From Saccharomonospora cyanea NA-134 (GTDB lineage: Bacteria; Actinomycetota; Actinomycetes; Mycobacteriales; Pseudonocardiaceae), in assembly GCF_000244975.1 (NCBI RefSeq), contig NZ_CM001440.1:4510325-4574324 (forward strand): a stretch of DNA of 64,000 nucleotides. The letters run 5' to 3'. Made by a program: the position numbers and the translations under genes. Below, piece by piece: positions 1 to 64,000 of this stretch (position 1 is the stretch's first letter; the number at the start of each line of letters is the position of its first letter). The notes under the pieces were generated by a model. It was given only the letters and a program-made list of their open reading frames with translations, made no database searches and was not told the DNA's origin.

Positions 1-268
1 GGCGCTGACGCGAGCGGTGAAGGCCGTGGCGTCGCTACCCCGGCACCTGTCCCACGGCGTCACGCTCTCGGTGGGCCAGGTGTGCCTGCGCGCGCAGGAG
101 AGCGCCGAGGAGGTGTTGTCGCGCGCCGACGCCGCGATGTACCAGGCGAAGCGCCGGGGCGGCAACCAGATCGCGTCGAGCCCGGCGGGTGAGGACGGCT
201 CGGTCGAACGTGGCGCCACCCACTCACAGGGGACCGACCCCACGGCGCAGGCAGGAGGCCACCCGTAG
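1..268 (+). CDS. GGDEF-domain protein, C-terminal fragment (5' end outside window)
   Basis: The reading frame is open from base 2, so the gene starts upstream of the window. The visible 88 or so residues include [16 protein letters not shown], the typical last helix of a GGDEF (diguanylate cyclase) domain, followed by a roughly 30-residue polar tail. The GGDEF catalytic loop itself lies outside the window, so whether the enzyme makes cyclic di-GMP or is degenerate cannot be judged. It lies 44 bp upstream of glmU on the same strand. Confidence 0.8.
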
Positions 269-312
269 GATCGTGGGCCGTCGGACATCCCCTTCCATCC
301 CCGAGGAGTGCC

Positions 313-1785
313 GTGACCGGCCCGCTGAGCACCGTCATTCTCGCCGCGGGTGAGGGCACCCGCATGAGGTCCAAGCTCCCGAAGGTCCTGCATCCGATCG
401 CGGGGCGACCGCTGGTCGAACACGCGGTCCGCGCGGCGGCCGGACTCGACCCCGACCAGCTCGTCGTGGTGGTGGGGCACGGCAGGGAGGCGGTCCGCGA
501 CCACCTCGCCCACGTGGAGAACGTGCTGGGCCGCCCCGTCACGTGTGCCGTGCAGGAGAACCAGAAGGGCACCGGCCACGCCGTGTCGTGTGCGCTCGCC
601 GCGTTGCCGTCGGCGGCGTCGGGCACCGTGCTGGTGACCTACGGCGACGTCCCGCTGCTGGACACCGACACGCTGTCGGCGCTGCTCACCGAACACCGCG
701 AACGCGGCAACGCGGTCACGGTGCTGACCGCGGTCGTGGACGACCCCACCGGCTACGGGCGGATCGTGCGTGACGACGCGGGAGAGGTGACCGGCATCGT
801 CGAGCACAAGGACGCCGACCCCGACCAGCGCGCGATCACCGAGATCAACTCGGGTGTCTACGCCTTCGACACGGCGGTACTCGTCGACGCGTTGTCACGG
901 CTTTCGACGGACAACGCGCAGGGTGAGCTGTACCTGACCGACGTGCTCGGAATCGCACGCGGCGACGGCCGCGGCGTCGGCGCGCTCGAGGTGGGCGACC
1001 CGTGGCTCACCGAGGGCGTCAACGACCGGGTGCAGCTCTCGACGCTCGGCGCGGAGCTGAACCGGCGCATCGTGCGGCGCTGGCAGCGCGCCGGGGTCAC
1101 GGTCGTCGATCCGGCCACCACGTGGCTCGACGCGGACGTCGAACTCGCCCCCGACGTGGTGTTGAGGCCGAACGTGCAGCTCCACGGCCGCACGACGGTC
1201 GGCGAGGGCGCGGAGGTGGGCCCCGACACGACGCTCACCGACGTCACCGTGGGACCCCGCGCCAGGGTCGTACGCACCCACGGCAGCGGCGCGCTCCTCG
1301 GGGAGGGCGCGGAGGTGGGCCCGTTCGCCTACCTGCGGCCCGGGACGAAGCTCGGTGAGGGCGGCAAGATCGGCACGTTCGTCGAGACGAAGAAGGCCGA
1401 GATCGGCCGCGGCACCAAGGTGCCGCACCTCACCTACGTCGGCGACGCGACCATCGGCGAGTACAGCAACATCGGTGCGTCCAGTGTGTTCGTCAACTAC
1501 GACGGGGTCGAAAAGCACCACACCGTGGTGGGCTCGTACGTCCGCACCGGCTCGGACACGATGTTCATCGCGCCGGTCACAGTGGGGGACGGCGCATACA
1601 GTGGTGCTGGGACGGTGATTCGTCGCAACGTTCCTCCGGGTGCGCTCGCCGTGTCGGGGGCACCACAACGCAACATCGAAGGCTGGGTGGTCAGGCGCAG
1701 GCCCGGCACACCCGCGGCGGAGGCAGCGGAGAAGGCGCTCGCCGCACAGCAGGAAACCGAAACCGACGGGAAGTCGCCAGAATGA
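313..1785 (+). CDS. glmU: Bifunctional UDP-N-acetylglucosamine pyrophosphorylase / glucosamine-1-phosphate N-acetyltransferase
   Basis: Makes UDP-GlcNAc for peptidoglycan in two cytoplasmic steps: acetylation of glucosamine-1-phosphate, then uridylylation. The N-terminal nucleotidyltransferase domain carries [17 protein letters not shown] near residues 10-26. The C-terminal half is a left-handed beta-helix of hexapeptide repeats (about residues 250-455) with the acetyltransferase segment [15 protein letters not shown]. The length of 490 aa matches actinobacterial GlmU, including a short low-complexity tail. The GTG start at 313 follows a gaggag ribosome site at 303-308. The stop overlaps the prs start by 4 bp (ATGA), so the two are translationally coupled, the usual actinobacterial arrangement. 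Confidence 0.97.
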
Positions 1786-2762
1786 GCCCGAAATCCGGCA
1801 CGCCGAAGAAGAACCTCATGCTCTTCGCCGGCCGTTCGCACGTCGAACTCGCCGAAGAGGTCGCGAAGCACCTCAACGTGACGATCACCCCGCAGACGCT
1901 GCACAGTTTCGCCAACGGCGAGATCTACGTCCGCTTCCAGGAGTCCGTCCGCGGCACGGACGCGTTCGTCCTCCAGAGCTTCTCCCCGCCGATCAACGAG
2001 TGGATCATGGAACAGCTCATCATGGTGGACGCGCTCAAGCGCGGAAGCGCCAAGCGCATCACCGCGATCGTGCCGTTCTACCCGTACTCGCGGCAGGACA
2101 AGAAGCACAAGGGCCGCGAACCCATCTCGGCGCGGCTCGTCGCCGACCTGTTCAAGACGGCGGGCGCCGACCGCATCCTGACGGTGGACCTGCACACCGC
2201 GCAGATCCAGGGTTTCTTCGACGGCCCCGTCGACCACCTGCACGGGCAGAACGTGCTCGCGAAGTACATCAACGAGAACTACGGCCACGAGAACATCGCC
2301 GTCGTGTCGCCGGACTCGGGCCGCGTGCGGTTGGCGGAGAAGTGGGCACAGCAGCTCGGTGACCGGCCGATCGCGTTCATCCACAAGACTCGCGACCCCG
2401 ACAAGCCCAACCAGGCCGTGGCCAACCGCGTCGTCGGTGACGTGAAGGGCAAGCTGTGCGTGCTGATCGACGACATGATCGACACCGGCGGCACGATCAC
2501 CAAGGCCGCCGACGCGCTCAAGGAGGAGGGCGCGGCGGATGTCGTGATCGCCTCCACCCACGGCATCCTGTCCGACCCGGCCACCGAACGCCTCGCGAAG
2601 GCGCCGGTCAGGGAGGTCGTCGTCACCAACACGCTGCCGATCCCGGAGGAGAAGCGCTTCGCGAAGCTCACGGTGCTGTCGATCGCGCCGCTGCTCGCCC
2701 GCGCCATCCAGGAGGTCTTCGAGGACGGCTCCGTGACGAGCCTCTTCGACGGCAGCGCGTGA
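1782..2762 (+). CDS. prs: Ribose-phosphate pyrophosphokinase (PRPP synthetase)
   Basis: Makes PRPP from ribose-5-phosphate and ATP for nucleotide, histidine, tryptophan and decaprenyl-phosphoryl-arabinose synthesis. The 326-aa protein has the [18 protein letters not shown] signature in the first half and the PRPP-binding loop [13 protein letters not shown] near residues 225-240. Length and motifs are those of class I bacterial enzymes. The start overlaps the glmU stop. A strong hairpin follows the stop at once, so glmU-prs looks like a complete transcription unit. Confidence 0.97.
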
Positions 2763-2789
2763 GCCGACCGACGTCCCGTCGCTTCCACC

Positions 2790-2828
2790 GAAGGCCACCG
2801 TCTCCCGGGCGGTGGCCTTCGGGCTTTT
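2790..2828 (+). terminator. Rho-independent terminator after prs
   Basis: A perfect 11-bp stem GAAGGCCACCG / CGGTGGCCTTC (2790-2800 with 2810-2820) has a 9-nt loop and is followed by GGGCTTTT. It lies 27 bp after the prs stop. Confidence 0.85.
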
Positions 2829-3046
2829 CCGCCCACCGTCGGTAACCGCCGGGTGCTGTGAACGGGTCGGATCGGTTGGCCTAGACTGTAGCGGTTGTCT
2901 CGGCGAGGTGGGTGCCGCGAGAGGTCGCCGGCGCCCGACGTGATCGACGCGGCGGCTTCGAGGGCCCTCGTGCGCGCACGTCGTGGACTCGCCGCCGGAC
3001 AGCCGACAAGCAACGATCTCGATTCCACCACAAGGAGTGCATCCCC

Positions 3047-3685
3047 GTGTCCGAGGTACGTCTCACGGTCGAACCGCGCACCGAGTTCGGCAAGGGCGCC
3101 GCGCGCCGCACCCGTCGCGCAGGCAAGATTCCCGCGGTGCTCTACGGCCACGGCGTCGACCCGCGGCACCTGGCACTGCCTGCCATCGAGTTCGCCCGCG
3201 TGATCCGCGAGAACGGTCAGAACGCGGTCATCACGCTGGACGTCAAGGGCACCGACGGTGCGGACGCCACGCAGCTCGCGCTCACGAAGACCGTGACCTT
3301 CCATCCGCTGAAGAACTACATCGAGCACGTCGACCTCCTCGTCGTCCAGCGCGGCGAGAAGGTGACCGTCGACGTCCCGGTCGTCCTGACCGGCCAGTCG
3401 GCCCCCGGCACCCTGGTGACGCAGGAGCTGGACACCGTCCAGGTCGAGGCCGAGGCGACGCACCTGCCGGAGCAGCTGGAGGTGTCGATCGACGGCGCCG
3501 CGGCCGGTACGCAGATCGCCGCCTCGCAGGTTTCGCTGCCGCAGGGCTCGACGCTGGTGACCGACCCCGAGGCGCTCGTCGTCGTCGTGGCCGAGGCTCC
3601 GAGCGAGGCCGCCATGGAGGCCACGGTGGACGTCGAGGGCGCGGGCGTGGTCGAGGACAAGCCGGAGACCCCCGAGAACGCGTGA
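3047..3685 (+). CDS. rplY: 50S ribosomal protein L25 / general stress protein Ctc
   Basis: Binds 5S rRNA; this is the long Ctc-type form with a TL5-like C-terminal domain (212 aa). The N-terminal 5S-binding part reads [20 protein letters not shown] and contains [11 protein letters not shown]. The C-terminal beta domain (about 95-185) is followed by an acidic tail. I chose the GTG at 3047 because aaggag (3032-3037) sits at good spacing and family members begin with SEVRL; the longer in-frame extension reads as non-protein leader. About 220 bp of non-coding leader separates it from the prs terminator. pth follows 16 bp downstream. Confidence 0.95.
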
Positions 3686-3701
3686 GTCTTCCCGCGAGGA
3701 C

Positions 3702-4301
3702 ATGACCGTGACCCACGATCTGCCAGGGGCCGGCGAGCAGGTGTTGCTCGTCGGCCTCGGCAATCCCGGACCGCGTTACGCGGGCAACCGGCACAACGTC
3801 GGCTTCCTCGTCCTGGACGAGCTCGCCGACCGCATCGGCGGCCGGTTCAAGGCACACAAGGGCGGCGCGGAGGTGTGCGAGGGCCGCCTCGCGGGACGCC
3901 GGGTCGTGCTGGCCAAGCCCCGGTCGTTCATGAACCTCTCGGGCGGTCCCGTCGCGGGTACGACGCGCTTCTTCAAGATCGGCCCCGAGGGCGTCGTGGT
4001 GATCCACGACGAGCTGGACCTGCCGTACGGATCGGTGCGGCTGAAGTTCGGCGGTGGCGCAGGGGGCCACAACGGGCTTCGCTCCATCACCAAATCCCTT
4101 GGCACGCAGGACTACTTCCGGGTCCGTTTCGGCATCGACCGCCCCCCGGGTCGCATGGACCCGGCCGACTACGTGCTCAAGGACTTCTCCACCACCGAGC
4201 GGCGCGAACTGGCGCTGAACATCGACCTCTGCGCCGACGCGGTCGAAACCCTGGTCGGCAAGGGGCTGACAGCCGCGCAGAACGCTTTCCACAGCCGCTG
4301 A
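3702..4301 (+). CDS. pth: Peptidyl-tRNA hydrolase
   Basis: Cleaves peptidyl-tRNA released from stalled ribosomes. The 199-aa protein has the N-terminal motif [21 protein letters not shown] with the catalytic His in NRHNVGF, plus MNLSGGPV and [18 protein letters not shown], all typical of bacterial Pth. It follows rplY by 16 bp, the common rplY-pth pair. No fusion or truncation is seen. Confidence 0.97.
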
Positions 4302-4451
4302 TCAAGAGTCCACACCGGACTTTCCGTCACCTGGCCGGGTGCTGACCGCCACCCGGGAGAGTCATACTCCGCCCCGACAGGTTTCCGGGACCACTCCTCG
4401 TGGCTAGGTCGTTGCGCACAGCGACGACGTTCGAGCCCGAGAGAAGGTCCC

Positions 4452-4751
4452 ATGTCGTTCACCGCAGACGACGTCAACGCAATCCAGTTCGACAACGCGC
4501 CGTTCGGTCGCCGCGGCTACGCCAAGGCGGAGGTCGACGCCTTCCTCAGCCGCATCGCGAAGACGTTGGCGGGCCGGGACGACCTCACCGCCGCCGAGGT
4601 CCACCACGTCCAGTTCGGACGACCGCTGCTGGGACGCCGCGGATACGACGAACAACAGGTGGACGAGTTCCTCGACGCAGTGGAACGGCAACTCGCCGCG
4701 TTCCGAGGTCCGCGGCGGGCGGTCGTCACGGCGAAGGTCCACGAACACTGA
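4452..4751 (+). CDS. Short protein with two DivIVA-type repeats
   Basis: A 99-aa protein of two copies of a roughly 35-residue unit. Each has an aromatic near the start and the pattern FGRRGY..AEVDAFLSR: FDNAPFGRRGYAKAEVDAFL and FGRPLLGRRGYDEQQVDEFL. This is the N-terminal membrane-curvature-binding element of DivIVA/Wag31 (the DivI1A-type repeat) without the long coiled coil that normally follows. The ATG at 4452 follows gagaagg. It overlaps the next gene by one base (TGATG). A polar or septal adaptor role is inference only. Confidence 0.75.
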   Translation: MSFTADDVNAIQFDNAPFGRRGYAKAEVDAFLSRIAKTLAGRDDLTAAEVHHVQFGRPLLGRRGYDEQQVDEFLDAVERQLAAFRGPRRAVVTAKVHEH

Positions 4752-5095
4752 TGGACATCACCGCCGAGGACGTCGACAAGGCTTGGTTCCCGCCCGCGCC
4801 GTGGGGCACCCGCGGTTACAACCGCATGCAGGTCGACGCCTTCCTCAGCCGCGTCGCGGCCACACTGGAGGGTCGCGACACCGTGACGGCGGCGGACGTG
4901 CACAAGGTCGCGTTCACGCTGTGCCCGTTCGCCCGCCGGACGGTCGGCTACGACCCCGCCGCGGTGGACTCGTTCCTGCGGCTGGTGGAGGCGGCGCTCG
5001 CGGCGCGGGAATCCGCCGCGATGTCGACGCCCTACCTCGCACCCGCCCTCGACCACAGCCACGCCCGCGTGCCGCTGTGGCGCAAGTTGGTCTGA
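4751..5095 (+). CDS. Short protein with two DivIVA-type repeats, paralogue of its neighbour
   Basis: A 114-aa protein with two repeat units: WGTRGYNRMQVDAFLSRVAA and, more diverged, RRTVGYDPAAVDSFLRLVEA. The start ATG at 4751 uses the last base of the upstream stop (TGATG), so translation is coupled. It resembles the upstream gene throughout and probably arose by duplication. The C-terminal 25 residues (STPYLAPALDHSH...) are unique. It has no coiled coil, TM segment or signal peptide. It ends 5 bp before the convergent acyl-AMP ligase gene. Confidence 0.72.
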   Translation: MDITAEDVDKAWFPPAPWGTRGYNRMQVDAFLSRVAATLEGRDTVTAADVHKVAFTLCPFARRTVGYDPAAVDSFLRLVEAALAARESAAMSTPYLAPALDHSHARVPLWRKLV

Positions 5096-5100
5096 GACGG

Positions 5101-6783
5101 TCAGGCCCGGGAGTCGATGAGTTCCCGGTACTGCGTCGCGGTGGCCGCGCGCTTCACCTTGCCCGACGGGGTCTTGGGGAGACTGCCCTTCGGCAGCACC
5201 ACGACCGCGTAGGGACGAGCGTCCACGGCGTCGCGGACCCGCGCCGCGACCTCCTTCGCCAGCGCGTGCTCGGCATCGACGTCACCGGCCACAGTGGATT
5301 CGAGCACGACGGCGAACCGCTCCCGGCGCGTTCCCGCGTCGATGCGTACCGCCACGGCGTTGCCCGCTCTGACCCCGTCCACGGAACTCGCCGCGCGTTC
5401 GATGTCGGTGGGGTACACGTTGCGCCCGCCGAGGATGATGACGTCTTTCTTCCTGCCGCAGATGACGATCTGTCCGTCCACGAGGTACCCGACGTCACCG
5501 GTGGGAAACCAGCCGTCGGCGTCCCTCGTGTCGAGCGGACCGTCCACGGTGAGGTATCCCGGCGACACCGCTTCGCCGCGAAGCTGGATCTCCCCGACTT
5601 CGCGCTCCGCGCGCACCGCGCCAACCTCGCCGACGATCCGGGCCTCCAGACCGGGCAACGGACGGCCGAGCACGGCGAACTGCCGAACCTCGTCGGTGCC
5701 GCGCCGAGGATCGCCCTCCGGAACGGCCACCGCACGGTCGTCGTCCTCCAGCGGCCGCGCCTCGATGACGTCCACGGTGAGGCCGGTGAACAGCGGGGCG
5801 AACGACACCGCGAGCGTGGCCTCGGCGAGGCCGTACGCCGGGAACACGCATTCGGCCGGCATGCCGAACCGCTTGCCCGCGTCGGTGAACGTGCGAACGG
5901 CGGTGGGGTCGATCGGCTCGGCGCCGTTGAGAGCGATACGCAGGCTCGACAGGTCGTACGCGTTGTCGTCGTCGACCTTGGCTAGCCTGCGGCCCACGAT
6001 GGCGTACGCGAAGTTCGGCGCTGCCGTGGTGGTCCCGCGGTACTTGCTGATCAGTTCCGGCCACACGAGCGGACCGCTGAGGAAGTCGACCGGAGTGATC
6101 TTGACGAGCTCCACGCCGAACGTCATGGGCACGGTCAGGAAGCCGACCATGCCCATGTCGTGGAACAACGGGAGCCACGACACCATGACGTCGGTGTCGA
6201 AGTCGAACTCCGCACGCTGCACCATCGCGGTGACGTTGGAGAACAGGTTGCCGTGCGTGATCTTCACGGCCTTCGGGTCCGCTGTGGACCCACTGGTGAG
6301 CTGCAGGAGCGCCAGCGCGTCCTCTCCCGTCGGGACGGGTTCGGCCAGTGGCTCGGCTTCGAGCAGAGCACCGATCGAGCGGTAGGCGATGCCGTGTTCG
6401 TCGAGAACCGGCGCGAGGCCGTCGAACGGCTCGCCGAGCGCGACGAGGGACGAACCGATCATCCGCAACACCCGGAGCGTGTCCTCGGCCCACCTCGCGA
6501 GGTCGGTGCGCGCGGTGGGCTGGTGCAGCATCGTGACGCTGCCGCCCGCGAGCCACACACCCTGCACCGTCGGCGCGATGAGCTCGGGAGAGCCGGCCAG
6601 CACCGCGACCGCACCACCGGGTTCGAGCCCAGCCTCGACGAGGCCTCCGGCGACGCGGCGAGCACGCTGGTGCACCTCGAACCACGTTCTCCGAACGGGC
6701 TCCCGGGGTTCCCCGGTGACCATCCCCCGCTCCCGGCCACCCGCGTGCGCGGTGGTGACCATCGTCTCCACGAACCGACTCAT
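5101..6783 (-). CDS. Fatty-acyl-AMP/CoA ligase (FAAL/FadD-like, ANL superfamily)
   Basis: Activates a fatty acid as acyl-adenylate. The 560-aa protein shows the phosphate loop LTSGSTADPKAVKITHGN, the adenine motif FPAYGLAEATLAVSF (the AEATL form is common in fatty-acyl-AMP ligases), GWFPTGDVGYLVDGQIVICG and the C-terminal lysine motif LPKTPSGKVKR. An acyl-AMP ligase normally passes its product to a carrier protein, but no PKS, NRPS or ACP gene is nearby, so the acceptor is unknown. A TAAAGT hexamer 6 nt before the ATG suggests a leaderless transcript. CoA ligase activity cannot be excluded. Confidence 0.85.
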   Translation of the reverse strand: MSRFVETMVTTAHAGGRERGMVTGEPREPVRRTWFEVHQRARRVAGGLVEAGLEPGGAVAVLAGSPELIAPTVQGVWLAGGSVTMLHQPTARTDLARWAEDTLRVLRMIGSSLVALGEPFDGLAPVLDEHGIAYRSIGALLEAEPLAEPVPTGEDALALLQLTSGSTADPKAVKITHGNLFSNVTAMVQRAEFDFDTDVMVSWLPLFHDMGMVGFLTVPMTFGVELVKITPVDFLSGPLVWPELISKYRGTTTAAPNFAYAIVGRRLAKVDDDNAYDLSSLRIALNGAEPIDPTAVRTFTDAGKRFGMPAECVFPAYGLAEATLAVSFAPLFTGLTVDVIEARPLEDDDRAVAVPEGDPRRGTDEVRQFAVLGRPLPGLEARIVGEVGAVRAEREVGEIQLRGEAVSPGYLTVDGPLDTRDADGWFPTGDVGYLVDGQIVICGRKKDVIILGGRNVYPTDIERAASSVDGVRAGNAVAVRIDAGTRRERFAVVLESTVAGDVDAEHALAKEVAARVRDAVDARPYAVVVLPKGSLPKTPSGKVKRAATATQYRELIDSRA

Positions 6784-6789
6784 GAGTAA

Positions 6790-6795
6790 ACTTTA
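6790..6795 (-). promoter_or_regulatory. Candidate -10 of the acyl-AMP ligase gene (leaderless)
   Basis: TAAAGT on the minus strand, 6 nt before the ATG at 6783, with no Shine-Dalgarno between them. Confidence 0.4.
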
Positions 6796-6808
6796 ACCTC
6801 GCCCGGTT

Positions 6809-8596
<1,788 letters not shown>

Positions 8597-8626
8597 CCGC
8601 CTGTTACGTCCTTCCGTCGTTTCGCG

Positions 8627-9553
8627 TCACTCGTCGCACACGCGGGCGCCCGGCACGGGTCCGTGTGCCACGCGCACCGTGCGGCACACTCCCGCGCCCG
8701 CGAGTTCGGCGGCCACCTTGAGTGCCGAGTCGCCGTCGGAGCACAGGAACGCGCACGTCGGGCCGGACCCGGAGACCACGCCGGCGAGCGCGCCCGCGCT
8801 CACCCCGGCACGCAACGTGCGGCGCAGACCCGGCCGCAGTGACACGGCCGCCGCCTGGAGGTCATTGCCGAGCAGCAGGGCGAGGCGGCGTGGATCGCCG
8901 GAGGCCAGCGCCTCCAGCAACGCCTCCGGTGAGCCGACCCTCGGCGGGTCGCCTGCCTGGCGGAGGCGGTCGAGCTCCCCGTACACCTTCGGGGTCGACA
9001 GCCCTCGCTGGTCGAACGCGAGCACCCAGTGGAAGGTGTGCCGCGACAGCACCGGCACGAGCTGCTCACCCCGACCGGTGCCCAGGGCCGTGCCGCCGTA
9101 CAGGGCGAACGGTACGTCACTGCCGAGCGTCGCGGCCACCTCCGCCAGCTCGTCGCGGTGCAGGTCGAGGTTCCACAGCGTGGAGCACGCGAGCAGCGCG
9201 GCGGCGGCGTCGGCGCTGCCGCCCGCCATGCCTCCGGCCACGGGGATACCCTTGCGGATCACCACGCGTACCCGGTTGGCCTCGTCCGGTTTGCCGACGT
9301 GTTCGGCCAGCGCGCGGACCGCGCGCACAGCCAGGTTGCCGTCGTCGGTGGGCACCAGCCTGGCCCCCTCGCCGGAGACCTCGATCCCGGCCTCGGGGCT
9401 CGCGAACACCGTGACCTCGTCGGTCAGCGACAACGCGTGGAACACGGTCGTGAGATCGTGGTAGCCGTCGTCGCGCAGATCACCGACCGACAGATGCAGG
9501 TTGATCTTCGACGGCACTCGCACGGTCACGGGCGGCGGTACGACGGCAAGCAC
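8627..9553 (-). CDS. ispE: 4-diphosphocytidyl-2-C-methyl-D-erythritol kinase
   Basis: ATP-dependent kinase of the MEP isoprenoid pathway, GHMP family. It has the N-terminal [20 protein letters not shown], the ATP-binding GHMP loop [19 protein letters not shown] (about residues 95-115) and the C-terminal [10 protein letters not shown] chose the GTG at 9553: a TAGGCT hexamer at 9561-9566 lies 7 nt before it, whereas the GTG at 9559 would be only 1 nt from that hexamer. In many actinobacteria ispE follows rsmA; here the ABC ATPase gene sits between them. Confidence 0.94.
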
Positions 9554-9560
9554 GCCCACC

Positions 9561-9566
9561 AGCCTA
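9561..9566 (-). promoter_or_regulatory. Candidate -10 of ispE (leaderless)
   Basis: TAGGCT on the minus strand, 7 nt before the GTG at 9553. Confidence 0.45.
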
Positions 9567-9589
9567 CTTGGCCGCCCGGAACCGCTGGT

Positions 9590-10594
9590 TCAGGCGGCGA
9601 CGTCGCGCAGGCCGTACATCGGCGTACTCACGTGCGCGCCGCGTTCGGCGATCCACGCCAGTGCGGCGTCGGCCCGCTGGCCCTCCACGCCGAGGCGGAA
9701 GCGAGCCACCGGAGTGTCACCGAGCCGGGTCAGGCCGCCACCGATGGTGGTGAAGTCGACTTCGAAGCGGGCAGCGGCCTCGGGCAGCAGGGCTCCCACG
9801 GCGGCGAAACCGACGAGGACGACGTCCACGGCGCGGTCGTAGGCGGACAGGTGTGTCCTCGGGGTGTCGACCCGGGGCAGCAGGGCCTCCGCGATCGGGC
9901 TTCCGGGCTTGCCGAGGAGGCTCAGCAGCGTGCCGGACTCGACGACCCTGCCCCGGTCGAGCAGCGCGACCTCGTCGCAGACCCGGCGGGCGATGTCGGC
10001 GTCCCGGGAGGTGACGATGACGGTGGCGCCCAGTTCGGCCCTGGCCCGGTCGAGGACGGACAACACCGCGGCGGACTCCTCGCCACCGACACCGTGGGTG
10101 GGGTCGTCGGCCAGCAACACCGACGGCGCCGTGGCCAGTGCCCGTGCGAGGGCCACGCGACGCTGCTGCCCCGCGGTGAGTTCCGACGGCAGCCGTGCGC
10201 CCGCCCGCGAGAGCCCGATGACGTCGAGCAACGTTCCGACCCGGCTGCGCCTGCGGTCGGGGTCCACGCCCATCCGCTCCAGCGGGGCGGCGATGTTGCC
10301 CGCGACGGTGCGCTCCGGCCGCAACGCGGGGTCCACCACCGCGACCTGCCGTTGCGCGCCCCACAGCTTGCGGCCCGCGAGCCTGCTGGTGTCCATGCCG
10401 TCGTAGCGCACCGTGCCCCTGTCGGGCCGCTCCCGCAGCGCGACGCAGCGTGCCAGCGTCGTCTTACCGGCCTGCGCCGGTCCGACGATGCCGAAGAGTG
10501 AACCCGCGTTCACTGTGAGGTTGACATCGCGCAGCGCGACCACGGGGGAGTCGGCGGAGGTGAACGACTTACTGACGTTCTCGACGGTGATCAC
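9590..10594 (-). CDS. MetN-like ABC ATPase with NIL-type C-terminal domain, degenerate catalytic motifs
   Basis: The ABC domain (about residues 3-235) is followed by a roughly 75-residue C-terminal region resembling the methionine-sensing NIL/ACT domain of MetN (FEVDFTTIGGGLTRLGDTPV...). Walker A is intact (GPAQAGKTT), but the signature is LTAGQQRR, Walker B ends LLADDPT (Asp where the catalytic Glu normally sits), and the switch region reads IVTSRDAD where MetN has ITHEMD, so the H-loop His is Ser. ATP hydrolysis is therefore doubtful. No MetI permease or MetQ binding protein is adjacent. A SAM-type riboswitch lies upstream, which ties the gene to methionine/SAM status. The start is the GTG at 10594, 5 nt after ggag; a TTG lies one codon earlier. 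Confidence 0.8.
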   Translation of the reverse strand: MITVENVSKSFTSADSPVVALRDVNLTVNAGSLFGIVGPAQAGKTTLARCVALRERPDRGTVRYDGMDTSRLAGRKLWGAQRQVAVVDPALRPERTVAGNIAAPLERMGVDPDRRRSRVGTLLDVIGLSRAGARLPSELTAGQQRRVALARALATAPSVLLADDPTHGVGGEESAAVLSVLDRARAELGATVIVTSRDADIARRVCDEVALLDRGRVVESGTLLSLLGKPGSPIAEALLPRVDTPRTHLSAYDRAVDVVLVGFAAVGALLPEAAARFEVDFTTIGGGLTRLGDTPVARFRLGVEGQRADAALAWIAERGAHVSTPMYGLRDVAA

Positions 10595-10697
10595 CAAAGC
10601 TCCAGGCAGCTCGAAAACGGGCGTCCAGCACAGGACGTCCGAAAGTAGGCAGACGGCTAAGAACCGACGTTGGTCGAAAGGAAGGGCGCTCAGCGGG

Positions 10698-10727
10698 AAA
10701 CGGTGTGGCTACAACAAGCACACACCG
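10698..10727 (-). terminator. Hairpin between riboswitch and ABC ATPase gene (possible expression platform)
   Basis: On the minus strand CGGTGTG (10721-10727) pairs with CACACCG (10701-10707) around a 13-nt loop and is followed by TTT. It lies between the riboswitch aptamer and the gene, where an attenuator would be expected. The T-run is short, so termination is uncertain. Confidence 0.4.
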
Positions 10728-10788
10728 TGCGACGGCCTTGATCGACGACTCGACGCTGCGTCAGGAGCGGCGTGCGGTACACAGGTCC

Positions 10789-10874
10789 TCCATCGGTCCT
10801 GGCGGTAGCACCTTCCCCATCGGGGCGGTTGCTGCGACGTCTCGGAGCCAGGTCTCTCGGTCGCTCGGGATGGA
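10789..10874 (-). ncRNA. SAM-type riboswitch (S-box-related actinobacterial variant)
   Basis: Read on the minus strand, the core runs CGAGAGACCTGGCTC, then GACGTCGCAGCAACC, then a small CCCC-GAT-GGGG hairpin, then AAGGTGCTACC. This parallels the S-box pattern GAGGGA..GGCCC..GCAACC..GGTGCTA. A closing stem TCCATC/GATGGA pairs 10869-10874 with 10789-10794, and GCGAC/GTCGC forms an inner stem. I think it belongs to the SAM-I/IV-variant group of actinobacteria; the class is from memory and needs a covariance search. It precedes the MetN-like ATPase by about 195 bp, a fitting target. Confidence 0.75.
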
Positions 10875-10929
10875 TGCCCCCACAGTACATCGAACCCACC
10901 ACGCGGTTGGCAAGCGTGGCTGGGCGAGA

Positions 10930-11787
10930 TCACACTCTCGCCGCAACCCGGGCGAGTTCGGCGAACATCTCGACCGTGAGTCGTTCACCTCGGGTGGCGG
11001 GATCGATGCCCGCGCGAGTGAGAATCTCGGCGGCACGGTCGGCCGACCCCGCCCACGAGGCCAGGGCGGCACGCAGGGTCTTGCGGCGTTGCGCGAAGGC
11101 GGTGTCGACGAGCTCGAACACGGTGTCGCGCTCGACGTCCTCGGGTGGACTCGACCGCTCGAACGCGACCAGCGACGAGTCGACGTTCGGCACCGGCCAG
11201 AACACCGACCGGGACACCGCCGCGACCTTGCGCGCCCGCCCGTACCACGCGAGTTTCACGCTGGGGACGCCGTAGACGCGGCTGCCGGGTGACGCGGCCA
11301 TGCGATCGGCCACCTCGGTCTGGACCATGACGAGCGCGTGGCGCAGCGACGGCAGCTCGGCGAGCAGGTGCAGCACGACGGGCACGGCCACGTTGTACGG
11401 CAGGTTCGCCACCAGCGCCGCGGGCGCGGTGGGCAACTCGTCCGCGCGCAGCCGCAGGGCGTCGCGTTCGAGCACGGTGAGCCGCGCGGCACCGTCGGGC
11501 GCGTGCTCGGCGACGGTGGTGGGCAGTCTCGCGGCCAGCACGGGATCGATCTCCACCGCCAGCACACGGGCACCGGCGTCCAACAACCCGAGAGTCAGGG
11601 AACCGAGGCCGGGGCCGACCTCGAGCACCGGGTCCCCCGGCGCCACGTCGGCGAGGTGCACGATGCGACGCACGGTGTTGGCGTCGTGCACGAAGTTCTG
11701 GCCCAGCTTCTTCGTCGGCCGCAGCCCCAGCGCCGAGGCCAACCGGCGGATCTCGGCGGCTCCCAGCAGGCCCGGTGTGTCGCTCAC
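10930..11787 (-). CDS. rsmA: 16S rRNA (adenine1518-N6/adenine1519-N6)-dimethyltransferase
   Basis: Dimethylates two adjacent adenines in the 3' hairpin of 16S rRNA (KsgA). The 285-aa protein has [10 protein letters not shown] near residue 26, the SAM motif [21 protein letters not shown] and the catalytic [11 protein letters not shown] (NLPY). A TAGGCT hexamer lies 6 nt before the start, again without a Shine-Dalgarno. It is downstream of rpfB on the same strand (43 bp), a conserved actinobacterial arrangement (tatD-rpfB-rsmA-ispE). Confidence 0.96.
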
Positions 11788-11793
11788 CGGGCC

Positions 11794-11799
11794 AGCCTA
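11794..11799 (-). promoter_or_regulatory. Candidate -10 of rsmA (leaderless)
   Basis: TAGGCT on the minus strand, 6 nt before the start codon at 11787. Confidence 0.45.
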
Positions 11800-11830
11800 A
11801 AGTCCTCGCCGGACAGCGGGTCCGCGGGCT

Positions 11831-13249
11831 CTACTGCGGCAGCCCGAGCTGTGAGGAGCAGTGCGGCCAGGCACCGTAGCCGCCACGGGAGTCCCGCAGC
11901 TTGGTGGCGATCGCGATCTGCTGCTCGCGCGTGGCCTGGTGTGGGTACGCCGCGTACTGGGTGCCGCCGTAGGCGTCCCAGGTCTGCTTGTTGAACTGGA
12001 GGCCGCCGTAGTAGCCGTTGCCGGTGTTGATGGACCAGTTCCCGGTCGACTCGCACTGCGCGAGCGCGTCCCAGACGGCCCCGTCGCTGATGGGCGGGAC
12101 GTCCGGCTCCTTGGTCCCTACCCGGACGATCTTCTTCTCGGCCTTCTTGACGACCTCGACCGACAGCTCCTCGCTGTCGATCACCTTGCCGTTCTTCTTC
12201 GTCACGCGGTAGGTGACGAGCTTCTCGCCCGCCTTGCCCTCGTCCTCGACGACCTCCTTGCCCTTCTCCAGGGTGTCGTCGTAGATGGTCTCGACCTCGG
12301 GCTCGATGACCTCGGTCTTCTTCACCACCGACACGCCGGTGCGGCTGACGTGCACCTCGGCGCCGTCGGTGAGCTTGAACTCCGCGCCCTCTTCGATCTT
12401 GTCCTGCTTGCCGAGGCCGAGGTTCAGCTCGGCGAGCAGCTCCTCCGCGGTGACGGCGTTGGTGGTGACCTCACGGGGCTTCTCGCCACCGTCGTAGAGG
12501 GTCACGGTCTTCTCGGTCTTGACCTCCAGGCGCATGCCGTCGAGCGGCACCTCACCCGACAGCGGCGCGGAGAACCAGGTGCCGCCGGTGTTCAGGTGGT
12601 CCAGCCCGAGCTGGCTCAGCGCCTCGCGCACCGTGGTGGCCCGGACCCAGGACTCGCGGGACTCACCGTCGACCACGAGGGTGAGCTGACGGCCGCGTTC
12701 GAGCTTGATGACCCCGCCGTCACCGACCGGCGCCTGCGGGGAGGGCGAGAGGGCGTCGTGCGCGCCGACGCTGATCCCGGCGTCCTCCAACACCTCGCCG
12801 ACGGTGTCGCCGTAGCTGCGGATGGTCTGCTTCTCGCCGTCGACGTCGACCGTGACGCTCTTGTTCATCGCGAGCGCCGCGGCACCACCGCCGGTGAGGG
12901 TGATCATGACCGCGAGGACGGTGCCCCGCAGGAAGCGCTTCTTCCACGTCTTGACGGCGCCGACGAAACCGTCCTCGGCGTCCGGCTCGGCCGGCTCCTG
13001 AGGTTCGTCCGCCTTCTCCGTCGGCAACACGATCGGCGGAAGCATCGTGGTCTCGGCGTTGATGAGCCTGATGAGCTCGTCGACGTCGACGCCCGCTTCC
13101 GCCATGAGGGTCTCGGCGTCGGGACCGAGAGCGGTCAGCACGTCGTGGGGTGTGACTTCCGGCTCGGGCGAGAAGTCGAGGTTCTCGGCTTCGCTCGGCC
13201 AGTCGAGCAGGGCCGTGGAGGCAGCCGTATGCCCGTCTCTATCAGTCAC
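11831..13249 (-). CDS. rpfB: Resuscitation-promoting factor RpfB
   Basis: Secreted, membrane-anchored muralytic enzyme that cleaves peptidoglycan and promotes growth and resuscitation. An N-terminal cytoplasmic, acidic stretch of about 95 residues precedes one TM segment (GTVLAVMITLTGGGAAALAM). Three DUF348 repeats follow (MNKSVTVDVDGEKQTIRSYG begins the first), then a G5 domain and the C-terminal lysozyme-like Rpf domain, with the catalytic Glu in LAQCESTGNWSINTGNGYYG. I chose the GTG at 13249 because gaaggg is 9 nt upstream; a GTG at 13276 would add nine residues. The long cytoplasmic N-terminus is unusual beside the short one in mycobacteria. Confidence 0.94.
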   Translation of the reverse strand: MTDRDGHTAASTALLDWPSEAENLDFSPEPEVTPHDVLTALGPDAETLMAEAGVDVDELIRLINAETTMLPPIVLPTEKADEPQEPAEPDAEDGFVGAVKTWKKRFLRGTVLAVMITLTGGGAAALAMNKSVTVDVDGEKQTIRSYGDTVGEVLEDAGISVGAHDALSPSPQAPVGDGGVIKLERGRQLTLVVDGESRESWVRATTVREALSQLGLDHLNTGGTWFSAPLSGEVPLDGMRLEVKTEKTVTLYDGGEKPREVTTNAVTAEELLAELNLGLGKQDKIEEGAEFKLTDGAEVHVSRTGVSVVKKTEVIEPEVETIYDDTLEKGKEVVEDEGKAGEKLVTYRVTKKNGKVIDSEELSVEVVKKAEKKIVRVGTKEPDVPPISDGAVWDALAQCESTGNWSINTGNGYYGGLQFNKQTWDAYGGTQYAAYPHQATREQQIAIATKLRDSRGGYGAWPHCSSQLGLPQ

Positions 13250-13464
13250 AGGGTCGATCCCTTCACGTAAGTACACCGACTCCCGCAGTCAGCGCCGCCC
13301 TATCGCGCCCCGCAGGACGCTCTCCCCGACGTACACCGACGTGACTGTGGGCCAGGCGGGTGGCGGTCCGTGGGTCCCATCGGATCACCACCCGACACGG
13401 TCACGGGACCATAACGAGTGCCGGGGGGTTGCGCAAATACCCCCGGGGCAACTAGTGATCTTCC

Positions 13465-14322
13465 TCACGGCACGCTCGGTGAACTCACAGGGCCGTTCGG
13501 GTGAGAGATCCGGAAGCCGAATACCCTCTCCGCGTTACGCCGCGCTGCCTCGGCCACGGCCTCCACAGGCTGGTCCCGCAGCTCGGCGAGCCCCGCCACC
13601 GTGTACGCCGCGCAGTAGGGCTCGTTGGGCCTGCCGCGGAACGGGTGCGGGGTGAGGAACGGGGCGTCGGTCTCGACCAGCAGCTGCTCGTCGGGCACCA
13701 GCCGGGCCGCCTCCCGCAGCGCGTGCGCGTTGCGAAACGTCACCGTGCCCGCGAACGACAGCACGTAGCCCGCGTCGACACACCGCCTCGCCACGTCGGC
13801 GTCCCCGGAGAAGCAGTGGAAGACCACCGTCTCCGGAGCGCCCTCGGCCTCCAGGATCGACAGCACGTCGTCGTGCGCCTCACGATCGTGGATCATGAGC
13901 GGCTTGCCCACGCGCTTGGCGAGGTCGATGTGCCAGCGGAACGCCTCCTGCTGGGCCTCCGGCGGCGAGTAGTCCCAGTAGTAGTCCAGGCCCGTCTCGC
14001 CCACGGCGACCACGTGCTCGGCCGCCGCGAGACGCTCCAGTTCGGCCCTCTGCTCGGCTGTGAAGTCCTTCGTGCGGGTCGGGTGCAGGGCGACGGCGCC
14101 GTGGAGCCGGTCGTCCCACGCCGACGCCTCGGCGACCCAACGCGCCGAGGCGAGGTCGTCGGCGACGGTGACGACGGCGGCGATCCCGGCCGCCGACGCC
14201 CGGTCGAGCGCCGCCCGCACCTGTTCGGGTGTCGTCGCGCCGCACGCGTCGAGGTGGGTGTGCGAGTCGACCGCCGGTACCGGAAGCCGCTCCGGTACCG
14301 GCGGCGGTTCCCGACGACTCAT
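13465..14322 (-). CDS. tatD: TatD-family metal-dependent deoxyribonuclease
   Basis: A 285-aa TIM-barrel hydrolase. Metal ligands are visible in order: DSHTHLD (about residues 17-23), the Glu of [13 protein letters not shown], the His of [10 protein letters not shown], the His of VVFHCFSGD and the Asp of LVETDAPFL. Family members have 3'-5' DNase activity in DNA repair. The ATG at 14322 overlaps the metG stop by 4 bp, so metG-tatD is translationally coupled. A longer in-frame extension is only the metG shadow. Confidence 0.93.
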
Positions 14323-16118
14323 CCGTTCACCTGGATCGGGGCCCATTCCGGCCCCGTCTCGGCCAGCTTCGGGTCGATCTTGGCGAACAGCGGGGTCGGT
14401 TTGGCCAGCGGCCTGCCCACCTCGATCGGCCTGGATTCCCAGCGAGCCTGCTCGGCGTCGTAGCCGCCGGTCAGGATGGGGTTCACCCGGTCGGGCACGT
14501 CGAGGTCGGCGACCTCCTTCAGCTCCGGCTGCGCCGCCCACACCCCGGTGCCGCCCAGCGCCTCGTGCACCTTCTGCGCCGCGTGCGGCAGGAACGGCGT
14601 GAGCAGCGTGTTCGCGTCCGACACCACCTGCAGCGCCGTGTGCAGCACCGTGTCACGACGCTCCGGGTCGTCCTTCAGCTTCCACGGCTGCTGGTCGGAC
14701 AGGTACTTGTTGGCCGCCGACACCACGCGCATGGCCTCCTGGGCGGCCTGCCGGAAGCGCGACCGGCTCAGGTGCGCGCCCACCGTGTCGAACGCCGCGC
14801 GGGCCTGCGCCTTGAGGTCCTCGTCGGCCTGGGTCGGGGTGTTCGGCCTCGGGACACCGCCGTTGTTCTTGTGCGCCATCGAGATCGAACGGTTGACGAG
14901 GTTGCCCCACTCGTTGGCGAGTTCGAAGTTGACGCGGCGGGTGAACTCGTCCCACGTGAAGTCGGTGTCCTGCGTCTCAGGTCCCGCGACGCTGATGAAG
15001 TACCGCAGCGTGTCGGGGCCGAACTCTCGCAGGAAGTCGTGCACGTAGATCACCGTGCCGCGCGAGGTGGAGAACTTCGAGCCGCTCATGGTGAGGAACT
15101 CGCTCGACACGATCTCGTCGGGCAGCCGCAGCGTCCCGTACGGGCCCGGTTCGCCGCCCTTGTCCCCCTCGCCGTTGTGGCCGAGCAGCAGCGCGGGCCA
15201 GATCTGGGCGTGGAACGTGATGTTGTCCTTGCCCATGAAGTAGTAGCTGCGGGCGTCGGGGTTGTTCCACCACTGCTGCCACGCGTTCGCGTCGCCGGTA
15301 CGACGGGCCCACTCGACGCTCGCGGAGAAGTAGCCGATCACCGCGTCGAACCAGACGTAGAACCGCTTGAGCGGCTGGTCGCGCCAGCCGTCGAGAGGGA
15401 TCCGCACGCCCCAGTCGAGGTCGCGGGTGATGGGCCGGGGCCGCATGTCGTCGACGAGGTTGCGGGTGAAGTTGAGGACGTTGGGCCGCCAGTCGGTCTT
15501 GGTGGACAGCCACTTGCCCAGCGTCTCGGTGAACGCGGGCAGGTCGAGGAACAGGTGTTCGGTCTCGACGAACTTCGGCTTCTCGCCGTTGATGCGCGAG
15601 CGCGGGTTGCGCAGCTCGGCGGCGTCGAGCTGGTTGCCGCAGTTGTCGCACTGGTCGCCGCGCGCGCCGTCGTAGCCGCAGATGGGACACGTGCCCTCGA
15701 TGTAGCGGTCGGGCAGCGTGCGACCCGTCGACGGGCTGATGGCGCCCGTCGTGGTCTTGGGGATGACGTAGCCGTTGCGGTGCAGCGCGAGGAAGATCTG
15801 CTGCGTGACCTCGGCGTGGTTGCCGGTGCTGGTGCGCGTGAAGAGGTCGTAGGACAGCCCGAGGCCGCGCAGGTCCTCGGTGATCTGGCGGGTGTACTTG
15901 TCGGCGGCCTGCTGCGGGGTCAGCCCCTCCTTGTCGGCCTGCACCTGGATCGGCGTGCCGTGTTCGTCGGTACCCGACACCATGAGCACCCTGTTGCCGG
16001 CCATTCGCTGGTAGCGGGAGAAGACGTCGGACGGGACGCCGAAGCCGGACACGTGGCCGATGTGGCGGGGGCCGTTGGCATAGGGCCAGGCCACCGCGGT
16101 CAACACTGGGGTGCTCAT
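14319..16118 (-). CDS. metG: Methionyl-tRNA synthetase
   Basis: Class I aminoacyl-tRNA synthetase of 599 aa. It has the HIGH motif in [14 protein letters not shown], a knuckle [18 protein letters not shown] (zinc ligands, about residues 141-160), the tRNA-anticodon residues in the C-terminal helical domain, and [10 protein letters not shown] in the KMSKS position, a form also seen in other actinobacterial MetRS. The start is ATG with a TAGGCT hexamer 8 nt upstream, so probably leaderless. It heads the metG-tatD unit. Confidence 0.97.
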
Positions 16119-16126
16119 ACCTGGTT

Positions 16127-16132
16127 AGCCTA
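16127..16132 (-). promoter_or_regulatory. Candidate -10 of metG (leaderless)
   Basis: TAGGCT on the minus strand, 8 nt before the ATG at 16118. Confidence 0.45.
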
Positions 16133-16191
16133 CGGACCTCCTCCGGCGTTTCGTGCGCGAGGGACACGTGTGGAAGTGGAGGCGTCGCGAC

Positions 16192-16791
16192 ATGTCGGCT
16201 GTCCGGTTACTGGTGCTCGGCGTGGTGCGCATGCACGGTCGCGCGCACGGCTACGTCGTGCGCCGCGAGTTGTTGTCCTGGTCGGCCGACACGTGGGCCA
16301 ACGTGCAGCCGGGGTCGATCTACCACGCGCTGAAGAAGATGAACTCGGAGAACCTCCTCGCCCGCGTGGACACCGGCGACGAGGGCCGGCCCGACAAGGT
16401 GACCTACGAGCTGACCGCGGACGGCGAGCGTTACTTCGACCAGCAACTGGCGAAGATGCTGGCCGAGGTCCGCCGGGATCCCAGCGCCAACTACGCGTTC
16501 GCCGCGGCGGTGGCGTTCCTTCCGACCCTGACCAGGGACCGCGCGATCAGCCTTCTGGAGTACCGCCTCACCCAGCTCACGGGCGGGCTCGCGAACCTCG
16601 ACGTCGCTCTCGACCATGGCACCGACTGGGGGCAACCCCAGCACGTCAGCGCCCTCTACCGGCTCTGGCGCGCACACGTGGAGACCGACATCGGGTGGAC
16701 GGAGGACCTGTTGAGCCGTCTCCGAGCGGGCGAGTACGTGATGGCCGACGACGCGGGTCACTCGTTCGGAAGTCCCGACCCACCGAAGTAA
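16192..16791 (+). CDS. PadR-family transcriptional regulator
   Basis: A 199-aa protein with an N-terminal winged helix (LLVLGVVRMHGRAHGYVVRR, then GSIYHALKKMNSENLLAR), typical of PadR, and a C-terminal helical dimerization region. I chose the ATG at 16192, about 10 nt after ggagg; a GTG at 16153 would add 13 residues. Its stop codon lies inside the first of two TCAAATTTGA palindromes that precede the ABC exporter genes. It is thus very likely a local repressor of the exporter that responds to the exported compound. Confidence 0.9.
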   Translation: MSAVRLLVLGVVRMHGRAHGYVVRRELLSWSADTWANVQPGSIYHALKKMNSENLLARVDTGDEGRPDKVTYELTADGERYFDQQLAKMLAEVRRDPSANYAFAAAVAFLPTLTRDRAISLLEYRLTQLTGGLANLDVALDHGTDWGQPQHVSALYRLWRAHVETDIGWTEDLLSRLRAGEYVMADDAGHSFGSPDPPK

Positions 16792-16805
16792 TCAAATTTG
16801 ACTAA
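16788..16805. promoter_or_regulatory. PadR operator, copy 1
   Basis: GTAATCAAATTTGACTAA has a TCAAATTTGA core at 16792-16801. It overlaps the padR stop codon and nearly matches copy 2, 53 bp away. Confidence 0.7.
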
Positions 16806-16840
16806 TGTCAGGTCCTGCGAGAGAGTACCCGCGTCCACGG

Positions 16841-16858
16841 GTAGTCAAATTTGACTAC
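16841..16858. promoter_or_regulatory. PadR operator, copy 2
   Basis: GTAGTCAAATTTGACTAC is a perfect 18-bp palindrome ending 13 bp before the ABC ATPase start, so a bound repressor would block initiation. Its centre is 53 bp (about five helical turns) from copy 1. Confidence 0.75.
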
Positions 16859-16871
16859 GGAAGGGGTACGC

Positions 16872-17867
16872 ATGATCAAGGCACGCGGCCTTGCCCGGCG
16901 GTTCTCCGCCAGGGGCCGCACGGTCGACGCCGTCCGGGGCGTCGACATCGACGTCGACCAGGGGGAACTCGTCGGCTTCCTCGGCCCCAACGGAGCCGGG
17001 AAGACGACCACACTGCGCATGCTCACCACGCTGCTGCGCCCGACGGCGGGCGAGGCCGAGGTGGCGGGATGCGACCTGCTGCGAGACCCGCTCGGAGTGC
17101 GCAAGCGCATCGGCTACGTCGCCCAAGGCGGAGGCACACTGCCCGAGTGCAGGGTGAACGAGGAGCTCGAACTGCAGGGCAGGCTGTACGGGCTGTCGAA
17201 GGCCGACACCGCCCGCCGCGCCGCCGCGCTGGCCGAGCAGCTCGACCTGTCCGGTCTGGACGGCCGGCTCACCAAGACGCTGTCAGGGGGACAGCGACGC
17301 AGGCTGGACATCGCACTCGGGCTCATCCACAACCCCCCGCTGGTCTTTCTCGACGAGCCCACCACCGGGCTCGACCCGCAGAGCCGGGCGAACCTGTGGG
17401 ACCACATCGACCACCTGCACGCCGAGCAGGGCGTGACGGTGTTCCTCACGACCCACTACCTCGACGAGGCGGACGCCCTGTGCGACCGCATCCTCGTCAT
17501 CGACGGAGGCCGGATCGTCGCCGAGGGCACTCCCGACGAGCTCAAGGCCCGCGTCTCGGGCGACCGGGTGGAGATCGGCTTCGACCACACCGGCGAGCAG
17601 GCCGCCGAGGCCGCGTCGCTGGTCGGCAAGATCGACGGCGCGCACGAGGTGAGCGTGACCGGCGACCTCGTGCGGTTCCGGGTGCCGCGCGGGGACGTGG
17701 TGCTGCCCGAACTGCTGCGCGCGTTCGACGCCCGGGGCGTGGCGATGACCTCCATGCAGGTACAGCGGCCCACGCTCGACGACGTGTTCCTCACCATGAC
17801 GGGCCGCAGCCTGCGCGAGGCCCACACAGCCCCGCCCGGCCCCGAGGAGGTCTCCGATGTGGCGTGA
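16872..17867 (+). CDS. ABC exporter ATP-binding protein (DrrA-like)
   Basis: A 331-aa ATPase of the drug/antibiotic exporter class. It has Walker A GPNGAGKTTT, Q-loop YVAQGG, signature LSGGQRRRLDIA, Walker B LVFLDEPTTGLD and H-loop TTHYLDEA. The C-terminal extension of about 90 residues (DHTGEQAAEAAS...TLDDVFLTMTGRS) is the DrrA-type tail. The ATG at 16872 follows ggaaggggt. It overlaps the permease gene by 11 bp. A PadR operator lies just upstream. Confidence 0.92.
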   Translation: MIKARGLARRFSARGRTVDAVRGVDIDVDQGELVGFLGPNGAGKTTTLRMLTTLLRPTAGEAEVAGCDLLRDPLGVRKRIGYVAQGGGTLPECRVNEELELQGRLYGLSKADTARRAAALAEQLDLSGLDGRLTKTLSGGQRRRLDIALGLIHNPPLVFLDEPTTGLDPQSRANLWDHIDHLHAEQGVTVFLTTHYLDEADALCDRILVIDGGRIVAEGTPDELKARVSGDRVEIGFDHTGEQAAEAASLVGKIDGAHEVSVTGDLVRFRVPRGDVVLPELLRAFDARGVAMTSMQVQRPTLDDVFLTMTGRSLREAHTAPPGPEEVSDVA

Positions 17868-18624
17868 CACCTGGCTGATCTTCCGCAGGGACTTCGCCCT
17901 GTCCGTGCGCAACCCGGCCTGGCTGATCATCCAGATCATGCAGCCGGTGCTGTACCTGGTGCTGTTCGGCCCACTGATGGAGAAGGTCGTCGCCAACACG
18001 CCGGGCTTCCCGCCCGGTGACGTCTGGACCATCTTCACCCCCGCGCTGATCGTGATGATCGCGTTGTTCGGTACCTCGTTCGTCGGGTTCGGGCTGCTCG
18101 CCGAGTACCGCAGCGGCGTCGTCGAGCGACTGCGGGTGACTCCGGTGAGCAGGGTCGCCCTGCTGCTGGGGAAGGTGCTGAACAACGTGCTCCAGGCACT
18201 GGTCCAGGCACTCATCCTCATCACTCTGGCGGTGGTCGTGTTCGGCCTGCGCGCCCCGGTCGGCGGCATCCTGCTCAGCCTGGTGATCGCGGCCCTGCTC
18301 GCCGTCACGATGGCGTCGTCGTCGTACGCGCTGGCGATGACGCTGAAGAGTGAGGAGGCGTTCCCGGCTCTGCTGAACGCCGTTCTGCTTCCCGTGCTGC
18401 TGTTGTCCGGCATCCTGCTGCCCATCACCGCGGGCCTCGCACCGGGCTGGCTGTACACACTGTCGCGCATCAACCCGTTCAGCCACATCGTCGAGGCCGA
18501 GCGCGCCGGTTTCCGGGGCGACTTCACGACGGACGGCCTGCTCACCGGCAGCCTGGTGCTGGCGGTGCTGACCGTACTCGCCGTGTGGTGGGGCGCGAGC
18601 ACCTTCCGCAGGGAGAACGCGTGA
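17857..18624 (+). CDS. ABC-2 type exporter permease (DrrB-like)
   Basis: A 255-aa ABC-2 permease with six predicted TM segments. It includes the signature loop GLLAEYRSGVVERLRVTPVS and the conserved last region LYTLSRINPFSHIVEAERA. It forms the membrane half of the exporter with the overlapping ATPase gene. The substrate is unknown; the PadR pairing suggests a drug or phenolic compound. The unit ends here, and the next gene has its own leaderless-type promoter. Confidence 0.92.
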   Translation: MWRDTWLIFRRDFALSVRNPAWLIIQIMQPVLYLVLFGPLMEKVVANTPGFPPGDVWTIFTPALIVMIALFGTSFVGFGLLAEYRSGVVERLRVTPVSRVALLLGKVLNNVLQALVQALILITLAVVVFGLRAPVGGILLSLVIAALLAVTMASSSYALAMTLKSEEAFPALLNAVLLPVLLLSGILLPITAGLAPGWLYTLSRINPFSHIVEAERAGFRGDFTTDGLLTGSLVLAVLTVLAVWWGASTFRRENA

Positions 18625-18668
18625 GCCGGCTCCCGGCGTGGTGGACGGCGAGAAGCTCCCGCCGCGAC

Positions 18669-18674
18669 TAGCCT
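18669..18674 (+). promoter_or_regulatory. Candidate -10 of the 18681 gene (leaderless)
   Basis: TAGCCT, 6 nt before the ATG at 18681. Confidence 0.4.
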
Positions 18675-18680
18675 GCCGCC

Positions 18681-19286
18681 ATGACCAGGCACGGGACGCG
18701 GGGCGAGGCGTGGGGGATCAGCCTCGCCCCGCACGCGCCGTGCCCCGACTGGCGGGCGCTGGGAGCGAGCCGCGCGGTGACGTTCGCGTCGGTCAGCATC
18801 ACGGACAACTCGAACTGGGTGGACCGGGACGCGGCCGCACGGCTGACCGAAGCTCTGCACGCCGGCGTCCACGCCGGTATCCGGCATCTCGGCCGCCCCG
18901 GCGCCCCGCAGGACCAGGCACGGCACGTCGTGCGCGTCGGCAAACCCCTCGGCGCGTTCACCCCGGGCACGCTCGCGCCCACCCTGGACGCCCGAGCCGA
19001 GGGAGTCGACGACCGGTTCGTCCGCACGTGGATCAGAACGTTGCGGCAGGAGGCCGTGATCCGGCGCGTGCTCGTGTACGCCGAGGCGGCCCAGTGGTTG
19101 CACCGCTTCCGTCCCGACAGGTGGGCCGACGACGACGTCGTGCTGTGGTCGGCGTGGCACAACGGCGTCCCGGGCCGCGCCGGGTGGTTCCACCCCCGCC
19201 TCGGGCTACACGAACACACCGGAGAAGGCGGCATCGGCAGGCATGCGCTGGTCTACCCGTTCACCCTCGCCGACGTGCTCGTGTAG
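18681..19286 (+). CDS. Uncharacterized protein, possibly a glycoside hydrolase 25-like barrel
   Basis: A 201-aa protein that I do not recognise with certainty. The start WGISLAPHAPCPDWRALGAS followed by AVTFASVSITDN, and later alternating strand-helix pattern ending VLWSAWHNG, loosely resembles the DUF1906/GH25-like lysozyme fold, in which a D-x-SxYQG...DW start is usual. The usual catalytic acidic pair is not evident. It has no signal peptide or TM segment. It stands alone between the exporter and the convergent DUF4185 gene. Confidence 0.55.
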   Translation: MTRHGTRGEAWGISLAPHAPCPDWRALGASRAVTFASVSITDNSNWVDRDAAARLTEALHAGVHAGIRHLGRPGAPQDQARHVVRVGKPLGAFTPGTLAPTLDARAEGVDDRFVRTWIRTLRQEAVIRRVLVYAEAAQWLHRFRPDRWADDDVVLWSAWHNGVPGRAGWFHPRLGLHEHTGEGGIGRHALVYPFTLADVLV

Positions 19287-19298
19287 AGATCGAGCGGA

Positions 19299-20342
19299 TC
19301 AGTCGAGCACCAGCCGGGTCCGGGTGAGGTAGACGTTGTACGGACCCCACTGCGACACCAGGTAGTACAGGTCCGGGCCGTCGAGCGACCACGGGTGCAG
19401 GTAGCCGCCGTAGACGGCCGGGTGCTCGCCGCCCGAGACCACCACCTCACCCGGTGTCCACGGGCCGGTGAGCCGCTCCGCCGAGCGGAGCACGATGCCA
19501 CGGCGCGCCTCGTCGAGGTGCATGAGCAGCCACCGGCCGAGCGTTCGGTGGAAACCCAGCGACATCTCCCCCACCGGGCCCTCCACCACCGCGGCCGCCG
19601 CCCGGGCCCGCCTGCTCCAACCCGATCCCGTCCAGTACTCGAACGCGCGCGTGTCGGGCAGCGCGGCCACGTCCGCCCTGGCGAGGTAGGCGTCGCCGTA
19701 TCGGCCGTTGGTGGTGCCCAGCAGGTACACGCGCCCCTCCGCGAACGCGAACGCGCCGAGCTGGAACCGGTTGTCGCCCCACCGGTTCGGCCAGCGGGCG
19801 CCACGTGGCTTCTCCCACGTCCTCCCATCGTCACGGGACACGGCGATGCCGGCGTGGTTCGTCCGCCACACGCCCGGCCGGATCCACTCGCGCACCGACA
19901 TGTAGTGCAGGTAATGCGCACCGTCCACGGCGATTCCGCTGTTCGGGATCACCGTGACCTCGCGACCCCCGCCCGAGGGCAGCACCTGTGCCGCGCTGCC
20001 GTCGGGCCGCGCCACCACGCCGTCGAGTCGCAGCCCCGCGTCGAGGTCCCGGTTGGTGGAGTAGGCCAGCACGTTGCGGCGCCAGTCGGCGTGCTCCGGC
20101 CCGGGACCGCTGCCGCCCCAACCGCGGCCGTAGGTGTCACCGAACGCCACCAGGACCCGACCGTCGCCGCCGTCCCAGAGAACACCGAGGTCGGTGGCGT
20201 GGATGCCGAACCGCTCGTCGGTGCGGCTCGGCGAGCCCGCGCCGGTGACAGGGCCGATCCGCGTCGTCTCGCTCGCCCGCACCACACCCTCGACGTAGCC
20301 GGGAACGTCGCTGGGGAAACGTTCACCCGGCGGCGGCGCCAC
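19299..20342 (-). CDS. DUF4185-domain protein (GH183-type, possible arabinan hydrolase)
   Basis: A 347-aa protein with a five-bladed propeller-like repeat pattern (GVLWDGGDGRVLVAFGDTYG, RDDGRTWEKPRGARW, SAERLTGPWTPGEVV). DUF4185 members have been assigned to GH183 after endo-D-arabinanase activity was found in mycobacterial and related enzymes. No signal peptide is visible from the GTG at 20342, so export or a cytoplasmic role is open. The start lies 9 bp after the Gdx gene stop on the same strand. Actinobacteria with arabinogalactan walls have a natural substrate. Confidence 0.7.
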   Translation of the reverse strand: MAPPPGERFPSDVPGYVEGVVRASETTRIGPVTGAGSPSRTDERFGIHATDLGVLWDGGDGRVLVAFGDTYGRGWGGSGPGPEHADWRRNVLAYSTNRDLDAGLRLDGVVARPDGSAAQVLPSGGGREVTVIPNSGIAVDGAHYLHYMSVREWIRPGVWRTNHAGIAVSRDDGRTWEKPRGARWPNRWGDNRFQLGAFAFAEGRVYLLGTTNGRYGDAYLARADVAALPDTRAFEYWTGSGWSRRARAAAAVVEGPVGEMSLGFHRTLGRWLLMHLDEARRGIVLRSAERLTGPWTPGEVVVSGGEHPAVYGGYLHPWSLDGPDLYYLVSQWGPYNVYLTRTRLVLD

Positions 20343-20351
20343 GGTCGGTCG

Positions 20352-20666
20352 TCACCCCGCGAACCGCAGCCCCACCACACCACCGATGATCATGGCCAGG
20401 CACAGCAGCCTCACCACACTCGCGGGTTCCTCCAGCGCCACCATGCCGTACACGGCGGTGCCGACCGCGCCGATTCCCACCCACACCGCGTACCCCGTAC
20501 CGACCGGGATGGTCCGCAGCGCGTACGCCAGTCCGGCCATGCTCGCCGCCAGTGCCACCAGGAACAACAACGACGGCCACAGCCGCGAGAACCCGCGCGA
20601 CGCCTCCAGCGCGGCGGCCCACACGGTCTCCAGCACACCGGAGACGACGAGAACGACCCACGCCAC
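20352..20666 (-). CDS. Small multidrug resistance family exporter, Gdx/SugE type
   Basis: A 104-aa, four-TM protein. Glu13 (in SGVLETVWAAAL) is the conserved proton/substrate-binding acid. The segment IPVGTGYAVWVGIGAVG matches the Gdx (guanidinium exporter) subtype better than the EmrE subtype (which has TAYAIW..G). It probably works as an antiparallel homodimer exporting guanidinium in exchange for protons. No guanidine riboswitch is seen upstream; its start is 3 bp downstream of the rsmI stop. Confidence 0.88.
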   Translation of the reverse strand: MAWVVLVVSGVLETVWAAALEASRGFSRLWPSLLFLVALAASMAGLAYALRTIPVGTGYAVWVGIGAVGTAVYGMVALEEPASVVRLLCLAMIIGGVVGLRFAG

Positions 20667-20669
20667 GGC

Positions 20670-21494
20670 TCAACCCCGCTCCCTCAACACGGCGTCGTAG
20701 AGTTCCTTCCTCGACATCCCGGCCGCCTGCGCCACCTCGCTCGCCGCCGACTTCAGCCGCTCGCCAGCCTCCACACGTGACCGCACCTCCGCGACCAGGT
20801 CCCCGAGATCGACCGCCCTCGGCGCGGCGCCCTCCAGCACCACCGTGATCTCGCCGCGCACGCCGTCGGCCGCCCACTCGGCGAGCTCACCGAGTCCACC
20901 ACGCCGTACTTCCTCGTACGTCTTCGTCAACTCCCGGCACACGACGGCCCTGCGGTCGGCGCCGAGCGTGTCGGCGGCCTCCGCCAACGTCGCGGCCAAC
21001 CGGTGCGGCGACTCGAAGAACACCACCGTGCGTGGCTGGTTCGCCAGCTCGCGCAACCAACGCGCCCGCTCCCCCGCCTTGCGAGGCACGAAACCGTCGA
21101 AGCAGAAGCGGTCCGGTGGCAGCCCCGACACCGCCAGCGCCGTCGTCACCGCGGAGGGACCCGGCACGCAGGTCACCCGCACGCCGTCGGCCACACACGC
21201 CGCGACGAGCCGGTAACCGGGGTCGGACACGCTCGGCATCCCGGCGTCGGTGACGAGCACCACCGTCAACCCACCACGCAGCGCCTCCAGCAACTTCGGC
21301 AGCCGCGCGGACTCGACGTCCTCGTAGAAACTCACGACCCGACCCCGGGGCGTCACTCCGAGCGCGGTCGCGAGAGCCCTGAACCGCCGGGTGTCCTCGG
21401 CCGCCACCACGTCCGCCTCGGCCAGCACCTCGGCCAACCGGGGAGAGGCGTCACGGGAATCACCGAGCGGAGTCGCGGCCAGGATGAGAGTCAC
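20670..21494 (-). CDS. rsmI: 16S rRNA (cytidine1402-2'-O)-methyltransferase
   Basis: A 274-aa SAM-dependent methyltransferase of the tetrapyrrole-methylase fold. It has ILAATPLGDSRDASPR, AAEDTRRFRAL, LVTDAGMPSVSDPGYRLV, CVPGPSAVTTALAVSGLP and FFESPHR, all diagnostic of RsmI. The start is the GTG at 21494, 8 nt after TAGCCT; the in-frame upstream extension is the shadow of the divergent pmt gene. RsmI and PMT genes are divergent neighbours in many actinobacteria. Confidence 0.95.
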   Translation of the reverse strand: MTLILAATPLGDSRDASPRLAEVLAEADVVAAEDTRRFRALATALGVTPRGRVVSFYEDVESARLPKLLEALRGGLTVVLVTDAGMPSVSDPGYRLVAACVADGVRVTCVPGPSAVTTALAVSGLPPDRFCFDGFVPRKAGERARWLRELANQPRTVVFFESPHRLAATLAEAADTLGADRRAVVCRELTKTYEEVRRGGLGELAEWAADGVRGEITVVLEGAAPRAVDLGDLVAEVRSRVEAGERLKSAASEVAQAAGMSRKELYDAVLRERG

Positions 21495-21502
21495 ACCGCC
21501 AG

Positions 21503-21508
21503 AGGCTA
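21503..21508 (-). promoter_or_regulatory. Candidate -10 of rsmI (leaderless)
   Basis: TAGCCT on the minus strand, 8 nt before the GTG at 21494. Confidence 0.45.
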
Positions 21509-21513
21509 GCCCG

Positions 21514-21519
21514 TAGGAT
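21514..21519 (+). promoter_or_regulatory. Candidate -10 of pmt (leaderless)
   Basis: TAGGAT, 8 nt before the GTG at 21528. It sits 5 bp from the divergent rsmI hexamer. Confidence 0.45.
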
Positions 21520-21527
21520 CGAGCCCC

Positions 21528-23099
21528 GTGACCGCACTCCTCACCCGTTCGTCGGCGGGCGGCGTGGGCCGAGCGCCACAGATCCTTGAGCCCCCGAGTG
21601 ACCGCGAAGCCACCCTCCTCGGCAGGCCGATGCCCGGCGACCGGATCCGCGCGCTGATCGTCACGGTCGTGCTGACCGCGATCGGCGCGTTCGTGCGGCT
21701 TGTCGATCTCGGAGTGCCCACCGACAAGGGCACCCCGGTGTTCGACGAGAAACACTACGTGCCGCAGGCGTGGCAGATGCTGCGCAACGGCGGGTACGAG
21801 GACAACTACGGCTACGAGTTGGTGGTGCACCCGCCGCTGGCGAAACAGCTCATCGCCGTCGGTGAGTGGCTTTTCGGGTACAACGGCTGGGGCTGGCGGT
21901 TCAGCGCGGCCGTGGCCGGGGCGTTGATCGTCCTGATCACCGTCCGCGTCGCGCGCAGGCTGACCCGCTCCACACTGCTCGGCGCGGTGGCCGGTGTCCT
22001 GGTGATCTGCGACGGGGTGCTGCACCTCCAGTCGCGGATGGGGATGCTCGACATCTTCATCGCGCTGTTCGTGCTCGGCGCGTTCGCCTGCCTGCTGTGC
22101 GACCGCGATCAGGTGCGCCGGCGGTTGGCGGTCGCCGTGCGCGAGGGCTGGGTCGACGCCTCGCCGTACGGGCCGAGGCTCGGCTTCCGCTGGTGGCGGT
22201 TCGGCACCGGAGTGCTGCTCGGGCTCGCCACGGCCGTGAAGTGGTCAGGCGCCTACTGGGTGATCGCGTTCGGTCTGCTGTGCCTGGCCTTCGACGTCGC
22301 CGCGCGCAAGGCGGCCGGCGTGCGCAGGCCGTGGGCCGGGACGCTCCGGCAGGACCTGCTCCCCGCCGTCTGGGGCATCGGCGTGATCTCCGTGCTGGTG
22401 TACCTGGGGAGCTGGTGGGCCTGGTTCGCCAGCGAGACCGCCACCGACCGGCACTACGTGGAGATCTCCGGCGCCGGCGGCGGGCCGTTCGCGTTCGTGC
22501 CGGACGCCCTGCGTTCGCTGTTCCTCTACACCGTGAACGTGCTGGACTTCCACAGCAACCTCACCACGCCCGAGGACGATCCCCACCCGTGGGAGTCGAA
22601 ACCGTGGACGTGGCCGATGGGGCTGCGTCCGATGCTCTACTACTACGAGTCGGGTGAAAGCGTCACCGGCTGCGGCGAGTCGAAGTGCGTGAGCGCCACG
22701 ATGCTCATCGGCACGCCCGCGATGTGGTGGCTCTCGCTCCCCGTGCTGGCATGGGGTCTCTGGCGGTCGGTTTTCCGTGGCGACTGGCGGTACGCGTCCG
22801 TGCTGGTGGGCTACTTCGCCGGCCTGCTGCCGTGGTTTCTCAACCTCGACCGGCAGATGTACTTCTTCTACGCCACCCCGCTCGCACCGTTCCTGGCTCT
22901 CGGACTCACGCTGGTGCTCGGGCAGATACTCGGCAGCGCCCGCAGCGGTTACGAACGGCGGGGCACCGGCCTGCTTCTGCTGTCGCTCTACGTGGGGCTG
23001 GTGGTCGCGAACTTCGTGTGGCTGTGGCCCATCCTGGTCGGGGACCCGATCACCTACGGCCGGTGGCAGGCGGAGCTGTGGTTGCCCTCGTGGCGGTGA
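21528..23099 (+). CDS. pmt: Dolichyl-phosphate-mannose--protein O-mannosyltransferase (GT39)
   Basis: Transfers mannose from polyprenyl-phosphate-mannose to Ser/Thr of exported proteins outside the membrane. The 523-aa protein has multiple TM helices and the first-loop acidic catalytic motif in PVFDEKHYVPQAWQM (DE pair, about residues 67-68). PMT-type sequences include VVHPPLAKQLIAVGEWLFGYNGWGWR and the C-terminal LPWFLNLDRQMYFFYATPLAPF. In actinobacteria it acts with Sec-exported glycoproteins. The start is GTG with a leaderless-type -10. Confidence 0.93.
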   Translation: MTALLTRSSAGGVGRAPQILEPPSDREATLLGRPMPGDRIRALIVTVVLTAIGAFVRLVDLGVPTDKGTPVFDEKHYVPQAWQMLRNGGYEDNYGYELVVHPPLAKQLIAVGEWLFGYNGWGWRFSAAVAGALIVLITVRVARRLTRSTLLGAVAGVLVICDGVLHLQSRMGMLDIFIALFVLGAFACLLCDRDQVRRRLAVAVREGWVDASPYGPRLGFRWWRFGTGVLLGLATAVKWSGAYWVIAFGLLCLAFDVAARKAAGVRRPWAGTLRQDLLPAVWGIGVISVLVYLGSWWAWFASETATDRHYVEISGAGGGPFAFVPDALRSLFLYTVNVLDFHSNLTTPEDDPHPWESKPWTWPMGLRPMLYYYESGESVTGCGESKCVSATMLIGTPAMWWLSLPVLAWGLWRSVFRGDWRYASVLVGYFAGLLPWFLNLDRQMYFFYATPLAPFLALGLTLVLGQILGSARSGYERRGTGLLLLSLYVGLVVANFVWLWPILVGDPITYGRWQAELWLPSWR

Positions 23100-23182
23100 C
23101 CACCGGCCGGTTCGAAACCTGGAACGTCAAGCTCGTGGTGGCCGCTGCCGTGGTGGGCCCAGAACTCCGGGCCCACCAGTCG

Positions 23183-24910
23183 TCACTGCTGGCGCGGCAC
23201 GAGCTTCGTGACAGGACCGTCGGGCGACGTACCCGCCCGTGACAACCAGCCCTCCACCTCGCGGTAGACGACGTTGAGAGTGGGCCGGTTGCGCGGCTGC
23301 GGGTCCAGCGAGGCGGCGAGCAACCGCCCGTGGACGCTCTGCCTCGGCAGGTGCGTGGGCGCCTCGGCTCGGGCGGCCGCCATGAGCGCCGCCATCGGGG
23401 TCTCCCTGGTACCGCGAGGAGGCTGGCCCGTCAGCGCGTAGCTGACGGTGGCCGCGAGCTGCCACGCGTCGGAAGCCGGGCTCGCGGGCGCGCCCGCCGC
23501 CGCCTCGGGTGCCACGTAGTCGGGGGTGCCGACCATCATGCCGGTGGCCGTCAACTTCGAGTCGCCCCTGCTGCGCGCGATCCCGAAGTCGATGAGGTGT
23601 GCCACGCCCTGCGGGTCGACGATGATGTTGGACGGCTTGATGTCGCGATGCAGCACCCCCTTGCTGTGCGCCGCCGCCAACGCGCTGGCCATGGTCGCCC
23701 ACAACCGCCCCGCGGCCACGTCGTCCAGCGGGCCGCCGTTGTCGACGATCTCGGCGAGCGGCTGCCCCTCCAGGTACTCCATCACGAGGGCGAGCCCGTC
23801 GGGTTCCTCCACGAGGTCGTAGACGCGGACGCAGTTGGGGTGGCTGAGGGCCGCCAGCGCGCGAGCCTCGCGCTGCATGCGTTCCTCGGTGTCGGTGTCC
23901 GGCGCATGGGCGATCTTGAGCGCGACCGTGCGGCCGAGCTGCGTGTCCACGGCCTGCCACACGGTGCCGAACCCCCCGTGCCCCAGCCGGCGCACGCGCC
24001 GGAACCGGTTGCTTCCCTGCTGGGAGCTGCCGGGCGGGGTGGGCACCGGGCCGGGTACCGCCGCGAGTTCCGCGGGCGGTTCCGGCGCCGGGGCCACCGA
24101 GGTGGGCGCGTACTGCTTGGCAGGTGGAGGCGGTGGCGGTGGCGTCTCCGGCTCCCGGGTCTGGACGTGCACGGGTTGCTGCGGCGGCTCCTGCTTGGCG
24201 GGCGTCGAGTCGGGGCGGCGGTCGGAGTTCTCGATCGTCGACCAGCTCGGCGGCCCCACGATGGCCACCGGGATGACGCCGAGGACGGTGACGGGCAGGA
24301 ACCCGAGCCACAGGTGCACGGCCGTGTTGGCCTCCACCCCGGCGCACACGAACACGAACACCACGAACGGCACCCACAGCAGCCTGCCCGGCCACTTCGG
24401 GCCCCGCCGCAGTGCGATGCGGCCCATCAGCATCACGGCCAGCAGGATCAGCACGGGCAGACCGACGAGGCCGATGAGGTCGAGGCCGTAGGAGAAGACA
24501 CCGTCGGAGGGGTAGAACAACGTCTCGTAGACGTTCTGGCCGCCGCCCAGGTACTCGTCCTGCGGCCCGACGCCGTAGTCCTGCTGGAGCGCGGCGACCT
24601 CCGCCCCCGAGAGTCCGGCGCTGTCACCGCGGAAGTTCGCCCGGAACACGCTGGCCACACCCGTGGCGAGGAACCACGGGATCAGCAGCACGCCGACGAC
24701 GCCGAGTACAGCCAGCGCGGCCAGGGCACCGCCGTGGTAGCGGTTGCCGGTGAACTTGCGCATCAACGCGACGGCCACGGCCGTTCCCACCGGGAACAAC
24801 CCGATCAGCGCACCGGCCATGCTCGTCGCCCATGCCCAGTCTCCGGGCCAGAACCCCGGCTGGAACAGCTGATAGGCGAACGAGAGCAACGCGCTCGCGA
24901 TCGATTCCAC
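23183..24910 (-). CDS. Membrane Ser/Thr protein kinase with N-terminal multi-TM sensor part
   Basis: A 575-aa protein with the order reversed from the usual PknB layout. Residues 1 to about 240 hold roughly five TM helices with an extracellular loop of about 85 residues (FRANFRGDSAGLSG...). A Pro-rich linker (PPPPPPPAKQYAP) follows, and the kinase domain takes about residues 305-560. The kinase looks active: GHGGFGTVW glycine loop, VALKIA lysine, HRDIKPSNI, DFGIARS and GTPDYVAPE. I chose the GTG at 24910 because aaggag is 7 nt upstream; other in-frame starts add up to 21 residues. Confidence 0.88.
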   Translation of the reverse strand: MESIASALLSFAYQLFQPGFWPGDWAWATSMAGALIGLFPVGTAVAVALMRKFTGNRYHGGALAALAVLGVVGVLLIPWFLATGVASVFRANFRGDSAGLSGAEVAALQQDYGVGPQDEYLGGGQNVYETLFYPSDGVFSYGLDLIGLVGLPVLILLAVMLMGRIALRRGPKWPGRLLWVPFVVFVFVCAGVEANTAVHLWLGFLPVTVLGVIPVAIVGPPSWSTIENSDRRPDSTPAKQEPPQQPVHVQTREPETPPPPPPPAKQYAPTSVAPAPEPPAELAAVPGPVPTPPGSSQQGSNRFRRVRRLGHGGFGTVWQAVDTQLGRTVALKIAHAPDTDTEERMQREARALAALSHPNCVRVYDLVEEPDGLALVMEYLEGQPLAEIVDNGGPLDDVAAGRLWATMASALAAAHSKGVLHRDIKPSNIIVDPQGVAHLIDFGIARSRGDSKLTATGMMVGTPDYVAPEAAAGAPASPASDAWQLAATVSYALTGQPPRGTRETPMAALMAAARAEAPTHLPRQSVHGRLLAASLDPQPRNRPTLNVVYREVEGWLSRAGTSPDGPVTKLVPRQQ

Positions 24911-25155
24911 CCCTCGCTCCTTCGCCGCGTCGCCCGGCATAGTCCGAAGGCACAGTATGCCTGTCTTTCGCACCCGAGCTTACGGTGGGCGGGGCCCGCC
25001 CTTCGCAGTCGACCGTCACCGAGCGGTACCAGCCGCGTCCTCACCACCCGGTCGGGTGCCACGACGACCAGGCGATCCACGGCCACACCCTGGTGTGCCG
25101 CGCCCACCAGCCCTACCGTCGTCGCAGACGACCTCGACGCTCAAGGAGGAGCCGC

Positions 25156-27057
25156 ATGGTGGGCACGGGCGCGTACCGAGAGCAGTACCGGCGCAGTCTG
25201 GAGGACCCGGAGGCGTTCTGGCTGGAGGCCGCGCGAGCCGTCGACTGGACACGCACCCCCACCATCGCACTCGACGAGACCCGGGCACCGCTGTACCGCT
25301 GGTTCCCCGACGGGGAACTCAACACGGCCGCCAACGCGCTCGACCGCCACGTCGACGCGGGCCGGGGCGAGCAGGACGCCCTCGTCTGGGACTCCCCCGT
25401 CACCGGGTCGAGCGCGCACTACAGCTACCGGCGCCTGCGCGACGAGGTGGCGACCCTCGCGGGCGCGCTGCGCTCGCTCGGCGTCGGCAAGGGCGATCGC
25501 GTGGTCGTCTACCTGCCGATGGTGCCCGAGGCGGTGGTGGCGATGCTGGCCTGCGCCAGGCTCGGAGCCGTGCACTCCGTGGTGTTCGGCGGGTTCGCGC
25601 CCAGGGAGCTGGCCGCGCGCATCTCCGACGCCGCGCCGAAGGTCGTCCTCACCGCCTCCTGCGGAATCGAGCCGTCCCGGATCGTGGAGTACGTGCCGAT
25701 CGTGCGCGAGGCCCTGAACCTCGTCCACGACGACGGTGCGCGACGGCCGGACCACGTCGTGGTGCTCCAGCGCGACGCCGCGCGCGCCGACCTGCGGGAC
25801 GGCGAGCTCGACTGGAACGACCTGGTGGCGTCGGCGCAGCCCGCCGCCCCGGTCCCGGTGGCCGCCACCGACCCGCTCTACGTGCTCTACACCTCCGGCA
25901 CGACCGGGAGGCCGAAGGGCGTGGTGCGTGACAACGGCGGGCACGCGGTCGCGCTGGCCTGGTCGATGGCGGCCGTGTACGACATCGGCCCCGGTGACGT
26001 GTGGTGGACGGCCTCCGACGTGGGCTGGGTGGTCGGCCACTCGTACATCGTGTACGCGCCCCTGCTGGTGGGCGCCACCACCGTGCTGTACGAGGGCAAA
26101 CCCGTCGGCACCCCCGACGCCGGTGCGTTCTGGCGTGTCGCGGCGGAACACGGCGTGAAGGCCCTGTTCACCGCACCCACCGCTCTGAGGGCCGTCAAAC
26201 GCGTCGACCCCGAGGGAGCCGAGATCGCCCGCTACGACCTCGGGAAGCTCCGCACCCTGTTCCTCGCCGGTGAGCGGTTGGATCCGCAGACGTACCACTG
26301 GGCGAGCGAACGACTCGGAGTACCCGTGATCGATCACTGGTGGCAGACCGAGACGGGCTGGCCCATCGCGGCCAACCCCCGCGGGCTGGAAGCGATGCCC
26401 GTCAAACCCGGCTCGGCGACCGTGCCCATGCCGGGATGGGACGTCCGCGTGCTGAACCAGTCCGGGCAGGAGCAGGCCGCGGGCGTGGAGGGCGCGATCA
26501 CCGTGAAGCTGCCGCTTCCGCCCGGTTCGCTGCCGACGCTGTGGGGCGACGACGACCGCTTCGTCGAGTCCTACCTGTCCCGGTACGAGGGCCACTACCT
26601 CACCGGCGACTCCGGCTACCTCGACGCCGACGGCTACCTGTTCGTCATGGGCCGCACGGACGACGTGATCAACGTGGCGGGGCACCGGCTGTCGACGGGG
26701 GCGATGGAGGCGGTGCTGGCCGCGCACCCGGCCGTGGCGGAGTGCGCGGTGATCGGTGTGCGAGACGCCCTCAAGGGCCAGGTGCCACGCGGCTTCGTGG
26801 TGCTCAAGGCGGGCGCCGACATCCCGGAGGAGCAGCTCAGGGACGAGCTCGTGGCGGCCGTCCGGGCGGAGATCGGGCCGGTGGCGGCGTTCCGGGACGT
26901 CGCCGTCGTCGACGCACTACCGAAGACACGGTCGGGGAAGATCCTGCGAGCCACGATGCGGGGCCTCGCCGACGGCCGGGACGTCGTGGTGCCGTCCACC
27001 ATCGAGGACCCGGGTGTGCTCGACCGCCTGCGGAGCGCACTGCGACCGGCAACCTGA
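25156..27057 (+). CDS. prpE: Propionyl-CoA synthetase-type acyl-CoA ligase
   Basis: AMP-forming acetyl/propionyl-CoA synthetase (633 aa). It has the P-loop YTSGTTGRPKGVVRDNGGHA (the VRDNGGHAVAL form is typical of PrpE rather than Acs), WWTASDVGWVVGHSY, the adenine motif WWQTETGWPI, TGDSGYLDADGYLFVMGRTD and the acylation-regulated lysine motif PKTRSGKILR. The ATG at 25156 has aaggagg at 6 nt spacing. It stands alone, without a methylcitrate-cycle operon, so general short-chain acyl activation is likely. Confidence 0.88.
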   Translation: MVGTGAYREQYRRSLEDPEAFWLEAARAVDWTRTPTIALDETRAPLYRWFPDGELNTAANALDRHVDAGRGEQDALVWDSPVTGSSAHYSYRRLRDEVATLAGALRSLGVGKGDRVVVYLPMVPEAVVAMLACARLGAVHSVVFGGFAPRELAARISDAAPKVVLTASCGIEPSRIVEYVPIVREALNLVHDDGARRPDHVVVLQRDAARADLRDGELDWNDLVASAQPAAPVPVAATDPLYVLYTSGTTGRPKGVVRDNGGHAVALAWSMAAVYDIGPGDVWWTASDVGWVVGHSYIVYAPLLVGATTVLYEGKPVGTPDAGAFWRVAAEHGVKALFTAPTALRAVKRVDPEGAEIARYDLGKLRTLFLAGERLDPQTYHWASERLGVPVIDHWWQTETGWPIAANPRGLEAMPVKPGSATVPMPGWDVRVLNQSGQEQAAGVEGAITVKLPLPPGSLPTLWGDDDRFVESYLSRYEGHYLTGDSGYLDADGYLFVMGRTDDVINVAGHRLSTGAMEAVLAAHPAVAECAVIGVRDALKGQVPRGFVVLKAGADIPEEQLRDELVAAVRAEIGPVAAFRDVAVVDALPKTRSGKILRATMRGLADGRDVVVPSTIEDPGVLDRLRSALRPAT

Positions 27058-27127
27058 GGTCGTCGGAGCGCTCGCGGCGAGCGTGCGGACGGCGAGCGAT
27101 GCGCCACCCCACTCACCCGATCGGTGG

Positions 27128-27156
27128 TTGTCTGGACCAATCATTGGTCTGAACCT
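27128..27156. promoter_or_regulatory. dre-like (DasR-type) sites upstream of the hexosaminidase
   Basis: TTGTCTGGACCA (27128-27139) matches 10 of 12 bases of the dre core TGGTCTAGACCA. TGGTCTGAACCT (27145-27156) matches 9 of 12. Between them GACCAAT-C-ATTGGTC (27135-27149) is a perfect inverted repeat. DasR controls GlcNAc/chitin genes in actinobacteria, fitting the downstream gene. Confidence 0.45.
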
Positions 27157-27187
27157 GTAAGGCACCCCTCACTCATCGGAGGTGCTC

Positions 27188-28813
27188 GTGCGCAGACGCA
27201 GAACCAGGGCAGTCCTCACCGCCGCCGTGGCGTTCGCCGCCGCGCTCTCGGTGTCGACTGCGACGAACGCCACGGCGGACCCGGCCGTCACCGGCGCGGC
27301 CCCACCGGCGAAGTCGGCGCAGTCCTCGCTCACCGACATCATTCCGGCGCCGGTGGAGGTGGCACCCGACGGCGACGCGGACTACCGGCTCCGCCCGTGG
27401 ACCCTCATCCGCACGGAACCGCACTCGGCCGAGGCCCGCGAGGTCGGCAGGCTCCTCGCCGACTCGCTGCGCCCCGCCACCGGCTACGCCCTGCCGGTGG
27501 TGCCCGCACACGGACGCGGTGGCGGCATCGCGCTCCTGATCGACGACGTGGGCGAGGAACTCGGCAGCGAAGGCTACCGGCTGGAAGTCACGAAACGCGG
27601 GGTCACGATCCGCGCCAACACGGCCGCCGGCCTGTTCGCGGGCACGCAGACGCTGCGGCAACTGCTGCCCGCCGACATCGAAGCGGACTCCCGGCGCAAC
27701 GTGGCGTGGACGGTGCCCGGCGGCACCGTCGTCGACCACCCGCGGTTCGACTACCGGGGCGCGATGCTCGACATCGCCCGCCACTTCCACACGCCCGACG
27801 AAATCAAGTCCTACATCGACGAACTCGCCCGCTACAAGATCAACCACCTGCACCTGCACCTGACCGACGACCAGGGCTGGCGCATCGAGATCGAGAGCTG
27901 GCCGAAGCTCACCACCGTGGGCGGCGGACCCGGCACGGGCGTCGACGGTGTCGGCGGCGGGTTCCTCACCAAGGAGGAGTACAGCGACATCGTCGCCTAC
28001 GCCGCCGAGCGCTACATCACCGTCGTCCCGGAGATCGACATGCCGGGCCACACCAACGCGGCGCTGTCGACGTACGCGGAGCTGAACTGTGACGGCATCG
28101 CGCCTCCGCCGCGCACCGACATAGCCGTGGGATACAGCTCGCTGTGCATCGACAAGGAACTCACGTACGAGTTCGTGGAGGACGTCATCCGGGAGGTCTC
28201 GGAGCTGACCCCCGGTCCGTACCTGCACATCGGCGGTGACGAGGCACACGTGACCCCGCCCGAGGACTACCGCGTGTTCATGCAGCGCGTGGTGCCGCTC
28301 GTGGAGAAGTACGGCAAGCGGCCTTTCGGGTGGAACGAGATCGTACGGGCCGAGCCCACCACCGACACGGTGGCCCAGTACTGGGGCACCACCACGAACC
28401 ACGCCGACCTCGCCGACGCGGTGGCCCGAGGCCATCAGGTGATCATGTCGCCGGCCAACAAGGTGTACCTGGACATGAAGTACGACGAGGACACGACGCT
28501 CGGCCTGTCCTGGGCGGGGTACATCGAGGTCCGCGACTCCTACGAGTGGAACCCCGGCGCACACGTCACCGGTGTCGGTGAGGACGCCGTGCTGGGCGTC
28601 GAGGCTCCGCTGTGGTCGGAGACGCTGCGCTCGTTGGACCACATCGAGTACATGGCGTTCCCGAGGCTCGCCGCCGTGGCGGAGATCGGCTGGTCGCCGC
28701 AGGAGGCACGCGACTGGACCTCGTTCAGCGAACGGCTGGGCAAGCAGGCACCGCGCTGGGAGGAGCGGGAGGTCGACTTCCACCGCTCACCCCAGGTTCC
28801 CTGGGTGAACTGA
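27188..28813 (+). CDS. Secreted beta-N-acetylhexosaminidase (GH20)
   Basis: Removes terminal GlcNAc/GalNAc from chitin oligomers or glycans. From the GTG at 27188 (ggagg 6 nt upstream) the protein starts with RRRRTRAVLTAAVAFAAALSV, a signal peptide with an Ala-rich cleavage region. The GH20b-like domain (about 45-165) is followed by the catalytic barrel. The catalytic Asp-Glu pair is in IGGDEAHVTPPEDY. DIARHFHTPDEIKSYID and HLHLTDDQGWRIEIESWP are typical GH20. Length is 541 aa. A possible dre site lies upstream. Confidence 0.93.
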   Translation: MRRRRTRAVLTAAVAFAAALSVSTATNATADPAVTGAAPPAKSAQSSLTDIIPAPVEVAPDGDADYRLRPWTLIRTEPHSAEAREVGRLLADSLRPATGYALPVVPAHGRGGGIALLIDDVGEELGSEGYRLEVTKRGVTIRANTAAGLFAGTQTLRQLLPADIEADSRRNVAWTVPGGTVVDHPRFDYRGAMLDIARHFHTPDEIKSYIDELARYKINHLHLHLTDDQGWRIEIESWPKLTTVGGGPGTGVDGVGGGFLTKEEYSDIVAYAAERYITVVPEIDMPGHTNAALSTYAELNCDGIAPPPRTDIAVGYSSLCIDKELTYEFVEDVIREVSELTPGPYLHIGGDEAHVTPPEDYRVFMQRVVPLVEKYGKRPFGWNEIVRAEPTTDTVAQYWGTTTNHADLADAVARGHQVIMSPANKVYLDMKYDEDTTLGLSWAGYIEVRDSYEWNPGAHVTGVGEDAVLGVEAPLWSETLRSLDHIEYMAFPRLAAVAEIGWSPQEARDWTSFSERLGKQAPRWEEREVDFHRSPQVPWVN

Positions 28814-28823
28814 AGAACCGCCC

Positions 28824-28861
28824 GGCGAGGGGCCGCGGGCCCATCCCCGCGGCCCCTCGCC
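28824..28861 (+). terminator. Long GC hairpin after the hexosaminidase
   Basis: A 16-bp perfect stem (28824-28839 with 28846-28861) has a 6-nt loop and sits 10 bp after the stop. No T-run follows, as is common in high-GC actinobacteria. Confidence 0.6.
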
Positions 28862-28968
28862 GCACGCGTGTCCGCAGCCTACGGCGCGAACACCAGCTAC
28901 AAGGACCCGTCCCCCAACCGCCAACACCCGTACACGAACTGCGGACACGGTTGCCAGATGTGGGTGGT

Positions 28969-30411
28969 CTACCGCTGTTGTCGGGGCTTGTCACGTACGG
29001 CGTCGTACTCCGCGGCGATCCGGCGCCACGCGGCCTCGACGTGCTTCTCCTCGGTGGCCGGGGAGCCGACCGCCAGGCGCAGCACCACGTGGCCACGCAC
29101 CCTGGTGTGGCTCAGGAACAACTCGCCCGAGTCGTTGAGACGTTCCATGAGCTCCGTCGTGGCGGCGTCGGACTCCGCCACCGACATCTCCGGCCACAGT
29201 GGACGGAAGCAGACGAGCCCGAACGGGTGGTGCGGGTCCAGCTCGAACCGCGGATCGCCCGCCACCGACTCCGCGAACCCGTCGGCGAGTTCGACACATC
29301 GGCGGACATGGGCGCGCAGGCCCTCGGCGCCGTACCACCGGATCACCGACCACAGCTTCAACGCCCGGAAGCGGCGGCCGAGCGGCACCTGCCAGTCCCG
29401 ATAGTCGATCACTTCGCCGGAGCTGCTGGCGGCGTTGCGGAGGTACTCGGGCAGGATCGACAACGCCTCCACCATCGGTGTCCGGTCGCCCAGCCACAGC
29501 ACGGAGCAGTCGAAGTTGGTGAGCAGCCACTTGTGTGGGTCGGTGACGTAGGAGTCCGCGTACTCGGCGACCCCGTCGTTGCACCACCGGAACTCCGGGC
29601 ACACGGCCGCCACTCCCGCGTACGCCGCGTCGACGTGCAGCCAGACACCGTGGTCGCGACAGACCTCCCCGATGCGGCGAACGGGGTCGACCGCCGTGGT
29701 CGACGTCGTGCCGATCGTCGCGCAGACCAGCATGGGCACGAAGCCCGCCGCGAGGTCCTCGGTGATCAGCCGGTCGAGGTGTTCGGGATCCATGGCGAGG
29801 GTTTCCGGGTCCACGTCCACCACCCGCACGTTCTCCGCGCCGACACCGGTGACGCGCGCGGCCTTCTCCAGCGACGAGTGCGTCTGCGACGACACGTACA
29901 TCCGGTGCCTGCCCTCACCCGCGCGCTGCCGCGCGGCGAGCACCGCGACGACGGCGGCGCCGGACGCCGAGTCCTGGATGACCCCGCCACCGCGCTCGTC
30001 GGTGCGGAAACGTGCCGGCAGGTCGAGCAGCTCGGCCAGCCAGTCCACGACGACGGTCTCCAGCTCCGTGCAGGCCGGGCTGGTGGCCCACAGCATTCCC
30101 TGCACCCCGAGTCCCGACGACAACAAATCCCCGAGCACGGCCGGGCCGCTGGTGTTCGCCGGGAAGTAGGCGAAGAAGCTCGGGTGCTGCCAGTGCGTGA
30201 TCCCCGGGAGCACGACGCGGTCGAGGTCGGCCAGCACGGCGTCGAACGGCTCCCCCTGTTCGGGAGGGTGCTCGGGCAGCGCGGCGCGCACCTCGCCCGG
30301 GGACACCTGCGCCCGCACCGGATGTTCCTCCACGGACGCCAGGTAGTCGGCGATCCAGTCGACGACCTGCTTGCCGTGGGCGCGGAACTCCTCCGGCGTC
30401 ATGTGAGTCAC
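28969..30411 (-). CDS. Pyridoxal-dependent aromatic-amino-acid decarboxylase
   Basis: A 480-aa group II decarboxylase (AADC/tyrosine decarboxylase-like). It has the substrate-side HWQHPSFFAYFPANTSGP, the PLP Asp in WLHVDAAYAGVAAVCPEFRW and the Schiff-base Lys in TDPHKWLLTNFDCSVLW. It forms tryptamine, tyramine or a similar amine from the matching amino acid; the specificity is not readable. The start GTG at 30411 is supported by TAGGCT 6 nt upstream. It is divergent from the SDR gene. Confidence 0.88.
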   Translation of the reverse strand: MTHMTPEEFRAHGKQVVDWIADYLASVEEHPVRAQVSPGEVRAALPEHPPEQGEPFDAVLADLDRVVLPGITHWQHPSFFAYFPANTSGPAVLGDLLSSGLGVQGMLWATSPACTELETVVVDWLAELLDLPARFRTDERGGGVIQDSASGAAVVAVLAARQRAGEGRHRMYVSSQTHSSLEKAARVTGVGAENVRVVDVDPETLAMDPEHLDRLITEDLAAGFVPMLVCATIGTTSTTAVDPVRRIGEVCRDHGVWLHVDAAYAGVAAVCPEFRWCNDGVAEYADSYVTDPHKWLLTNFDCSVLWLGDRTPMVEALSILPEYLRNAASSSGEVIDYRDWQVPLGRRFRALKLWSVIRWYGAEGLRAHVRRCVELADGFAESVAGDPRFELDPHHPFGLVCFRPLWPEMSVAESDAATTELMERLNDSGELFLSHTRVRGHVVLRLAVGSPATEEKHVEAAWRRIAAEYDAVRDKPRQQR

Positions 30412-30417
30412 GGGGCG

Positions 30418-30423
30418 AGCCTA
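30418..30423 (-). promoter_or_regulatory. Candidate -10 of the decarboxylase gene (leaderless)
   Basis: TAGGCT on the minus strand, 6 nt before the GTG at 30411. Confidence 0.45.
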
Positions 30424-30458
30424 GTCGCCGACTTGACCTTGACATCGGTGTCAGCCCC

Positions 30459-30464
30459 TACGTT
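30459..30464 (+). promoter_or_regulatory. Candidate -10 of the SDR gene (leaderless)
   Basis: TACGTT, 6 nt before the ATG at 30471. TTGACC/TTGACA elements lie further upstream (30433-30444) at loose spacing. Confidence 0.35.
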
Positions 30465-30470
30465 CGCGCC

Positions 30471-31229
30471 ATGAACATCGAACCGTCGTTCGACGGCCGG
30501 GTCGTCGTGGTGACCGGGGCCGGTTCCGGGATCGGTCGCGCAGGCGCCGCGGCCTTCGCGAGGGCTGGCGCGCACGTGCTGGGCGTCGGCAGAAGAGCAC
30601 CCGCACTGGCCGGCACGGCCGGTCTGCATCCGTCGATCGCCACGCATCCCGCCGACCTCCGCGACCCGCAGGCGGCCGAGGCCGTGGTCGAGGACGCCCG
30701 CAGCCGCTGGGGACGCCTCGACGTCGTCGTGAACAACGCCGGTGTCTTCGCCGCGATGCCGCTCGCCGCCCTCGACCCGGCGGCGGTCGACGAGCTCCTC
30801 TCCACCAACGTGCTCGCGCCCGGATTCCTCACGAAGGCAGCGCTGCCCTCCCTGCGGAGCACGCGCGGAGCCATCGTCAACGTGTCGAGCGTGCTCGGGC
30901 ACCGACCGGCTCCCGACGCGGCGTACTACGGGGCGTCCAAGGCGGCGCTCGAACACCTCACCCGCAGCTGGGCGCTCGAACTGGCGTCCAGCGGGATCCG
31001 CGTCAACGCGGTGGCGCCCGGCCCCACCGAGAGCGAGGCGCTCGCCGCGTCCGGCCTGGACACCGACACGATCGAGGGCATCAAGCGCCAGGAGACCGCA
31101 CGCATTCCCCTGGGCAGGCGCGGTACCCCCGAGGACGTGGCCACGTGGGTCGTGCGGTTGGCCGACCCTGACGCCACCTGGCTCACGGGTCAGGTCCTCA
31201 CGGTGGACGGCGGGCTCGAACTGGTGTGA
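30471..31229 (+). CDS. Short-chain dehydrogenase/reductase (classical SDR)
   Basis: A 252-aa NAD(P)-dependent oxidoreductase. It has the cofactor motif VTGAGSGIGRAGAAAFA, NNAG at about residue 88, active-site Ser in NVSSVLG, YYGASKAA (Tyr-x3-Lys) and the C-terminal LTGQVLTVDGGLELV. GVGRR after beta-2 hints at NADP. The substrate is unknown. It ends 25 bp before trpS but trpS has its own -10 hexamer. Confidence 0.9.
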   Translation: MNIEPSFDGRVVVVTGAGSGIGRAGAAAFARAGAHVLGVGRRAPALAGTAGLHPSIATHPADLRDPQAAEAVVEDARSRWGRLDVVVNNAGVFAAMPLAALDPAAVDELLSTNVLAPGFLTKAALPSLRSTRGAIVNVSSVLGHRPAPDAAYYGASKAALEHLTRSWALELASSGIRVNAVAPGPTESEALAASGLDTDTIEGIKRQETARIPLGRRGTPEDVATWVVRLADPDATWLTGQVLTVDGGLELV

Positions 31230-31241
31230 CGGGCAGCTCGC

Positions 31242-31247
31242 TAGGAT
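31242..31247 (+). promoter_or_regulatory. Candidate -10 of trpS (leaderless)
   Basis: TAGGAT, 7 nt before the ATG at 31255. It supports that start over the in-frame ATG at 31246. Confidence 0.45.
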
Positions 31248-31254
31248 GGTCCGC

Positions 31255-32280
31255 ATGTCAGAACCCGCAGGCAAGGTCTCCTTGACCGGCATCAAACCAA
31301 CCGGAGAGGTCCACCTGGGCAACCTCGTGGGTGCGATCCGTCCGGCGCTGCGGTTGGCCGAACAGTACGACTCGCTCTACTTCATCGCCGACTACCACGC
31401 GCTGACGACCATCCGCGACGCCGAGGAGCTCAGGCACTACTCGCGTTCGGTGGCCGCCTCCTGGCTTGCCGCGGGGCTCGACCCGAATCGGACGACGTTC
31501 TACGTGCAGTCGGACGTTCCCGAGATCTTCGAACTGAGCTGGGTGCTCTCGTGCGTCACCGGCAAGGGGCTCATGAACCGCGCCCACGCCTACAAGGCCG
31601 CTCGCGACCGCAACGCCGAGACGGGCGATGATCCCGACACCGGCGTCAACATGGGGCTGTACAACTACCCGGTCCTCATGGCCGCCGACATCCTGATCAT
31701 GGAGACCGACGTGGTGCCGGTCGGGAAGGACCAGTCACAGCACGTCGAGTACGCCGCCGACATCGCGGGCAGCTTCAACCACCTCTTCGGCGACGAGTAC
31801 AGCTTCAAGATCCCTCAGGGGTTCATCCCGGAGAGCGGCACCGGTGACATCCTGCCCGGGCTCGACGGCCGCAAGATGAGCAAGTCGTACGACAACACGA
31901 TTCCGCTGTTCCTTCCCGAGAACAAGCTCAAGAAGCTGGTGCGCCGCATTCCCACCGACAGCACACCGGTGGAGGCCCCGAAGGACCCCGACAGCTCGGC
32001 GCCGTTCCAGATCCTGCGGCAGTTCGCGCCGCCGTCGGCCGCGGACGTCGTCGCCGACACCCGCAAGCGCCTCGAGGAGGGCGGCATGGGCTGGGGCGAG
32101 CTGAAGAACGTGCTGTTCGAGGTGCTGAACACCGAACTCGCCCCCATGCGCGAGCGCTACAACGCGTACATGGAACCGGGTAGCGAGCTGGACGAGGTGC
32201 TCTCCCGCGGTGCCGAGCGGGCCAGGGAACGCGCGAGCCGGGTGCTGTCGGCGGTGCGTAAAGCCGTCGGCGTCGCCTGA
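31255..32280 (+). CDS. trpS: Tryptophanyl-tRNA synthetase
   Basis: Class I synthetase of 341 aa. It has the HIGH-like motif TGEVHLGNLVGAIRP, AADILIMETDVVPVGKDQSQ and the KMSKS motif DGRKMSKSYDN. An insertion-free length is normal. The start was chosen on the leaderless -10 hexamer and because family members begin SLTGIKPTG near residue 10. The Ser/Thr kinase pair follows 14 bp downstream, possibly co-transcribed. Confidence 0.96.
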   Translation: MSEPAGKVSLTGIKPTGEVHLGNLVGAIRPALRLAEQYDSLYFIADYHALTTIRDAEELRHYSRSVAASWLAAGLDPNRTTFYVQSDVPEIFELSWVLSCVTGKGLMNRAHAYKAARDRNAETGDDPDTGVNMGLYNYPVLMAADILIMETDVVPVGKDQSQHVEYAADIAGSFNHLFGDEYSFKIPQGFIPESGTGDILPGLDGRKMSKSYDNTIPLFLPENKLKKLVRRIPTDSTPVEAPKDPDSSAPFQILRQFAPPSAADVVADTRKRLEEGGMGWGELKNVLFEVLNTELAPMRERYNAYMEPGSELDEVLSRGAERARERASRVLSAVRKAVGVA

Positions 32281-32294
32281 ACCCACGAGCGGTC

Positions 32295-34214
32295 GTGAAG
32301 CCGCTCGCGCAGCACGATCCCCAGCACGTCGGCCCCTACCGTGTTCTCGCCTCGCTCGGCGAGGGCGGGATGGGCCGCGTGCTGCTGGCGGCGGGGCCCG
32401 ACGGCAGACCCGCGGCCGTCAAGCTCGTGCATGCCTCGTTCGCCCGTGACGCCGTCTTCCGCGAGCGGTTCCGGCGGGAGATCGAGGCGTGCCGCCTCGT
32501 GTCCGGCGCCTACACCGCTCCCGTGCTGGCCGCCGACCCCGACAGCCCGACCCCGTGGCTCGCGACGCTGTACGTGCCGGGGCCGTCCCTGCGGCAGGTG
32601 GTGGCCGACATCGGGCCGCTGCCGGCTCCGTCCCTGCACCGCCTCGCCGTGGGGCTCGCCACCGCGCTGGCCGACATTCACCGCGCCGGGCTCGTCCACC
32701 GCGACCTCAAACCCGGCAACGTGCTGCTCACGCACGACGGTCCGCGCGTCATCGACTTCGGCATCGCACGGGCGGCGGAGGACGACGTCGAGCTGACAGG
32801 CACCGGGTCGGTGATCGGTTCGCCGGAGTTCATGTCACCGGAGCAGGCTCACGGGCACTCACCGACCGCGGCCACCGACCTGTTCTCCCTGGGGTCCGTT
32901 CTCGTGTTCGCCGCGACCGGCCGTAGCCCCTTCACCGGTTCGTCGGTCGCCCAGGCGCTCTACAACGTCGTGCACGTCGAACCCGACCTCACAGGGATAC
33001 CCGATCCGATGCGCGAGGTCGTCGCCGCGTGCCTGGACAAGGAGCCCGCGCGGCGGCCCACTCCGCACGAGCTGCTCGACCACCTCGTCACGATCGGCAC
33101 GGCCGCCCCCGGTACCGCGCCCTGGCCACACCTCGTGCACGAGCTGATCAGCGCGCAGGAAGCGCAGGCGGGTCACGTCCTCACCGCCGGACCGGCTTCG
33201 GTGACGCCGAAACGACGTCGTACCGTGCTCGCCGGGGTCGCCGCGCTCGCGGTGGTCGGCGTCGTGGCGGTCACAGCCACCGTCGCGCTCTCCGGAGGCG
33301 ACCGCACGGAAACGGGGCAGGCCTCGGCGGGGGACCCGGCACCCACGCCGCTTCCGGGCAACGGCTCCGTGACGCCGGAACCGCAGCAGGCCGACGACCA
33401 TCCGCTGGGCCTCGACCGGCTCCGCGCCGTCGATCCCTGCAGGGTCCTCGCGGACGAGGATGGCCTCACACCGCGCCCGGCGGTGCACCTGTCGCGGTGC
33501 ACGTACGAACACGACGACGGTCGCTGGTTCGATCTGGCGCTCGGTGATGCCGTGCCCGTGGAACCGACACCCGGTGACGAGGTGAAGGCCACCGACGTCG
33601 ACGGACTCGCCCTCGTGGTCGACGACACGGGCGAGGGGCGGTGCGAGGCCGCCGCCGTGTTGCCCGAACACCCCGACCTGGCCGTCAGCGTCGATGTCGG
33701 CCCGGGGGTGGGACAGGTCGTCGAGGCGCCCTGCACGACGGTGCACGACCTACTGTCCACCGCGCTCGACCGGCTCGGCGCAGGAGGCCCGGAACGCGAT
33801 CCCGTTCCCGGTTCGCTCGCGACCGTCGATCCGTGCGAGTTGATCGAACAGGCCGAGATCTCGGAGATCTTCACCGTGACGCCGACGGTCGTCCCCGACG
33901 GACTGCACGGGTGCGAGTGGGAGGTTTCGGGCACGCTCGACGTCGAACTCGCCAAGCAGGTCGACCCGGCGAAACTCCCGGACGACTGGGAGAAGGCGAG
34001 CCTGGGTGAGCACACCGTCTACCTGCAACGCGACCCGCAGAGGGGCAGCCCGTCGTGCGCGGTCAGCTGGGCGCACCTGCCGTCCGACGAGTCGTTCACC
34101 GAGGTCGTGACCCTGCGCTACCGCGCCACCGCGACGGGGCTGCCCGTCGAGGAGGTCTGCGCCGCCACCCGCTCCGCCGCGGAGCTCGTTCTCGCGAGGT
34201 TGCCACAACCGTGA
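32295..34214 (+). CDS. Membrane Ser/Thr protein kinase with Cys-containing extracellular repeats (first of pair)
   Basis: A 639-aa PknB-like kinase. The kinase domain (about residues 12-265) has LGEGGMGRVLLA, VKLVH, HRDLKPGNVLLT, DFGIARA and GSPEFMSPEQA. One TM segment follows (VLAGVAALAVVGVVAVTATVAL, about 308-330). The extracellular part has two repeats opening DPCRVLADEDGL...CTYE and DPCELIEQAEIS...GCEWE, a pattern resembling DUF3558-type lipoproteins; paired Cys suggest disulfides. The GTG start lies 14 bp after trpS. It overlaps its paralogue by 4 bp. Confidence 0.9.
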   Translation: MKPLAQHDPQHVGPYRVLASLGEGGMGRVLLAAGPDGRPAAVKLVHASFARDAVFRERFRREIEACRLVSGAYTAPVLAADPDSPTPWLATLYVPGPSLRQVVADIGPLPAPSLHRLAVGLATALADIHRAGLVHRDLKPGNVLLTHDGPRVIDFGIARAAEDDVELTGTGSVIGSPEFMSPEQAHGHSPTAATDLFSLGSVLVFAATGRSPFTGSSVAQALYNVVHVEPDLTGIPDPMREVVAACLDKEPARRPTPHELLDHLVTIGTAAPGTAPWPHLVHELISAQEAQAGHVLTAGPASVTPKRRRTVLAGVAALAVVGVVAVTATVALSGGDRTETGQASAGDPAPTPLPGNGSVTPEPQQADDHPLGLDRLRAVDPCRVLADEDGLTPRPAVHLSRCTYEHDDGRWFDLALGDAVPVEPTPGDEVKATDVDGLALVVDDTGEGRCEAAAVLPEHPDLAVSVDVGPGVGQVVEAPCTTVHDLLSTALDRLGAGGPERDPVPGSLATVDPCELIEQAEISEIFTVTPTVVPDGLHGCEWEVSGTLDVELAKQVDPAKLPDDWEKASLGEHTVYLQRDPQRGSPSCAVSWAHLPSDESFTEVVTLRYRATATGLPVEEVCAATRSAAELVLARLPQP

Positions 34215-36058
34215 AACCGCTCAGCCCAGACGACCCGCGAAGCGTGGGTCGCTACCGGACACTGGCCGTGCTCGGTGAGGGCGGCATGGGGCGCGCACTG
34301 TTGGCCGTGGGCCCCGACGGACGGTTCGCGGCCGTGAAGCTGGTGTTCTCCTCGCTGTCGCACGACCCGGTGTTCCGCGACCGGTTCCGCCGGGAGGTGT
34401 CCGCGTCCCGGTTGGTCTCCGGCGCCTACACGGCAGCCGTCCTGGACGCCGACACGGAATCCGACACCCCCTGGCTCGCCTCGCTGTACGTTCCGGGGCC
34501 GTCGCTCGCCCACGTGATCGACAGCGCCGGGCCGCTCGACGTCGCCGCCCTGCGCCACCTCGCCGTCACCCTGTCCGTGGCGCTGGCCGACATCCACCGG
34601 GCGGGGCTGGTGCATCGGGATCTCAAACCCGGCAACGTGCTGCTCACCCACGACGGCCCGCGCGTCATCGACTTCGGCATCGCCCGCGCCGCGGACGGTT
34701 CGGACCTCACGGCCACCAACGCACTCATCGGCTCTCCGGCGTTCATGTCGCCGGAGCAGGCGGTCGGCGGCGACATCACCCCGGCCAGCGACGTGTTCTC
34801 GCTCGGTTCGCTGCTGCTCACGGCAGCCACCGGCCTGCGGCCCTTCGCGGGTACCTCCACGCCGCAGACGTTGTACAACGTCGCCCACACCGACCCCGAC
34901 CTGAGCCGGCTGCCCCCGGAAGTCCGGGAGTTCGTGGAGCCCTGCCTGGCCAAGGACCCGGCTCGCAGGCCCACCCCGCAGCAGATCGTCGACCACCTCG
35001 GTCCCGCCTCGTCGCCGACTGCTCCGTGGCCCACCGCCGTGCACGCGCTCATCGCCCGGCAGGAGCACCTGCTGCGGACCGTCGCGGCGGCGCCACCACC
35101 TCCGCCCGCGCCGGGTACCCCGGCGGGGCCGGGGCGACGGCGGCGAGCGTTCACGGTTCCGGTCGTGGCGTTCGCCACGGCGCTGGCAGCGGTGCTCGTG
35201 GTGGTGTCGGTCAACGTCATGACCGGTAGCGACACCGAGAATCCCGCAGATCCCGCTGAGGCGGCCTCGCCGTCGGTGAGCGCGGACGAGGCCCTCGCCT
35301 CCGACCGGCTGCGCCGCGTCGACCCGTGTGCGGTGCTCGCGAAGGCCCAAGTGCCGTCGATGGGACTGCTCGTCCCCGAGGACGACCCGATCCACCTGCA
35401 CAAGTGCCGGTACGAGGGCACCGAGTCCGGCAGCGTCACGCTCTCCCTCGGGGAGCGGTTCCAGAACGGGACCGCCGAACGCGACGCCGAGGGCCGCGCC
35501 GTCCAGCTCACCCACCTGACGGGCGGCTGCGAGGCCGCCGTGCAACTCACCGACGACCCGAAGCTCACCGTCACCGTCAGCGACGCGTCGTCGGCCTCCT
35601 GTCAGATCCCGAAAGCGGCGCTCGACGAGGCGCTGCGGCGACTTCGCACCGACGACGTGCTGCTGACTCTTCCCTCCCACAGCGCCCTCGGCCTCGACAC
35701 CTGCCTCCTGCTGGACGGCGGGACGGTCCGCGAGGTCCTCGGCCCCGCCACGGCGACCGCCGACGGCCTGCACGGGTGCGAGTGGAGCGGCAGCCGGACC
35801 GTGCGGGTACGCATCTCACCGGGCGTTCCCGGCCTTCCACCAGAGGAGGACAGCCGGGAGTTGTCGTTGGACGGCATCGACGCGCACGCCGTGACCGACT
35901 CCGAGGATTACTGCTCGATCCGCTGGATGCAGCGCCGCATCAGCGACACCCGAGCCGAGGAGGTCGAGGTGTTCTACACCCAGGACGGCGGGCAGGACCC
36001 ATGCGGGCCCGCGCAGCGGCTCGCGAGCGAGGTCGCCGCCAACCTGCCGCGCGGGTGA
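34211..36058 (+). CDS. Membrane Ser/Thr protein kinase, tandem paralogue (second of pair)
   Basis: A 615-aa paralogue of the upstream kinase with the same layout. The kinase domain has LGEGGMGRALLA, HRDLKPGNVLLT, DFGIARA and GSPAFMSPEQA. A Pro-rich juxtamembrane stretch (APPPPPAPGTPAG), one TM segment (VPVVAFATALAAVLVVVSVNV) and two extracellular Cys repeats follow (DPCAVLAKAQVP...HKCRYE; LDTCLLLDGGT...GCEWS). The GTG at 34211 overlaps the preceding stop (GTGA). The extracellular parts diverge more than the kinase domains, as expected if the duplicates sense different ligands. Confidence 0.9.
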   Translation: MKPLSPDDPRSVGRYRTLAVLGEGGMGRALLAVGPDGRFAAVKLVFSSLSHDPVFRDRFRREVSASRLVSGAYTAAVLDADTESDTPWLASLYVPGPSLAHVIDSAGPLDVAALRHLAVTLSVALADIHRAGLVHRDLKPGNVLLTHDGPRVIDFGIARAADGSDLTATNALIGSPAFMSPEQAVGGDITPASDVFSLGSLLLTAATGLRPFAGTSTPQTLYNVAHTDPDLSRLPPEVREFVEPCLAKDPARRPTPQQIVDHLGPASSPTAPWPTAVHALIARQEHLLRTVAAAPPPPPAPGTPAGPGRRRRAFTVPVVAFATALAAVLVVVSVNVMTGSDTENPADPAEAASPSVSADEALASDRLRRVDPCAVLAKAQVPSMGLLVPEDDPIHLHKCRYEGTESGSVTLSLGERFQNGTAERDAEGRAVQLTHLTGGCEAAVQLTDDPKLTVTVSDASSASCQIPKAALDEALRRLRTDDVLLTLPSHSALGLDTCLLLDGGTVREVLGPATATADGLHGCEWSGSRTVRVRISPGVPGLPPEEDSRELSLDGIDAHAVTDSEDYCSIRWMQRRISDTRAEEVEVFYTQDGGQDPCGPAQRLASEVAANLPRG

Positions 36059-36068
36059 CGGGCGGGCC

Positions 36069-37811
<1,743 letters not shown>

Positions 37812-37838
37812 GTCGGCGGGCCACCGGGGCCCGCCGAC
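37812..37838 (-). terminator. Hairpin after the arsI-like gene
   Basis: An 11-bp perfect stem GTCGGCGGGCC/GGCCCGCCGAC with a 5-nt loop lies 8 bp after the stop. It has no T-run. Confidence 0.6.
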
Positions 37839-37845
37839 GACACCG

Positions 37846-38289
37846 TCAGGCGCAACAACCTTCCGGCTGCCCCGTCTTTCCTGCCTCGACGGTCTCCGCA
37901 TTCGGCGCGGCGCCGAAGGTCCGCGAGTCACCCTTGACGGTGTAGACCTCCCAGGGCTCCCGACCGGGGCCGTGGACCCAGACCTTGTCCTGCAGCGCGT
38001 AGCAGCACGTGGTGTCGTCCTCGGTCAGGGTGTCCAGCCCCTCGCCGGTCAGGCGACGGCCGGTGGCGTCGACCTCGTCGGTGGAGTCGACCTCCACACC
38101 GAGGTGGTCCATGACGGTGGCCTGTCCTGGCTCACCCTCCAACAGCACGAGCTTGAGGGGCGGCTCGGCGATGGCGAAGTTGGCGTAGCCCTCCCTCCGC
38201 TTGGCCGGCTCGGTGTCGAACAGCTTCGAATAGAACTCGATCGATCCCTGCAGATCCCCGACTCGAAGCGCGAGTTGTACCCGGGACAT
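37846..38289 (-). CDS. arsI: ArsI/CadI-family glyoxalase-fold protein (possible C-As lyase)
   Basis: A 147-aa vicinal-oxygen-chelate protein. It has MSRVQLALRVGDLQGSIEFY with a Gln in the first metal-ligand position (His in ArsI of Bacillus) and the vicinal cysteines in DDTTCCYALQDKVWV that bind trivalent organoarsenicals in ArsI. The region HGPGREPWEVYTV carries a Glu ligand. It could demethylate MAs(III), or be the cadmium-induced CadI of mycobacteria. A further CC pair near the C-terminus (EGCCA) is also common here. It is divergent from arsR, with an ArsR box over its promoter. Confidence 0.82.
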   Translation of the reverse strand: MSRVQLALRVGDLQGSIEFYSKLFDTEPAKRREGYANFAIAEPPLKLVLLEGEPGQATVMDHLGVEVDSTDEVDATGRRLTGEGLDTLTEDDTTCCYALQDKVWVHGPGREPWEVYTVKGDSRTFGAAPNAETVEAGKTGQPEGCCA

Positions 38290-38305
38290 CTCGACATCCT
38301 CCTTG

Positions 38306-38324
38306 AATAGAAGCTTGTCTAATC
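38306..38324. promoter_or_regulatory. ArsR box 1 (arsI side)
   Basis: AATAGAAGCTTGTCTAATC, closely similar to box 2, overlaps the probable -10 TCTATT of arsI on the minus strand. Confidence 0.6.
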
Positions 38325-38350
38325 AGTGACGAGACTCAGCTTGGCCGCTG

Positions 38351-38369
38351 ATTAGAAGCCTGTCAAGAT
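38351..38369. promoter_or_regulatory. ArsR box 2 (arsR side)
   Basis: ATTAGAAGCCTGTCAAGAT is repeated directly 45 bp from box 1. It overlaps AAGATA at 38365-38370, a likely -10 just 5 nt before the arsR ATG, so ArsR would occlude its own promoter. Confidence 0.6.
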
Positions 38370-38375
38370 AGACGC

Positions 38376-38738
38376 ATGCCGAAGCAACTGCCGTTGGCCG
38401 CGATGGACGCCTGCTGCTCGCCCCTGGCTCAGCAACCGTTGACCGAAGAACAGGCGGTGGAGCTGTCCCGGCTGTTCAAGGCGATGGCCGACCCGGTGCG
38501 GCTGCGGCTGTTGTCGCTGATCGCCTCCCACGTCGGCGGTGAGGCATGCGTGTGCGATCTGACCGACGCGTTCGACCTGACCGCGCCGACGATCTCACAC
38601 CACCTCAAGGTGCTGCGTGAGTCCGGGCTGATCACTGGTGAACGCCGGGGGACCTGGGTGTACTACCGGGTGCACCCGGAGGTGCTGGCCCGCCTGTCGG
38701 CCGTGCTGGTGCCCGGCGGGCGGAGGGTCCCGGCATGA
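38376..38738 (+). CDS. arsR: ArsR-family metalloregulator
   Basis: A 120-aa ArsR/SmtB repressor with winged helix (FDLTAPTISHHLKVLRESGLI). Cysteines able to bind arsenite lie in ACVCDL (the alpha3 site) and in an N-terminal DACCSP. It releases DNA on binding As(III) or Sb(III). It overlaps acr3 by 4 bp (ATGA) and is divergent from arsI. Two ArsR boxes lie in the shared promoter region. Confidence 0.93.
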   Translation: MPKQLPLAAMDACCSPLAQQPLTEEQAVELSRLFKAMADPVRLRLLSLIASHVGGEACVCDLTDAFDLTAPTISHHLKVLRESGLITGERRGTWVYYRVHPEVLARLSAVLVPGGRRVPA

Positions 38739-39841
38739 CGACCGGCTCGGCTCCGTCCCCCGCGACCGAGAGCGCCTCGGAAGGGCCTACCGGCAAGCTC
38801 TCGACGCTCGACCGGTTCCTGCCGGTGTGGATCGCCGCCGCCATGGTCGTCGGCCTGCTGGCCGGCCGGTGGGTTCCCGGCCTCGACGAGGGGCTCGACG
38901 CCGTCGCTGTCGACGGCATCTCCCTACCGATCGCGCTGGGTCTGTTGGTGATGATGTACCCGGTGCTGGCCAAGGTCCGATACGACCGGCTCGGCTCCGT
39001 CACCCGCGACCGGCGGCTGCTGTGGCCGTCGTTGCTGCTGAACTGGCTCATCGGCCCAGCACTGATGTTCGCGCTGGCCTGGCTGCTGCTGCCCGACCTG
39101 CCCGAGTACCGCACCGGGTTGATCATCGTAGGGCTCGCCCGCTGCATCGCCATGGTGATCATCTGGAACGACCTGGCCTGCGGCGACCGGGAAGCCGCCG
39201 CCGTGTTGGTGGCGCTGAACTCCGTGTTCCAGGTCGTGATGTTCGGCGTGCTCGGCTGGTTCTACCTGTCCGTACTGCCCGGCTGGCTCGGCCTCGAGGT
39301 CACCGACCTCGCCGTGTCCGGATGGGAGATCGCGAAGAACGTCCTGATCTTCCTGGGCATTCCACTGGCGGCCGGATACCTGTCCCGCCGCCTCGGCGAA
39401 CGCGCGAAGGGCCGCGCCTGGTACGAAACCCGGTTCCTGCCCAGAGTCGGGCCGCTCGCACTGTACGGTCTGCTGTTCACCATCGTGATCCTGTTCGCTC
39501 TGCAGGGCGAGCAGATCACCACCCGGCCGCTCGACGTCGCCCGGATCGCGCTGCCGCTGCTGGTCTACTTCGCGGCGATGTGGGCCGGGGCCTACGCCCT
39601 CGGCAAGGCCCTCAGCCTGTCCTACCAGCGCACCACCACGCTCGCGTTCACCGCGGCCGGGAACAACTTCGAACTCGCCATCGCCGTGGCGATCGCCACC
39701 TTCGGCGCCACCAGCGGCCAGGCTCTCGCCGGGGTCGTCGGACCGTTGATCGAAGTGCCGGTCCTGGTCGCCCTGGTCTACGTGTCCCTGCGGCTGCGCC
39801 CCCGCTTCGCCCGATCCACCACCCCGGAGAGCATCCCGTGA
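38735..39841 (+). CDS. acr3: ACR3-family arsenite efflux permease
   Basis: A 368-aa, ten-TM arsenite/H+ antiporter. It has the essential Cys in IIVGLARCIAMVIIWNDLA and the conserved Glu region AAGNNFELAIAVAIATFG. It is the export step of the locus and is translationally coupled to both neighbours (4-bp overlaps with arsR and arsC). Confidence 0.95.
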   Translation: MTTGSAPSPATESASEGPTGKLSTLDRFLPVWIAAAMVVGLLAGRWVPGLDEGLDAVAVDGISLPIALGLLVMMYPVLAKVRYDRLGSVTRDRRLLWPSLLLNWLIGPALMFALAWLLLPDLPEYRTGLIIVGLARCIAMVIIWNDLACGDREAAAVLVALNSVFQVVMFGVLGWFYLSVLPGWLGLEVTDLAVSGWEIAKNVLIFLGIPLAAGYLSRRLGERAKGRAWYETRFLPRVGPLALYGLLFTIVILFALQGEQITTRPLDVARIALPLLVYFAAMWAGAYALGKALSLSYQRTTTLAFTAAGNNFELAIAVAIATFGATSGQALAGVVGPLIEVPVLVALVYVSLRLRPRFARSTTPESIP

Positions 39842-40242
39842 CAACCCCTGAAGTCCTGTTCGTCTGCGTGCACAATGCCGGCCGCTCACAGATGGCCGCC
39901 GCCCTTCTGGACCACCACGCGCGAGGCCGCGTCACCGTCCGCTCGGCAGGCTCGTCCCCCGCCGACACCCTCAATCCCGCCGTCGTGCAGGTGATGGCCG
40001 AACTCGGTCTCGACCTGTCCAAGGAGTTCCCCAAACCCCTGACCACGGACGCCGTCCGAGCCGCCGACGTCGTCATCACCATGGGCTGTGGGGACGCCTG
40101 CCCCGTCTTCCCCGGCAAGCGCTACCTCGACTGGCAGCTCGACGACCCCGCAGGCCTCCCCGCCGACCGGGTGCGCCGTATCCGCGACGAGATCGACCGG
40201 CGCGTCCGCGAGCTGCTCACCGAGCTGGTTTCAGAACTCTGA
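39838..40242 (+). CDS. arsC: Arsenate reductase, low-molecular-weight phosphatase type
   Basis: A 134-aa enzyme that reduces arsenate to arsenite. It has the P-loop CVHNAGRS (CX5R) at residue 10 and the second cysteine pair in TMGCGDACPVFPG. Members of this family in actinobacteria use thioredoxin or mycothiol; the Cys pair favours a thioredoxin-type relay, but I cannot decide. The start GTG at 39838 overlaps the acr3 stop. It is the last gene of the arsR-acr3-arsC unit. Confidence 0.93.
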   Translation: MTTPEVLFVCVHNAGRSQMAAALLDHHARGRVTVRSAGSSPADTLNPAVVQVMAELGLDLSKEFPKPLTTDAVRAADVVITMGCGDACPVFPGKRYLDWQLDDPAGLPADRVRRIRDEIDRRVRELLTELVSEL

Positions 40243-40358
40243 CCTGTGGGTCGAGCTCGGGACGCGCGCTGCGGTGGCCGTCGCCGAGCATCTCATCGGC
40301 GCCATCGATCCGGTACGGACCAAACCCCGGAAAGTACTGGTCGAACCTCAGCGGACAC

Positions 40359-40398
40359 GAAAAAGCCCTGGTCGACATGAACCGCCAACCAGGGCTTC
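40359..40398 (-). terminator. Terminator of tRNA-Ala
   Basis: On the minus strand AAGCCCTGG (40389-40397) pairs with CCAGGGCTT (40363-40371) and is followed by TTTTCG. It lies about 35 bp after the tRNA 3' end. Confidence 0.8.
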
Positions 40399-40430
40399 GA
40401 AGAAACTCGCTCATACAAGGAGCGATCCGG

Positions 40431-40503
40431 TGGAGCTGAGGGGAATCGAACCCCTGACCTTCTCGATGCGAACGAGACGCGCTACCAACTGCGCTACAGC
40501 CCC
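40431..40503 (-). tRNA. tRNA-Ala(CGC)
   Basis: 73 nt folds to a full cloverleaf. Acceptor GGGGCTG/CAGCTCC contains the G3:U70 pair that is the alanine identity element. The anticodon stem is TCTCG/CGAGA, loop TTCGCAT, anticodon CGC (codon GCG), T-loop TTCGATT. Discriminator A73 is present and CCA is not encoded. Confidence 0.95.
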
Positions 40504-40559
40504 TTTTCGGTTGCTCGGTGAGCATAGCAACCCTGCCACACCCACCGAGCAGGGGGTCC

Positions 40560-41417
40560 CTATTCGCCCGCGGCCCGCCGGTACGAATACCGCCCCGGGT
40601 CGTCGAGCTCGTGGAACGCCGGGTCCTCGTCCTCCAGGTCGACCACCACCGCCTGCCTGCGGACCCGGGTGGTCGGCATGGGCTTGCGCTCGGCTCCCAC
40701 CACGTCGCCGGGTTCGTTGGGCAGCACCTCGATGTCCTCGAGCGGATCCGCCCTCCGGGGCGTACGCCGTGAGGCGGCACGCAAGCGGGCGAGCCTGCGC
40801 TGCCGGATCTCCTCCTCGATGCGGACCTGCCTGCGCAGGTAGACGAGGTAGGCCACGAGAGTGAGATCGGCGGCGCCGTGCACCCACCACACCACGGGAA
40901 GCACGAAGCCCGCCACGACCGCTGTGGACACCACGGTCAGCAGCAGCACCACGACGACGCGCTGACGGAACGCGTACTTCGCCCTGGCCGCGAGCGCGGC
41001 GGCTTCGGGATCGAAACCCCCACGCCCGGGACGGTAACGCCGCAGAGGACGTCCCTCGGTCACCGCGCCCCGCCCCACGGAGAACTCGTCGGTCTCACCG
41101 CCATCACCACGGCGGCCTTCACCGTAAGCGTCGTCCTCGCCACCATGCGCGTCATCGCCGCCGACATCCTCGGGGTCCTCGTACGCACCCCTCGGGTCGT
41201 CGTCCGCGGCCTCCGGGTCCTCACCGACCATCGAGCCGACGTCCCCCCGTTCGGACTCGCCGCTCGAGGTGTCGCGCGCACTCCCGCTGCGCACGACCCG
41301 CGCGGCCAGAGCCGCGTCGTTGGTCTGCGTGATGACCTGCCGCTTGCGCGCGACCATGGGAACGAGGACGGCAAGCCATGCCGCAGCGAGCCCCACAATG
41401 ATCAACGAGCTGGGCAT
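40560..41417 (-). CDS. GlpR/SepX-type membrane protein (gephyrin-like protein receptor, cell division)
   Basis: A 285-aa protein. An N-terminal TM segment (SLIIVGLAAAWLAVLVPMVAR) is followed by an acidic disordered stretch (EDPEAADDDPRGAYEDPEDV), two closely spaced TM segments (VVVVLLLTVVSTAVVAGFVL and VVWWVHGAADLTLVAYLVYL) and a basic C-terminus. This layout and its place beside rimJ and the moeA-like glp gene match GlpR of Corynebacterium and SepX of Streptomyces, which act with FtsZ at the septum. I chose the ATG at 41417 because of its GGGGGAGG ribosome site. Confidence 0.82.
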   Translation of the reverse strand: MPSSLIIVGLAAAWLAVLVPMVARKRQVITQTNDAALAARVVRSGSARDTSSGESERGDVGSMVGEDPEAADDDPRGAYEDPEDVGGDDAHGGEDDAYGEGRRGDGGETDEFSVGRGAVTEGRPLRRYRPGRGGFDPEAAALAARAKYAFRQRVVVVLLLTVVSTAVVAGFVLPVVWWVHGAADLTLVAYLVYLRRQVRIEEEIRQRRLARLRAASRRTPRRADPLEDIEVLPNEPGDVVGAERKPMPTTRVRRQAVVVDLEDEDPAFHELDDPGRYSYRRAAGE

Positions 41418-41599
41418 TCCCGTCACCTCCCCCGACCTGTACTGCGCGCCGTCGTGATGGGCGCGTCCGGCCTCGCGGCTCTCGCTGCGCACTCACTCCG
41501 ACTCTCGTCACGCTAGTCACAGGAGTAACAGAAAACGCGGAGACTCGCCGGGTGGTTTTCCGACTCACCTGGTTGAACGAGGTTCGTTTCACATGTCGG

Positions 41600-42277
41600 T
41601 CAGCGCTGCTCAGGCATGCTAGCCCCACCGGATGCGACGAGCAGCGCGACGACTCCGTCACCGGTTTCCTCGGCGGTGAGGGCGTAGCAGAGGTGATCCC
41701 GCCACTCCCCCTGCACCTCCAGGTAGCGACGGAAGAGTCCCTCCCTGCGGTAGCCCGCCTTGCCGAGCACTCGCAGGCTCGCCACGTTCTCGGGACGGAC
41801 CGTGGCTTCGAGGCGGTGCAGGCGCCCCTCCGTGAACGCGTGGTCGGTGGCCAACGCGACCGCCGCCGTGGCCACACCGCCCCCGGCGAGCTCGGACGAC
41901 ACCCAGTAGCCGATCCACGCCGACCGCAGTGCCGCCCGGATGACGTTGCCGATCGTGAGCTGACCGGCGAACACGTCGTCCACCGTGATCGCGAAGGGGA
42001 AACACTGCCCTTGTTTGGCGAGACGTCGCAGCGTGGACCACTGGGACGGCCAGGCGGAGGCGGCGTTGCGCTCGCGCCAGGTACCGGGCTGGTTGGGTTC
42101 CCAGCGTTCGAGGTACTCCTGGTCGCGGAGCCGGATCCGGCTCCAGTCGGAGCCGTCCCGCAGTCGCAGGGGGCGTAGGCGGACAGTGCCCGCGGGCACG
42201 ACCAGTGGTCCCAACCTCACGGGCCAGCCGAGCCGTCGGGGCTCCGCGACGTGGGATGCGCCGTACCCGGCCGACAT
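41600..42277 (-). CDS. rimJ: RimJ-like GNAT N-acetyltransferase
   Basis: A 225-aa GNAT of the RimJ/RimL group. It has RLRPLRLRDGSDWSRIRLRD, YWVSSELAGGGVATAAVALA (acetyl-CoA pyrophosphate loop, in the Q/RxxGxG/A region) and LHRLEATVRPENVASLRVLGKAGYRREGL. Family members acetylate N-termini of ribosomal or other proteins. It sits between glp and glpR, as in mycobacteria (Rv0995). Confidence 0.9.
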   Translation of the reverse strand: MSAGYGASHVAEPRRLGWPVRLGPLVVPAGTVRLRPLRLRDGSDWSRIRLRDQEYLERWEPNQPGTWRERNAASAWPSQWSTLRRLAKQGQCFPFAITVDDVFAGQLTIGNVIRAALRSAWIGYWVSSELAGGGVATAAVALATDHAFTEGRLHRLEATVRPENVASLRVLGKAGYRREGLFRRYLEVQGEWRDHLCYALTAEETGDGVVALLVASGGASMPEQR

Positions 42278-42288
42278 GGCTCACCCCG

Positions 42289-43557
42289 CTAGGCGCGCGG
42301 GGCGAGGAAGGCCACCCTGACCTGCTCCCCCGCGGCGACGTCCGTCAGGTCCTCGTCCACGTTGATCAGGCAGTTGGCCTCGGCCAGCGACGTGAGCAGA
42401 TGGGAGCCGCCGGTGCCGAGCGGCTGAACCAGGTACTCGCCGTTGCTCTCGTCGCGCAGCAACTGCCCGCGCAGGTAGCCACGCCGCCCCTTCGTCGACG
42501 TGATCGGCGACAGCAGTCGCGCCTCCACCGTCCTGCGATGCGGGTGGCGGGTGCCGCGAGCCGCCCGGATGAGCGGGCGCACCATCACCTCGAACACAAC
42601 GAGCGCGCTCATCGGGTTGGCCGGGATGAGGAAGGTGGGCACCGCGTCCGGCCCGAGCTTCCCGAACGCCTGTGTGGAGCCCGGGTGCATGGCCACGCGC
42701 GTGGTGTCGATGTCGCCGAGGTCGGCGAGCGCGGCCTGGACCTCGTCACCGATGCTCCCGCCCGCGCCCCCGGCCACGACGATGACCTCGGACATCAACA
42801 GTCTGCCCTCGACCGTCTCCCGCAGCCGCTTCGCGTCGAGCGGGACGATGCCGACCCGGCTCACCTCCGCACCCGCGTCCCGCGCGGCCGCCGCAAGGGC
42901 GTAGGAGTTGACGTCGTAGACCTGCCCGACGGCCGGGGTGCGGTCGATGTCGACGAGCTCGTCGCCCACGGAGATGATCGACACTCTGGGTCGCGGGTGC
43001 ACGAGCACCTTCGACCGGCCCACGGCGGCGAGCAGCCCCACCTGCGCCGCTCCGATCGTGTCGCCCTTGCGCACGGCGACGTCGCCGGTCTGGACGTCCT
43101 CCCCCGTCCTCCGCACGTAACCGTGCGAGGGGACGGCACGGCGCACCGTCACCTTCGCGGTGCCTCCGTCGGTGTACGAGCTCGGGACGACGGCGTCGGC
43201 GAGCGTCGGCAGCGGCGCACCGGTGTCCACGCGCACGGCCTGCCCCGGCTGGAGCCGCCTCGGCTGCCGGGAACCGGCCGGAATCTCCCCGACCACCGGC
43301 ATCTCCACGGGTTCGTCGTTGGCCGCGCGGACGTCGACGCTGCGCACGGCGTAACCGTCCACGGCCGCCTGGTCGAAGCCGGGCAGCGCCTGCTCGGCGA
43401 CCACCTCCTCGGCACAGAGCAGCCCCTGTGCCTCGGAGATCGCCATCCGCACGGGACGGGGCCGCACCGCCGCCTTCAGCAGCAGCGCGAGATGGTCCTC
43501 GACCGACCGCAGTTCGGCTCTGGGATGCGTGACGACGATCGACTCGGTGTCAGTCAT
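42289..43557 (-). CDS. glp: Glp: gephyrin-like MoeA-family protein
   Basis: A 422-aa MoeA homologue. It has PGFDQAAVDGYAV, the sugar-nucleotide-like loop ISVGDELVDI, GGAGGSIGDEV where enzymatic MoeA usually has GGVSVGEYD, and IPANPMSALVVFEV where MoeA has LPGNPVS. In Corynebacterium the equivalent gene of this locus encodes Glp, which binds FtsZ and the membrane protein GlpR; a molybdenum-insertase activity may be retained or lost. The start ATG at 43557 overlaps the galU stop by one base. It is coupled to galU. Confidence 0.85.
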   Translation of the reverse strand: MTDTESIVVTHPRAELRSVEDHLALLLKAAVRPRPVRMAISEAQGLLCAEEVVAEQALPGFDQAAVDGYAVRSVDVRAANDEPVEMPVVGEIPAGSRQPRRLQPGQAVRVDTGAPLPTLADAVVPSSYTDGGTAKVTVRRAVPSHGYVRRTGEDVQTGDVAVRKGDTIGAAQVGLLAAVGRSKVLVHPRPRVSIISVGDELVDIDRTPAVGQVYDVNSYALAAAARDAGAEVSRVGIVPLDAKRLRETVEGRLLMSEVIVVAGGAGGSIGDEVQAALADLGDIDTTRVAMHPGSTQAFGKLGPDAVPTFLIPANPMSALVVFEVMVRPLIRAARGTRHPHRRTVEARLLSPITSTKGRRGYLRGQLLRDESNGEYLVQPLGTGGSHLLTSLAEANCLINVDEDLTDVAAGEQVRVAFLAPRA

Positions 43558-44459
43558 CAGTGGGCGGTACCGATCCGTTCGAGCAGCCACTCGCGCAGCG
43601 AGGGGCCGTAGTCGGGATTGTCAAGGGCGAAGTCGACGGCCGCGCGCAGGAAACCACCGGGGTTGCCGAGGTCGTGTCGCCCGCCGTGGTGGACGACGAC
43701 GTGCACGGGGTGCCCTTCGGAGATCAGCAGCGCTACGGCGTCGGTCAACTGCAACTCTCCGCCGGAGCCGGGCTCGATGCGCCTGAGCGCGTCGAAGATC
43801 GCCCGATCGAGCAGGTAGCGGCCCGCCGCGGCGTACGTGGACGGCGCGTCCTCGGGCGCGGGCTTCTCCACCATCCCGTGGACCCGCTTCACGTCGGCGT
43901 CGTCCGTGTCGGAGACGTCGAACACGCCGTAGGGGGAGATCTGCTCCTTCGGGATGTCGAACGCGCAGAGGACGCTGCCGCCGTGCCGCGCCCGCACCTC
44001 GGCCATCTTGGACAGCACCCCGGTGGGCAGCACGAGGTCGTCGGGCAGCAGGACCGCCACGGCGGTGTCGGCGTCGTCCAGGTTCGGTTCGGCCTGCGCG
44101 ACGGCGTGGCCGAGACCGAGTGCCTCCTCCTGGATCGCCACCTCGACGTCCAGCAGCTCGCCGGCCCTGCGCACCTTCTCCAACTGCTCGGTCTTGCCCT
44201 TGCGTTCGAGCGTCGCCTCCAACTCGGGCTTGCCGGAGAAGTAGTCCACGACCGATTTCTTGTCGGGGGACGTGACGATCACCATGCGTTGCGCACCAGC
44301 CTCGGCGGCCTCGCTCGCGACGAGCTCGATCCCCGGCGTGTCGACGACCGGAAGCAGCTCCTTCGGAACAGCCTTCGTGGTCGGGAGGAATCTCGTGCCG
44401 AGCCCTGCAGCCGGCACGATGGCGGTCCGGAACGTGGTCTCAATCGTGGCGCCCGTCAT
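43557..44459 (-). CDS. galU: UTP--glucose-1-phosphate uridylyltransferase
   Basis: Makes UDP-glucose for cell envelope, trehalose and galactose metabolism. The 300-aa enzyme begins TAIVPAAGLGTRFLPTTKAVPKELLPV and contains the UTP site, VAVLLPDDLVL, VEKPAPEDAPS and GELQLTDAVALL. The start at 44459 follows TAGGCT by 8 nt. The divergent cyclo-ligase gene starts only 24 bp away. Confidence 0.96.
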   Translation of the reverse strand: MTGATIETTFRTAIVPAAGLGTRFLPTTKAVPKELLPVVDTPGIELVASEAAEAGAQRMVIVTSPDKKSVVDYFSGKPELEATLERKGKTEQLEKVRRAGELLDVEVAIQEEALGLGHAVAQAEPNLDDADTAVAVLLPDDLVLPTGVLSKMAEVRARHGGSVLCAFDIPKEQISPYGVFDVSDTDDADVKRVHGMVEKPAPEDAPSTYAAAGRYLLDRAIFDALRRIEPGSGGELQLTDAVALLISEGHPVHVVVHHGGRHDLGNPGGFLRAAVDFALDNPDYGPSLREWLLERIGTAH

Positions 44460-44467
44460 GGGCGCAA

Positions 44468-44477
44468 AGCCTAGCCT
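44468..44477. promoter_or_regulatory. Overlapping divergent -10 elements of galU and the cyclo-ligase gene
   Basis: AGCCTAGCCT holds TAGGCT on minus (44468-44473; 8 nt to the galU ATG) and TAGCCT on plus (44472-44477; 6 nt to the GTG at 44484). They share two bases, so both genes should have leaderless transcripts from one tiny region. Confidence 0.5.
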
Positions 44478-44483
44478 GGTCCC

Positions 44484-45095
44484 GTGGAACCCACCGACAA
44501 CGACAACCCCTCGGCGAGTGTCAAGGCGGCGTGGCGGAAACGGCTGCGCGCCGGGCGTGCCGCGGTCCCGCGGGAACAGCACGACGCCGAAACCGCGAAG
44601 CTCGCCCGGGCCTTCGCCGAACTGCCGGGCGCGACCGTGTGCTGTTACGTGCCCTTCGGCACCGAACCGGGCTCGGTGGAACTGCTCGACGTCCTGCACG
44701 ACCGGGGCAGCAGGGTGCTGCTTCCCGTCATCCCCTCCAGGCGAGGGCCGCTGGACTGGGCGGAGTACTCCGGGATGTCGTCGCTGGCCACGGGGGAGTT
44801 CCCGCCGGTGCTGGAGCCGACAGGGCCCCGGCTCGGCCCGCACGCCGTGGCCGAGGCGGACGTCGTGCTCGTTCCCGCGCTGGCGGTCGACCACGTCGGG
44901 GTACGACTGGGCAAGGGAGGCGGTTACTACGACCGCTCGCTCGTGCTCGCCGCTCGCGAGACCCGCTTCATAGCCGTGATCCGCGACACAGAACTCGTCG
45001 ATCGACTGCCCGCCGAACCTCACGACGTGCGCATGCACGCCGCCCTCACACCGAATCGGGGACTGATCGAGCTGGCCGGACGCCGCGAGGTGTGA
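44484..45095 (+). CDS. 5-formyltetrahydrofolate cyclo-ligase
   Basis: A 203-aa enzyme that recycles 5-formyl-THF to methenyl-THF with ATP. It has KAAWRKRLRAGRAAVP, the substrate region GEFPPVLEPTGPR and the nucleotide motif GVRLGKGGGYYDRSL (GxGGGYYDR). The GTG at 44484 is 6 nt after the -10 hexamer. The position next to galU and fmdB matches Rv0992c of mycobacteria. Confidence 0.94.
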   Translation: MEPTDNDNPSASVKAAWRKRLRAGRAAVPREQHDAETAKLARAFAELPGATVCCYVPFGTEPGSVELLDVLHDRGSRVLLPVIPSRRGPLDWAEYSGMSSLATGEFPPVLEPTGPRLGPHAVAEADVVLVPALAVDHVGVRLGKGGGYYDRSLVLAARETRFIAVIRDTELVDRLPAEPHDVRMHAALTPNRGLIELAGRREV

Positions 45096-45107
45096 GCCGA
45101 ACCTCGA

Positions 45108-45137
45108 TTGCGCTCGGGGAACACGATCGAGCAGAAT
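45108..45137 (+). promoter_or_regulatory. Candidate promoter of the fmdB/ruc gene
   Basis: TTGCGC (45108-45113) and CAGAAT (45132-45137) are separated by 18 bp. The CIRCE element follows immediately, so transcription start would fall in or next to it. Confidence 0.45.
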
Positions 45138-45141
45138 TGCG

Positions 45142-45168
45142 TTAGCACTCTCGGCCACCGAGTGCCAA
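45142..45168. promoter_or_regulatory. CIRCE element (HrcA operator)
   Basis: TTAGCACTC-N9-GAGTGCCAA, one mismatch from the CIRCE consensus TTAGCACTC-N9-GAGTGCTAA, lies 31 bp upstream of the GTG of the FmdB-family gene. The HrcA repressor binds such sites and releases them on heat or protein stress. Confidence 0.9.
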
Positions 45169-45199
45169 GTCAGAGTGCCGTAGCCTCGAAGGAGACCCT

Positions 45200-45526
45200 G
45201 TGCCGACCTATCAATACGCCTGTAAGGAGTGCGACCACCAGTTCGAGGTGGTCCAGTCGTTCTCCGACGCGAGCCTGACGGACTGTCCCGAGTGCCAGGG
45301 GCCGCTGCGCAAGCTCTACGGGTCCGTCGGCGTGATCTTCAAGGGCAGCGGGTTCTACCGCACGGATTCCCGGTCGGACTCGAAGACGTCGGCAGCCTCG
45401 AAGCCTTCGAAGTCGTCGTCGAGTTCCTCCGACAGCAGCTCGTCCGGCGGCTCCTCGAACGGGTCCACGAAGTCGGATTCCGCTTCGTCCAGCTCCAGCA
45501 CGACTTCCACCGCCGCGGCGTCCTGA
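45200..45526 (+). CDS. FmdB-family zinc protein, homologue of redox-regulated chaperone Ruc
   Basis: A 108-aa protein with an N-terminal zinc ribbon (CKEC at about 9-12 and CPEC at about 31-34) and a disordered Ser-rich C-terminal half (SKPSKSSSSSSDSSSSGGSS). In M. tuberculosis the equivalent Rv0991c (Ruc) prevents protein aggregation when oxidised and is under HrcA control. The CIRCE upstream here fits that. GTG start with aaggaga. Its neighbours (cyclo-ligase, galU) match the mycobacterial order. Confidence 0.87.
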   Translation: MPTYQYACKECDHQFEVVQSFSDASLTDCPECQGPLRKLYGSVGVIFKGSGFYRTDSRSDSKTSAASKPSKSSSSSSDSSSSGGSSNGSTKSDSASSSSSTTSTAAAS

Positions 45527-45697
45527 CGACGTAGCCGCGGCTCCTTGACGCAACCCGCGTGAGCCGGTTGTCCACAGGGAGGGAGTTGTCCACAGCCCAG
45601 CAGTCGCTCGCTTCCGGTGGCGAGGGCCCGCTTCTACCGTCGGTTCCCGGTGGGCGCGCACAGCGCTCACGGCAGGGACCGACGAGGGGGAAGCGGT

Positions 45698-46342
45698 ATG
45701 GACGACAAGCGCCTACGTGAACGGCACCGCAGGCTGCGGGCCCGGCTTCGCGGGCAGCCACTCACACTCCTACGACGCGCGCTCGCCGCCGTCTTGTTCC
45801 TTGTCGCCGCCGCGCTGGCCGCCGCACCCGGCGCGAGCAGTGAGGCGACGCTGCCCACCCTCGTGACGGCGAGGGACGTTCCGTCGGGATCCGCCCTGTC
45901 GGCCACCGACGTCCGGGTCGTCGACGTCGCCGCCGACTCGCGCCCCGACGGTGTGCTCACTGAGCCCGGCCAGGCGGTACACCGGCGGCTGGTGGGTGCC
46001 GCGCGCGCAGGCGAGCCACTCACCGATGTGCGGCTCGCCGACAACCGCAGCGGGCCGCCTGGTTTCACCACCGTTCCGCTCCGGCTGGCCGACGCAGGCG
46101 TCACCGACCTGTTGCGGCCTGGCACCCGCGTCGATGTCGTCGTGCCGGGGGAAGAGGCGGAACAGGCCGAGGTGCTGGCGGCCAATGCCACGGTGGTCAC
46201 CGTGGCGGAGCAGGAATCCGGCCGGATCGGCGGACCACTCGAGCCCGAGGAACCACTCGTGCTGGTGTCCGTGGCCGACGAGGACGCTCCCCTCGTCGCT
46301 GCCGCGGGTCTCGGCAAGCCCGTCACGGTGACACTGCGATGA
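45698..46342 (+). CDS. SAF-domain membrane protein
   Basis: A 214-aa protein. A basic N-terminus and one TM segment (ALAAVLFLVAAALAAAPGAS) precede an extracellular SAF domain (VTARDVPSGSALSATDVRVVDV), as in CpaB/RcpC and in AFP-like proteins. No Flp pilus genes are nearby. I chose the ATG at 45698; an in-frame GTG upstream (45617) would add an Arg-rich stretch. Its function is unknown, perhaps cell-surface carbohydrate binding. Confidence 0.78.
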   Translation: MDDKRLRERHRRLRARLRGQPLTLLRRALAAVLFLVAAALAAAPGASSEATLPTLVTARDVPSGSALSATDVRVVDVAADSRPDGVLTEPGQAVHRRLVGAARAGEPLTDVRLADNRSGPPGFTTVPLRLADAGVTDLLRPGTRVDVVVPGEEAEQAEVLAANATVVTVAEQESGRIGGPLEPEEPLVLVSVADEDAPLVAAAGLGKPVTVTLR

Positions 46343-46363
46343 CCGCGTACAGCCTGCTCAGCG

Positions 46364-46549
46364 TCAGCGATCGTGATGTGGTGGCCGGTTCTCCCGGTAC
46401 CAGTCGTCCGGCAGACCGGCCGACTGGTAGGTGTCCCGCTCGTCCCGAGTGGTTTCGGGAAGCACGTCGCCGAACACGTCGTCGAGGGTTCTGCGCCGCG
46501 CCTTGCCCTCGTGTCGGTCCGGGCTGTTCCGCTGTTTCTTCTCGTCCAT
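46364..46549 (-). CDS. Small conserved-looking acidic/basic protein, function unknown
   Basis: A 61-aa protein (LDDVFGDVLPETTRDERDTY...DDWYRENRPPHHDR). The ending DDWYRENRPPHH looks like a conserved motif shared by short proteins of related actinobacteria (from memory). It has no TM segment. It follows moaB by 26 bp on the same strand and may be co-transcribed. Confidence 0.6.
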   Translation of the reverse strand: MDEKKQRNSPDRHEGKARRRTLDDVFGDVLPETTRDERDTYQSAGLPDDWYRENRPPHHDR

Positions 46550-46575
46550 GGCCGCCTGGTGTACTGGTAGGGCTC

Positions 46576-47076
46576 TCAGGTCTGATCGAGGCCCGAAAGT
46601 TGATCGATGACGTGGCGCACCAGGGCCGAAAGGGTTGCCATGCCGTCCCGGATGGCTGTGCGGGAACCGGCGAGGTTCACCACCAGTGTGCTGCCCGAAA
46701 TGCCCACAAGGCCACGCGAGATCCCCGCGTCCATGGCGCCGGCCGCCAGCCCGGAGGACCGCAGTGCCTCGGCGATGCCCGGCACCGGCCGGTCGAGCAC
46801 GCCTGCGGTGGCGTCGGGCGTGACGTCCCGGGGAGACACCCCCGTGGCTCCGACGGTGATCACCAGGTCGACACCACCGATCACCGCCGTGTTCAACGCG
46901 TTGCGGATCTCCACCGTGTCCGCGCGAACCACCACGATGCCGTCGACGATGAAGTTCGCTTCTTCCAGGAGCTCGGTGACGAGTGGACCCGTACTGTCCT
47001 CTCGCTCGCCTTGGGCCAACCGATCATCCACGATCACGACGAGGGCCCGACCCAACCGCTGTGCATCCCGTTCCAT
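46576..47076 (-). CDS. moaB2: MoaB/Mog-family molybdopterin-binding protein
   Basis: A 166-aa protein. The MPT-binding fold is shown by VITVGATGVSPRDVTPDATAG (standard GGTG replaced by VGATG), GISRGLVGISGSTLVVNLAGS and the start ALVVIVDDRLAQGEREDSTGP. In enzymatic members it adenylylates molybdopterin. I chose the ATG at 47076. The genomic order pepD-moaB2 is that of mycobacteria (Rv0983-Rv0984), here interrupted by a sigma/membrane-protein pair. Confidence 0.88.
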   Translation of the reverse strand: MERDAQRLGRALVVIVDDRLAQGEREDSTGPLVTELLEEANFIVDGIVVVRADTVEIRNALNTAVIGGVDLVITVGATGVSPRDVTPDATAGVLDRPVPGIAEALRSSGLAAGAMDAGISRGLVGISGSTLVVNLAGSRTAIRDGMATLSALVRHVIDQLSGLDQT

Positions 47077-47178
47077 GTGCACCACCGTAGTGCCATTCGC
47101 AAACCCAGGGTGATTGGCGCCGCTGCGGGAAGGCCGTCCCAACGAGGTGCGCTGAGACGGCCGTCACGGAATTCCCGT

Positions 47179-48444
47179 TCACTGCTTCGGAATGTCAGGC
47201 AGGCGCCCCTCGTGGACCACGTTGCCGCCGGCGTCGTACGCGACCACGGTGACGCCGGACGCGTTGATGGGGGCATCGCCGGTGGTGTCGAGCGTTGCGG
47301 CGAACGTCCGCTCCCGAACTGCCACGGTCTCGGTGGTGTTCCCGTGGCGCAGTTCGAGGCTGGCGATGTCAGCGGTCGTCACTCCGACGACGGAGAAAGC
47401 GGGGAAGTGGTTCTCACCGGTCACCGTCGCGATCGGCTGCTCGGCCGACGTGAGTTCGTCAGGCGTCGGGTACGCGCTGAAGTGCCACACGGGCGACATG
47501 CGGCATACGGCTGTCGCACGGTCGTTGACGAAGACGCGCCACTCCACGTCGTGAGCATCCGTCGACTTGGTCCCCTCGGTGCTCGCCTCCACGTGGTGTT
47601 CGAGTGTCGCCCCGGCTCGCCACGTCGCCGCGTCCACCACCATTCCGTGCGCGCCGCCTCTCGGTCCTTCCAGGCAGCTGTCGTACTCCTCGGGATCGAC
47701 CTCGGGCTCGAAGTAGCCCATATCCAAGAACGGATCGGGGATCGAGATGGGCGGGCCGGCGGCCTTGCTTTCCGTACCTGCTTCGTCCCGCGAGTGCGCC
47801 GTGATCGTGAACTCCATCCCCCTGATGTCGTGGTGGGCGAGTTCGGCCACGAAGACGCCGTTCCGGACCTCGGCCATATGGTCGTGCTGGCCATAGCCCT
47901 GCACGCCGTGTGTCCTCAGAGGGTCGCCGCTTTCCAACTGTTCCGACCACACGGTCACTGCGGTCACGCTCTCGGGGGCGTAACCGACGACAGTGCCGCT
48001 GCGAGTCACCATGGCACCGATCACCTGTTGGTCCCCCGGTGTCATGGGCGCCGACAACGCCACGGACTTGATCGACGTCTCGCAGAAGAACGTCTGCTCG
48101 TCCGCCCGAATAACGGTCACCTGGGTCAGGTGCAACGGCCGATGATCCACCACCTGCCACATGTTCCGGTCCGGATACTTGGCAGTTTCCTTCGCATACT
48201 CCACTGCGGCCCAGCAGCGGTCGAGTTCACGGTCCCCAGCCGCGGACACCAGTCGCTCACCTTCACCCCCGATGGCCAGGAAAGCTCCCCCGGCCAGCAC
48301 CGCTACGGCGGCCGCGATGCTCAACGGAGCGCGCATCGACCGGGTAGGCGCCTCGTGTATCTCCCGCCTCACCGACGACAGCATGCGATCGCGGACATGG
48401 GGCGGAAGCGGCCGATTCTCAGGCAGGTCGAAGTCATTGCTCAT
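47179..48444 (-). CDS. Single-TM membrane protein paired with an ECF sigma factor (putative anti-sigma or sensor)
   Basis: A 421-aa protein. A short cytoplasmic N-terminus (MSNDFDLPENRPLPPHVRDRM...) precedes one TM segment (PLSIAAAVAVLAGGAFLAIGG, about 40-60) and a roughly 360-residue extracellular part with beta-rich features. The N-terminus is about 40 residues and lacks the HxxxCxxC zinc motif of ZAS anti-sigma factors. Its start overlaps the sigma stop by 4 bp, so they form one operon. I infer it anchors and regulates the sigma factor. GC content looks lower than its neighbours, hinting at transfer. Confidence 0.68.
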   Translation of the reverse strand: MSNDFDLPENRPLPPHVRDRMLSSVRREIHEAPTRSMRAPLSIAAAVAVLAGGAFLAIGGEGERLVSAAGDRELDRCWAAVEYAKETAKYPDRNMWQVVDHRPLHLTQVTVIRADEQTFFCETSIKSVALSAPMTPGDQQVIGAMVTRSGTVVGYAPESVTAVTVWSEQLESGDPLRTHGVQGYGQHDHMAEVRNGVFVAELAHHDIRGMEFTITAHSRDEAGTESKAAGPPISIPDPFLDMGYFEPEVDPEEYDSCLEGPRGGAHGMVVDAATWRAGATLEHHVEASTEGTKSTDAHDVEWRVFVNDRATAVCRMSPVWHFSAYPTPDELTSAEQPIATVTGENHFPAFSVVGVTTADIASLELRHGNTTETVAVRERTFAATLDTTGDAPINASGVTVVAYDAGGNVVHEGRLPDIPKQ

Positions 48445-49031
48445 GACTGCTCCAAGGTGGTGCGAAGACGGGCACGGGCACGGGAGATCTGGGACCGGAC
48501 GGTTACTTCGGCGATCCCGAGTACGGCGGCGGCCTCAGCGAACGACAGATCACCGAGCAGGCACAGCTCCGCCGCCCGTCGCTGCGACTTGGGCAACGTG
48601 CCCACCGCCTCCACCACTCGCCGCAGCTTGCTCGCATCCGCCAGCCGGTCGGTCACGTCGTCGGCGTGGTCGTGGGCGACCTCCGCACGCAGCACACGGC
48701 GCAGCCGCAGCAGCCTTCGCTCTCCCCGCCCGTGGGTCCGCGCGAGGTTCGCCGCCACGGCGTACAGCCACGGCCGGGCGCTGTCGTTGACCAACGTGAC
48801 GTCGGCGCACTTGCGCCAGGCGGTGACGAACGTGGAGGACGTCACGTCCTCCGCCGTCGCCCACGAACCGCTGAGGCGGTACGCGTGGTTCCAGACGGCC
48901 TCGGCGTGCCGGTGGAACAGTTCGGTGAAGGCGCCCTCGTCACCGTGGGCCGCACGACGCCACAGCTCACCATCGTGTTCCGAGATCGGCTCCGGCTGGC
49001 TGCCCCCGCCGCTGTCCGGCACGGCAGCCAA
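48441..49031 (-). CDS. ECF-family RNA polymerase sigma factor
   Basis: A 196-aa protein from the start chosen. Sigma-70 region 2 (FTELFHRHAEAVWNHAYRLS and AEDVTSSTFVTAWRKC) and region 4 (VEAVGTLPKSQRRAAEL, then SFAEAAAVLGIAEVTVRSQISRAR) show an ECF type. I chose the TTG at 49031 because ggaggc is 7 nt upstream; longer (to 49166) or slightly shorter (GTG at 49022) starts are possible. It is coupled to the membrane protein gene downstream. Confidence 0.85.
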   Translation of the reverse strand: MAAVPDSGGGSQPEPISEHDGELWRRAAHGDEGAFTELFHRHAEAVWNHAYRLSGSWATAEDVTSSTFVTAWRKCADVTLVNDSARPWLYAVAANLARTHGRGERRLLRLRRVLRAEVAHDHADDVTDRLADASKLRRVVEAVGTLPKSQRRAAELCLLGDLSFAEAAAVLGIAEVTVRSQISRARARLRTTLEQS

Positions 49032-49212
49032 GGCCCCGCCTCCCTTTGGGCGTTCCGCTGTGATGTTCACACCCGGAGTTGCCGGCACGCGCGCTGTTGT
49101 TGCGCTCGAGATCGTATCCGCCGAGATGCCGGCCGAGCTGGTGGCGCCCGGACAGCACACGGACACGCCCGACCACGCGGGCGTGTCCGCTCCCTACCGT
49201 GCAGGTCCTCGC

Positions 49213-50544
49213 CTAGTTCACCCTCACCGGTTGGCCTCCCAGAGTCACCTCGACGTCTCTGCCGTCGGCGAGCGTGAAGGTGACCTTCTCTCCCGGCGCC
49301 CTCGTCCGGATGGCGGCGACCAGGGTGTTCGCGTCCTCGATGCGTCGCTCACCCATCTTCACGATCACGTCGTTCGACTCGATGCCCGCCTTGTCGGCGG
49401 GGCTGCCCGCCTGTACGTCGCCGATACGTGCGCCGCCGTTCGGCGCGTCACCGACGGTGGCGCCGATGTAGGTCTGGGTCGCGTGGCCGTTTTCGATGAT
49501 CTCGTCCGCGGTCCTGCGTGCCTGGTCGATCGGGATCGCGAATCCGATACCCACGTTGCCGCCCTGGGAGGGGCTGTAGATGGCGGAGTTGATCCCGATG
49601 ACCTGGCCCTGCATGTTCGCGAGCGGACCACCCGAGTTACCGGGGTTGATGGCCGCGTCCGTCTGGATGGCGTCCATGACCGTGGTCTGGTCCCCCTGTC
49701 CACCCGCCGTCACCGGGCGGTTCAGGGAGCTGACGATGCCCGCGGTCACGGTGCCGGCGAGCTCGTACGGCGATCCGATCGCAACCACGGACTGACCGAC
49801 CCGGAGGTCGTCCGACCGCCCGAGTTCCACCGTGGTGAGGCCACGGACGTCCTCGGTTCGCACGACGGCGATGTCGGTCGTCGGGTCGCGCCCCACGATC
49901 TGGGCCTCTGCTTCGTCGCCGTTGTGGAAGACCACGGTGATACGCCCGCCCTGGGCCGCGGCTTCGACCACATGGTTGTTGGTGAGGATGTATCCGTCCT
50001 CACTGATGACGAAGCCCGACCCTTCGTTGGCCGAACCGAGCCCCTGCACTTGGAGCTGCACGACACTCGGCTTCAGCTTCGCGGCGACGGATTCGACGCT
50101 CCCCTCGGGAGCGTTGCCGGTCTGCCTGGCCGGGAGCGGCTGGTCGAGGGCGCTGGACGCGGACGACGCCGTGGTCGTGTCCGCGGCCAGATAGCCGCCG
50201 GCCGCCCCCGCTCCTCCTCCGACGAGCAGTGCGAGCAGTGCGACACCCGCAACGAGCTTGCCCGGTATGCCCTGGCGGTCCTGTCGCGGTTGTGGCCCTC
50301 CGGGCTGCTGGTACGCGCCGTAGTTCGGTTGCTGATAGGGCGACGGCGCGTAACCGCCGTGCGAGTATCCCGCGACGTGCGGGTGCGGAGGGTGCTGGAA
50401 CTCGTGCGTCGCCCGGTCGTCGCCCGTCGACCGGTCGGGGCTCCAACGCTCGGTCGACGCGTCGTTCTGTGCCGAGTCGGGCTGCTCCGGCATACCCGGC
50501 GCCGGAGTCTGCCTGTCCTGTGCGGAGGGGTCGTTCTCGGTCAT
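49213..50544 (-). CDS. pepD: HtrA/DegP-like serine protease with PDZ domain
   Basis: A 443-aa membrane-anchored protease. A long, Pro/Gln-rich cytoplasmic N-terminus (about 95 residues, YQQPNYGAYQQPGGPQPRQD) precedes one TM segment (LVAGVALLALLVGGGAGAAGGYL). The trypsin-like domain has His in ILTNNHVVEA, Asp in DPTTDIAVVR and Ser in NPGNSGGPL. The PDZ domain follows (about 350-440). It matches the mycobacterial PepD, which acts in envelope stress downstream of MprAB and SigE. Confidence 0.93.
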   Translation of the reverse strand: MTENDPSAQDRQTPAPGMPEQPDSAQNDASTERWSPDRSTGDDRATHEFQHPPHPHVAGYSHGGYAPSPYQQPNYGAYQQPGGPQPRQDRQGIPGKLVAGVALLALLVGGGAGAAGGYLAADTTTASSASSALDQPLPARQTGNAPEGSVESVAAKLKPSVVQLQVQGLGSANEGSGFVISEDGYILTNNHVVEAAAQGGRITVVFHNGDEAEAQIVGRDPTTDIAVVRTEDVRGLTTVELGRSDDLRVGQSVVAIGSPYELAGTVTAGIVSSLNRPVTAGGQGDQTTVMDAIQTDAAINPGNSGGPLANMQGQVIGINSAIYSPSQGGNVGIGFAIPIDQARRTADEIIENGHATQTYIGATVGDAPNGGARIGDVQAGSPADKAGIESNDVIVKMGERRIEDANTLVAAIRTRAPGEKVTFTLADGRDVEVTLGGQPVRVN

Positions 50545-50583
50545 GTCTCCATGATGGGGGCAACCCCTGAGAACAGGCTGAAC

Positions 50584-51639
50584 TCAACCTGTGGGAGTGG
50601 TGCGAGTTGGCCGCTGGGCGGCGCGCAGCCGCTCCGCGATCCGCTCCGGCGTACTGTCGTTGATCCACACGGCCATTCCGGACTCCGAGCCCGCGAGGTA
50701 CTTGAGTTTGTCCTCCGCCCTGCGCACCGAGAACAGTTCGAGGTGCAACCATGCCAGGTCACGGTCGTGGTGGACGGGCGCCTGGTGCCACCCGGCCACG
50801 TACGGCAACGGCCGGTGGTACAGAGCGTCGCAGCCGCGCAACAACGAGAGGTAGACCGCGGCGAAGTCCTCACGCTCCGCAGTGGTCAGCTCGACGAGGT
50901 CGGGCACTTGACGGTGTGGCACAACGAGCACCTGCACCGGCCACTTCGCCGCGGGCGGCACGAACGCCGTCCAGTGCCGCCCCTCCGCGACAATGCGTCG
51001 TCGGTCGGCCCTCTCCGACGCCAGCACGTCGCCGAGCAGGGGTGTGCCCCGTTCGTCATGGTGAGCGCGTGCGGCGGCGAGCATGCGCTCCGTCCGCGGT
51101 GGCACGAATGGATAGGCGTAGATCTGGCCGTGAGGATGGTGCAGCGTCACACCGATCTCCTCCCCGCGGTTCTCGAAGGGGAAGACCAGTTCGACGCCCT
51201 CCTGCACCGACAGCTCGGCCGTACGGTCGGCCAGCGCCTCCAGCACCGTACGCACACGGCGCGGTTCGAGTTCGGCGAACGAACTGTGGTGGTCACTGGT
51301 GAAACACACCACGTCGGCGTGTCCGGTCCCACCCGAGAAGGCCGGGAACCGGTTGTCGAACACCACCACGTCGTAGTCGGCTTCGGGTACCTCGGTCGGG
51401 CTGCCCGGCACGCTCGGACACAGTGGGCACAGGTCGACAGCCGGTTTGTACGTGCGGGTCTGGCGATGAGCGGCGATGACCACCAACTCTCCGGTAAGCG
51501 GATCGCGGCGGACCTCGGACACCGCGGTGACCTCGGGGAGTTCCCGAGTGTCCACCGCCGTCCGTGGGCGGGGCCGCTCTCCCTCGTCGTAGTAGGTGAT
51601 CCGGCGGCCATCGGAGAGGCGACGCACTGTCTTGTTCAT
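50584..51639 (-). CDS. galT: Galactose-1-phosphate uridylyltransferase
   Basis: A 351-aa Leloir enzyme. It has CPLCPSVPGSPTEVP (zinc cysteines), the nucleotidylated His motif LHHPHGQIYAYPFVP (HPH) and the C-terminal W-HxH-LE type segment. It converts Gal-1-P with UDP-Glc to UDP-Gal and Glc-1-P. It overlaps deoR by 4 bp. No galK is adjacent downstream. Confidence 0.94.
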   Translation of the reverse strand: MNKTVRRLSDGRRITYYDEGERPRPRTAVDTRELPEVTAVSEVRRDPLTGELVVIAAHRQTRTYKPAVDLCPLCPSVPGSPTEVPEADYDVVVFDNRFPAFSGGTGHADVVCFTSDHHSSFAELEPRRVRTVLEALADRTAELSVQEGVELVFPFENRGEEIGVTLHHPHGQIYAYPFVPPRTERMLAAARAHHDERGTPLLGDVLASERADRRRIVAEGRHWTAFVPPAAKWPVQVLVVPHRQVPDLVELTTAEREDFAAVYLSLLRGCDALYHRPLPYVAGWHQAPVHHDRDLAWLHLELFSVRRAEDKLKYLAGSESGMAVWINDSTPERIAERLRAAQRPTRTTPTG

Positions 51640-52418
51640 GGTCGATCCCCGCTCCGTACGGGGACGATCACGAGTTCACCCACGTGGGCGGCCAGCACCT
51701 CACGCGCGTTCTCGGCAAGTCCCTCGTCGCTGATCAGCACGTCCGCCTCGGACAACGACGCCACCGTCGAGATACCCACCGCAGCCCATCGCGTGTGGTC
51801 GGCGAGAACGACCAGACTCCGGCCGGCCTCCACCAGTGCGCGATCGGCTTCGCTCTCGGTGAGGTTCGGGACCGTGAACCCAGCCCGGCCACACATCCCG
51901 TGCACCCCGAGGAACACCATGTCGAGGTGCAGGCCGCGCAGGCTTTGCACGGCGAGCGGGCCCACGAGCACGTCCGATCCGCCGCGCACTCCCCCGGTAA
52001 GCACCACCACCCGATCCGGCTGGGTGGAGGCCGCAGCGATGTCGGCGACCGTGAGGGAGTTCGTGACCACCGTCAGGTTCGGCACGGAGTCGAGCGCCCG
52101 GGCGAGGACGTTCGTCACCGCGCTGGACGACAGCCCGATGGCTTGGCCGGGTCTGACACGGCGAGCCGCTTCGGCCGCGATGGCCTCGTACCGTGCGCGG
52201 GTTTCCGCGCAGACGTCCGGCCAGGCGCCGTCAGGGCGTGTCACCGTGGTGGCTCCGCCGTACACCTTCTCGACCAGCCCTCTGCCGGCGAGCACGTCGA
52301 GATCCCGCCGGATGGTCATGTCCGAGACACCCAGCCTGCTCACGAGGTCACTCACCCGAACCGCACCGGTGCGTCGGGTCTCCTCAAGAATGACCGCCTG
52401 TCGTTGTCGCGCCAGCAC
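51636..52418 (-). CDS. DeoR-family transcriptional regulator
   Basis: A 260-aa protein with N-terminal HTH (VLARQRQAVILEETRRTGAVRV, SDMTIRRDLDVLAGRGLV) and a C-terminal sugar-phosphate isomerase-like sensor (VVVLTGGVRGGSDVLVGPLAVQSL, LFLGVHGM-type motif). I chose the GTG at 52418 for its ggag; the longer frame to 52493 has a poor start. It very likely controls the coupled galT in response to a phosphorylated galactose metabolite. Confidence 0.88.
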   Translation of the reverse strand: MLARQRQAVILEETRRTGAVRVSDLVSRLGVSDMTIRRDLDVLAGRGLVEKVYGGATTVTRPDGAWPDVCAETRARYEAIAAEAARRVRPGQAIGLSSSAVTNVLARALDSVPNLTVVTNSLTVADIAAASTQPDRVVVLTGGVRGGSDVLVGPLAVQSLRGLHLDMVFLGVHGMCGRAGFTVPNLTESEADRALVEAGRSLVVLADHTRWAAVGISTVASLSEADVLISDEGLAENAREVLAAHVGELVIVPVRSGDRP

Positions 52419-52520
52419 CGTTGACTCCGTCCCGCGACCACGCCCACTAACACAGAATCGTACGCCAACTAGCACACTCTCGGTGGTTGTCACACGTACG
52501 TGGAGTGACCACGCAAGGCG

Positions 52521-53918
52521 TCAGCCTGGGATTCCGGGGAGCCTGATGGCCATGAGAGCCCCGCCGTCGGGCTTGTTGTTGGCGTATGCCGTGCCGCCGT
52601 GGCGCTCGGCGGCCTGCTTGACGATCGCCAGGCCGAGGCCGGACCCGGGCAGAGTGCGCGCTTCCGACGACCGGTAGAAGCGATCGAAAACCCGGGGCAG
52701 GTCCTCCGGTGCGATGCCGGGACCCGAGTCGGCCACCTCCACCACCGCTGTGCCGTCCCCGAGCGGGCGCAACACCACGTGGACGACCGAGCCCTGCGGC
52801 GAGAACTTCACGGCGTTGTCCAGGAGGTTCAGCACAGCGCGTTCGAGAGCGTGGGAGTCGCCGGTGAGCACCCACGGCTGGAGGGCGGTGTCGAATTCGA
52901 TGCTTCCCGCCCGCCGCCGCGCCCGGTCCAGCGCACGTTCGATCACCTCGACCAGCTCCACGCGCTCGGTGACGTCCGTGGCGCTGTCCTCGCGCGACAA
53001 CTCGGTGAGGTCACCGATCAGCTGGGTCACCTCGTCCAGTTGGCCCCGGATGTCGGCTTCGATGTCCGCGCGGTCACGTTCGGACAGCGCCGGCGCCCCC
53101 GCCCGGCTCGCCGCGAGGAGCAGCTCGAAATTCGTCCGCAACGACGTCAGCGGTGTTCGCAGTTCGTGTCCAGCATCGGCGACCAGGCGACGCTGCCGAT
53201 CCCGTGATTCCGCCACCGCGTCCAGCATGGTGTTGAAACTCTGGGTCAGGCGAGCGAGCTCGTCGTCTCCGCTGACGGGTATCGGCCGCAGATCCATCGT
53301 GCGAGTGACACGCTCGGTGGCCGACGTCAACCGCTCCACCGGCCGGAGACCCGCTCGCGCCACCGCCGTGCCCGCGGCCGCGGCCACCAGGATCCCCGCG
53401 CCACCGAAGAACAACAGCACCAGAGCCAACTCGCCCAGGGTTCGTTTCGTGGGCGCGAGCGACTGCGCGAGCACCATGGCGACGCCGTTGCCTGCGGGGA
53501 GCGCGATGACGCGCATGTCGGTGGCCTCGTCCGTACGGAGAGACGACGCGTCGGAGCCGGTGGCCACGGCGAGTTCACTCCTGCCCCACGGAGGCGGTGT
53601 GCCCGCACGCGGGTAGATGAGTTCGCCACGCGCCGTGAGCAAACCGATGTGGATGTCACTGCTCACCAGGAACGCGCCCGGCACGGACTGCAGACGAGTC
53701 TGGACCGACGGGCTCTCCACGGCCGCCTGCGCACGGTTGATCAGGTTCTCGTCGAACTCCGCATACAGGTTGCGGTGCACGGTGACGTAGGCGCCAAGTG
53801 ATACCAACGCCACCGTGCAGCCCACGCAGACAGCCGCCAGGAGCGACACGCGCGCTCTCAGGGAGAACCGCCTGCGCACGGGCTTCTGATCGGTGCCTGT
53901 TTCCTGGGGAACCATCAC
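52521..53918 (-). CDS. mprB: Sensor histidine kinase (MprB-like)
   Basis: A 465-aa kinase. TM1 ([22 protein letters not shown]), an extracellular sensor of about 125 residues, TM2 ([20 protein letters not shown]), HAMP, H-box [17 protein letters not shown]-box [10 protein letters not shown] and G-boxes [12 protein letters not shown] and GSGLGLAIV. The layout matches MprB, which senses envelope stress. It overlaps the regulator gene by 4 bp. Confidence 0.9.
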
Positions 53919-54604
53919 GGTGGTGTCTCCCGCAGCACGTAGCCGACGCCACGCACCGTGTGGATCAGCCGCGGCTCGTCACCCGCCTCGGTCTTGCGCC
54001 GCAGGTACCCGACATAGACCTCGAGCGCGTTACCGGAGGTCGGGAAGTCGTAGCCCCACACCTCCTCGAGGATGCGACTGCGGGGCAGCACGTGTTTCGG
54101 GTGTGTCATGAACAGTTCGAGTAGCGAGAACTCGGTGCGCGTGAGGCTGATCTGCCGTCCGCCTCGGGTCACCTCCCGGGTGTTCGGGTTCAGAGTGAGG
54201 TCGGCGAACGTGAGGACCTCGCTCTCACCTTCCCCGTCGTCCTGGCCCGCCCTCCGCAACAAGGCACGCAGGCGGGCGAGCAGTTCCTCCAGCGCGAACG
54301 GTTTCGGCAGGTAGTCGTCGGCCCCGGCGTCAAGTCCGGCCACGCGGTCGGACACCGCGTCCCGCGCGGTGAGCACGAGGATCGGCAGATCGTCACCGAT
54401 CCCGCGCAGCCGCCGCGCGACCTCCAAACCGTCGAGGCGCGGCATCATGACGTCGAGAACCATGGCGTCGGGACGATCGGTGGCCACCTTCTCCAGTGCC
54501 TGCGCGCCGTCACCGGCAAGGTCCACCTGGTAGCCGTTGAACTCCAGCGAGCGCCGCAGCGACTCCCGTACGGCCCGGTCGTCGTCCACAACGAGAATGC
54601 GCAT
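53915..54604 (-). CDS. mprA: Response regulator, OmpR/MprA-like
   Basis: A 229-aa regulator. The receiver has [16 protein letters not shown], phosphoacceptor Asp in [12 protein letters not shown], and LVLTARDAV. The C-terminal winged helix has [22 protein letters not shown] and [29 protein letters not shown]. It is coupled to the kinase gene. In mycobacteria MprA controls pepD, sigB and sigE. Confidence 0.92.
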
Positions 54605-54651
54605 GGGTCCAGTCTGGCCCCGTCGGCTGAGAAGGTCCTTAACGAGCCTGG

Positions 54652-55302
54652 TCAGTCCACGAGGCCGCCTCGATAGGCGAGCAGGGCGGCCTGCACCCGG
54701 TTGGCCGCACCGATCTTGGACAGCACAGCCGAGACGTATCCCTTCACCGTGGCCTCGGACAGGTGCAGCCGTCCGCCGATCTCGGCGTTGGACAGTCCCT
54801 GTCCGATGAGTGTCACCACTTCGCGTTCTCGCTCCGACAAGGAGGCGATCAGCTCGCGCGCGGGCGCTGACGCGCGCTGCCCGTCGCGATGAGCGTTGAC
54901 CATGCGCGCCGCCACGCTCGGGTCGAGCACCGCACCGCCCCGCGCGAGGTCGCGGATGGCACGCACCAGAACGGCGGGTTCGATGTCCTTCAGCAGGAAC
55001 CCGTTCGCACCGAACCGCAACGCCAGACTCACGTACTCGTCGATGTCGAACGTCGTCAGCATCGCCACCACGGGCGGGTTGGGCAACGTCTGGATCGCAC
55101 GCAAAGCTCGAATGCCGTCGTCAGGGGTGCGCATGCGAATGTCGAGAAGGGCCACGTCGGGGTGGAAGCGCCGCACGGCCTCCACCGCGGTTCTGCCGTC
55201 CGCTGCCTCGCCTGCGACCTCGATGTCCGAAGCGGGGGCCACCATGGCACGAAGCCCCGACCGGACCAGCTCTTCGTCGTCGGCGAACATCACCTTGATC
55301 AA
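54652..55302 (-). CDS. LuxR/NarL-family response regulator, orphan
   Basis: A 216-aa protein. The receiver has [17 protein letters not shown], Asp in [13 protein letters not shown] and the Thr/Lys positions. The C-terminal LuxR helix-turn-helix reads [21 protein letters not shown] and [20 protein letters not shown]. No histidine kinase gene is adjacent in its direction (the next upstream gene is tRNA-Arg), so the partner is unknown. Confidence 0.9.
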
Positions 55303-55465
55303 CAGCGCCTCCGGCAGCCGACGGAGCGCGTCGCGCGCCCAGTCACGAGCAGGTTACTGGTAGGTAGTGGAGGTATTACAGTGAGCGGTCAGCGTTCCGT
55401 CAAGGTCCCGTTCACAAGCTGGAAGAGCCACCCGCTAAGGTGTAGGCAGAGTCGACGACTCGTCA

Positions 55466-55538
55466 GCCCTCGTAGCTCAGGGGATAGAGCACCGCTCTCC
55501 TAAAGCGGGTGTCGGAGGTTCGAATCCTCCCGGGGGCG
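55466..55538 (+). tRNA. tRNA-Arg(CCT)
   Basis: 73 nt folds to a cloverleaf. Acceptor GCCCTCG/CGGGGGC, D arm GCTC/GAGC, anticodon stem CCGCT/AGCGG with loop CTCCTAA, anticodon CCT (codon AGG), T arm GGAGG/CCTCC, loop TTCGAAT. CCA is not encoded. Its 3' end lies 33 bp from the integrase gene stop, so it is the integration site of the element. Confidence 0.95.
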
Positions 55539-55575
55539 CCCAGGTCAGGGCCGAGCCCCGAAGGCCCCAGGTCAG
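55539..55575. repeat. Direct repeat CCCAGGTCAG between tRNA and integrase gene (possible arm sites)
   Basis: CCCAGGTCAG at 55539-55548 and again at 55566-55575, 27 bp apart. The second overlaps the integrase stop. This position next to the att core suits integrase arm-binding sites. Confidence 0.35.
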
Positions 55576-56696
55576 TCGTGGGGCACATTCGGGGCACACA
55601 CGGCCTGGTCCATGCGGTCGGCGATCTCGTCCAAACGGTCCGGGAACAGGTGCCCGTAGAGATCGAGCGTCATCGTCGCGGTCTTGTGCCCCAACATCTG
55701 TTGCACGATCTTCACATCAGCCCCAGACGCGATCGCCAATGACGCCGCGGTGTGCCGCAGCTCGTGCGGGTGGAACCCCTCAGGCCCGACCTCGCGGACC
55801 GCAGCGTCGAACACACGCCGACGAAAGTTGCGGACCCTCAGGACCTCGCCCCGAGGCGACGGGAACACCAGCGCATCGTCTGGACGTCCCTCGACCCTCG
55901 GCCGCAGCTGGTCGACGAGGAACCGCGGAATCGGCACCGAGCGCCGCTCGTGCGTCTTCGGCGTACCCCACACCAACGACCCGTTGACCTCGGTGACCGA
56001 CTCGACCACCTGCACCCGCCGACGCCGAAGGTCCACCCGACCGACCCGAAGCGCCGCCAGCTCACCCCAGCGAAGGCCCGTGTAGGCGAGGAAGCGCACG
56101 ACGACGCCGTGGTCACCACAGCGCTCAGCAAGCCGCGCCACCTGGTCGTGATCCAGATACCGATGGTCCGGAAGTGCCGGCCGGGGCAGCTTCACACCCT
56201 CGGCAGGATTTCGCGCCAGTCGAGCATCACGCACCGCCCACGCCATCATCAGCGAGAACACCCGGTGCACCTTCGCCACCGATGTCGCTGCCAGGTCCTC
56301 GACGAGCCCAGACACCCACGCCTGCACGTCCGCGTGCGTCACCGACGACAGGTAGACATTGCCCCAGCGCGGCACGATGTGCGTCTGAACCACGCCCCGG
56401 TACCGCTCGACCGTGGACGGCGCGAGATGCCGCTGAGCATCAAGCCACCGTTGCGCCCACTCACCTACTCGAACGCGCCCCGCATCAGGGGCGATGTAGG
56501 AGCCGGAACGCAAACCGTGTTCCAGGCTGGCAGCGAAGTTCTCGGCCTCGGCCTTGCGCTTGAAGCTCTTCTTACGCTGCCTACCCTCGGGGTCACGCCA
56601 CCGCACCAGCCACCGCGCGCCCACGCCGTAGCGGTCGGTCCGTTCGAGCTTGCCGTCCGGACCGCGCCGATGCCAACGATCGTCGATGTCCGCCAC
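55572..56696 (-). CDS. int: Tyrosine recombinase/integrase
   Basis: A 374-aa site-specific recombinase. The N-terminal arm-binding domain has VRWRDPEGRQRKKSFKRKAEA. The SAM-like core-binding domain (about 75-160) includes VGEWAQRWLDAQRHLAPSTVERY. The catalytic domain has Arg in AYTGLRWGELAALR, His-x2-Arg in HPHELRHTAASLA, His in LGHKTATMTL and the nucleophile Tyr in DLYGHLFPDR. Its gene end faces the tRNA. Confidence 0.95.
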   Translation of the reverse strand: MADIDDRWHRRGPDGKLERTDRYGVGARWLVRWRDPEGRQRKKSFKRKAEAENFAASLEHGLRSGSYIAPDAGRVRVGEWAQRWLDAQRHLAPSTVERYRGVVQTHIVPRWGNVYLSSVTHADVQAWVSGLVEDLAATSVAKVHRVFSLMMAWAVRDARLARNPAEGVKLPRPALPDHRYLDHDQVARLAERCGDHGVVVRFLAYTGLRWGELAALRVGRVDLRRRRVQVVESVTEVNGSLVWGTPKTHERRSVPIPRFLVDQLRPRVEGRPDDALVFPSPRGEVLRVRNFRRRVFDAAVREVGPEGFHPHELRHTAASLAIASGADVKIVQQMLGHKTATMTLDLYGHLFPDRLDEIADRMDQAVCAPNVPHD

Positions 56697-56697
56697 G

Positions 56698-56874
56698 TCA
56701 GCACTCCCCCTGCTGTTCGACCCAGGTTTCGACGTCCTCGGGGCGGTAGCGGACGTACTTGCCGATGCGCCGGCCTTGGGGCCCGTAGCCTTTGGTGCGC
56801 CATTGGTAGAGGGTGTTGATGGGGACGCCGAGGTAGTCGGCGAGGTCGTGGATGGTCCAGAGTTTCGTGCTCAT
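56698..56874 (-). CDS. xis: Excisionase (helix-turn-helix, MerR-like Xis)
   Basis: A 58-aa protein (TIHDLADYLGVPINTLYQWRTKGYGPQGRRIG...). The winged HTH with WRTKGYGP is typical of AICE excisionases that direct integrase to excise. The ATG at 56874 overlaps the Rep stop by 4 bp, and it ends 1 bp before the integrase start, as in pSAM2 repSA-xis-int. Confidence 0.9.
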   Translation of the reverse strand: MSTKLWTIHDLADYLGVPINTLYQWRTKGYGPQGRRIGKYVRYRPEDVETWVEQQGEC

Positions 56875-58202
56875 CGGGTGTGCTCCTTTCGGTATTTGTG
56901 TTGGCGTTGGGTGCGGAGTCGTTCGGCGATGCCGAGGGCGAGTTCGCGTTCGGCGTCGTTGCGGTAGCCGGAGCCGGTGAACGCCCAGTCGTTGACCACC
57001 AGCACGCCCTCGGGGTCGAGGCCGAGCCGATCGAGGGCTTCGGCCAGGCGGAAGGCGCGTCGGTCGGCGCGAATCTGCTTGAAGGTGGTGGAGTAGGCGC
57101 GACTCTTGGTGAGGAAGTGGCCGCGGAAGCCGAGCATGTGCGCCCACCTGCGTAGGTTCAGCTCCGCGTAGACCTTCAGGCCGCCGAGCTCCCAGCAGGT
57201 GCGGATCATGCGCCGGTGGTGCTCGGAGATGCGCAGGTGGTCGATGTCGAGCTCGGAGCGGAGGGGGCGGTCGGCGCCGTCGACGGTGCCGGTGCCTTTG
57301 GTGGCGTACTTGGCGATATAGCCCGCCAACGCCCGTTCCCCGATCCCCTCACTGTCTTCGGCGTCGTTGTGTTCGACGGGGCGGATGTCGAGCTGATCAC
57401 CCCACATCAGCGGCAGCCGGGAACCGTCTGGACGGATGGTGGTCACGACCACGCCCCCGGCCGCGGCGGTGATGGCGTCGGCAAGCATGCTCGTGGTGGC
57501 CCAGGACGGAGCCCGGTCGGTGGGACCGTCCGACCCGTCGACGCGGACCAGGGCGTGGAAGTGCACGAGCCCGCGCCGTTGGTACTCGGCGACCTTGCTG
57601 TACGAGAGCCGGGCATGGTCGGCGAAGTCCCGGACCCGTAGCCCGGCGCGGGCGGCGAGCTCACGCCGCAAACGCACGGTGAAGCGGTGCCAGAGCTTTC
57701 CGGCGTGGGCTTGCCAGAGCACCGCGGCTTCGTAGTCGTAAGCGCCGGGGTCGAGGGGGGTGCCGAGGCGGGGGTCGTCCTCGCGGTGGTGGGACTGGCC
57801 GCAGCCGCAGGGCATCACCCGACCCCGACGCGACACCCGCCGGGTATGGACCTTGCCGAAGGAGGGGGCGGTGAGGGTGACGAACACCCGAGGATGCTCG
57901 GTCACGGCCTCGGGAACGCCTTTGTCGCCGCCGCACAGGCCCGCACGGATGAGGTGGAAGGCGTCGGCGGCGTAGCGGTCGGAGCAGGCCGGGCACACGG
58001 TTTCACGCCGGTTGCCGCACGGGGCGAAGATGCTGCCCCCGTAGTGGTGCACCACCGCCCCGGTGTCGGCGTCGCGGAGCTGGTGGGAGCCGAGCAGCCG
58101 GATCGGCCGGGCGCAGCCGTTCACGGCGGTGACTTTGTCGCGCCAGGTTTTGTAGTCGGCCGCCCGTAGTCGAGCGGCAAGACGGTCTTCCAGCGTCAGC
58201 AC
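56871..58202 (-). CDS. Replication initiator, RepSA-like HUH endonuclease
   Basis: A 443-aa rolling-circle initiator. It has an N-terminal zinc cluster (CGNRRETVCPACSDRY), the HUH motif in RGLVHFHALVRVDG and the nicking-Tyr region AGYIAKYATKGTG. AICEs use such Rep proteins to replicate in circular form. I chose the GTG at 58202, 8 nt after ggggaggg; in-frame ATGs at 58226 and 58220 overlap the upstream hairpin tail. It is coupled to xis. Confidence 0.9.
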   Translation of the reverse strand: MLTLEDRLAARLRAADYKTWRDKVTAVNGCARPIRLLGSHQLRDADTGAVVHHYGGSIFAPCGNRRETVCPACSDRYAADAFHLIRAGLCGGDKGVPEAVTEHPRVFVTLTAPSFGKVHTRRVSRRGRVMPCGCGQSHHREDDPRLGTPLDPGAYDYEAAVLWQAHAGKLWHRFTVRLRRELAARAGLRVRDFADHARLSYSKVAEYQRRGLVHFHALVRVDGSDGPTDRAPSWATTSMLADAITAAAGGVVVTTIRPDGSRLPLMWGDQLDIRPVEHNDAEDSEGIGERALAGYIAKYATKGTGTVDGADRPLRSELDIDHLRISEHHRRMIRTCWELGGLKVYAELNLRRWAHMLGFRGHFLTKSRAYSTTFKQIRADRRAFRLAEALDRLGLDPEGVLVVNDWAFTGSGYRNDAERELALGIAERLRTQRQHKYRKEHTR

Positions 58203-58231
58203 GACGCAAACCCTCCCCATGGGCATGAGAA

Positions 58232-58278
58232 AGGGCGGGGCAGCACACCGGCCGTGAACTCGATGTGTGCCCCGCCCT
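58232..58278 (-). terminator. Intergenic hairpin before rep (attenuator-like)
   Basis: On the minus strand AGGGCGGGGCACAC pairs with GTGTGC-T-GCCCCGCCCT (58232-58278, one bulge). It is followed by TTTCTCATGC and the Rep ribosome site. Its 3' flank is shared with the hairpin before the translocase gene. Confidence 0.55.
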
Positions 58279-58299
58279 GAGAGCGGACAGAGAGTCAGG

Positions 58300-59229
58300 T
58301 CAGGCGGGAACCGGGTGGTGGTTGACCGTGGTGTTCAGCTCTTCCACGAGCGCGGTCACCATCACCTCCGGCAGCGCCACCCGTTGTGTGATGTCCTCAG
58401 CGGTCACCGGGCGACCCTGTTGGTGTGTCGAGGCCGCCAGTGCGGTCACGGTCTCCCGCAACGAGCCGGGGAGCTTGCCCAGCACAGACGGGGCCTTGCG
58501 AGGCGGTGCCGACTCCGGCCGAGGCGCAGGCGACAGCACCGGTTCCGTGGCCGGTTCAACCGGGGCAGACGGTGCAGTCGGTTCGGGCTGAGCTCGTTCC
58601 GGCTCCTCTGGCGCAGCGTGGCGAGTCTCGTGCCGGTCGGCCTGGTCATAGACGGCGAGGACGATCTCGCGTTGCCGAGCCTGGATGACCGGGATGACCT
58701 CGGCGATGCCGTAGACGATGACCGGGATGATCGCGTGCACCGCCAACGAGCCGAGATTGAACCGCTCCCACTCACCACGCAGCAGCGGCGCAACCTGCGG
58801 GATGACGTTCATCGCCAGCGTGGAGGCCAGCAGCACGTGCTTCAGCCTCGACCACCACCGGTGGTCCGGGGCGACGCCGTGGGACAGGATGACCGACTCA
58901 AAGTTCAGCAGGGTGATCAGCAGCCCGGCGAACATCGGCTCCACCGTCCACGCCGCCCACCACAACGGATCAGCCGGGGTAGTGCCCTCGGAGAGGAAGG
59001 CGTGGACGCCTTCGGTGGTGTAGACGAGTCCGAGGGCGAGGAAGAACCACAACCCCGCCAGCGTCTTGCGGCCCCGCCGTTCCAGCTCGACCGCCTGCAA
59101 GTCGGGATCACGGACCAGACCGCGCAGCCGCCGAGCTTCGGAGATGCGTTTGCCGAGCTTGCGCACCCGCCGAGTCCGCCCAGCCTGCCCCGTGACCTCG
59201 CCGCGTTCGGTTTGGTCCATTGCGGACAC
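58300..59229 (-). CDS. Spd-like membrane protein (DUF2637-type)
   Basis: A 309-aa protein. A basic N-terminus (VRKLGKRISEARRLRGLV) precedes four TM segments (LWFFLALGLVYTTEGVHAFL; WWAAWTVEPMFAGLLITLLN; HVLLASTLAMNVIPQVAPLL; AVHAIIPVIVYGIAEVIPVI), as in DUF2637 plasmid-spread proteins, and a Pro-rich cytoplasmic tail (about 200-260) ending in a small winged-helix-like part (PVTAEDITQRVALPEVMV). It likely helps intramycelial spreading. The GTG at 59229 follows aaggagg; an ATG at 59220 is in frame. Confidence 0.82.
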   Translation of the reverse strand: MSAMDQTERGEVTGQAGRTRRVRKLGKRISEARRLRGLVRDPDLQAVELERRGRKTLAGLWFFLALGLVYTTEGVHAFLSEGTTPADPLWWAAWTVEPMFAGLLITLLNFESVILSHGVAPDHRWWSRLKHVLLASTLAMNVIPQVAPLLRGEWERFNLGSLAVHAIIPVIVYGIAEVIPVIQARQREIVLAVYDQADRHETRHAAPEEPERAQPEPTAPSAPVEPATEPVLSPAPRPESAPPRKAPSVLGKLPGSLRETVTALAASTHQQGRPVTAEDITQRVALPEVMVTALVEELNTTVNHHPVPA

Positions 59230-59255
59230 TGCGTGGCCCTCCTTTCGATTGTGGT

Positions 59256-59498
59256 TCAGTCGTGACGGAGCTGGGAGCGCCAGAACTCGGCGGTGCCCCG
59301 GATCTCGCGAGCGTCGTCTTGCAGCCAGCCCGCGATCTTGCTGAGCAGGTCCGCGACCTCCTCGCAGATGGCCAGCAGTCGCCGGGAGTCGTAGCCTTCG
59401 TAGGAGTGATATGCCGTCACCGCGTTGGCGTACTCGTCCATCAGGTTCTCGGCCCGATCCAGGGCGTTGATCCACAGCCCCGCGTTTGCAGTGTTCAT
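59256..59498 (-). CDS. Small helical AICE protein, function unknown
   Basis: An 80-aa protein (ANAGLWINALDRAENLMDEY, then VADLLSKIAGWLQDDAREIRG) that looks all-helical and is not membrane-bound. It is coupled to the upstream small membrane protein by a 1-bp TGATG overlap. It may be an Spd or transfer accessory factor; I cannot assign it. Confidence 0.65.
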   Translation of the reverse strand: MNTANAGLWINALDRAENLMDEYANAVTAYHSYEGYDSRRLLAICEEVADLLSKIAGWLQDDAREIRGTAEFWRSQLRHD

Positions 59499-59722
59499 CA
59501 CCGTGTCCGCCCTTCGTCGCGGTCGAACTCGCGGTGACCGAACTCGCGCAGCACCAGCGCCCCAGCCCCAGCCGCGAGCAACACCAGGCACAGCACCGTC
59601 ACGAACAGCTCCGAGACGCCCTGCGCGTGGTAGATCAGCGCCAGCACCCCCACCGCGGGCAACCCGTACTTGAGGGCCAGGCCGAGCCGCCAGAAACGAA
59701 ATCCCAAACGCCACATGATCAT
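59498..59722 (-). CDS. Small membrane protein of the AICE (SpdA/SpdC-like)
   Basis: A 74-aa protein. Two TM segments (ALKYGLPAVGVLALIYHA; LFVTVLCLVLLAAGAGALVL) are followed by a charged tail (EFGHREFDRDEGRTR). The ATG at 59722 follows gggagga. Its start overlaps the upstream gene by 4 bp. Confidence 0.7.
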   Translation of the reverse strand: MIMWRLGFRFWRLGLALKYGLPAVGVLALIYHAQGVSELFVTVLCLVLLAAGAGALVLREFGHREFDRDEGRTR

Positions 59723-60084
59723 TCCTCCCAGGCTGGTCGATGGTTGGGGCAGAACACATGCTGTTCGCTGGTCGCCACCCAACCGAAGTGGTTGCCCAAC
59801 GCATGGCACATTTCTTCCCAGGTCTCATAAACGGCCGGATTGTCATCGGGAAGCTCGGCACACTCTCCACAACGGGGCAAGAACACCGGCTCAACCGCCT
59901 CGATCACAACAGACCAAGACGTACTCTCCCGGTGTCCCCACTCCAGCGCCCGAGCTCTTCTCTCAGCTTCCAGACGGCTGCGAAACAGCGGACGATAGAG
60001 CTGAAATTCATGGTCACAATGCCACTCAACGAGCTGATAATGCGTCGTGTGCAGCACGGGTGAATAACGAACATCGAAACTCAT
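59719..60084 (-). CDS. AICE hypothetical protein with paired Cys/His
   Basis: A 121-aa protein beginning SFDVRYSPVLHTTHYQLVEW. CGEC in the middle and CPNH near the C-terminus could form a zinc site. Its AT content is higher than its neighbours. I chose the ATG at 60084 because the longer frame (to 60204) has poor composition and no ribosome site. It overlaps the small membrane protein gene. Confidence 0.6.
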   Translation of the reverse strand: MSFDVRYSPVLHTTHYQLVEWHCDHEFQLYRPLFRSRLEAERRARALEWGHRESTSWSVVIEAVEPVFLPRCGECAELPDDNPAVYETWEEMCHALGNHFGWVATSEQHVFCPNHRPAWEE

Positions 60085-60103
60085 CAATCGACATCCCCAG
60101 TTG

Positions 60104-60331
60104 TTAGGCACCGATACGGCGCACGTAGTCGAGCGCGGCAAGAATCGCGCGGAGCGCGTCGAGTGCGGCCCCGTATTCCGGGTCATCGAGAGCCTTCTCA
60201 TCACCTTCGGAGAGACCGAGACGATGTTCGACGTCCTGGCACACCAGGTAGCACCAGTTCCCCGAGGCTTCAGCTCTGGCCGCTTCCAGCAGGCGCACGA
60301 CTTCGGCGTGCGCGTCCTCGCGTCGGCTCAT
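60104..60331 (-). CDS. Small acidic AICE protein, function unknown
   Basis: A 75-aa, mostly helical protein (EDAHAEVVRLLEAARAEASG, then DEKALDDPEYGAALDALRAIL). Two Cys (NWCYLVCQ) lie mid-protein. Its ATG shares one base with the translocase stop, so it is coupled to transfer functions. Confidence 0.65.
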   Translation of the reverse strand: MSRREDAHAEVVRLLEAARAEASGNWCYLVCQDVEHRLGLSEGDEKALDDPEYGAALDALRAILAALDYVRRIGA

Positions 60332-61683
60332 CAGCTCACCGCCCGCAGGCGCGTGGTGCCACGAACGAAGTCGACGAGTTCGGTGATCTCGGTGTCGGAG
60401 ACGTAGGCCGAGCGAACACGCAGCGGAGTGCGGGTGCGCTGACGCACCACGTAGCCGATGCCCGCCGTCTCCGGAACATTCGGGATCTCGTCGGCCAGAG
60501 CGCCCCGCAGCCGCGCCCCCTCGCCGAGGGTCATGTCCACGTGCGAGGCCGAGGTGACCCGCAGGCAGACGCGAACGGTGAACAGCTCCCGCACCGGAAC
60601 CGTGTCCTTCGTCGGCTCCTGCACCAGACCGAGCATCGAATGCCCGGTGGCGCGCCCTTGCGAGCCGACCAGCGCCAACGACTTCCGCAACTCCCGCGCC
60701 GATGCGCCGTCGCCGTAAGCCAGCAGCGCACCCATCTCGTCGGCGATCAACACGTTCAACGGCGTCTCACGACAAACGGTGATCTTGCGCTGCCCCTGTG
60801 CCGACAGCTCCCGCTGCGTGGCCTGCATGTCGGCGACGTACTCGCCCACCAACTCCGCACAGTCCTCGGTGGCCGTGGCGTAGCGGTGGGCGACCGGCGC
60901 CAGCGCAGCGAACTCCATCTGCTTGGGATCGCAGATCCACAACCGCACCAGCCCATCCCGCAACGCGGGCGCCATGCCTCGCAGCAGGCTCGCCGGGATC
61001 GAGTTCTTGCCCGCCCCGGTCGCCCCAGCGATGAACACGTGCTGTCCCAGCGGGCCGAGACGGAACTCGTTGCCGTACTCGTCCTCACCGACGTAGATGT
61101 CGGTGAAGTCCACCGCGTCCACCGTCTCGGGCATCTCCGGGGCGTCGATGACCTCGGTGAACGGCTCCGAGCGTTGCACGATCAGCGCGATCACCATCGG
61201 CTTGACCCGTTCAACGGCCACCCGCTGCGCCTTCAGCGCCTCGGTCAGCTCCGGAAGTTTGGCCTCGAAGTGCCGCAAGTGCTGGCCCTTGACCAGCTTG
61301 ACGAACAACGTCTCCACGTGCGGCGAAGCCGAGCGGACCCGCAGCAGCCGCGGGAACAACTCCTCACCGGTCTTGCGGTGAGTACTCGACAGCTCACAGG
61401 CCCTCACAATGTCGCGCCACCGCGGGCCGACATATCGGACCCACCGCCGCCGCCACGCCCGCAAATGAGGGGCGGCATACCGGTCGAAGGTGTCCGGGTG
61501 CGCGCGATACCACCCCGCCAGTCCCAGCGCCGCCGCACCCGTGATGCCGCCTGTGGTGCTCCAGCCCAACTCCATCCCCGAGGCGGTGACCGCGCCCGGG
61601 GCGAGCACGCTGCCCGGATGCCGGGCCAGCCACAACGCCGCCTGAAACTCCCTGCCCCGTCGCCGGGTCGATGTCCTCGACAT
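60331..61683 (-). CDS. FtsK/SpoIIIE-type conjugal DNA translocase (Tra)
   Basis: A 450-aa double-stranded DNA pump, the single essential transfer protein of AICEs (TraSA/TraB type). An N-terminal hydrophobic region (GWSTTGGITGAAALGLAGWY) precedes the motor: Walker A AGATGAGKNSIPASLLRG and Walker B LNVLIADEMGALLAYG. I chose the ATG at 61683 downstream of ggaggg; an ATG at 61722 lies in the hairpin tail. The C-terminal part ends in a winged-helix-like stretch that may read TRS repeats. Confidence 0.88.
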   Translation of the reverse strand: MSRTSTRRRGREFQAALWLARHPGSVLAPGAVTASGMELGWSTTGGITGAAALGLAGWYRAHPDTFDRYAAPHLRAWRRRWVRYVGPRWRDIVRACELSSTHRKTGEELFPRLLRVRSASPHVETLFVKLVKGQHLRHFEAKLPELTEALKAQRVAVERVKPMVIALIVQRSEPFTEVIDAPEMPETVDAVDFTDIYVGEDEYGNEFRLGPLGQHVFIAGATGAGKNSIPASLLRGMAPALRDGLVRLWICDPKQMEFAALAPVAHRYATATEDCAELVGEYVADMQATQRELSAQGQRKITVCRETPLNVLIADEMGALLAYGDGASARELRKSLALVGSQGRATGHSMLGLVQEPTKDTVPVRELFTVRVCLRVTSASHVDMTLGEGARLRGALADEIPNVPETAGIGYVVRQRTRTPLRVRSAYVSDTEITELVDFVRGTTRLRAVS

Positions 61684-61707
61684 CCGTGCTATCCCTCCGC
61701 ATGAGAA

Positions 61708-61754
61708 AGGGCCGGCCCTCACCCCCTGCTGCAGCAGGAGAGAAGGCCGGCCCT
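61708..61754 (-). terminator. Intergenic hairpin before the translocase gene (attenuator-like)
   Basis: AGGGCCGGCC (61745-61754 on minus) pairs with GGCCGGCCCT (61708-61717), with an inner CTGCTGCAGCAG palindrome. It is followed by TTTCTCATGC and the ribosome site GGAGGG. It shares 13 bp of 3' flank with the hairpin before rep. Confidence 0.55.
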
Positions 61755-61778
61755 GTGCCGATCAGTTCGTGAAAGCGG

Positions 61779-61964
61779 TCAGTCCCGCAGCGCCCCACGG
61801 GAGTCCGACAGCGCGACCGTCAACGTCGCCACCGCCCGCGCCGTGGCGTCATGAGCGCCCTTGAAGCCCTCACGCCGCACCGGCATTCCGCGCATCGAGT
61901 CCTTGAGCTGCCGCATCGCGGCGTCGACGTTCTCCAGCGCCCGGTCCAGTTGATGCCCTGCCAT
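61779..61964 (-). CDS. Small helical AICE protein, function unknown
   Basis: A 61-aa protein (HQLDRALENVDAAMRQLKDS, then GAHDATARAVATLTVALSDS), predicted all-helical. The ATG follows ggaggg. It lies 3 bp after the next upstream gene. Proteins of this kind are common in AICEs, but the function is unknown. Confidence 0.6.
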   Translation of the reverse strand: MAGHQLDRALENVDAAMRQLKDSMRGMPVRREGFKGAHDATARAVATLTVALSDSRGALRD

Positions 61965-61967
61965 CGC

Positions 61968-62237
61968 TCACACCCTCCAGTCCCGCGAGACGAGTTCGGC
62001 CTCGTACTTCTTCGCCTTCGCCCGCAACCGCCCCAGCTCGTCGACGGCCTTGCGGCGGTAGCCCTTCAACTCGTCCTGCGTGGCCGCCACCGACCACGCC
62101 CCGTCCTCGGCCTTGTTGTCGTCGATGCGGTCGATGAACTTGTCCAACTCCTCCAGCGCCTCGACCACCATGTCCATGGCCGACACGAACGTGGCGTACT
62201 TTTGCTGTGCACGCCGATTCAACGCCTCGATCTGCAT
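61968..62237 (-). CDS. Small coiled-coil AICE protein, function unknown
   Basis: An 89-aa charged helical protein (MQIEALNRRAQQKYATFVSA, ending RLRAKAKKYEAELVSRDWRV). I chose the ATG at 62237 (ggggtg upstream). No membrane segment. It is likely co-transcribed with the next small gene. Confidence 0.6.
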   Translation of the reverse strand: MQIEALNRRAQQKYATFVSAMDMVVEALEELDKFIDRIDDNKAEDGAWSVAATQDELKGYRRKAVDELGRLRAKAKKYEAELVSRDWRV

Positions 62238-62265
62238 ACCATCACCCCATTTCCGCGAATTTCCA

Positions 62266-62406
62266 CTACTGGACATGCGATCGCATCAGCGACCGCACGA
62301 CGAGGTTGATTTCGAACACCACGAGCGCGGCCCCCACCAGCGGAACCACCGCCACCAACGCAGCGGTCAGCACCACCAGCACCGCACCCACTAGCAGGCG
62401 ATCCAT
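62266..62406 (-). CDS. Very small membrane protein (46 aa)
   Basis: MDRLLVGAVLVVLTAALVAV is followed by VPLVGAALVVFEINLVVRSL, giving one long or two short TM helices. The reading frame is closed by TAG at 62266-62268. A GC-rich ribosome-site-like stretch (gggcggggg) is upstream. It fits the pattern of SpdC-type small membrane proteins. Confidence 0.5.
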   Translation of the reverse strand: MDRLLVGAVLVVLTAALVAVVPLVGAALVVFEINLVVRSLMRSHVQ

Positions 62407-62421
62407 CACCGAACCCCCGCC

Positions 62422-62547
62422 CTACCTCGGCGGACGCCGTAGGGGTCGATCGTGCACAACCCGCCGCCGACCATCGTGACCACCACCTTTCCGAGCGTTG
62501 TCGTCCTCGTTCTCGTCGTCTGTCGGCAACACCAACTCACGCGCCAC
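62422..62547 (-). CDS. Possible small charged protein (41 aa)
   Basis: The frame reads VARELVLPTDDENEDDNARK and ends in RRPPR. gggaggg lies about 6-8 nt upstream of the GTG; an ATG at 62553 is an alternative. The short length makes it uncertain, but composition and ribosome site favour a real gene over the overlapping frames. Confidence 0.35.
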   Translation of the reverse strand: MARELVLPTDDENEDDNARKGGGHDGRRRVVHDRPLRRPPR

Positions 62548-62614
62548 GCACATCCCTCCCGCACATTCCGTGGCAGAACATCAAGACCCCCGGAAAACAC
62601 GAACGCCGGGGGCC

Positions 62615-62638
62615 AAAATGCGCCGCCACAACGGCGCA
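62615..62638 (-). terminator. Terminator downstream of the OB-like protein gene
   Basis: TGCGCCG (62632-62638) pairs with CGGCGCA (62619-62625) on the minus strand and is followed by TTTT. A second hairpin (62587-62612) follows directly. About 115 bp separates it from the gene stop. Confidence 0.65.
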
Positions 62639-62754
62639 AAAAGGCATGGAACGGCCCACTCTGGAATTCTCAAACAACGAAATAGCGCCCCCGCCCGACT
62701 CGAACGGGCCGCCAACCCACAACCTTGGGAAGGGCAAAAACGCGACAGTCGCCC

Positions 62755-63093
62755 TCAGCCGTCCAGCGGCTTGAGACCGGCCGCACTGAAAGCGATCCCC
62801 GAGACGGTCTCGCCGCGATCGTTCTTGAATGAATACGGGTTGACCCGCGCGTCCACCAGCTCGACCAGATCGCCTTCCTCCAGACCCTCACCAGGGTCGG
62901 TGTCCAGGGTCACGCGAATCTCCTCGCCCTTCTCCCCCTTGACCTTCGCGAACAGCGACACCACGAACTTCGTCGCCCCCTCGCGGTCGGTCACCACCAC
63001 CTCGCGACCCGCGTCGTCCTTGCGCATCTTCATCGTCGGAGGCTCGACCACTCGCAGCCGATAGCCCGCCAGGTTCACCGGAATGTTCCGCAT
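62755..63093 (-). CDS. AICE OB-like small protein, possible replication/excision activator
   Basis: A 112-aa beta-rich protein (RNIPVNLAGYRLRVVEPPTM, then TKFVVSLFAKVKGEKGEEIRVTL, ending AFSAAGLKPLDG). The strand pattern resembles single-strand-binding or Pra-type AICE proteins, but I cannot assign it firmly. The start at 63093 follows aaggag. It is transcribed divergently from the GntR gene across a palindromic operator. Confidence 0.6.
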   Translation of the reverse strand: MRNIPVNLAGYRLRVVEPPTMKMRKDDAGREVVVTDREGATKFVVSLFAKVKGEKGEEIRVTLDTDPGEGLEEGDLVELVDARVNPYSFKNDRGETVSGIAFSAAGLKPLDG

Positions 63094-63116
63094 TACTACT
63101 TTCTCCTTCCCTTCAC

Positions 63117-63142
63117 TACATACCAATCTATATCAGTATGTA
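63117..63142. promoter_or_regulatory. Palindromic operator in the divergent AICE promoter region
   Basis: TACATAC-N12-GTATGTA (63117-63123 and 63136-63142) lies in a locally AT-rich stretch between the OB-like gene and the GntR gene. A KorSA-like GntR repressor is the likely binder. Confidence 0.55.
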
Positions 63143-63148
63143 TCGGTG

Positions 63149-63176
63149 TTGCACTACTCCAACCGAGTGATGTAGA
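63149..63176 (+). promoter_or_regulatory. Candidate promoter of the GntR gene
   Basis: TTGCAC (63149-63154) and TGTAGA (63171-63176) are separated by 16 bp, 33 bp before the ATG. Confidence 0.4.
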
Positions 63177-63208
63177 TCGGATTAGGTCGCGCGGGCTAGG
63201 CTCGTGCC

Positions 63209-63568
63209 ATGTCGAGCGCTATGACAGGGCTGGCCGCGTACCAGCGGGTGGCCGAGGCCATCCGGCAGGACATCAGAGCCGGTCGGCTGAAAGCCGGGGA
63301 CAAGCTACCTAGCAACCGAGGCGTCGCCGATCTGTACGACGTGTCCCTGGGGACGGCGCAGAAGGCATTGAAGGCGTTGGAGGATGAAGGGTGGGTGCTT
63401 GCCACCCCATCGGTTGGTGTGTTCGTCAGCGAGTCCATGCCCGACAAGAACGAGCGGCGCTCTGTCGACTTGAACGACGTTCGGGACGAGCTGGCGAAGT
63501 TGCGTGCGGCTGTCGAGACGCTGACGGCCCGTGTCGACTCTCTTGAAGCCCGCAGCGACCAGAATTGA
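63209..63568 (+). CDS. GntR-family regulator (KorSA-like)
   Basis: A 119-aa protein. The winged-helix domain (YQRVAEAIRQDIRAGRLKAG, LPSNRGVADLYDVSLGTAQK, GWVLATPSVGVFV) is followed by a short coiled coil (LAKLRAAVETLTARVDSL) instead of a sensor domain. pSAM2 KorSA, of the same family, represses replication and transfer. It is divergent from the OB-like gene, with an operator between. Confidence 0.85.
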   Translation: MSSAMTGLAAYQRVAEAIRQDIRAGRLKAGDKLPSNRGVADLYDVSLGTAQKALKALEDEGWVLATPSVGVFVSESMPDKNERRSVDLNDVRDELAKLRAAVETLTARVDSLEARSDQN

Positions 63569-63585
63569 TCGTTTGTCGTCGTTGC

Positions 63586-63604
63586 CATGTCTCAAGGAGA
63601 CATG
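63586..63604. repeat. Perfect 8-bp inverted repeat after the GntR gene
   Basis: CATGTCTC-AAG-GAGACATG, 18 bp after the GntR stop. It may be a terminator (no T-run) or a protein-binding site. Confidence 0.5.
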
Positions 63605-63626
63605 ACAGGAAGGCGCGAACAACAGG

Positions 63627-63659
63627 TGAGCCGGGGATGAGTCGGGGGTGAGTCACCCC
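63627..63659. repeat. Three 11-bp iterons TGAGYCGGGGN
   Basis: TGAG[C/T]CGGGG begins at 63627 and 63638, and TGAGTCACCC at 63649, at exact 11-bp spacing. The third forms GGGGTGA-G-TCACCCC (63645-63659). It sits just upstream of the XRE-like gene. Confidence 0.5.
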
Positions 63660-63689
63660 TGTTTCCCCTGGTAAAGCAATGGGGGGCTC

Positions 63690-64000
63690 GTGACCGACGA
63701 TGAACTGACGCCGATAGCGCGGGCACGGCTGAAGCAGGGATGGAGCAAGGCTGAAGTCTGCCGTCGCCTACGTGACGCGCGGCTGAAGCGCGGGATACGC
63801 CCACCCACTCCGGCCAGCTTGAAACGGATGTACGTCGAATGGGAACGCGGCACCACGCAGGTCACTGACTGGCGAGACGAGTTCTGTGAGGTCTTCCAAC
63901 TGACCACGGCCGAACTCGGGTTCGTCGAGCTCATGCCCGATCCCTTGACGTCGGCCGCGGTCGATCCGTTGGAACTCCGGTCGATCAGCCATGACCTGGT
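63690..64000 (+). CDS. XRE-like HTH regulator, partial (3' end outside window)
   Basis: The frame is open from the GTG at 63690 (gggggg 5 nt upstream) to the window edge, at least 103 residues. The N-terminus ARARLKQGWSKAEVCRRLRD then PTPASLKRMYVEWERG is typical of a helix-turn-helix domain in XRE-like regulators of AICEs; a TPR-like C-terminal sensor usually follows. It is part of the element's regulatory module. Confidence 0.7.
   Translation, partial: MTDDELTPIARARLKQGWSKAEVCRRLRDARLKRGIRPPTPASLKRMYVEWERGTTQVTDWRDEFCEVFQLTTAELGFVELMPDPLTSAAVDPLELRSISHDL

Follow-up and report, generated by a model that had tools for sequence, protein, structure and literature searches.

A SAM-I aptamer and a cysteine-codon leader ORF in series upstream of an orphan MetN-derived ATPase gene in Saccharomonospora cyanea

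Introduction

SAM-I riboswitches, cysteine leaders and structured RNAs that carry the ribosome-binding site of an upstream ORF (uORF) in their P1 stem are all known. The last type is represented by the odc1 (uORF-25-1) motif of alpha-proteobacteria; according to the accessible part of its description, the right shoulder of P1 contains the ribosome-binding site of a uORF that is short and highly conserved, and a separate uORF with Cys codons precedes cysS without a riboswitch (PMC8632094). In Sinorhizobium, a SAM-II riboswitch in the metA leader is described, in the available excerpt, to sequester the Shine-Dalgarno sequence, translation beginning 74 nt downstream (PMC9373788). For S. lividans, the accessible text reports a SAM-I riboswitch before threonine biosynthesis genes as well as metL, a leader before metNIQ that encodes a peptide with Cys and Met codons on a leaderless transcript (PMC8079986). 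Leaders of cys operons, as given in the available portion of Seliverstov et al. (2005), are short ORFs that have their Cys codons close to the end, lie before cysteine genes and have no conserved terminator; for the mycobacterial leaders, polypyrimidine and Rho were suggested in a prediction which the authors called weak (PMC1262725).

Here, we analysed a stretch of 64,000 nt from Saccharomonospora cyanea NA-134 (the window), in which a SAM-I aptamer precedes a gene for a MetN-like ATPase. Like other SAM-I (S-box, RF00162) riboswitches, the aptamer matches its model over the full length and has a P1 stem that adjoins a ribosome-binding site, as is also the case before a thrC-like gene of the same genome; unlike in usual SAM-I riboswitches, the site that would be gated belongs to a leader ORF with cysteine codons and not to a structural gene. 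This leader shares with those of Seliverstov et al., as far as the available text goes, the short ORF, the late Cys codons, the lack of a conserved terminator and a pyrimidine-rich follow-on (PMC1262725). In contrast, odc1 has an unknown ligand and an 11-residue uORF of unknown role, and is found in other bacteria (PMC8632094). The SAM-II metA leader belongs to another riboswitch class, and its accessible description mentions no cysteine leader (PMC9373788). Both metL and the window leader precede genes of the methionine importer type, but their sequences are unrelated and the available text on metL mentions no riboswitch (PMC8079986). In the open-access literature, covered by titles and openings of abstracts and with subscription papers mostly outside, we found neither the serial arrangement, in which a SAM riboswitch gates a cysteine leader, nor such an orphan MetN, the gene of which has survived the loss of its operon and stayed under the control that it had there.

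Results

Ortholog loci and features of the leader region

Unless stated otherwise, counts refer to 72 ortholog loci (46-100% identity by tblastn), chosen non-randomly from the 239 genomes that carry the gene. They comprise the 30 best matches (L023-L052), the 22 best in genomes picked by genus (L054-L075) and 20 hand-picked loci (L084-L103); left out were L053 (a canonical metN), L076-L081 and L083 (E weaker than 1e-60) and L082 (a second copy). The 64 genomes searched for MetQ and NIL were picked likewise, non-randomly. Upstream of the ATPase gene, the following features were found in the window:

10882..10887, minus strand: TACTGT, candidate -10 element shortly before the aptamer (TAnnnT spacing in orthologs)
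10787..10876, minus strand: SAM-I (S-box) riboswitch aptamer (RF00162)
10869..10874, minus strand: P1 5' strand TCCATC (sequence, Rfam match, ortholog comparison)
10789..10794, minus strand: P1 3' strand GATGGA (sequence, Rfam match, ortholog comparison)
10786..10791, minus strand: leader Shine-Dalgarno GGAGGA, 3/6 bases inside the P1 3' strand (overlap in orthologs)
10690..10782, minus strand: unannotated 30-codon leader peptide ORF VYRTPLLTQRRVVDQGRRTVCACCSHTVSR, GTG start, TGA stop (core in 71/72 loci; pS 0.59, pN 0.17 in frame)
10711..10722, minus strand: cysteine codon cluster TGT GCT TGT TGT, of which TGT 10716-10714 is invariant in relatives (66/66 distinct cores)
10630..10689, minus strand: stretch rich in C and poor in G behind the leader stop, where Rho may load (base counts in orthologs)
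10619..10640, minus strand: stem-loop GGACGTCC..GGACGCCC upstream of the ATPase (12-sequence genus alignment by eye; folds)

The SAM-I aptamer adjoins the ribosome site of a leader ORF

That a SAM-type riboswitch lies in front of the ATPase gene had been suggested by the first-pass annotation, and the suggestion held. In an Rfam scan of the whole window, RF00162 matched 10876-10787 (-) along the whole model (1-108) with 59.8 bits (E = 2.4e-11), the gathering score being 44.4, and the 6-bp closing stem seen earlier is P1 (TCCATC 10874-10869 / GATGGA 10794-10789). SAM-IV and a SAM-I/IV variant had been named as further candidate classes; in a permissive rescan of 10560-10960, which reports the best member of a clan, neither gave a better match than SAM-I, and the only other match was to one unrelated sRNA family, below threshold (15 bits vs 37). 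Among the orthologs, the aptamer-core motifs GCAACC and GGTGC are found upstream of the ATPase in 72/72 loci, all 20 loci scanned with Rfam have aptamers above the gathering score, and P1 has 5-8 pairs in each of the 71 parsed loci; L036, the locus outside the parsed set, has an extra upstream GCAACC and an aptamer of 65.1 bits. We regard the aptamer as real with near certainty, while SAM binding and an effect on expression would follow by analogy with the SAM-I class.

SAM-I aptamers are present in 295/297 genomes of the host family, judged by eye mostly two per genome where the ATPase gene occurs. The window genome has two, one in the ATPase leader and one (79.3 bits, 5402-5535 (-) of locus L003, at 1517401-1517534 of the genome contig) directly before a gene that was read from its sequence by eye as threonine-synthase-like. 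There, the ribosome site of the thrC-like gene itself abuts P1, in direct contrast to the copy before the leader. As to a promoter, a consensus scan of 10500-11000 reported none of the sigma-70 type; TAnnnT stands 14-16 nt 5' of the P1 CCATC in 42/72 ortholog loci, compared to <1% of sampled 20-nt stretches.

The leader GGAG(GA) shares 2-5 nt with the P1 3' strand in 71/71 parsed loci, and the leader start codon follows 3-10 nt after it in 70 of these. In the first-pass annotation, the switch was assumed to act on the ATPase gene itself, whereas the ribosome site that shares bases with P1 is that of a conserved leader ORF with cysteine codons.

The leader ORF is under coding selection

A core resembling L-T-x-R-R-V-[VI]-D-x-x-R-R-T-x-x-x-C was found in 71/72 loci, the sole exception being L098, which has a leader of deviant form and metN and metI ORFs in order. 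Across 66 distinct cores, pS was 0.592 and pN 0.170 in frame (pN/pS 0.29), and the orphan loci alone gave 0.566 and 0.144, whereas pN exceeded pS in the other two frames (24 and 58 of the 66 rows being free of stops in the respective frame). Selection thus acts on the encoded peptide, and the short ORF, which is presumably translated, has a Cys codon near its stop.

Cysteine-responsive leader peptides of mycobacteria, leaderless going by the title of the work, have reportedly been described by Canestrari et al. in 2020, and we take Ms5788A (NCBIfam NF042933, a Cys-rich leader) to be the leader peptide of that study. Unlike these, the window leader has a Shine-Dalgarno sequence in a riboswitch stem, and it scores 17.9 bits against NF042933 (E 0.0018), below the cut-off of 45. 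At default E, NCBIfam returned no match for the leader; at a relaxed E of 10, 3/5 leader peptides matched NF042933, and Pfam had no match for the leader peptides. By its score the leader stays outside this family, although it may work in the same way.

The last Cys of the core is encoded by UGU in 66/66 distinct cores, while the ATPase genes that follow use it for 10/142 Cys codons and crude ORFs of the window for 32/132. Other Cys positions of the core vary, with 15 UGU and 6 UGC at position 15 and 4 UGU and 20 UGC at position 10. Searches with a profile of 34 leaders returned the leader as best match in all nine searched genomes with the ATPase gene (E 4.3e-11 or lower); of the nine leaders, six had themselves served as rows of the profile. 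Among the weaker matches are related leaders before sulfur genes, read from sequence by eye as a sulfurtransferase, SsuD-like monooxygenases, a cystine-symporter-like gene and CysK elsewhere in the class; out of 21 such matches (L113-L133), L125, L126, L127 and L130 were dropped by eye as not leader-like, and the 17 kept all have UGU at the same place. One related leader in the window genome, LLTQRRAVDLCRVRSSLC (5183439-5183498, L120), precedes a DUF4395-like gene and a rhodanese-like sulfurtransferase gene and lies at neither of the only two SAM-I matches of that genome.

A class-wide draw of 296 genomes contained 67 with a leader match, and 28 of the 29 new loci examined had a matched core (L155 did not). 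Outside the group f40, UGU was found in 17/17 cases, including one SAM-gated leader of the host family, the only one of the 28 with an aptamer core upstream; one other has an isolated GCAACC. Within f40, the core-final codon is UGC in 10/11 loci (L137-L140, L143, L144, L146, L149, L150 and L159) and UGU in L148, and UGC is not visibly rare there, accounting for 5/5 Cys codons of the next ORFs. The rule is therefore bound to lineage, and we rejected UGU as an absolute rule of the wider leader type. Members of f40 have small genomes with about 48% GC at these loci, and several of their leaders precede cysK-like genes.

Conservation extends beyond the Cys codon, as L, R, R, D and R are invariant and T, V and R at least 90% conserved in an alignment of 34 leaders. 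Nascent-chain arrest peptides depend on the identity of their residues, which would fit this conservation, and the leader might be such a peptide, sensing a small molecule in the exit tunnel instead of attenuating upon codon starvation. Against such an arrest speaks that the codon itself and not just the residue is fixed at the last Cys, which lies at the end of the core. We consider arrest unlikely as the explanation; the two modes are not exclusive, however, and both may act.

A C-rich stretch, but no conserved terminator, follows the leader

In the first 60 nt past the leader stop, C outnumbers G in 70/71 loci (mean 25 C, 14 G), compared to 18/71 loci when a 60-nt stretch 5' of the aptamer is counted, and 14/17 related leaders are also followed by a C-rich, G-poor stretch. 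Alternatively, the SAM aptamer might act directly on the ATPase gene by transcription attenuation via a downstream hairpin, the leader ORF being incidental. Many SAM-I switches outside Actinobacteria act by termination, and the window sequence has two candidate sites: the stem-loop 10640-10619, followed by GTTTTCG just before the ATPase gene, and, within the leader at 10731-10718 (-), a pair of overlapping terminator-like sites that a consensus scan reported against 0.3 expected. The stem-loop is similar across the genus, with changes in both arms and no conserved U run (12 sequences, by eye). TTTT stands just after it in the window sequence only, two others having TTTT elsewhere, and the consensus scan did not report this hairpin, so that we rejected a conserved intrinsic terminator. 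Direct attenuation also sits badly with the coding selection on the leader frame, with the overlap of P1 and leader Shine-Dalgarno in every parsed locus and with the other SAM-I aptamer of the genome, the P1 of which abuts a ribosome site as well; we hold it to be distinctly unlikely.

The terminator-like sites at 10731-10718 fall on the Cys codons of the leader, and the hairpin there is found genus-wide, not family-wide. RNAalifold detected no common structure at the Cys-codon region over 66 sequences, which led us to reject a universal hairpin as in classical attenuators; run on four subgroups, it gave three weak, differing structures and none in the fourth. Between leader and ATPase, neither a conserved terminator nor a conserved anti-Shine-Dalgarno structure was found.

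The ATPase gene is a MetN-derived orphan

The gene behind the leader and its surroundings comprise:

9590..10594 (alternative start TTG 10597), minus strand: MetN-derived orphan ABC ATPase with C-terminal NIL (Pfam ABC_tran, NIL)
9629..9829, minus strand: NIL domain, residues 257-323 counted from 10597 (PF09383, 34.3 bits, cut-off 24)
10930..11787, minus strand: upstream neighbour rsmA/ksgA (TIGR00755, 248.5 bits, cut-off 171)
8627..9559, minus strand: downstream neighbour ispE (NF002870, 475.1 bits, cut-off 286)

The ORF spans 10597-9590, or 10594-9590 when read from a GTG with GGAG 5 nt upstream. As the first-pass annotation had stated, it encodes a lone MetN-like ATPase with an NIL domain behind a SAM riboswitch: Pfam assigned ABC_tran (89.3 bits) and NIL, and reading of the ORFs of 5000-17000 revealed no adjacent permease or binding protein. 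The best solved relatives by sequence, NIL included, are MetN structures of MetNIQ (PDB 3dhw, 6cvl and 3tui), with 3dhw matching residues 3-323 at E 2.8e-49. Unlike MetN, the window protein has no MetI or MetQ encoded beside it, the arrangement of a MetNIQ operon thus being absent, it scores 171.6 bits with the MetN model TIGR02314 (cut-off 499.7), and it has lost active-site residues. Its motifs LLADDPT and VTSRD are devoid of the Walker B catalytic Glu and the H-loop His, and by alignment the Q-loop Gln is lost as well, while Walker A and the signature motif are kept. A complete metQ-metN-metI is found elsewhere in the window genome (metI by reading); no Cys/Met leader was obvious by eye before these canonical genes. 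Among the 64 genomes, NIL had no match at E <= 0.001 in two (G003, G070) and was below cut-off in G036.

The ATPase gene is flanked on its own strand by KsgA (upstream) as well as IspE (downstream) in 42/73 loci (L082 counted); in most remaining loci KsgA is present and the examined stretch contains no IspE. Further upstream on the ATPase strand of the window, a gene at 14319-16118 (-) reads by eye as methionyl-tRNA synthetase. Elsewhere in the window, two tRNA genes score above the Rfam threshold (40431-40503 (-) and 55466-55538 (+)).

Loss of partners probably preceded decay of the active site

At E <= 1e-60, the ATPase gene is present in 239/297 genomes of the host family; among 298 genomes drawn from the host order, it passed E <= 1e-70 in 51, all from the host family. 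Calling the window gene an orphan is correct in that no partners lie beside it, but the term needs a history. With a canonical MetI as tblastn query, metI was found downstream of the ATPase gene in 20/71 assessable loci, the gene there heading metN-metI-metQ (L092, with Asp and no His, was left out as 143 nt were available after the ATPase). Because the same gene heads an operon in these 20 loci, we interpret the window copy as a remnant after partner loss. In each of the 20, catalytic Glu and H-loop His are both retained. The 51 loci without adjacent metI comprise 40 with Asp and no His, nine with Glu and no His, and two with both Glu and His (L057 and L101). MetQ (PF03180) was found in 34/64 genomes and lies directly downstream of the ATPase gene in 20; among the 44 genomes without an adjacent copy, a few assemblies being incomplete, 30 have none and 14, including that of the window, have MetQ elsewhere.

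A tree was calculated by quick search without the columns of the catalytic motifs, with SH-aLRT as the sole support measure and a single long-branched MetN as root. In it, the operon state is basal, and the fewest changes are three for operon/orphan, two for His and six for Glu/Asp. On this quick tree, partners were lost three times and His twice, the latter only in loci without partners. As the operon is basal and His was lost only where partners are absent, it is likely that partners were lost first and the active site decayed afterwards, in two lineages.

One could still imagine that the ATPase drives an importer, for methionine or another substrate, together with a permease from another locus. 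Across the 72 orthologs, the Walker A Lys (70/72) and the signature Gly (70/72) and Gln (71/72) are indeed retained, and the window genome carries metI at another place. Yet the H-loop His is kept in 22/72 and the catalytic Glu in 31/72 only, and the 30 genomes devoid of any MetQ lack a binding protein of this type altogether; we find such pairing very doubtful. For the same reasons, i.e. the lost His, Gln and Glu and the absence of MetQ from 30 of the 44 genomes, the partner-swapping role raised in the first-pass annotation is not favoured.

Its other proposal, a regulatory role, fits better with the distribution of constraint. With 6 to 28 pairs in each group, median dN/dS in three orphan groups was 0.05-0.09 for NIL and 0.08-0.16 for the nucleotide-binding domain (NBD), compared to 0.15-0.18 and 0.14-0.17, respectively, in two operon groups. 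Purifying selection acts on the orphan, most strongly in NIL; with its lower dN/dS than in the operon groups, NIL is held more tightly in the orphans, and as constraint on the orphan NBD is not relaxed relative to the operon groups, the ATPase part is not simply idle. It is this constraint on NIL, which in all three groups exceeds that on the rest of the orphan, that favours regulation. A decaying relic without function would agree with the loss of catalytic motifs in two lineages, both without partners, but hardly with median dN/dS values of 0.05-0.16, with orthologs in 239 of the 297 family genomes and with the retention of aptamer and leader in orphan loci, and we regard it as barely credible.

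A second ATPase copy in genome G010 (L082) has Asp for the catalytic Glu and keeps the H-loop His; no aptamer core was found in the 715 nt examined upstream of it.

Discussion

Taken as a whole, the locus is probably a sulfur-starvation leader of two layers that drives a stranded MetN-derived protein. With SAM bound, the aptamer would close P1 and hold part of the leader Shine-Dalgarno sequence, an effect of the ligand that is expected from the SAM-I class, and the leader would stay untranslated; at low SAM, it would be translated. When charged tRNA-Cys is scarce, the ribosome would stall at the core-final UGU and either cover the C-rich RNA or keep it open, and transcription or translation could get to the ATPase gene. 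Expression of the ATPase would then need low SAM and low cysteine together. In this scheme, it is the stalling, the involvement of Rho and the direction of control that we infer.

The leader at first served a metN-metI-metQ importer, from which metI and metQ were lost in the window lineage. What was left, according to the alignments, is an ATPase without H-loop His, Q-loop Gln and catalytic Glu, in which Walker A, the signature motif and a NIL domain under constraint persist. Most likely, the orphan binds ATP and methionine with little hydrolysis and serves as a cytosolic methionine sensor or regulatory partner, although the role of the protein is the least certain part of the whole reading. 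Tentatively, and as something possible rather than probable, we suggest that a motor without permease and binding protein has turned into a stand-alone, ATP-binding, hydrolysis-poor, methionine-sensing regulator at least twice in one family, under an AND-gate of SAM riboswitch and cysteine leader.

The arrangement would place two known sulfur sensors, a SAM riboswitch and a ribosome-based cysteine sensor, in series on one leader, each amenable to testing by single mutations. In addition, the family offers a graded series, which runs from the operon via orphans with intact motifs and orphans without His to orphans without His and Glu. It illustrates how an ABC motor might become independent of transport while selection continues to act on its regulatory domain and RNA control.
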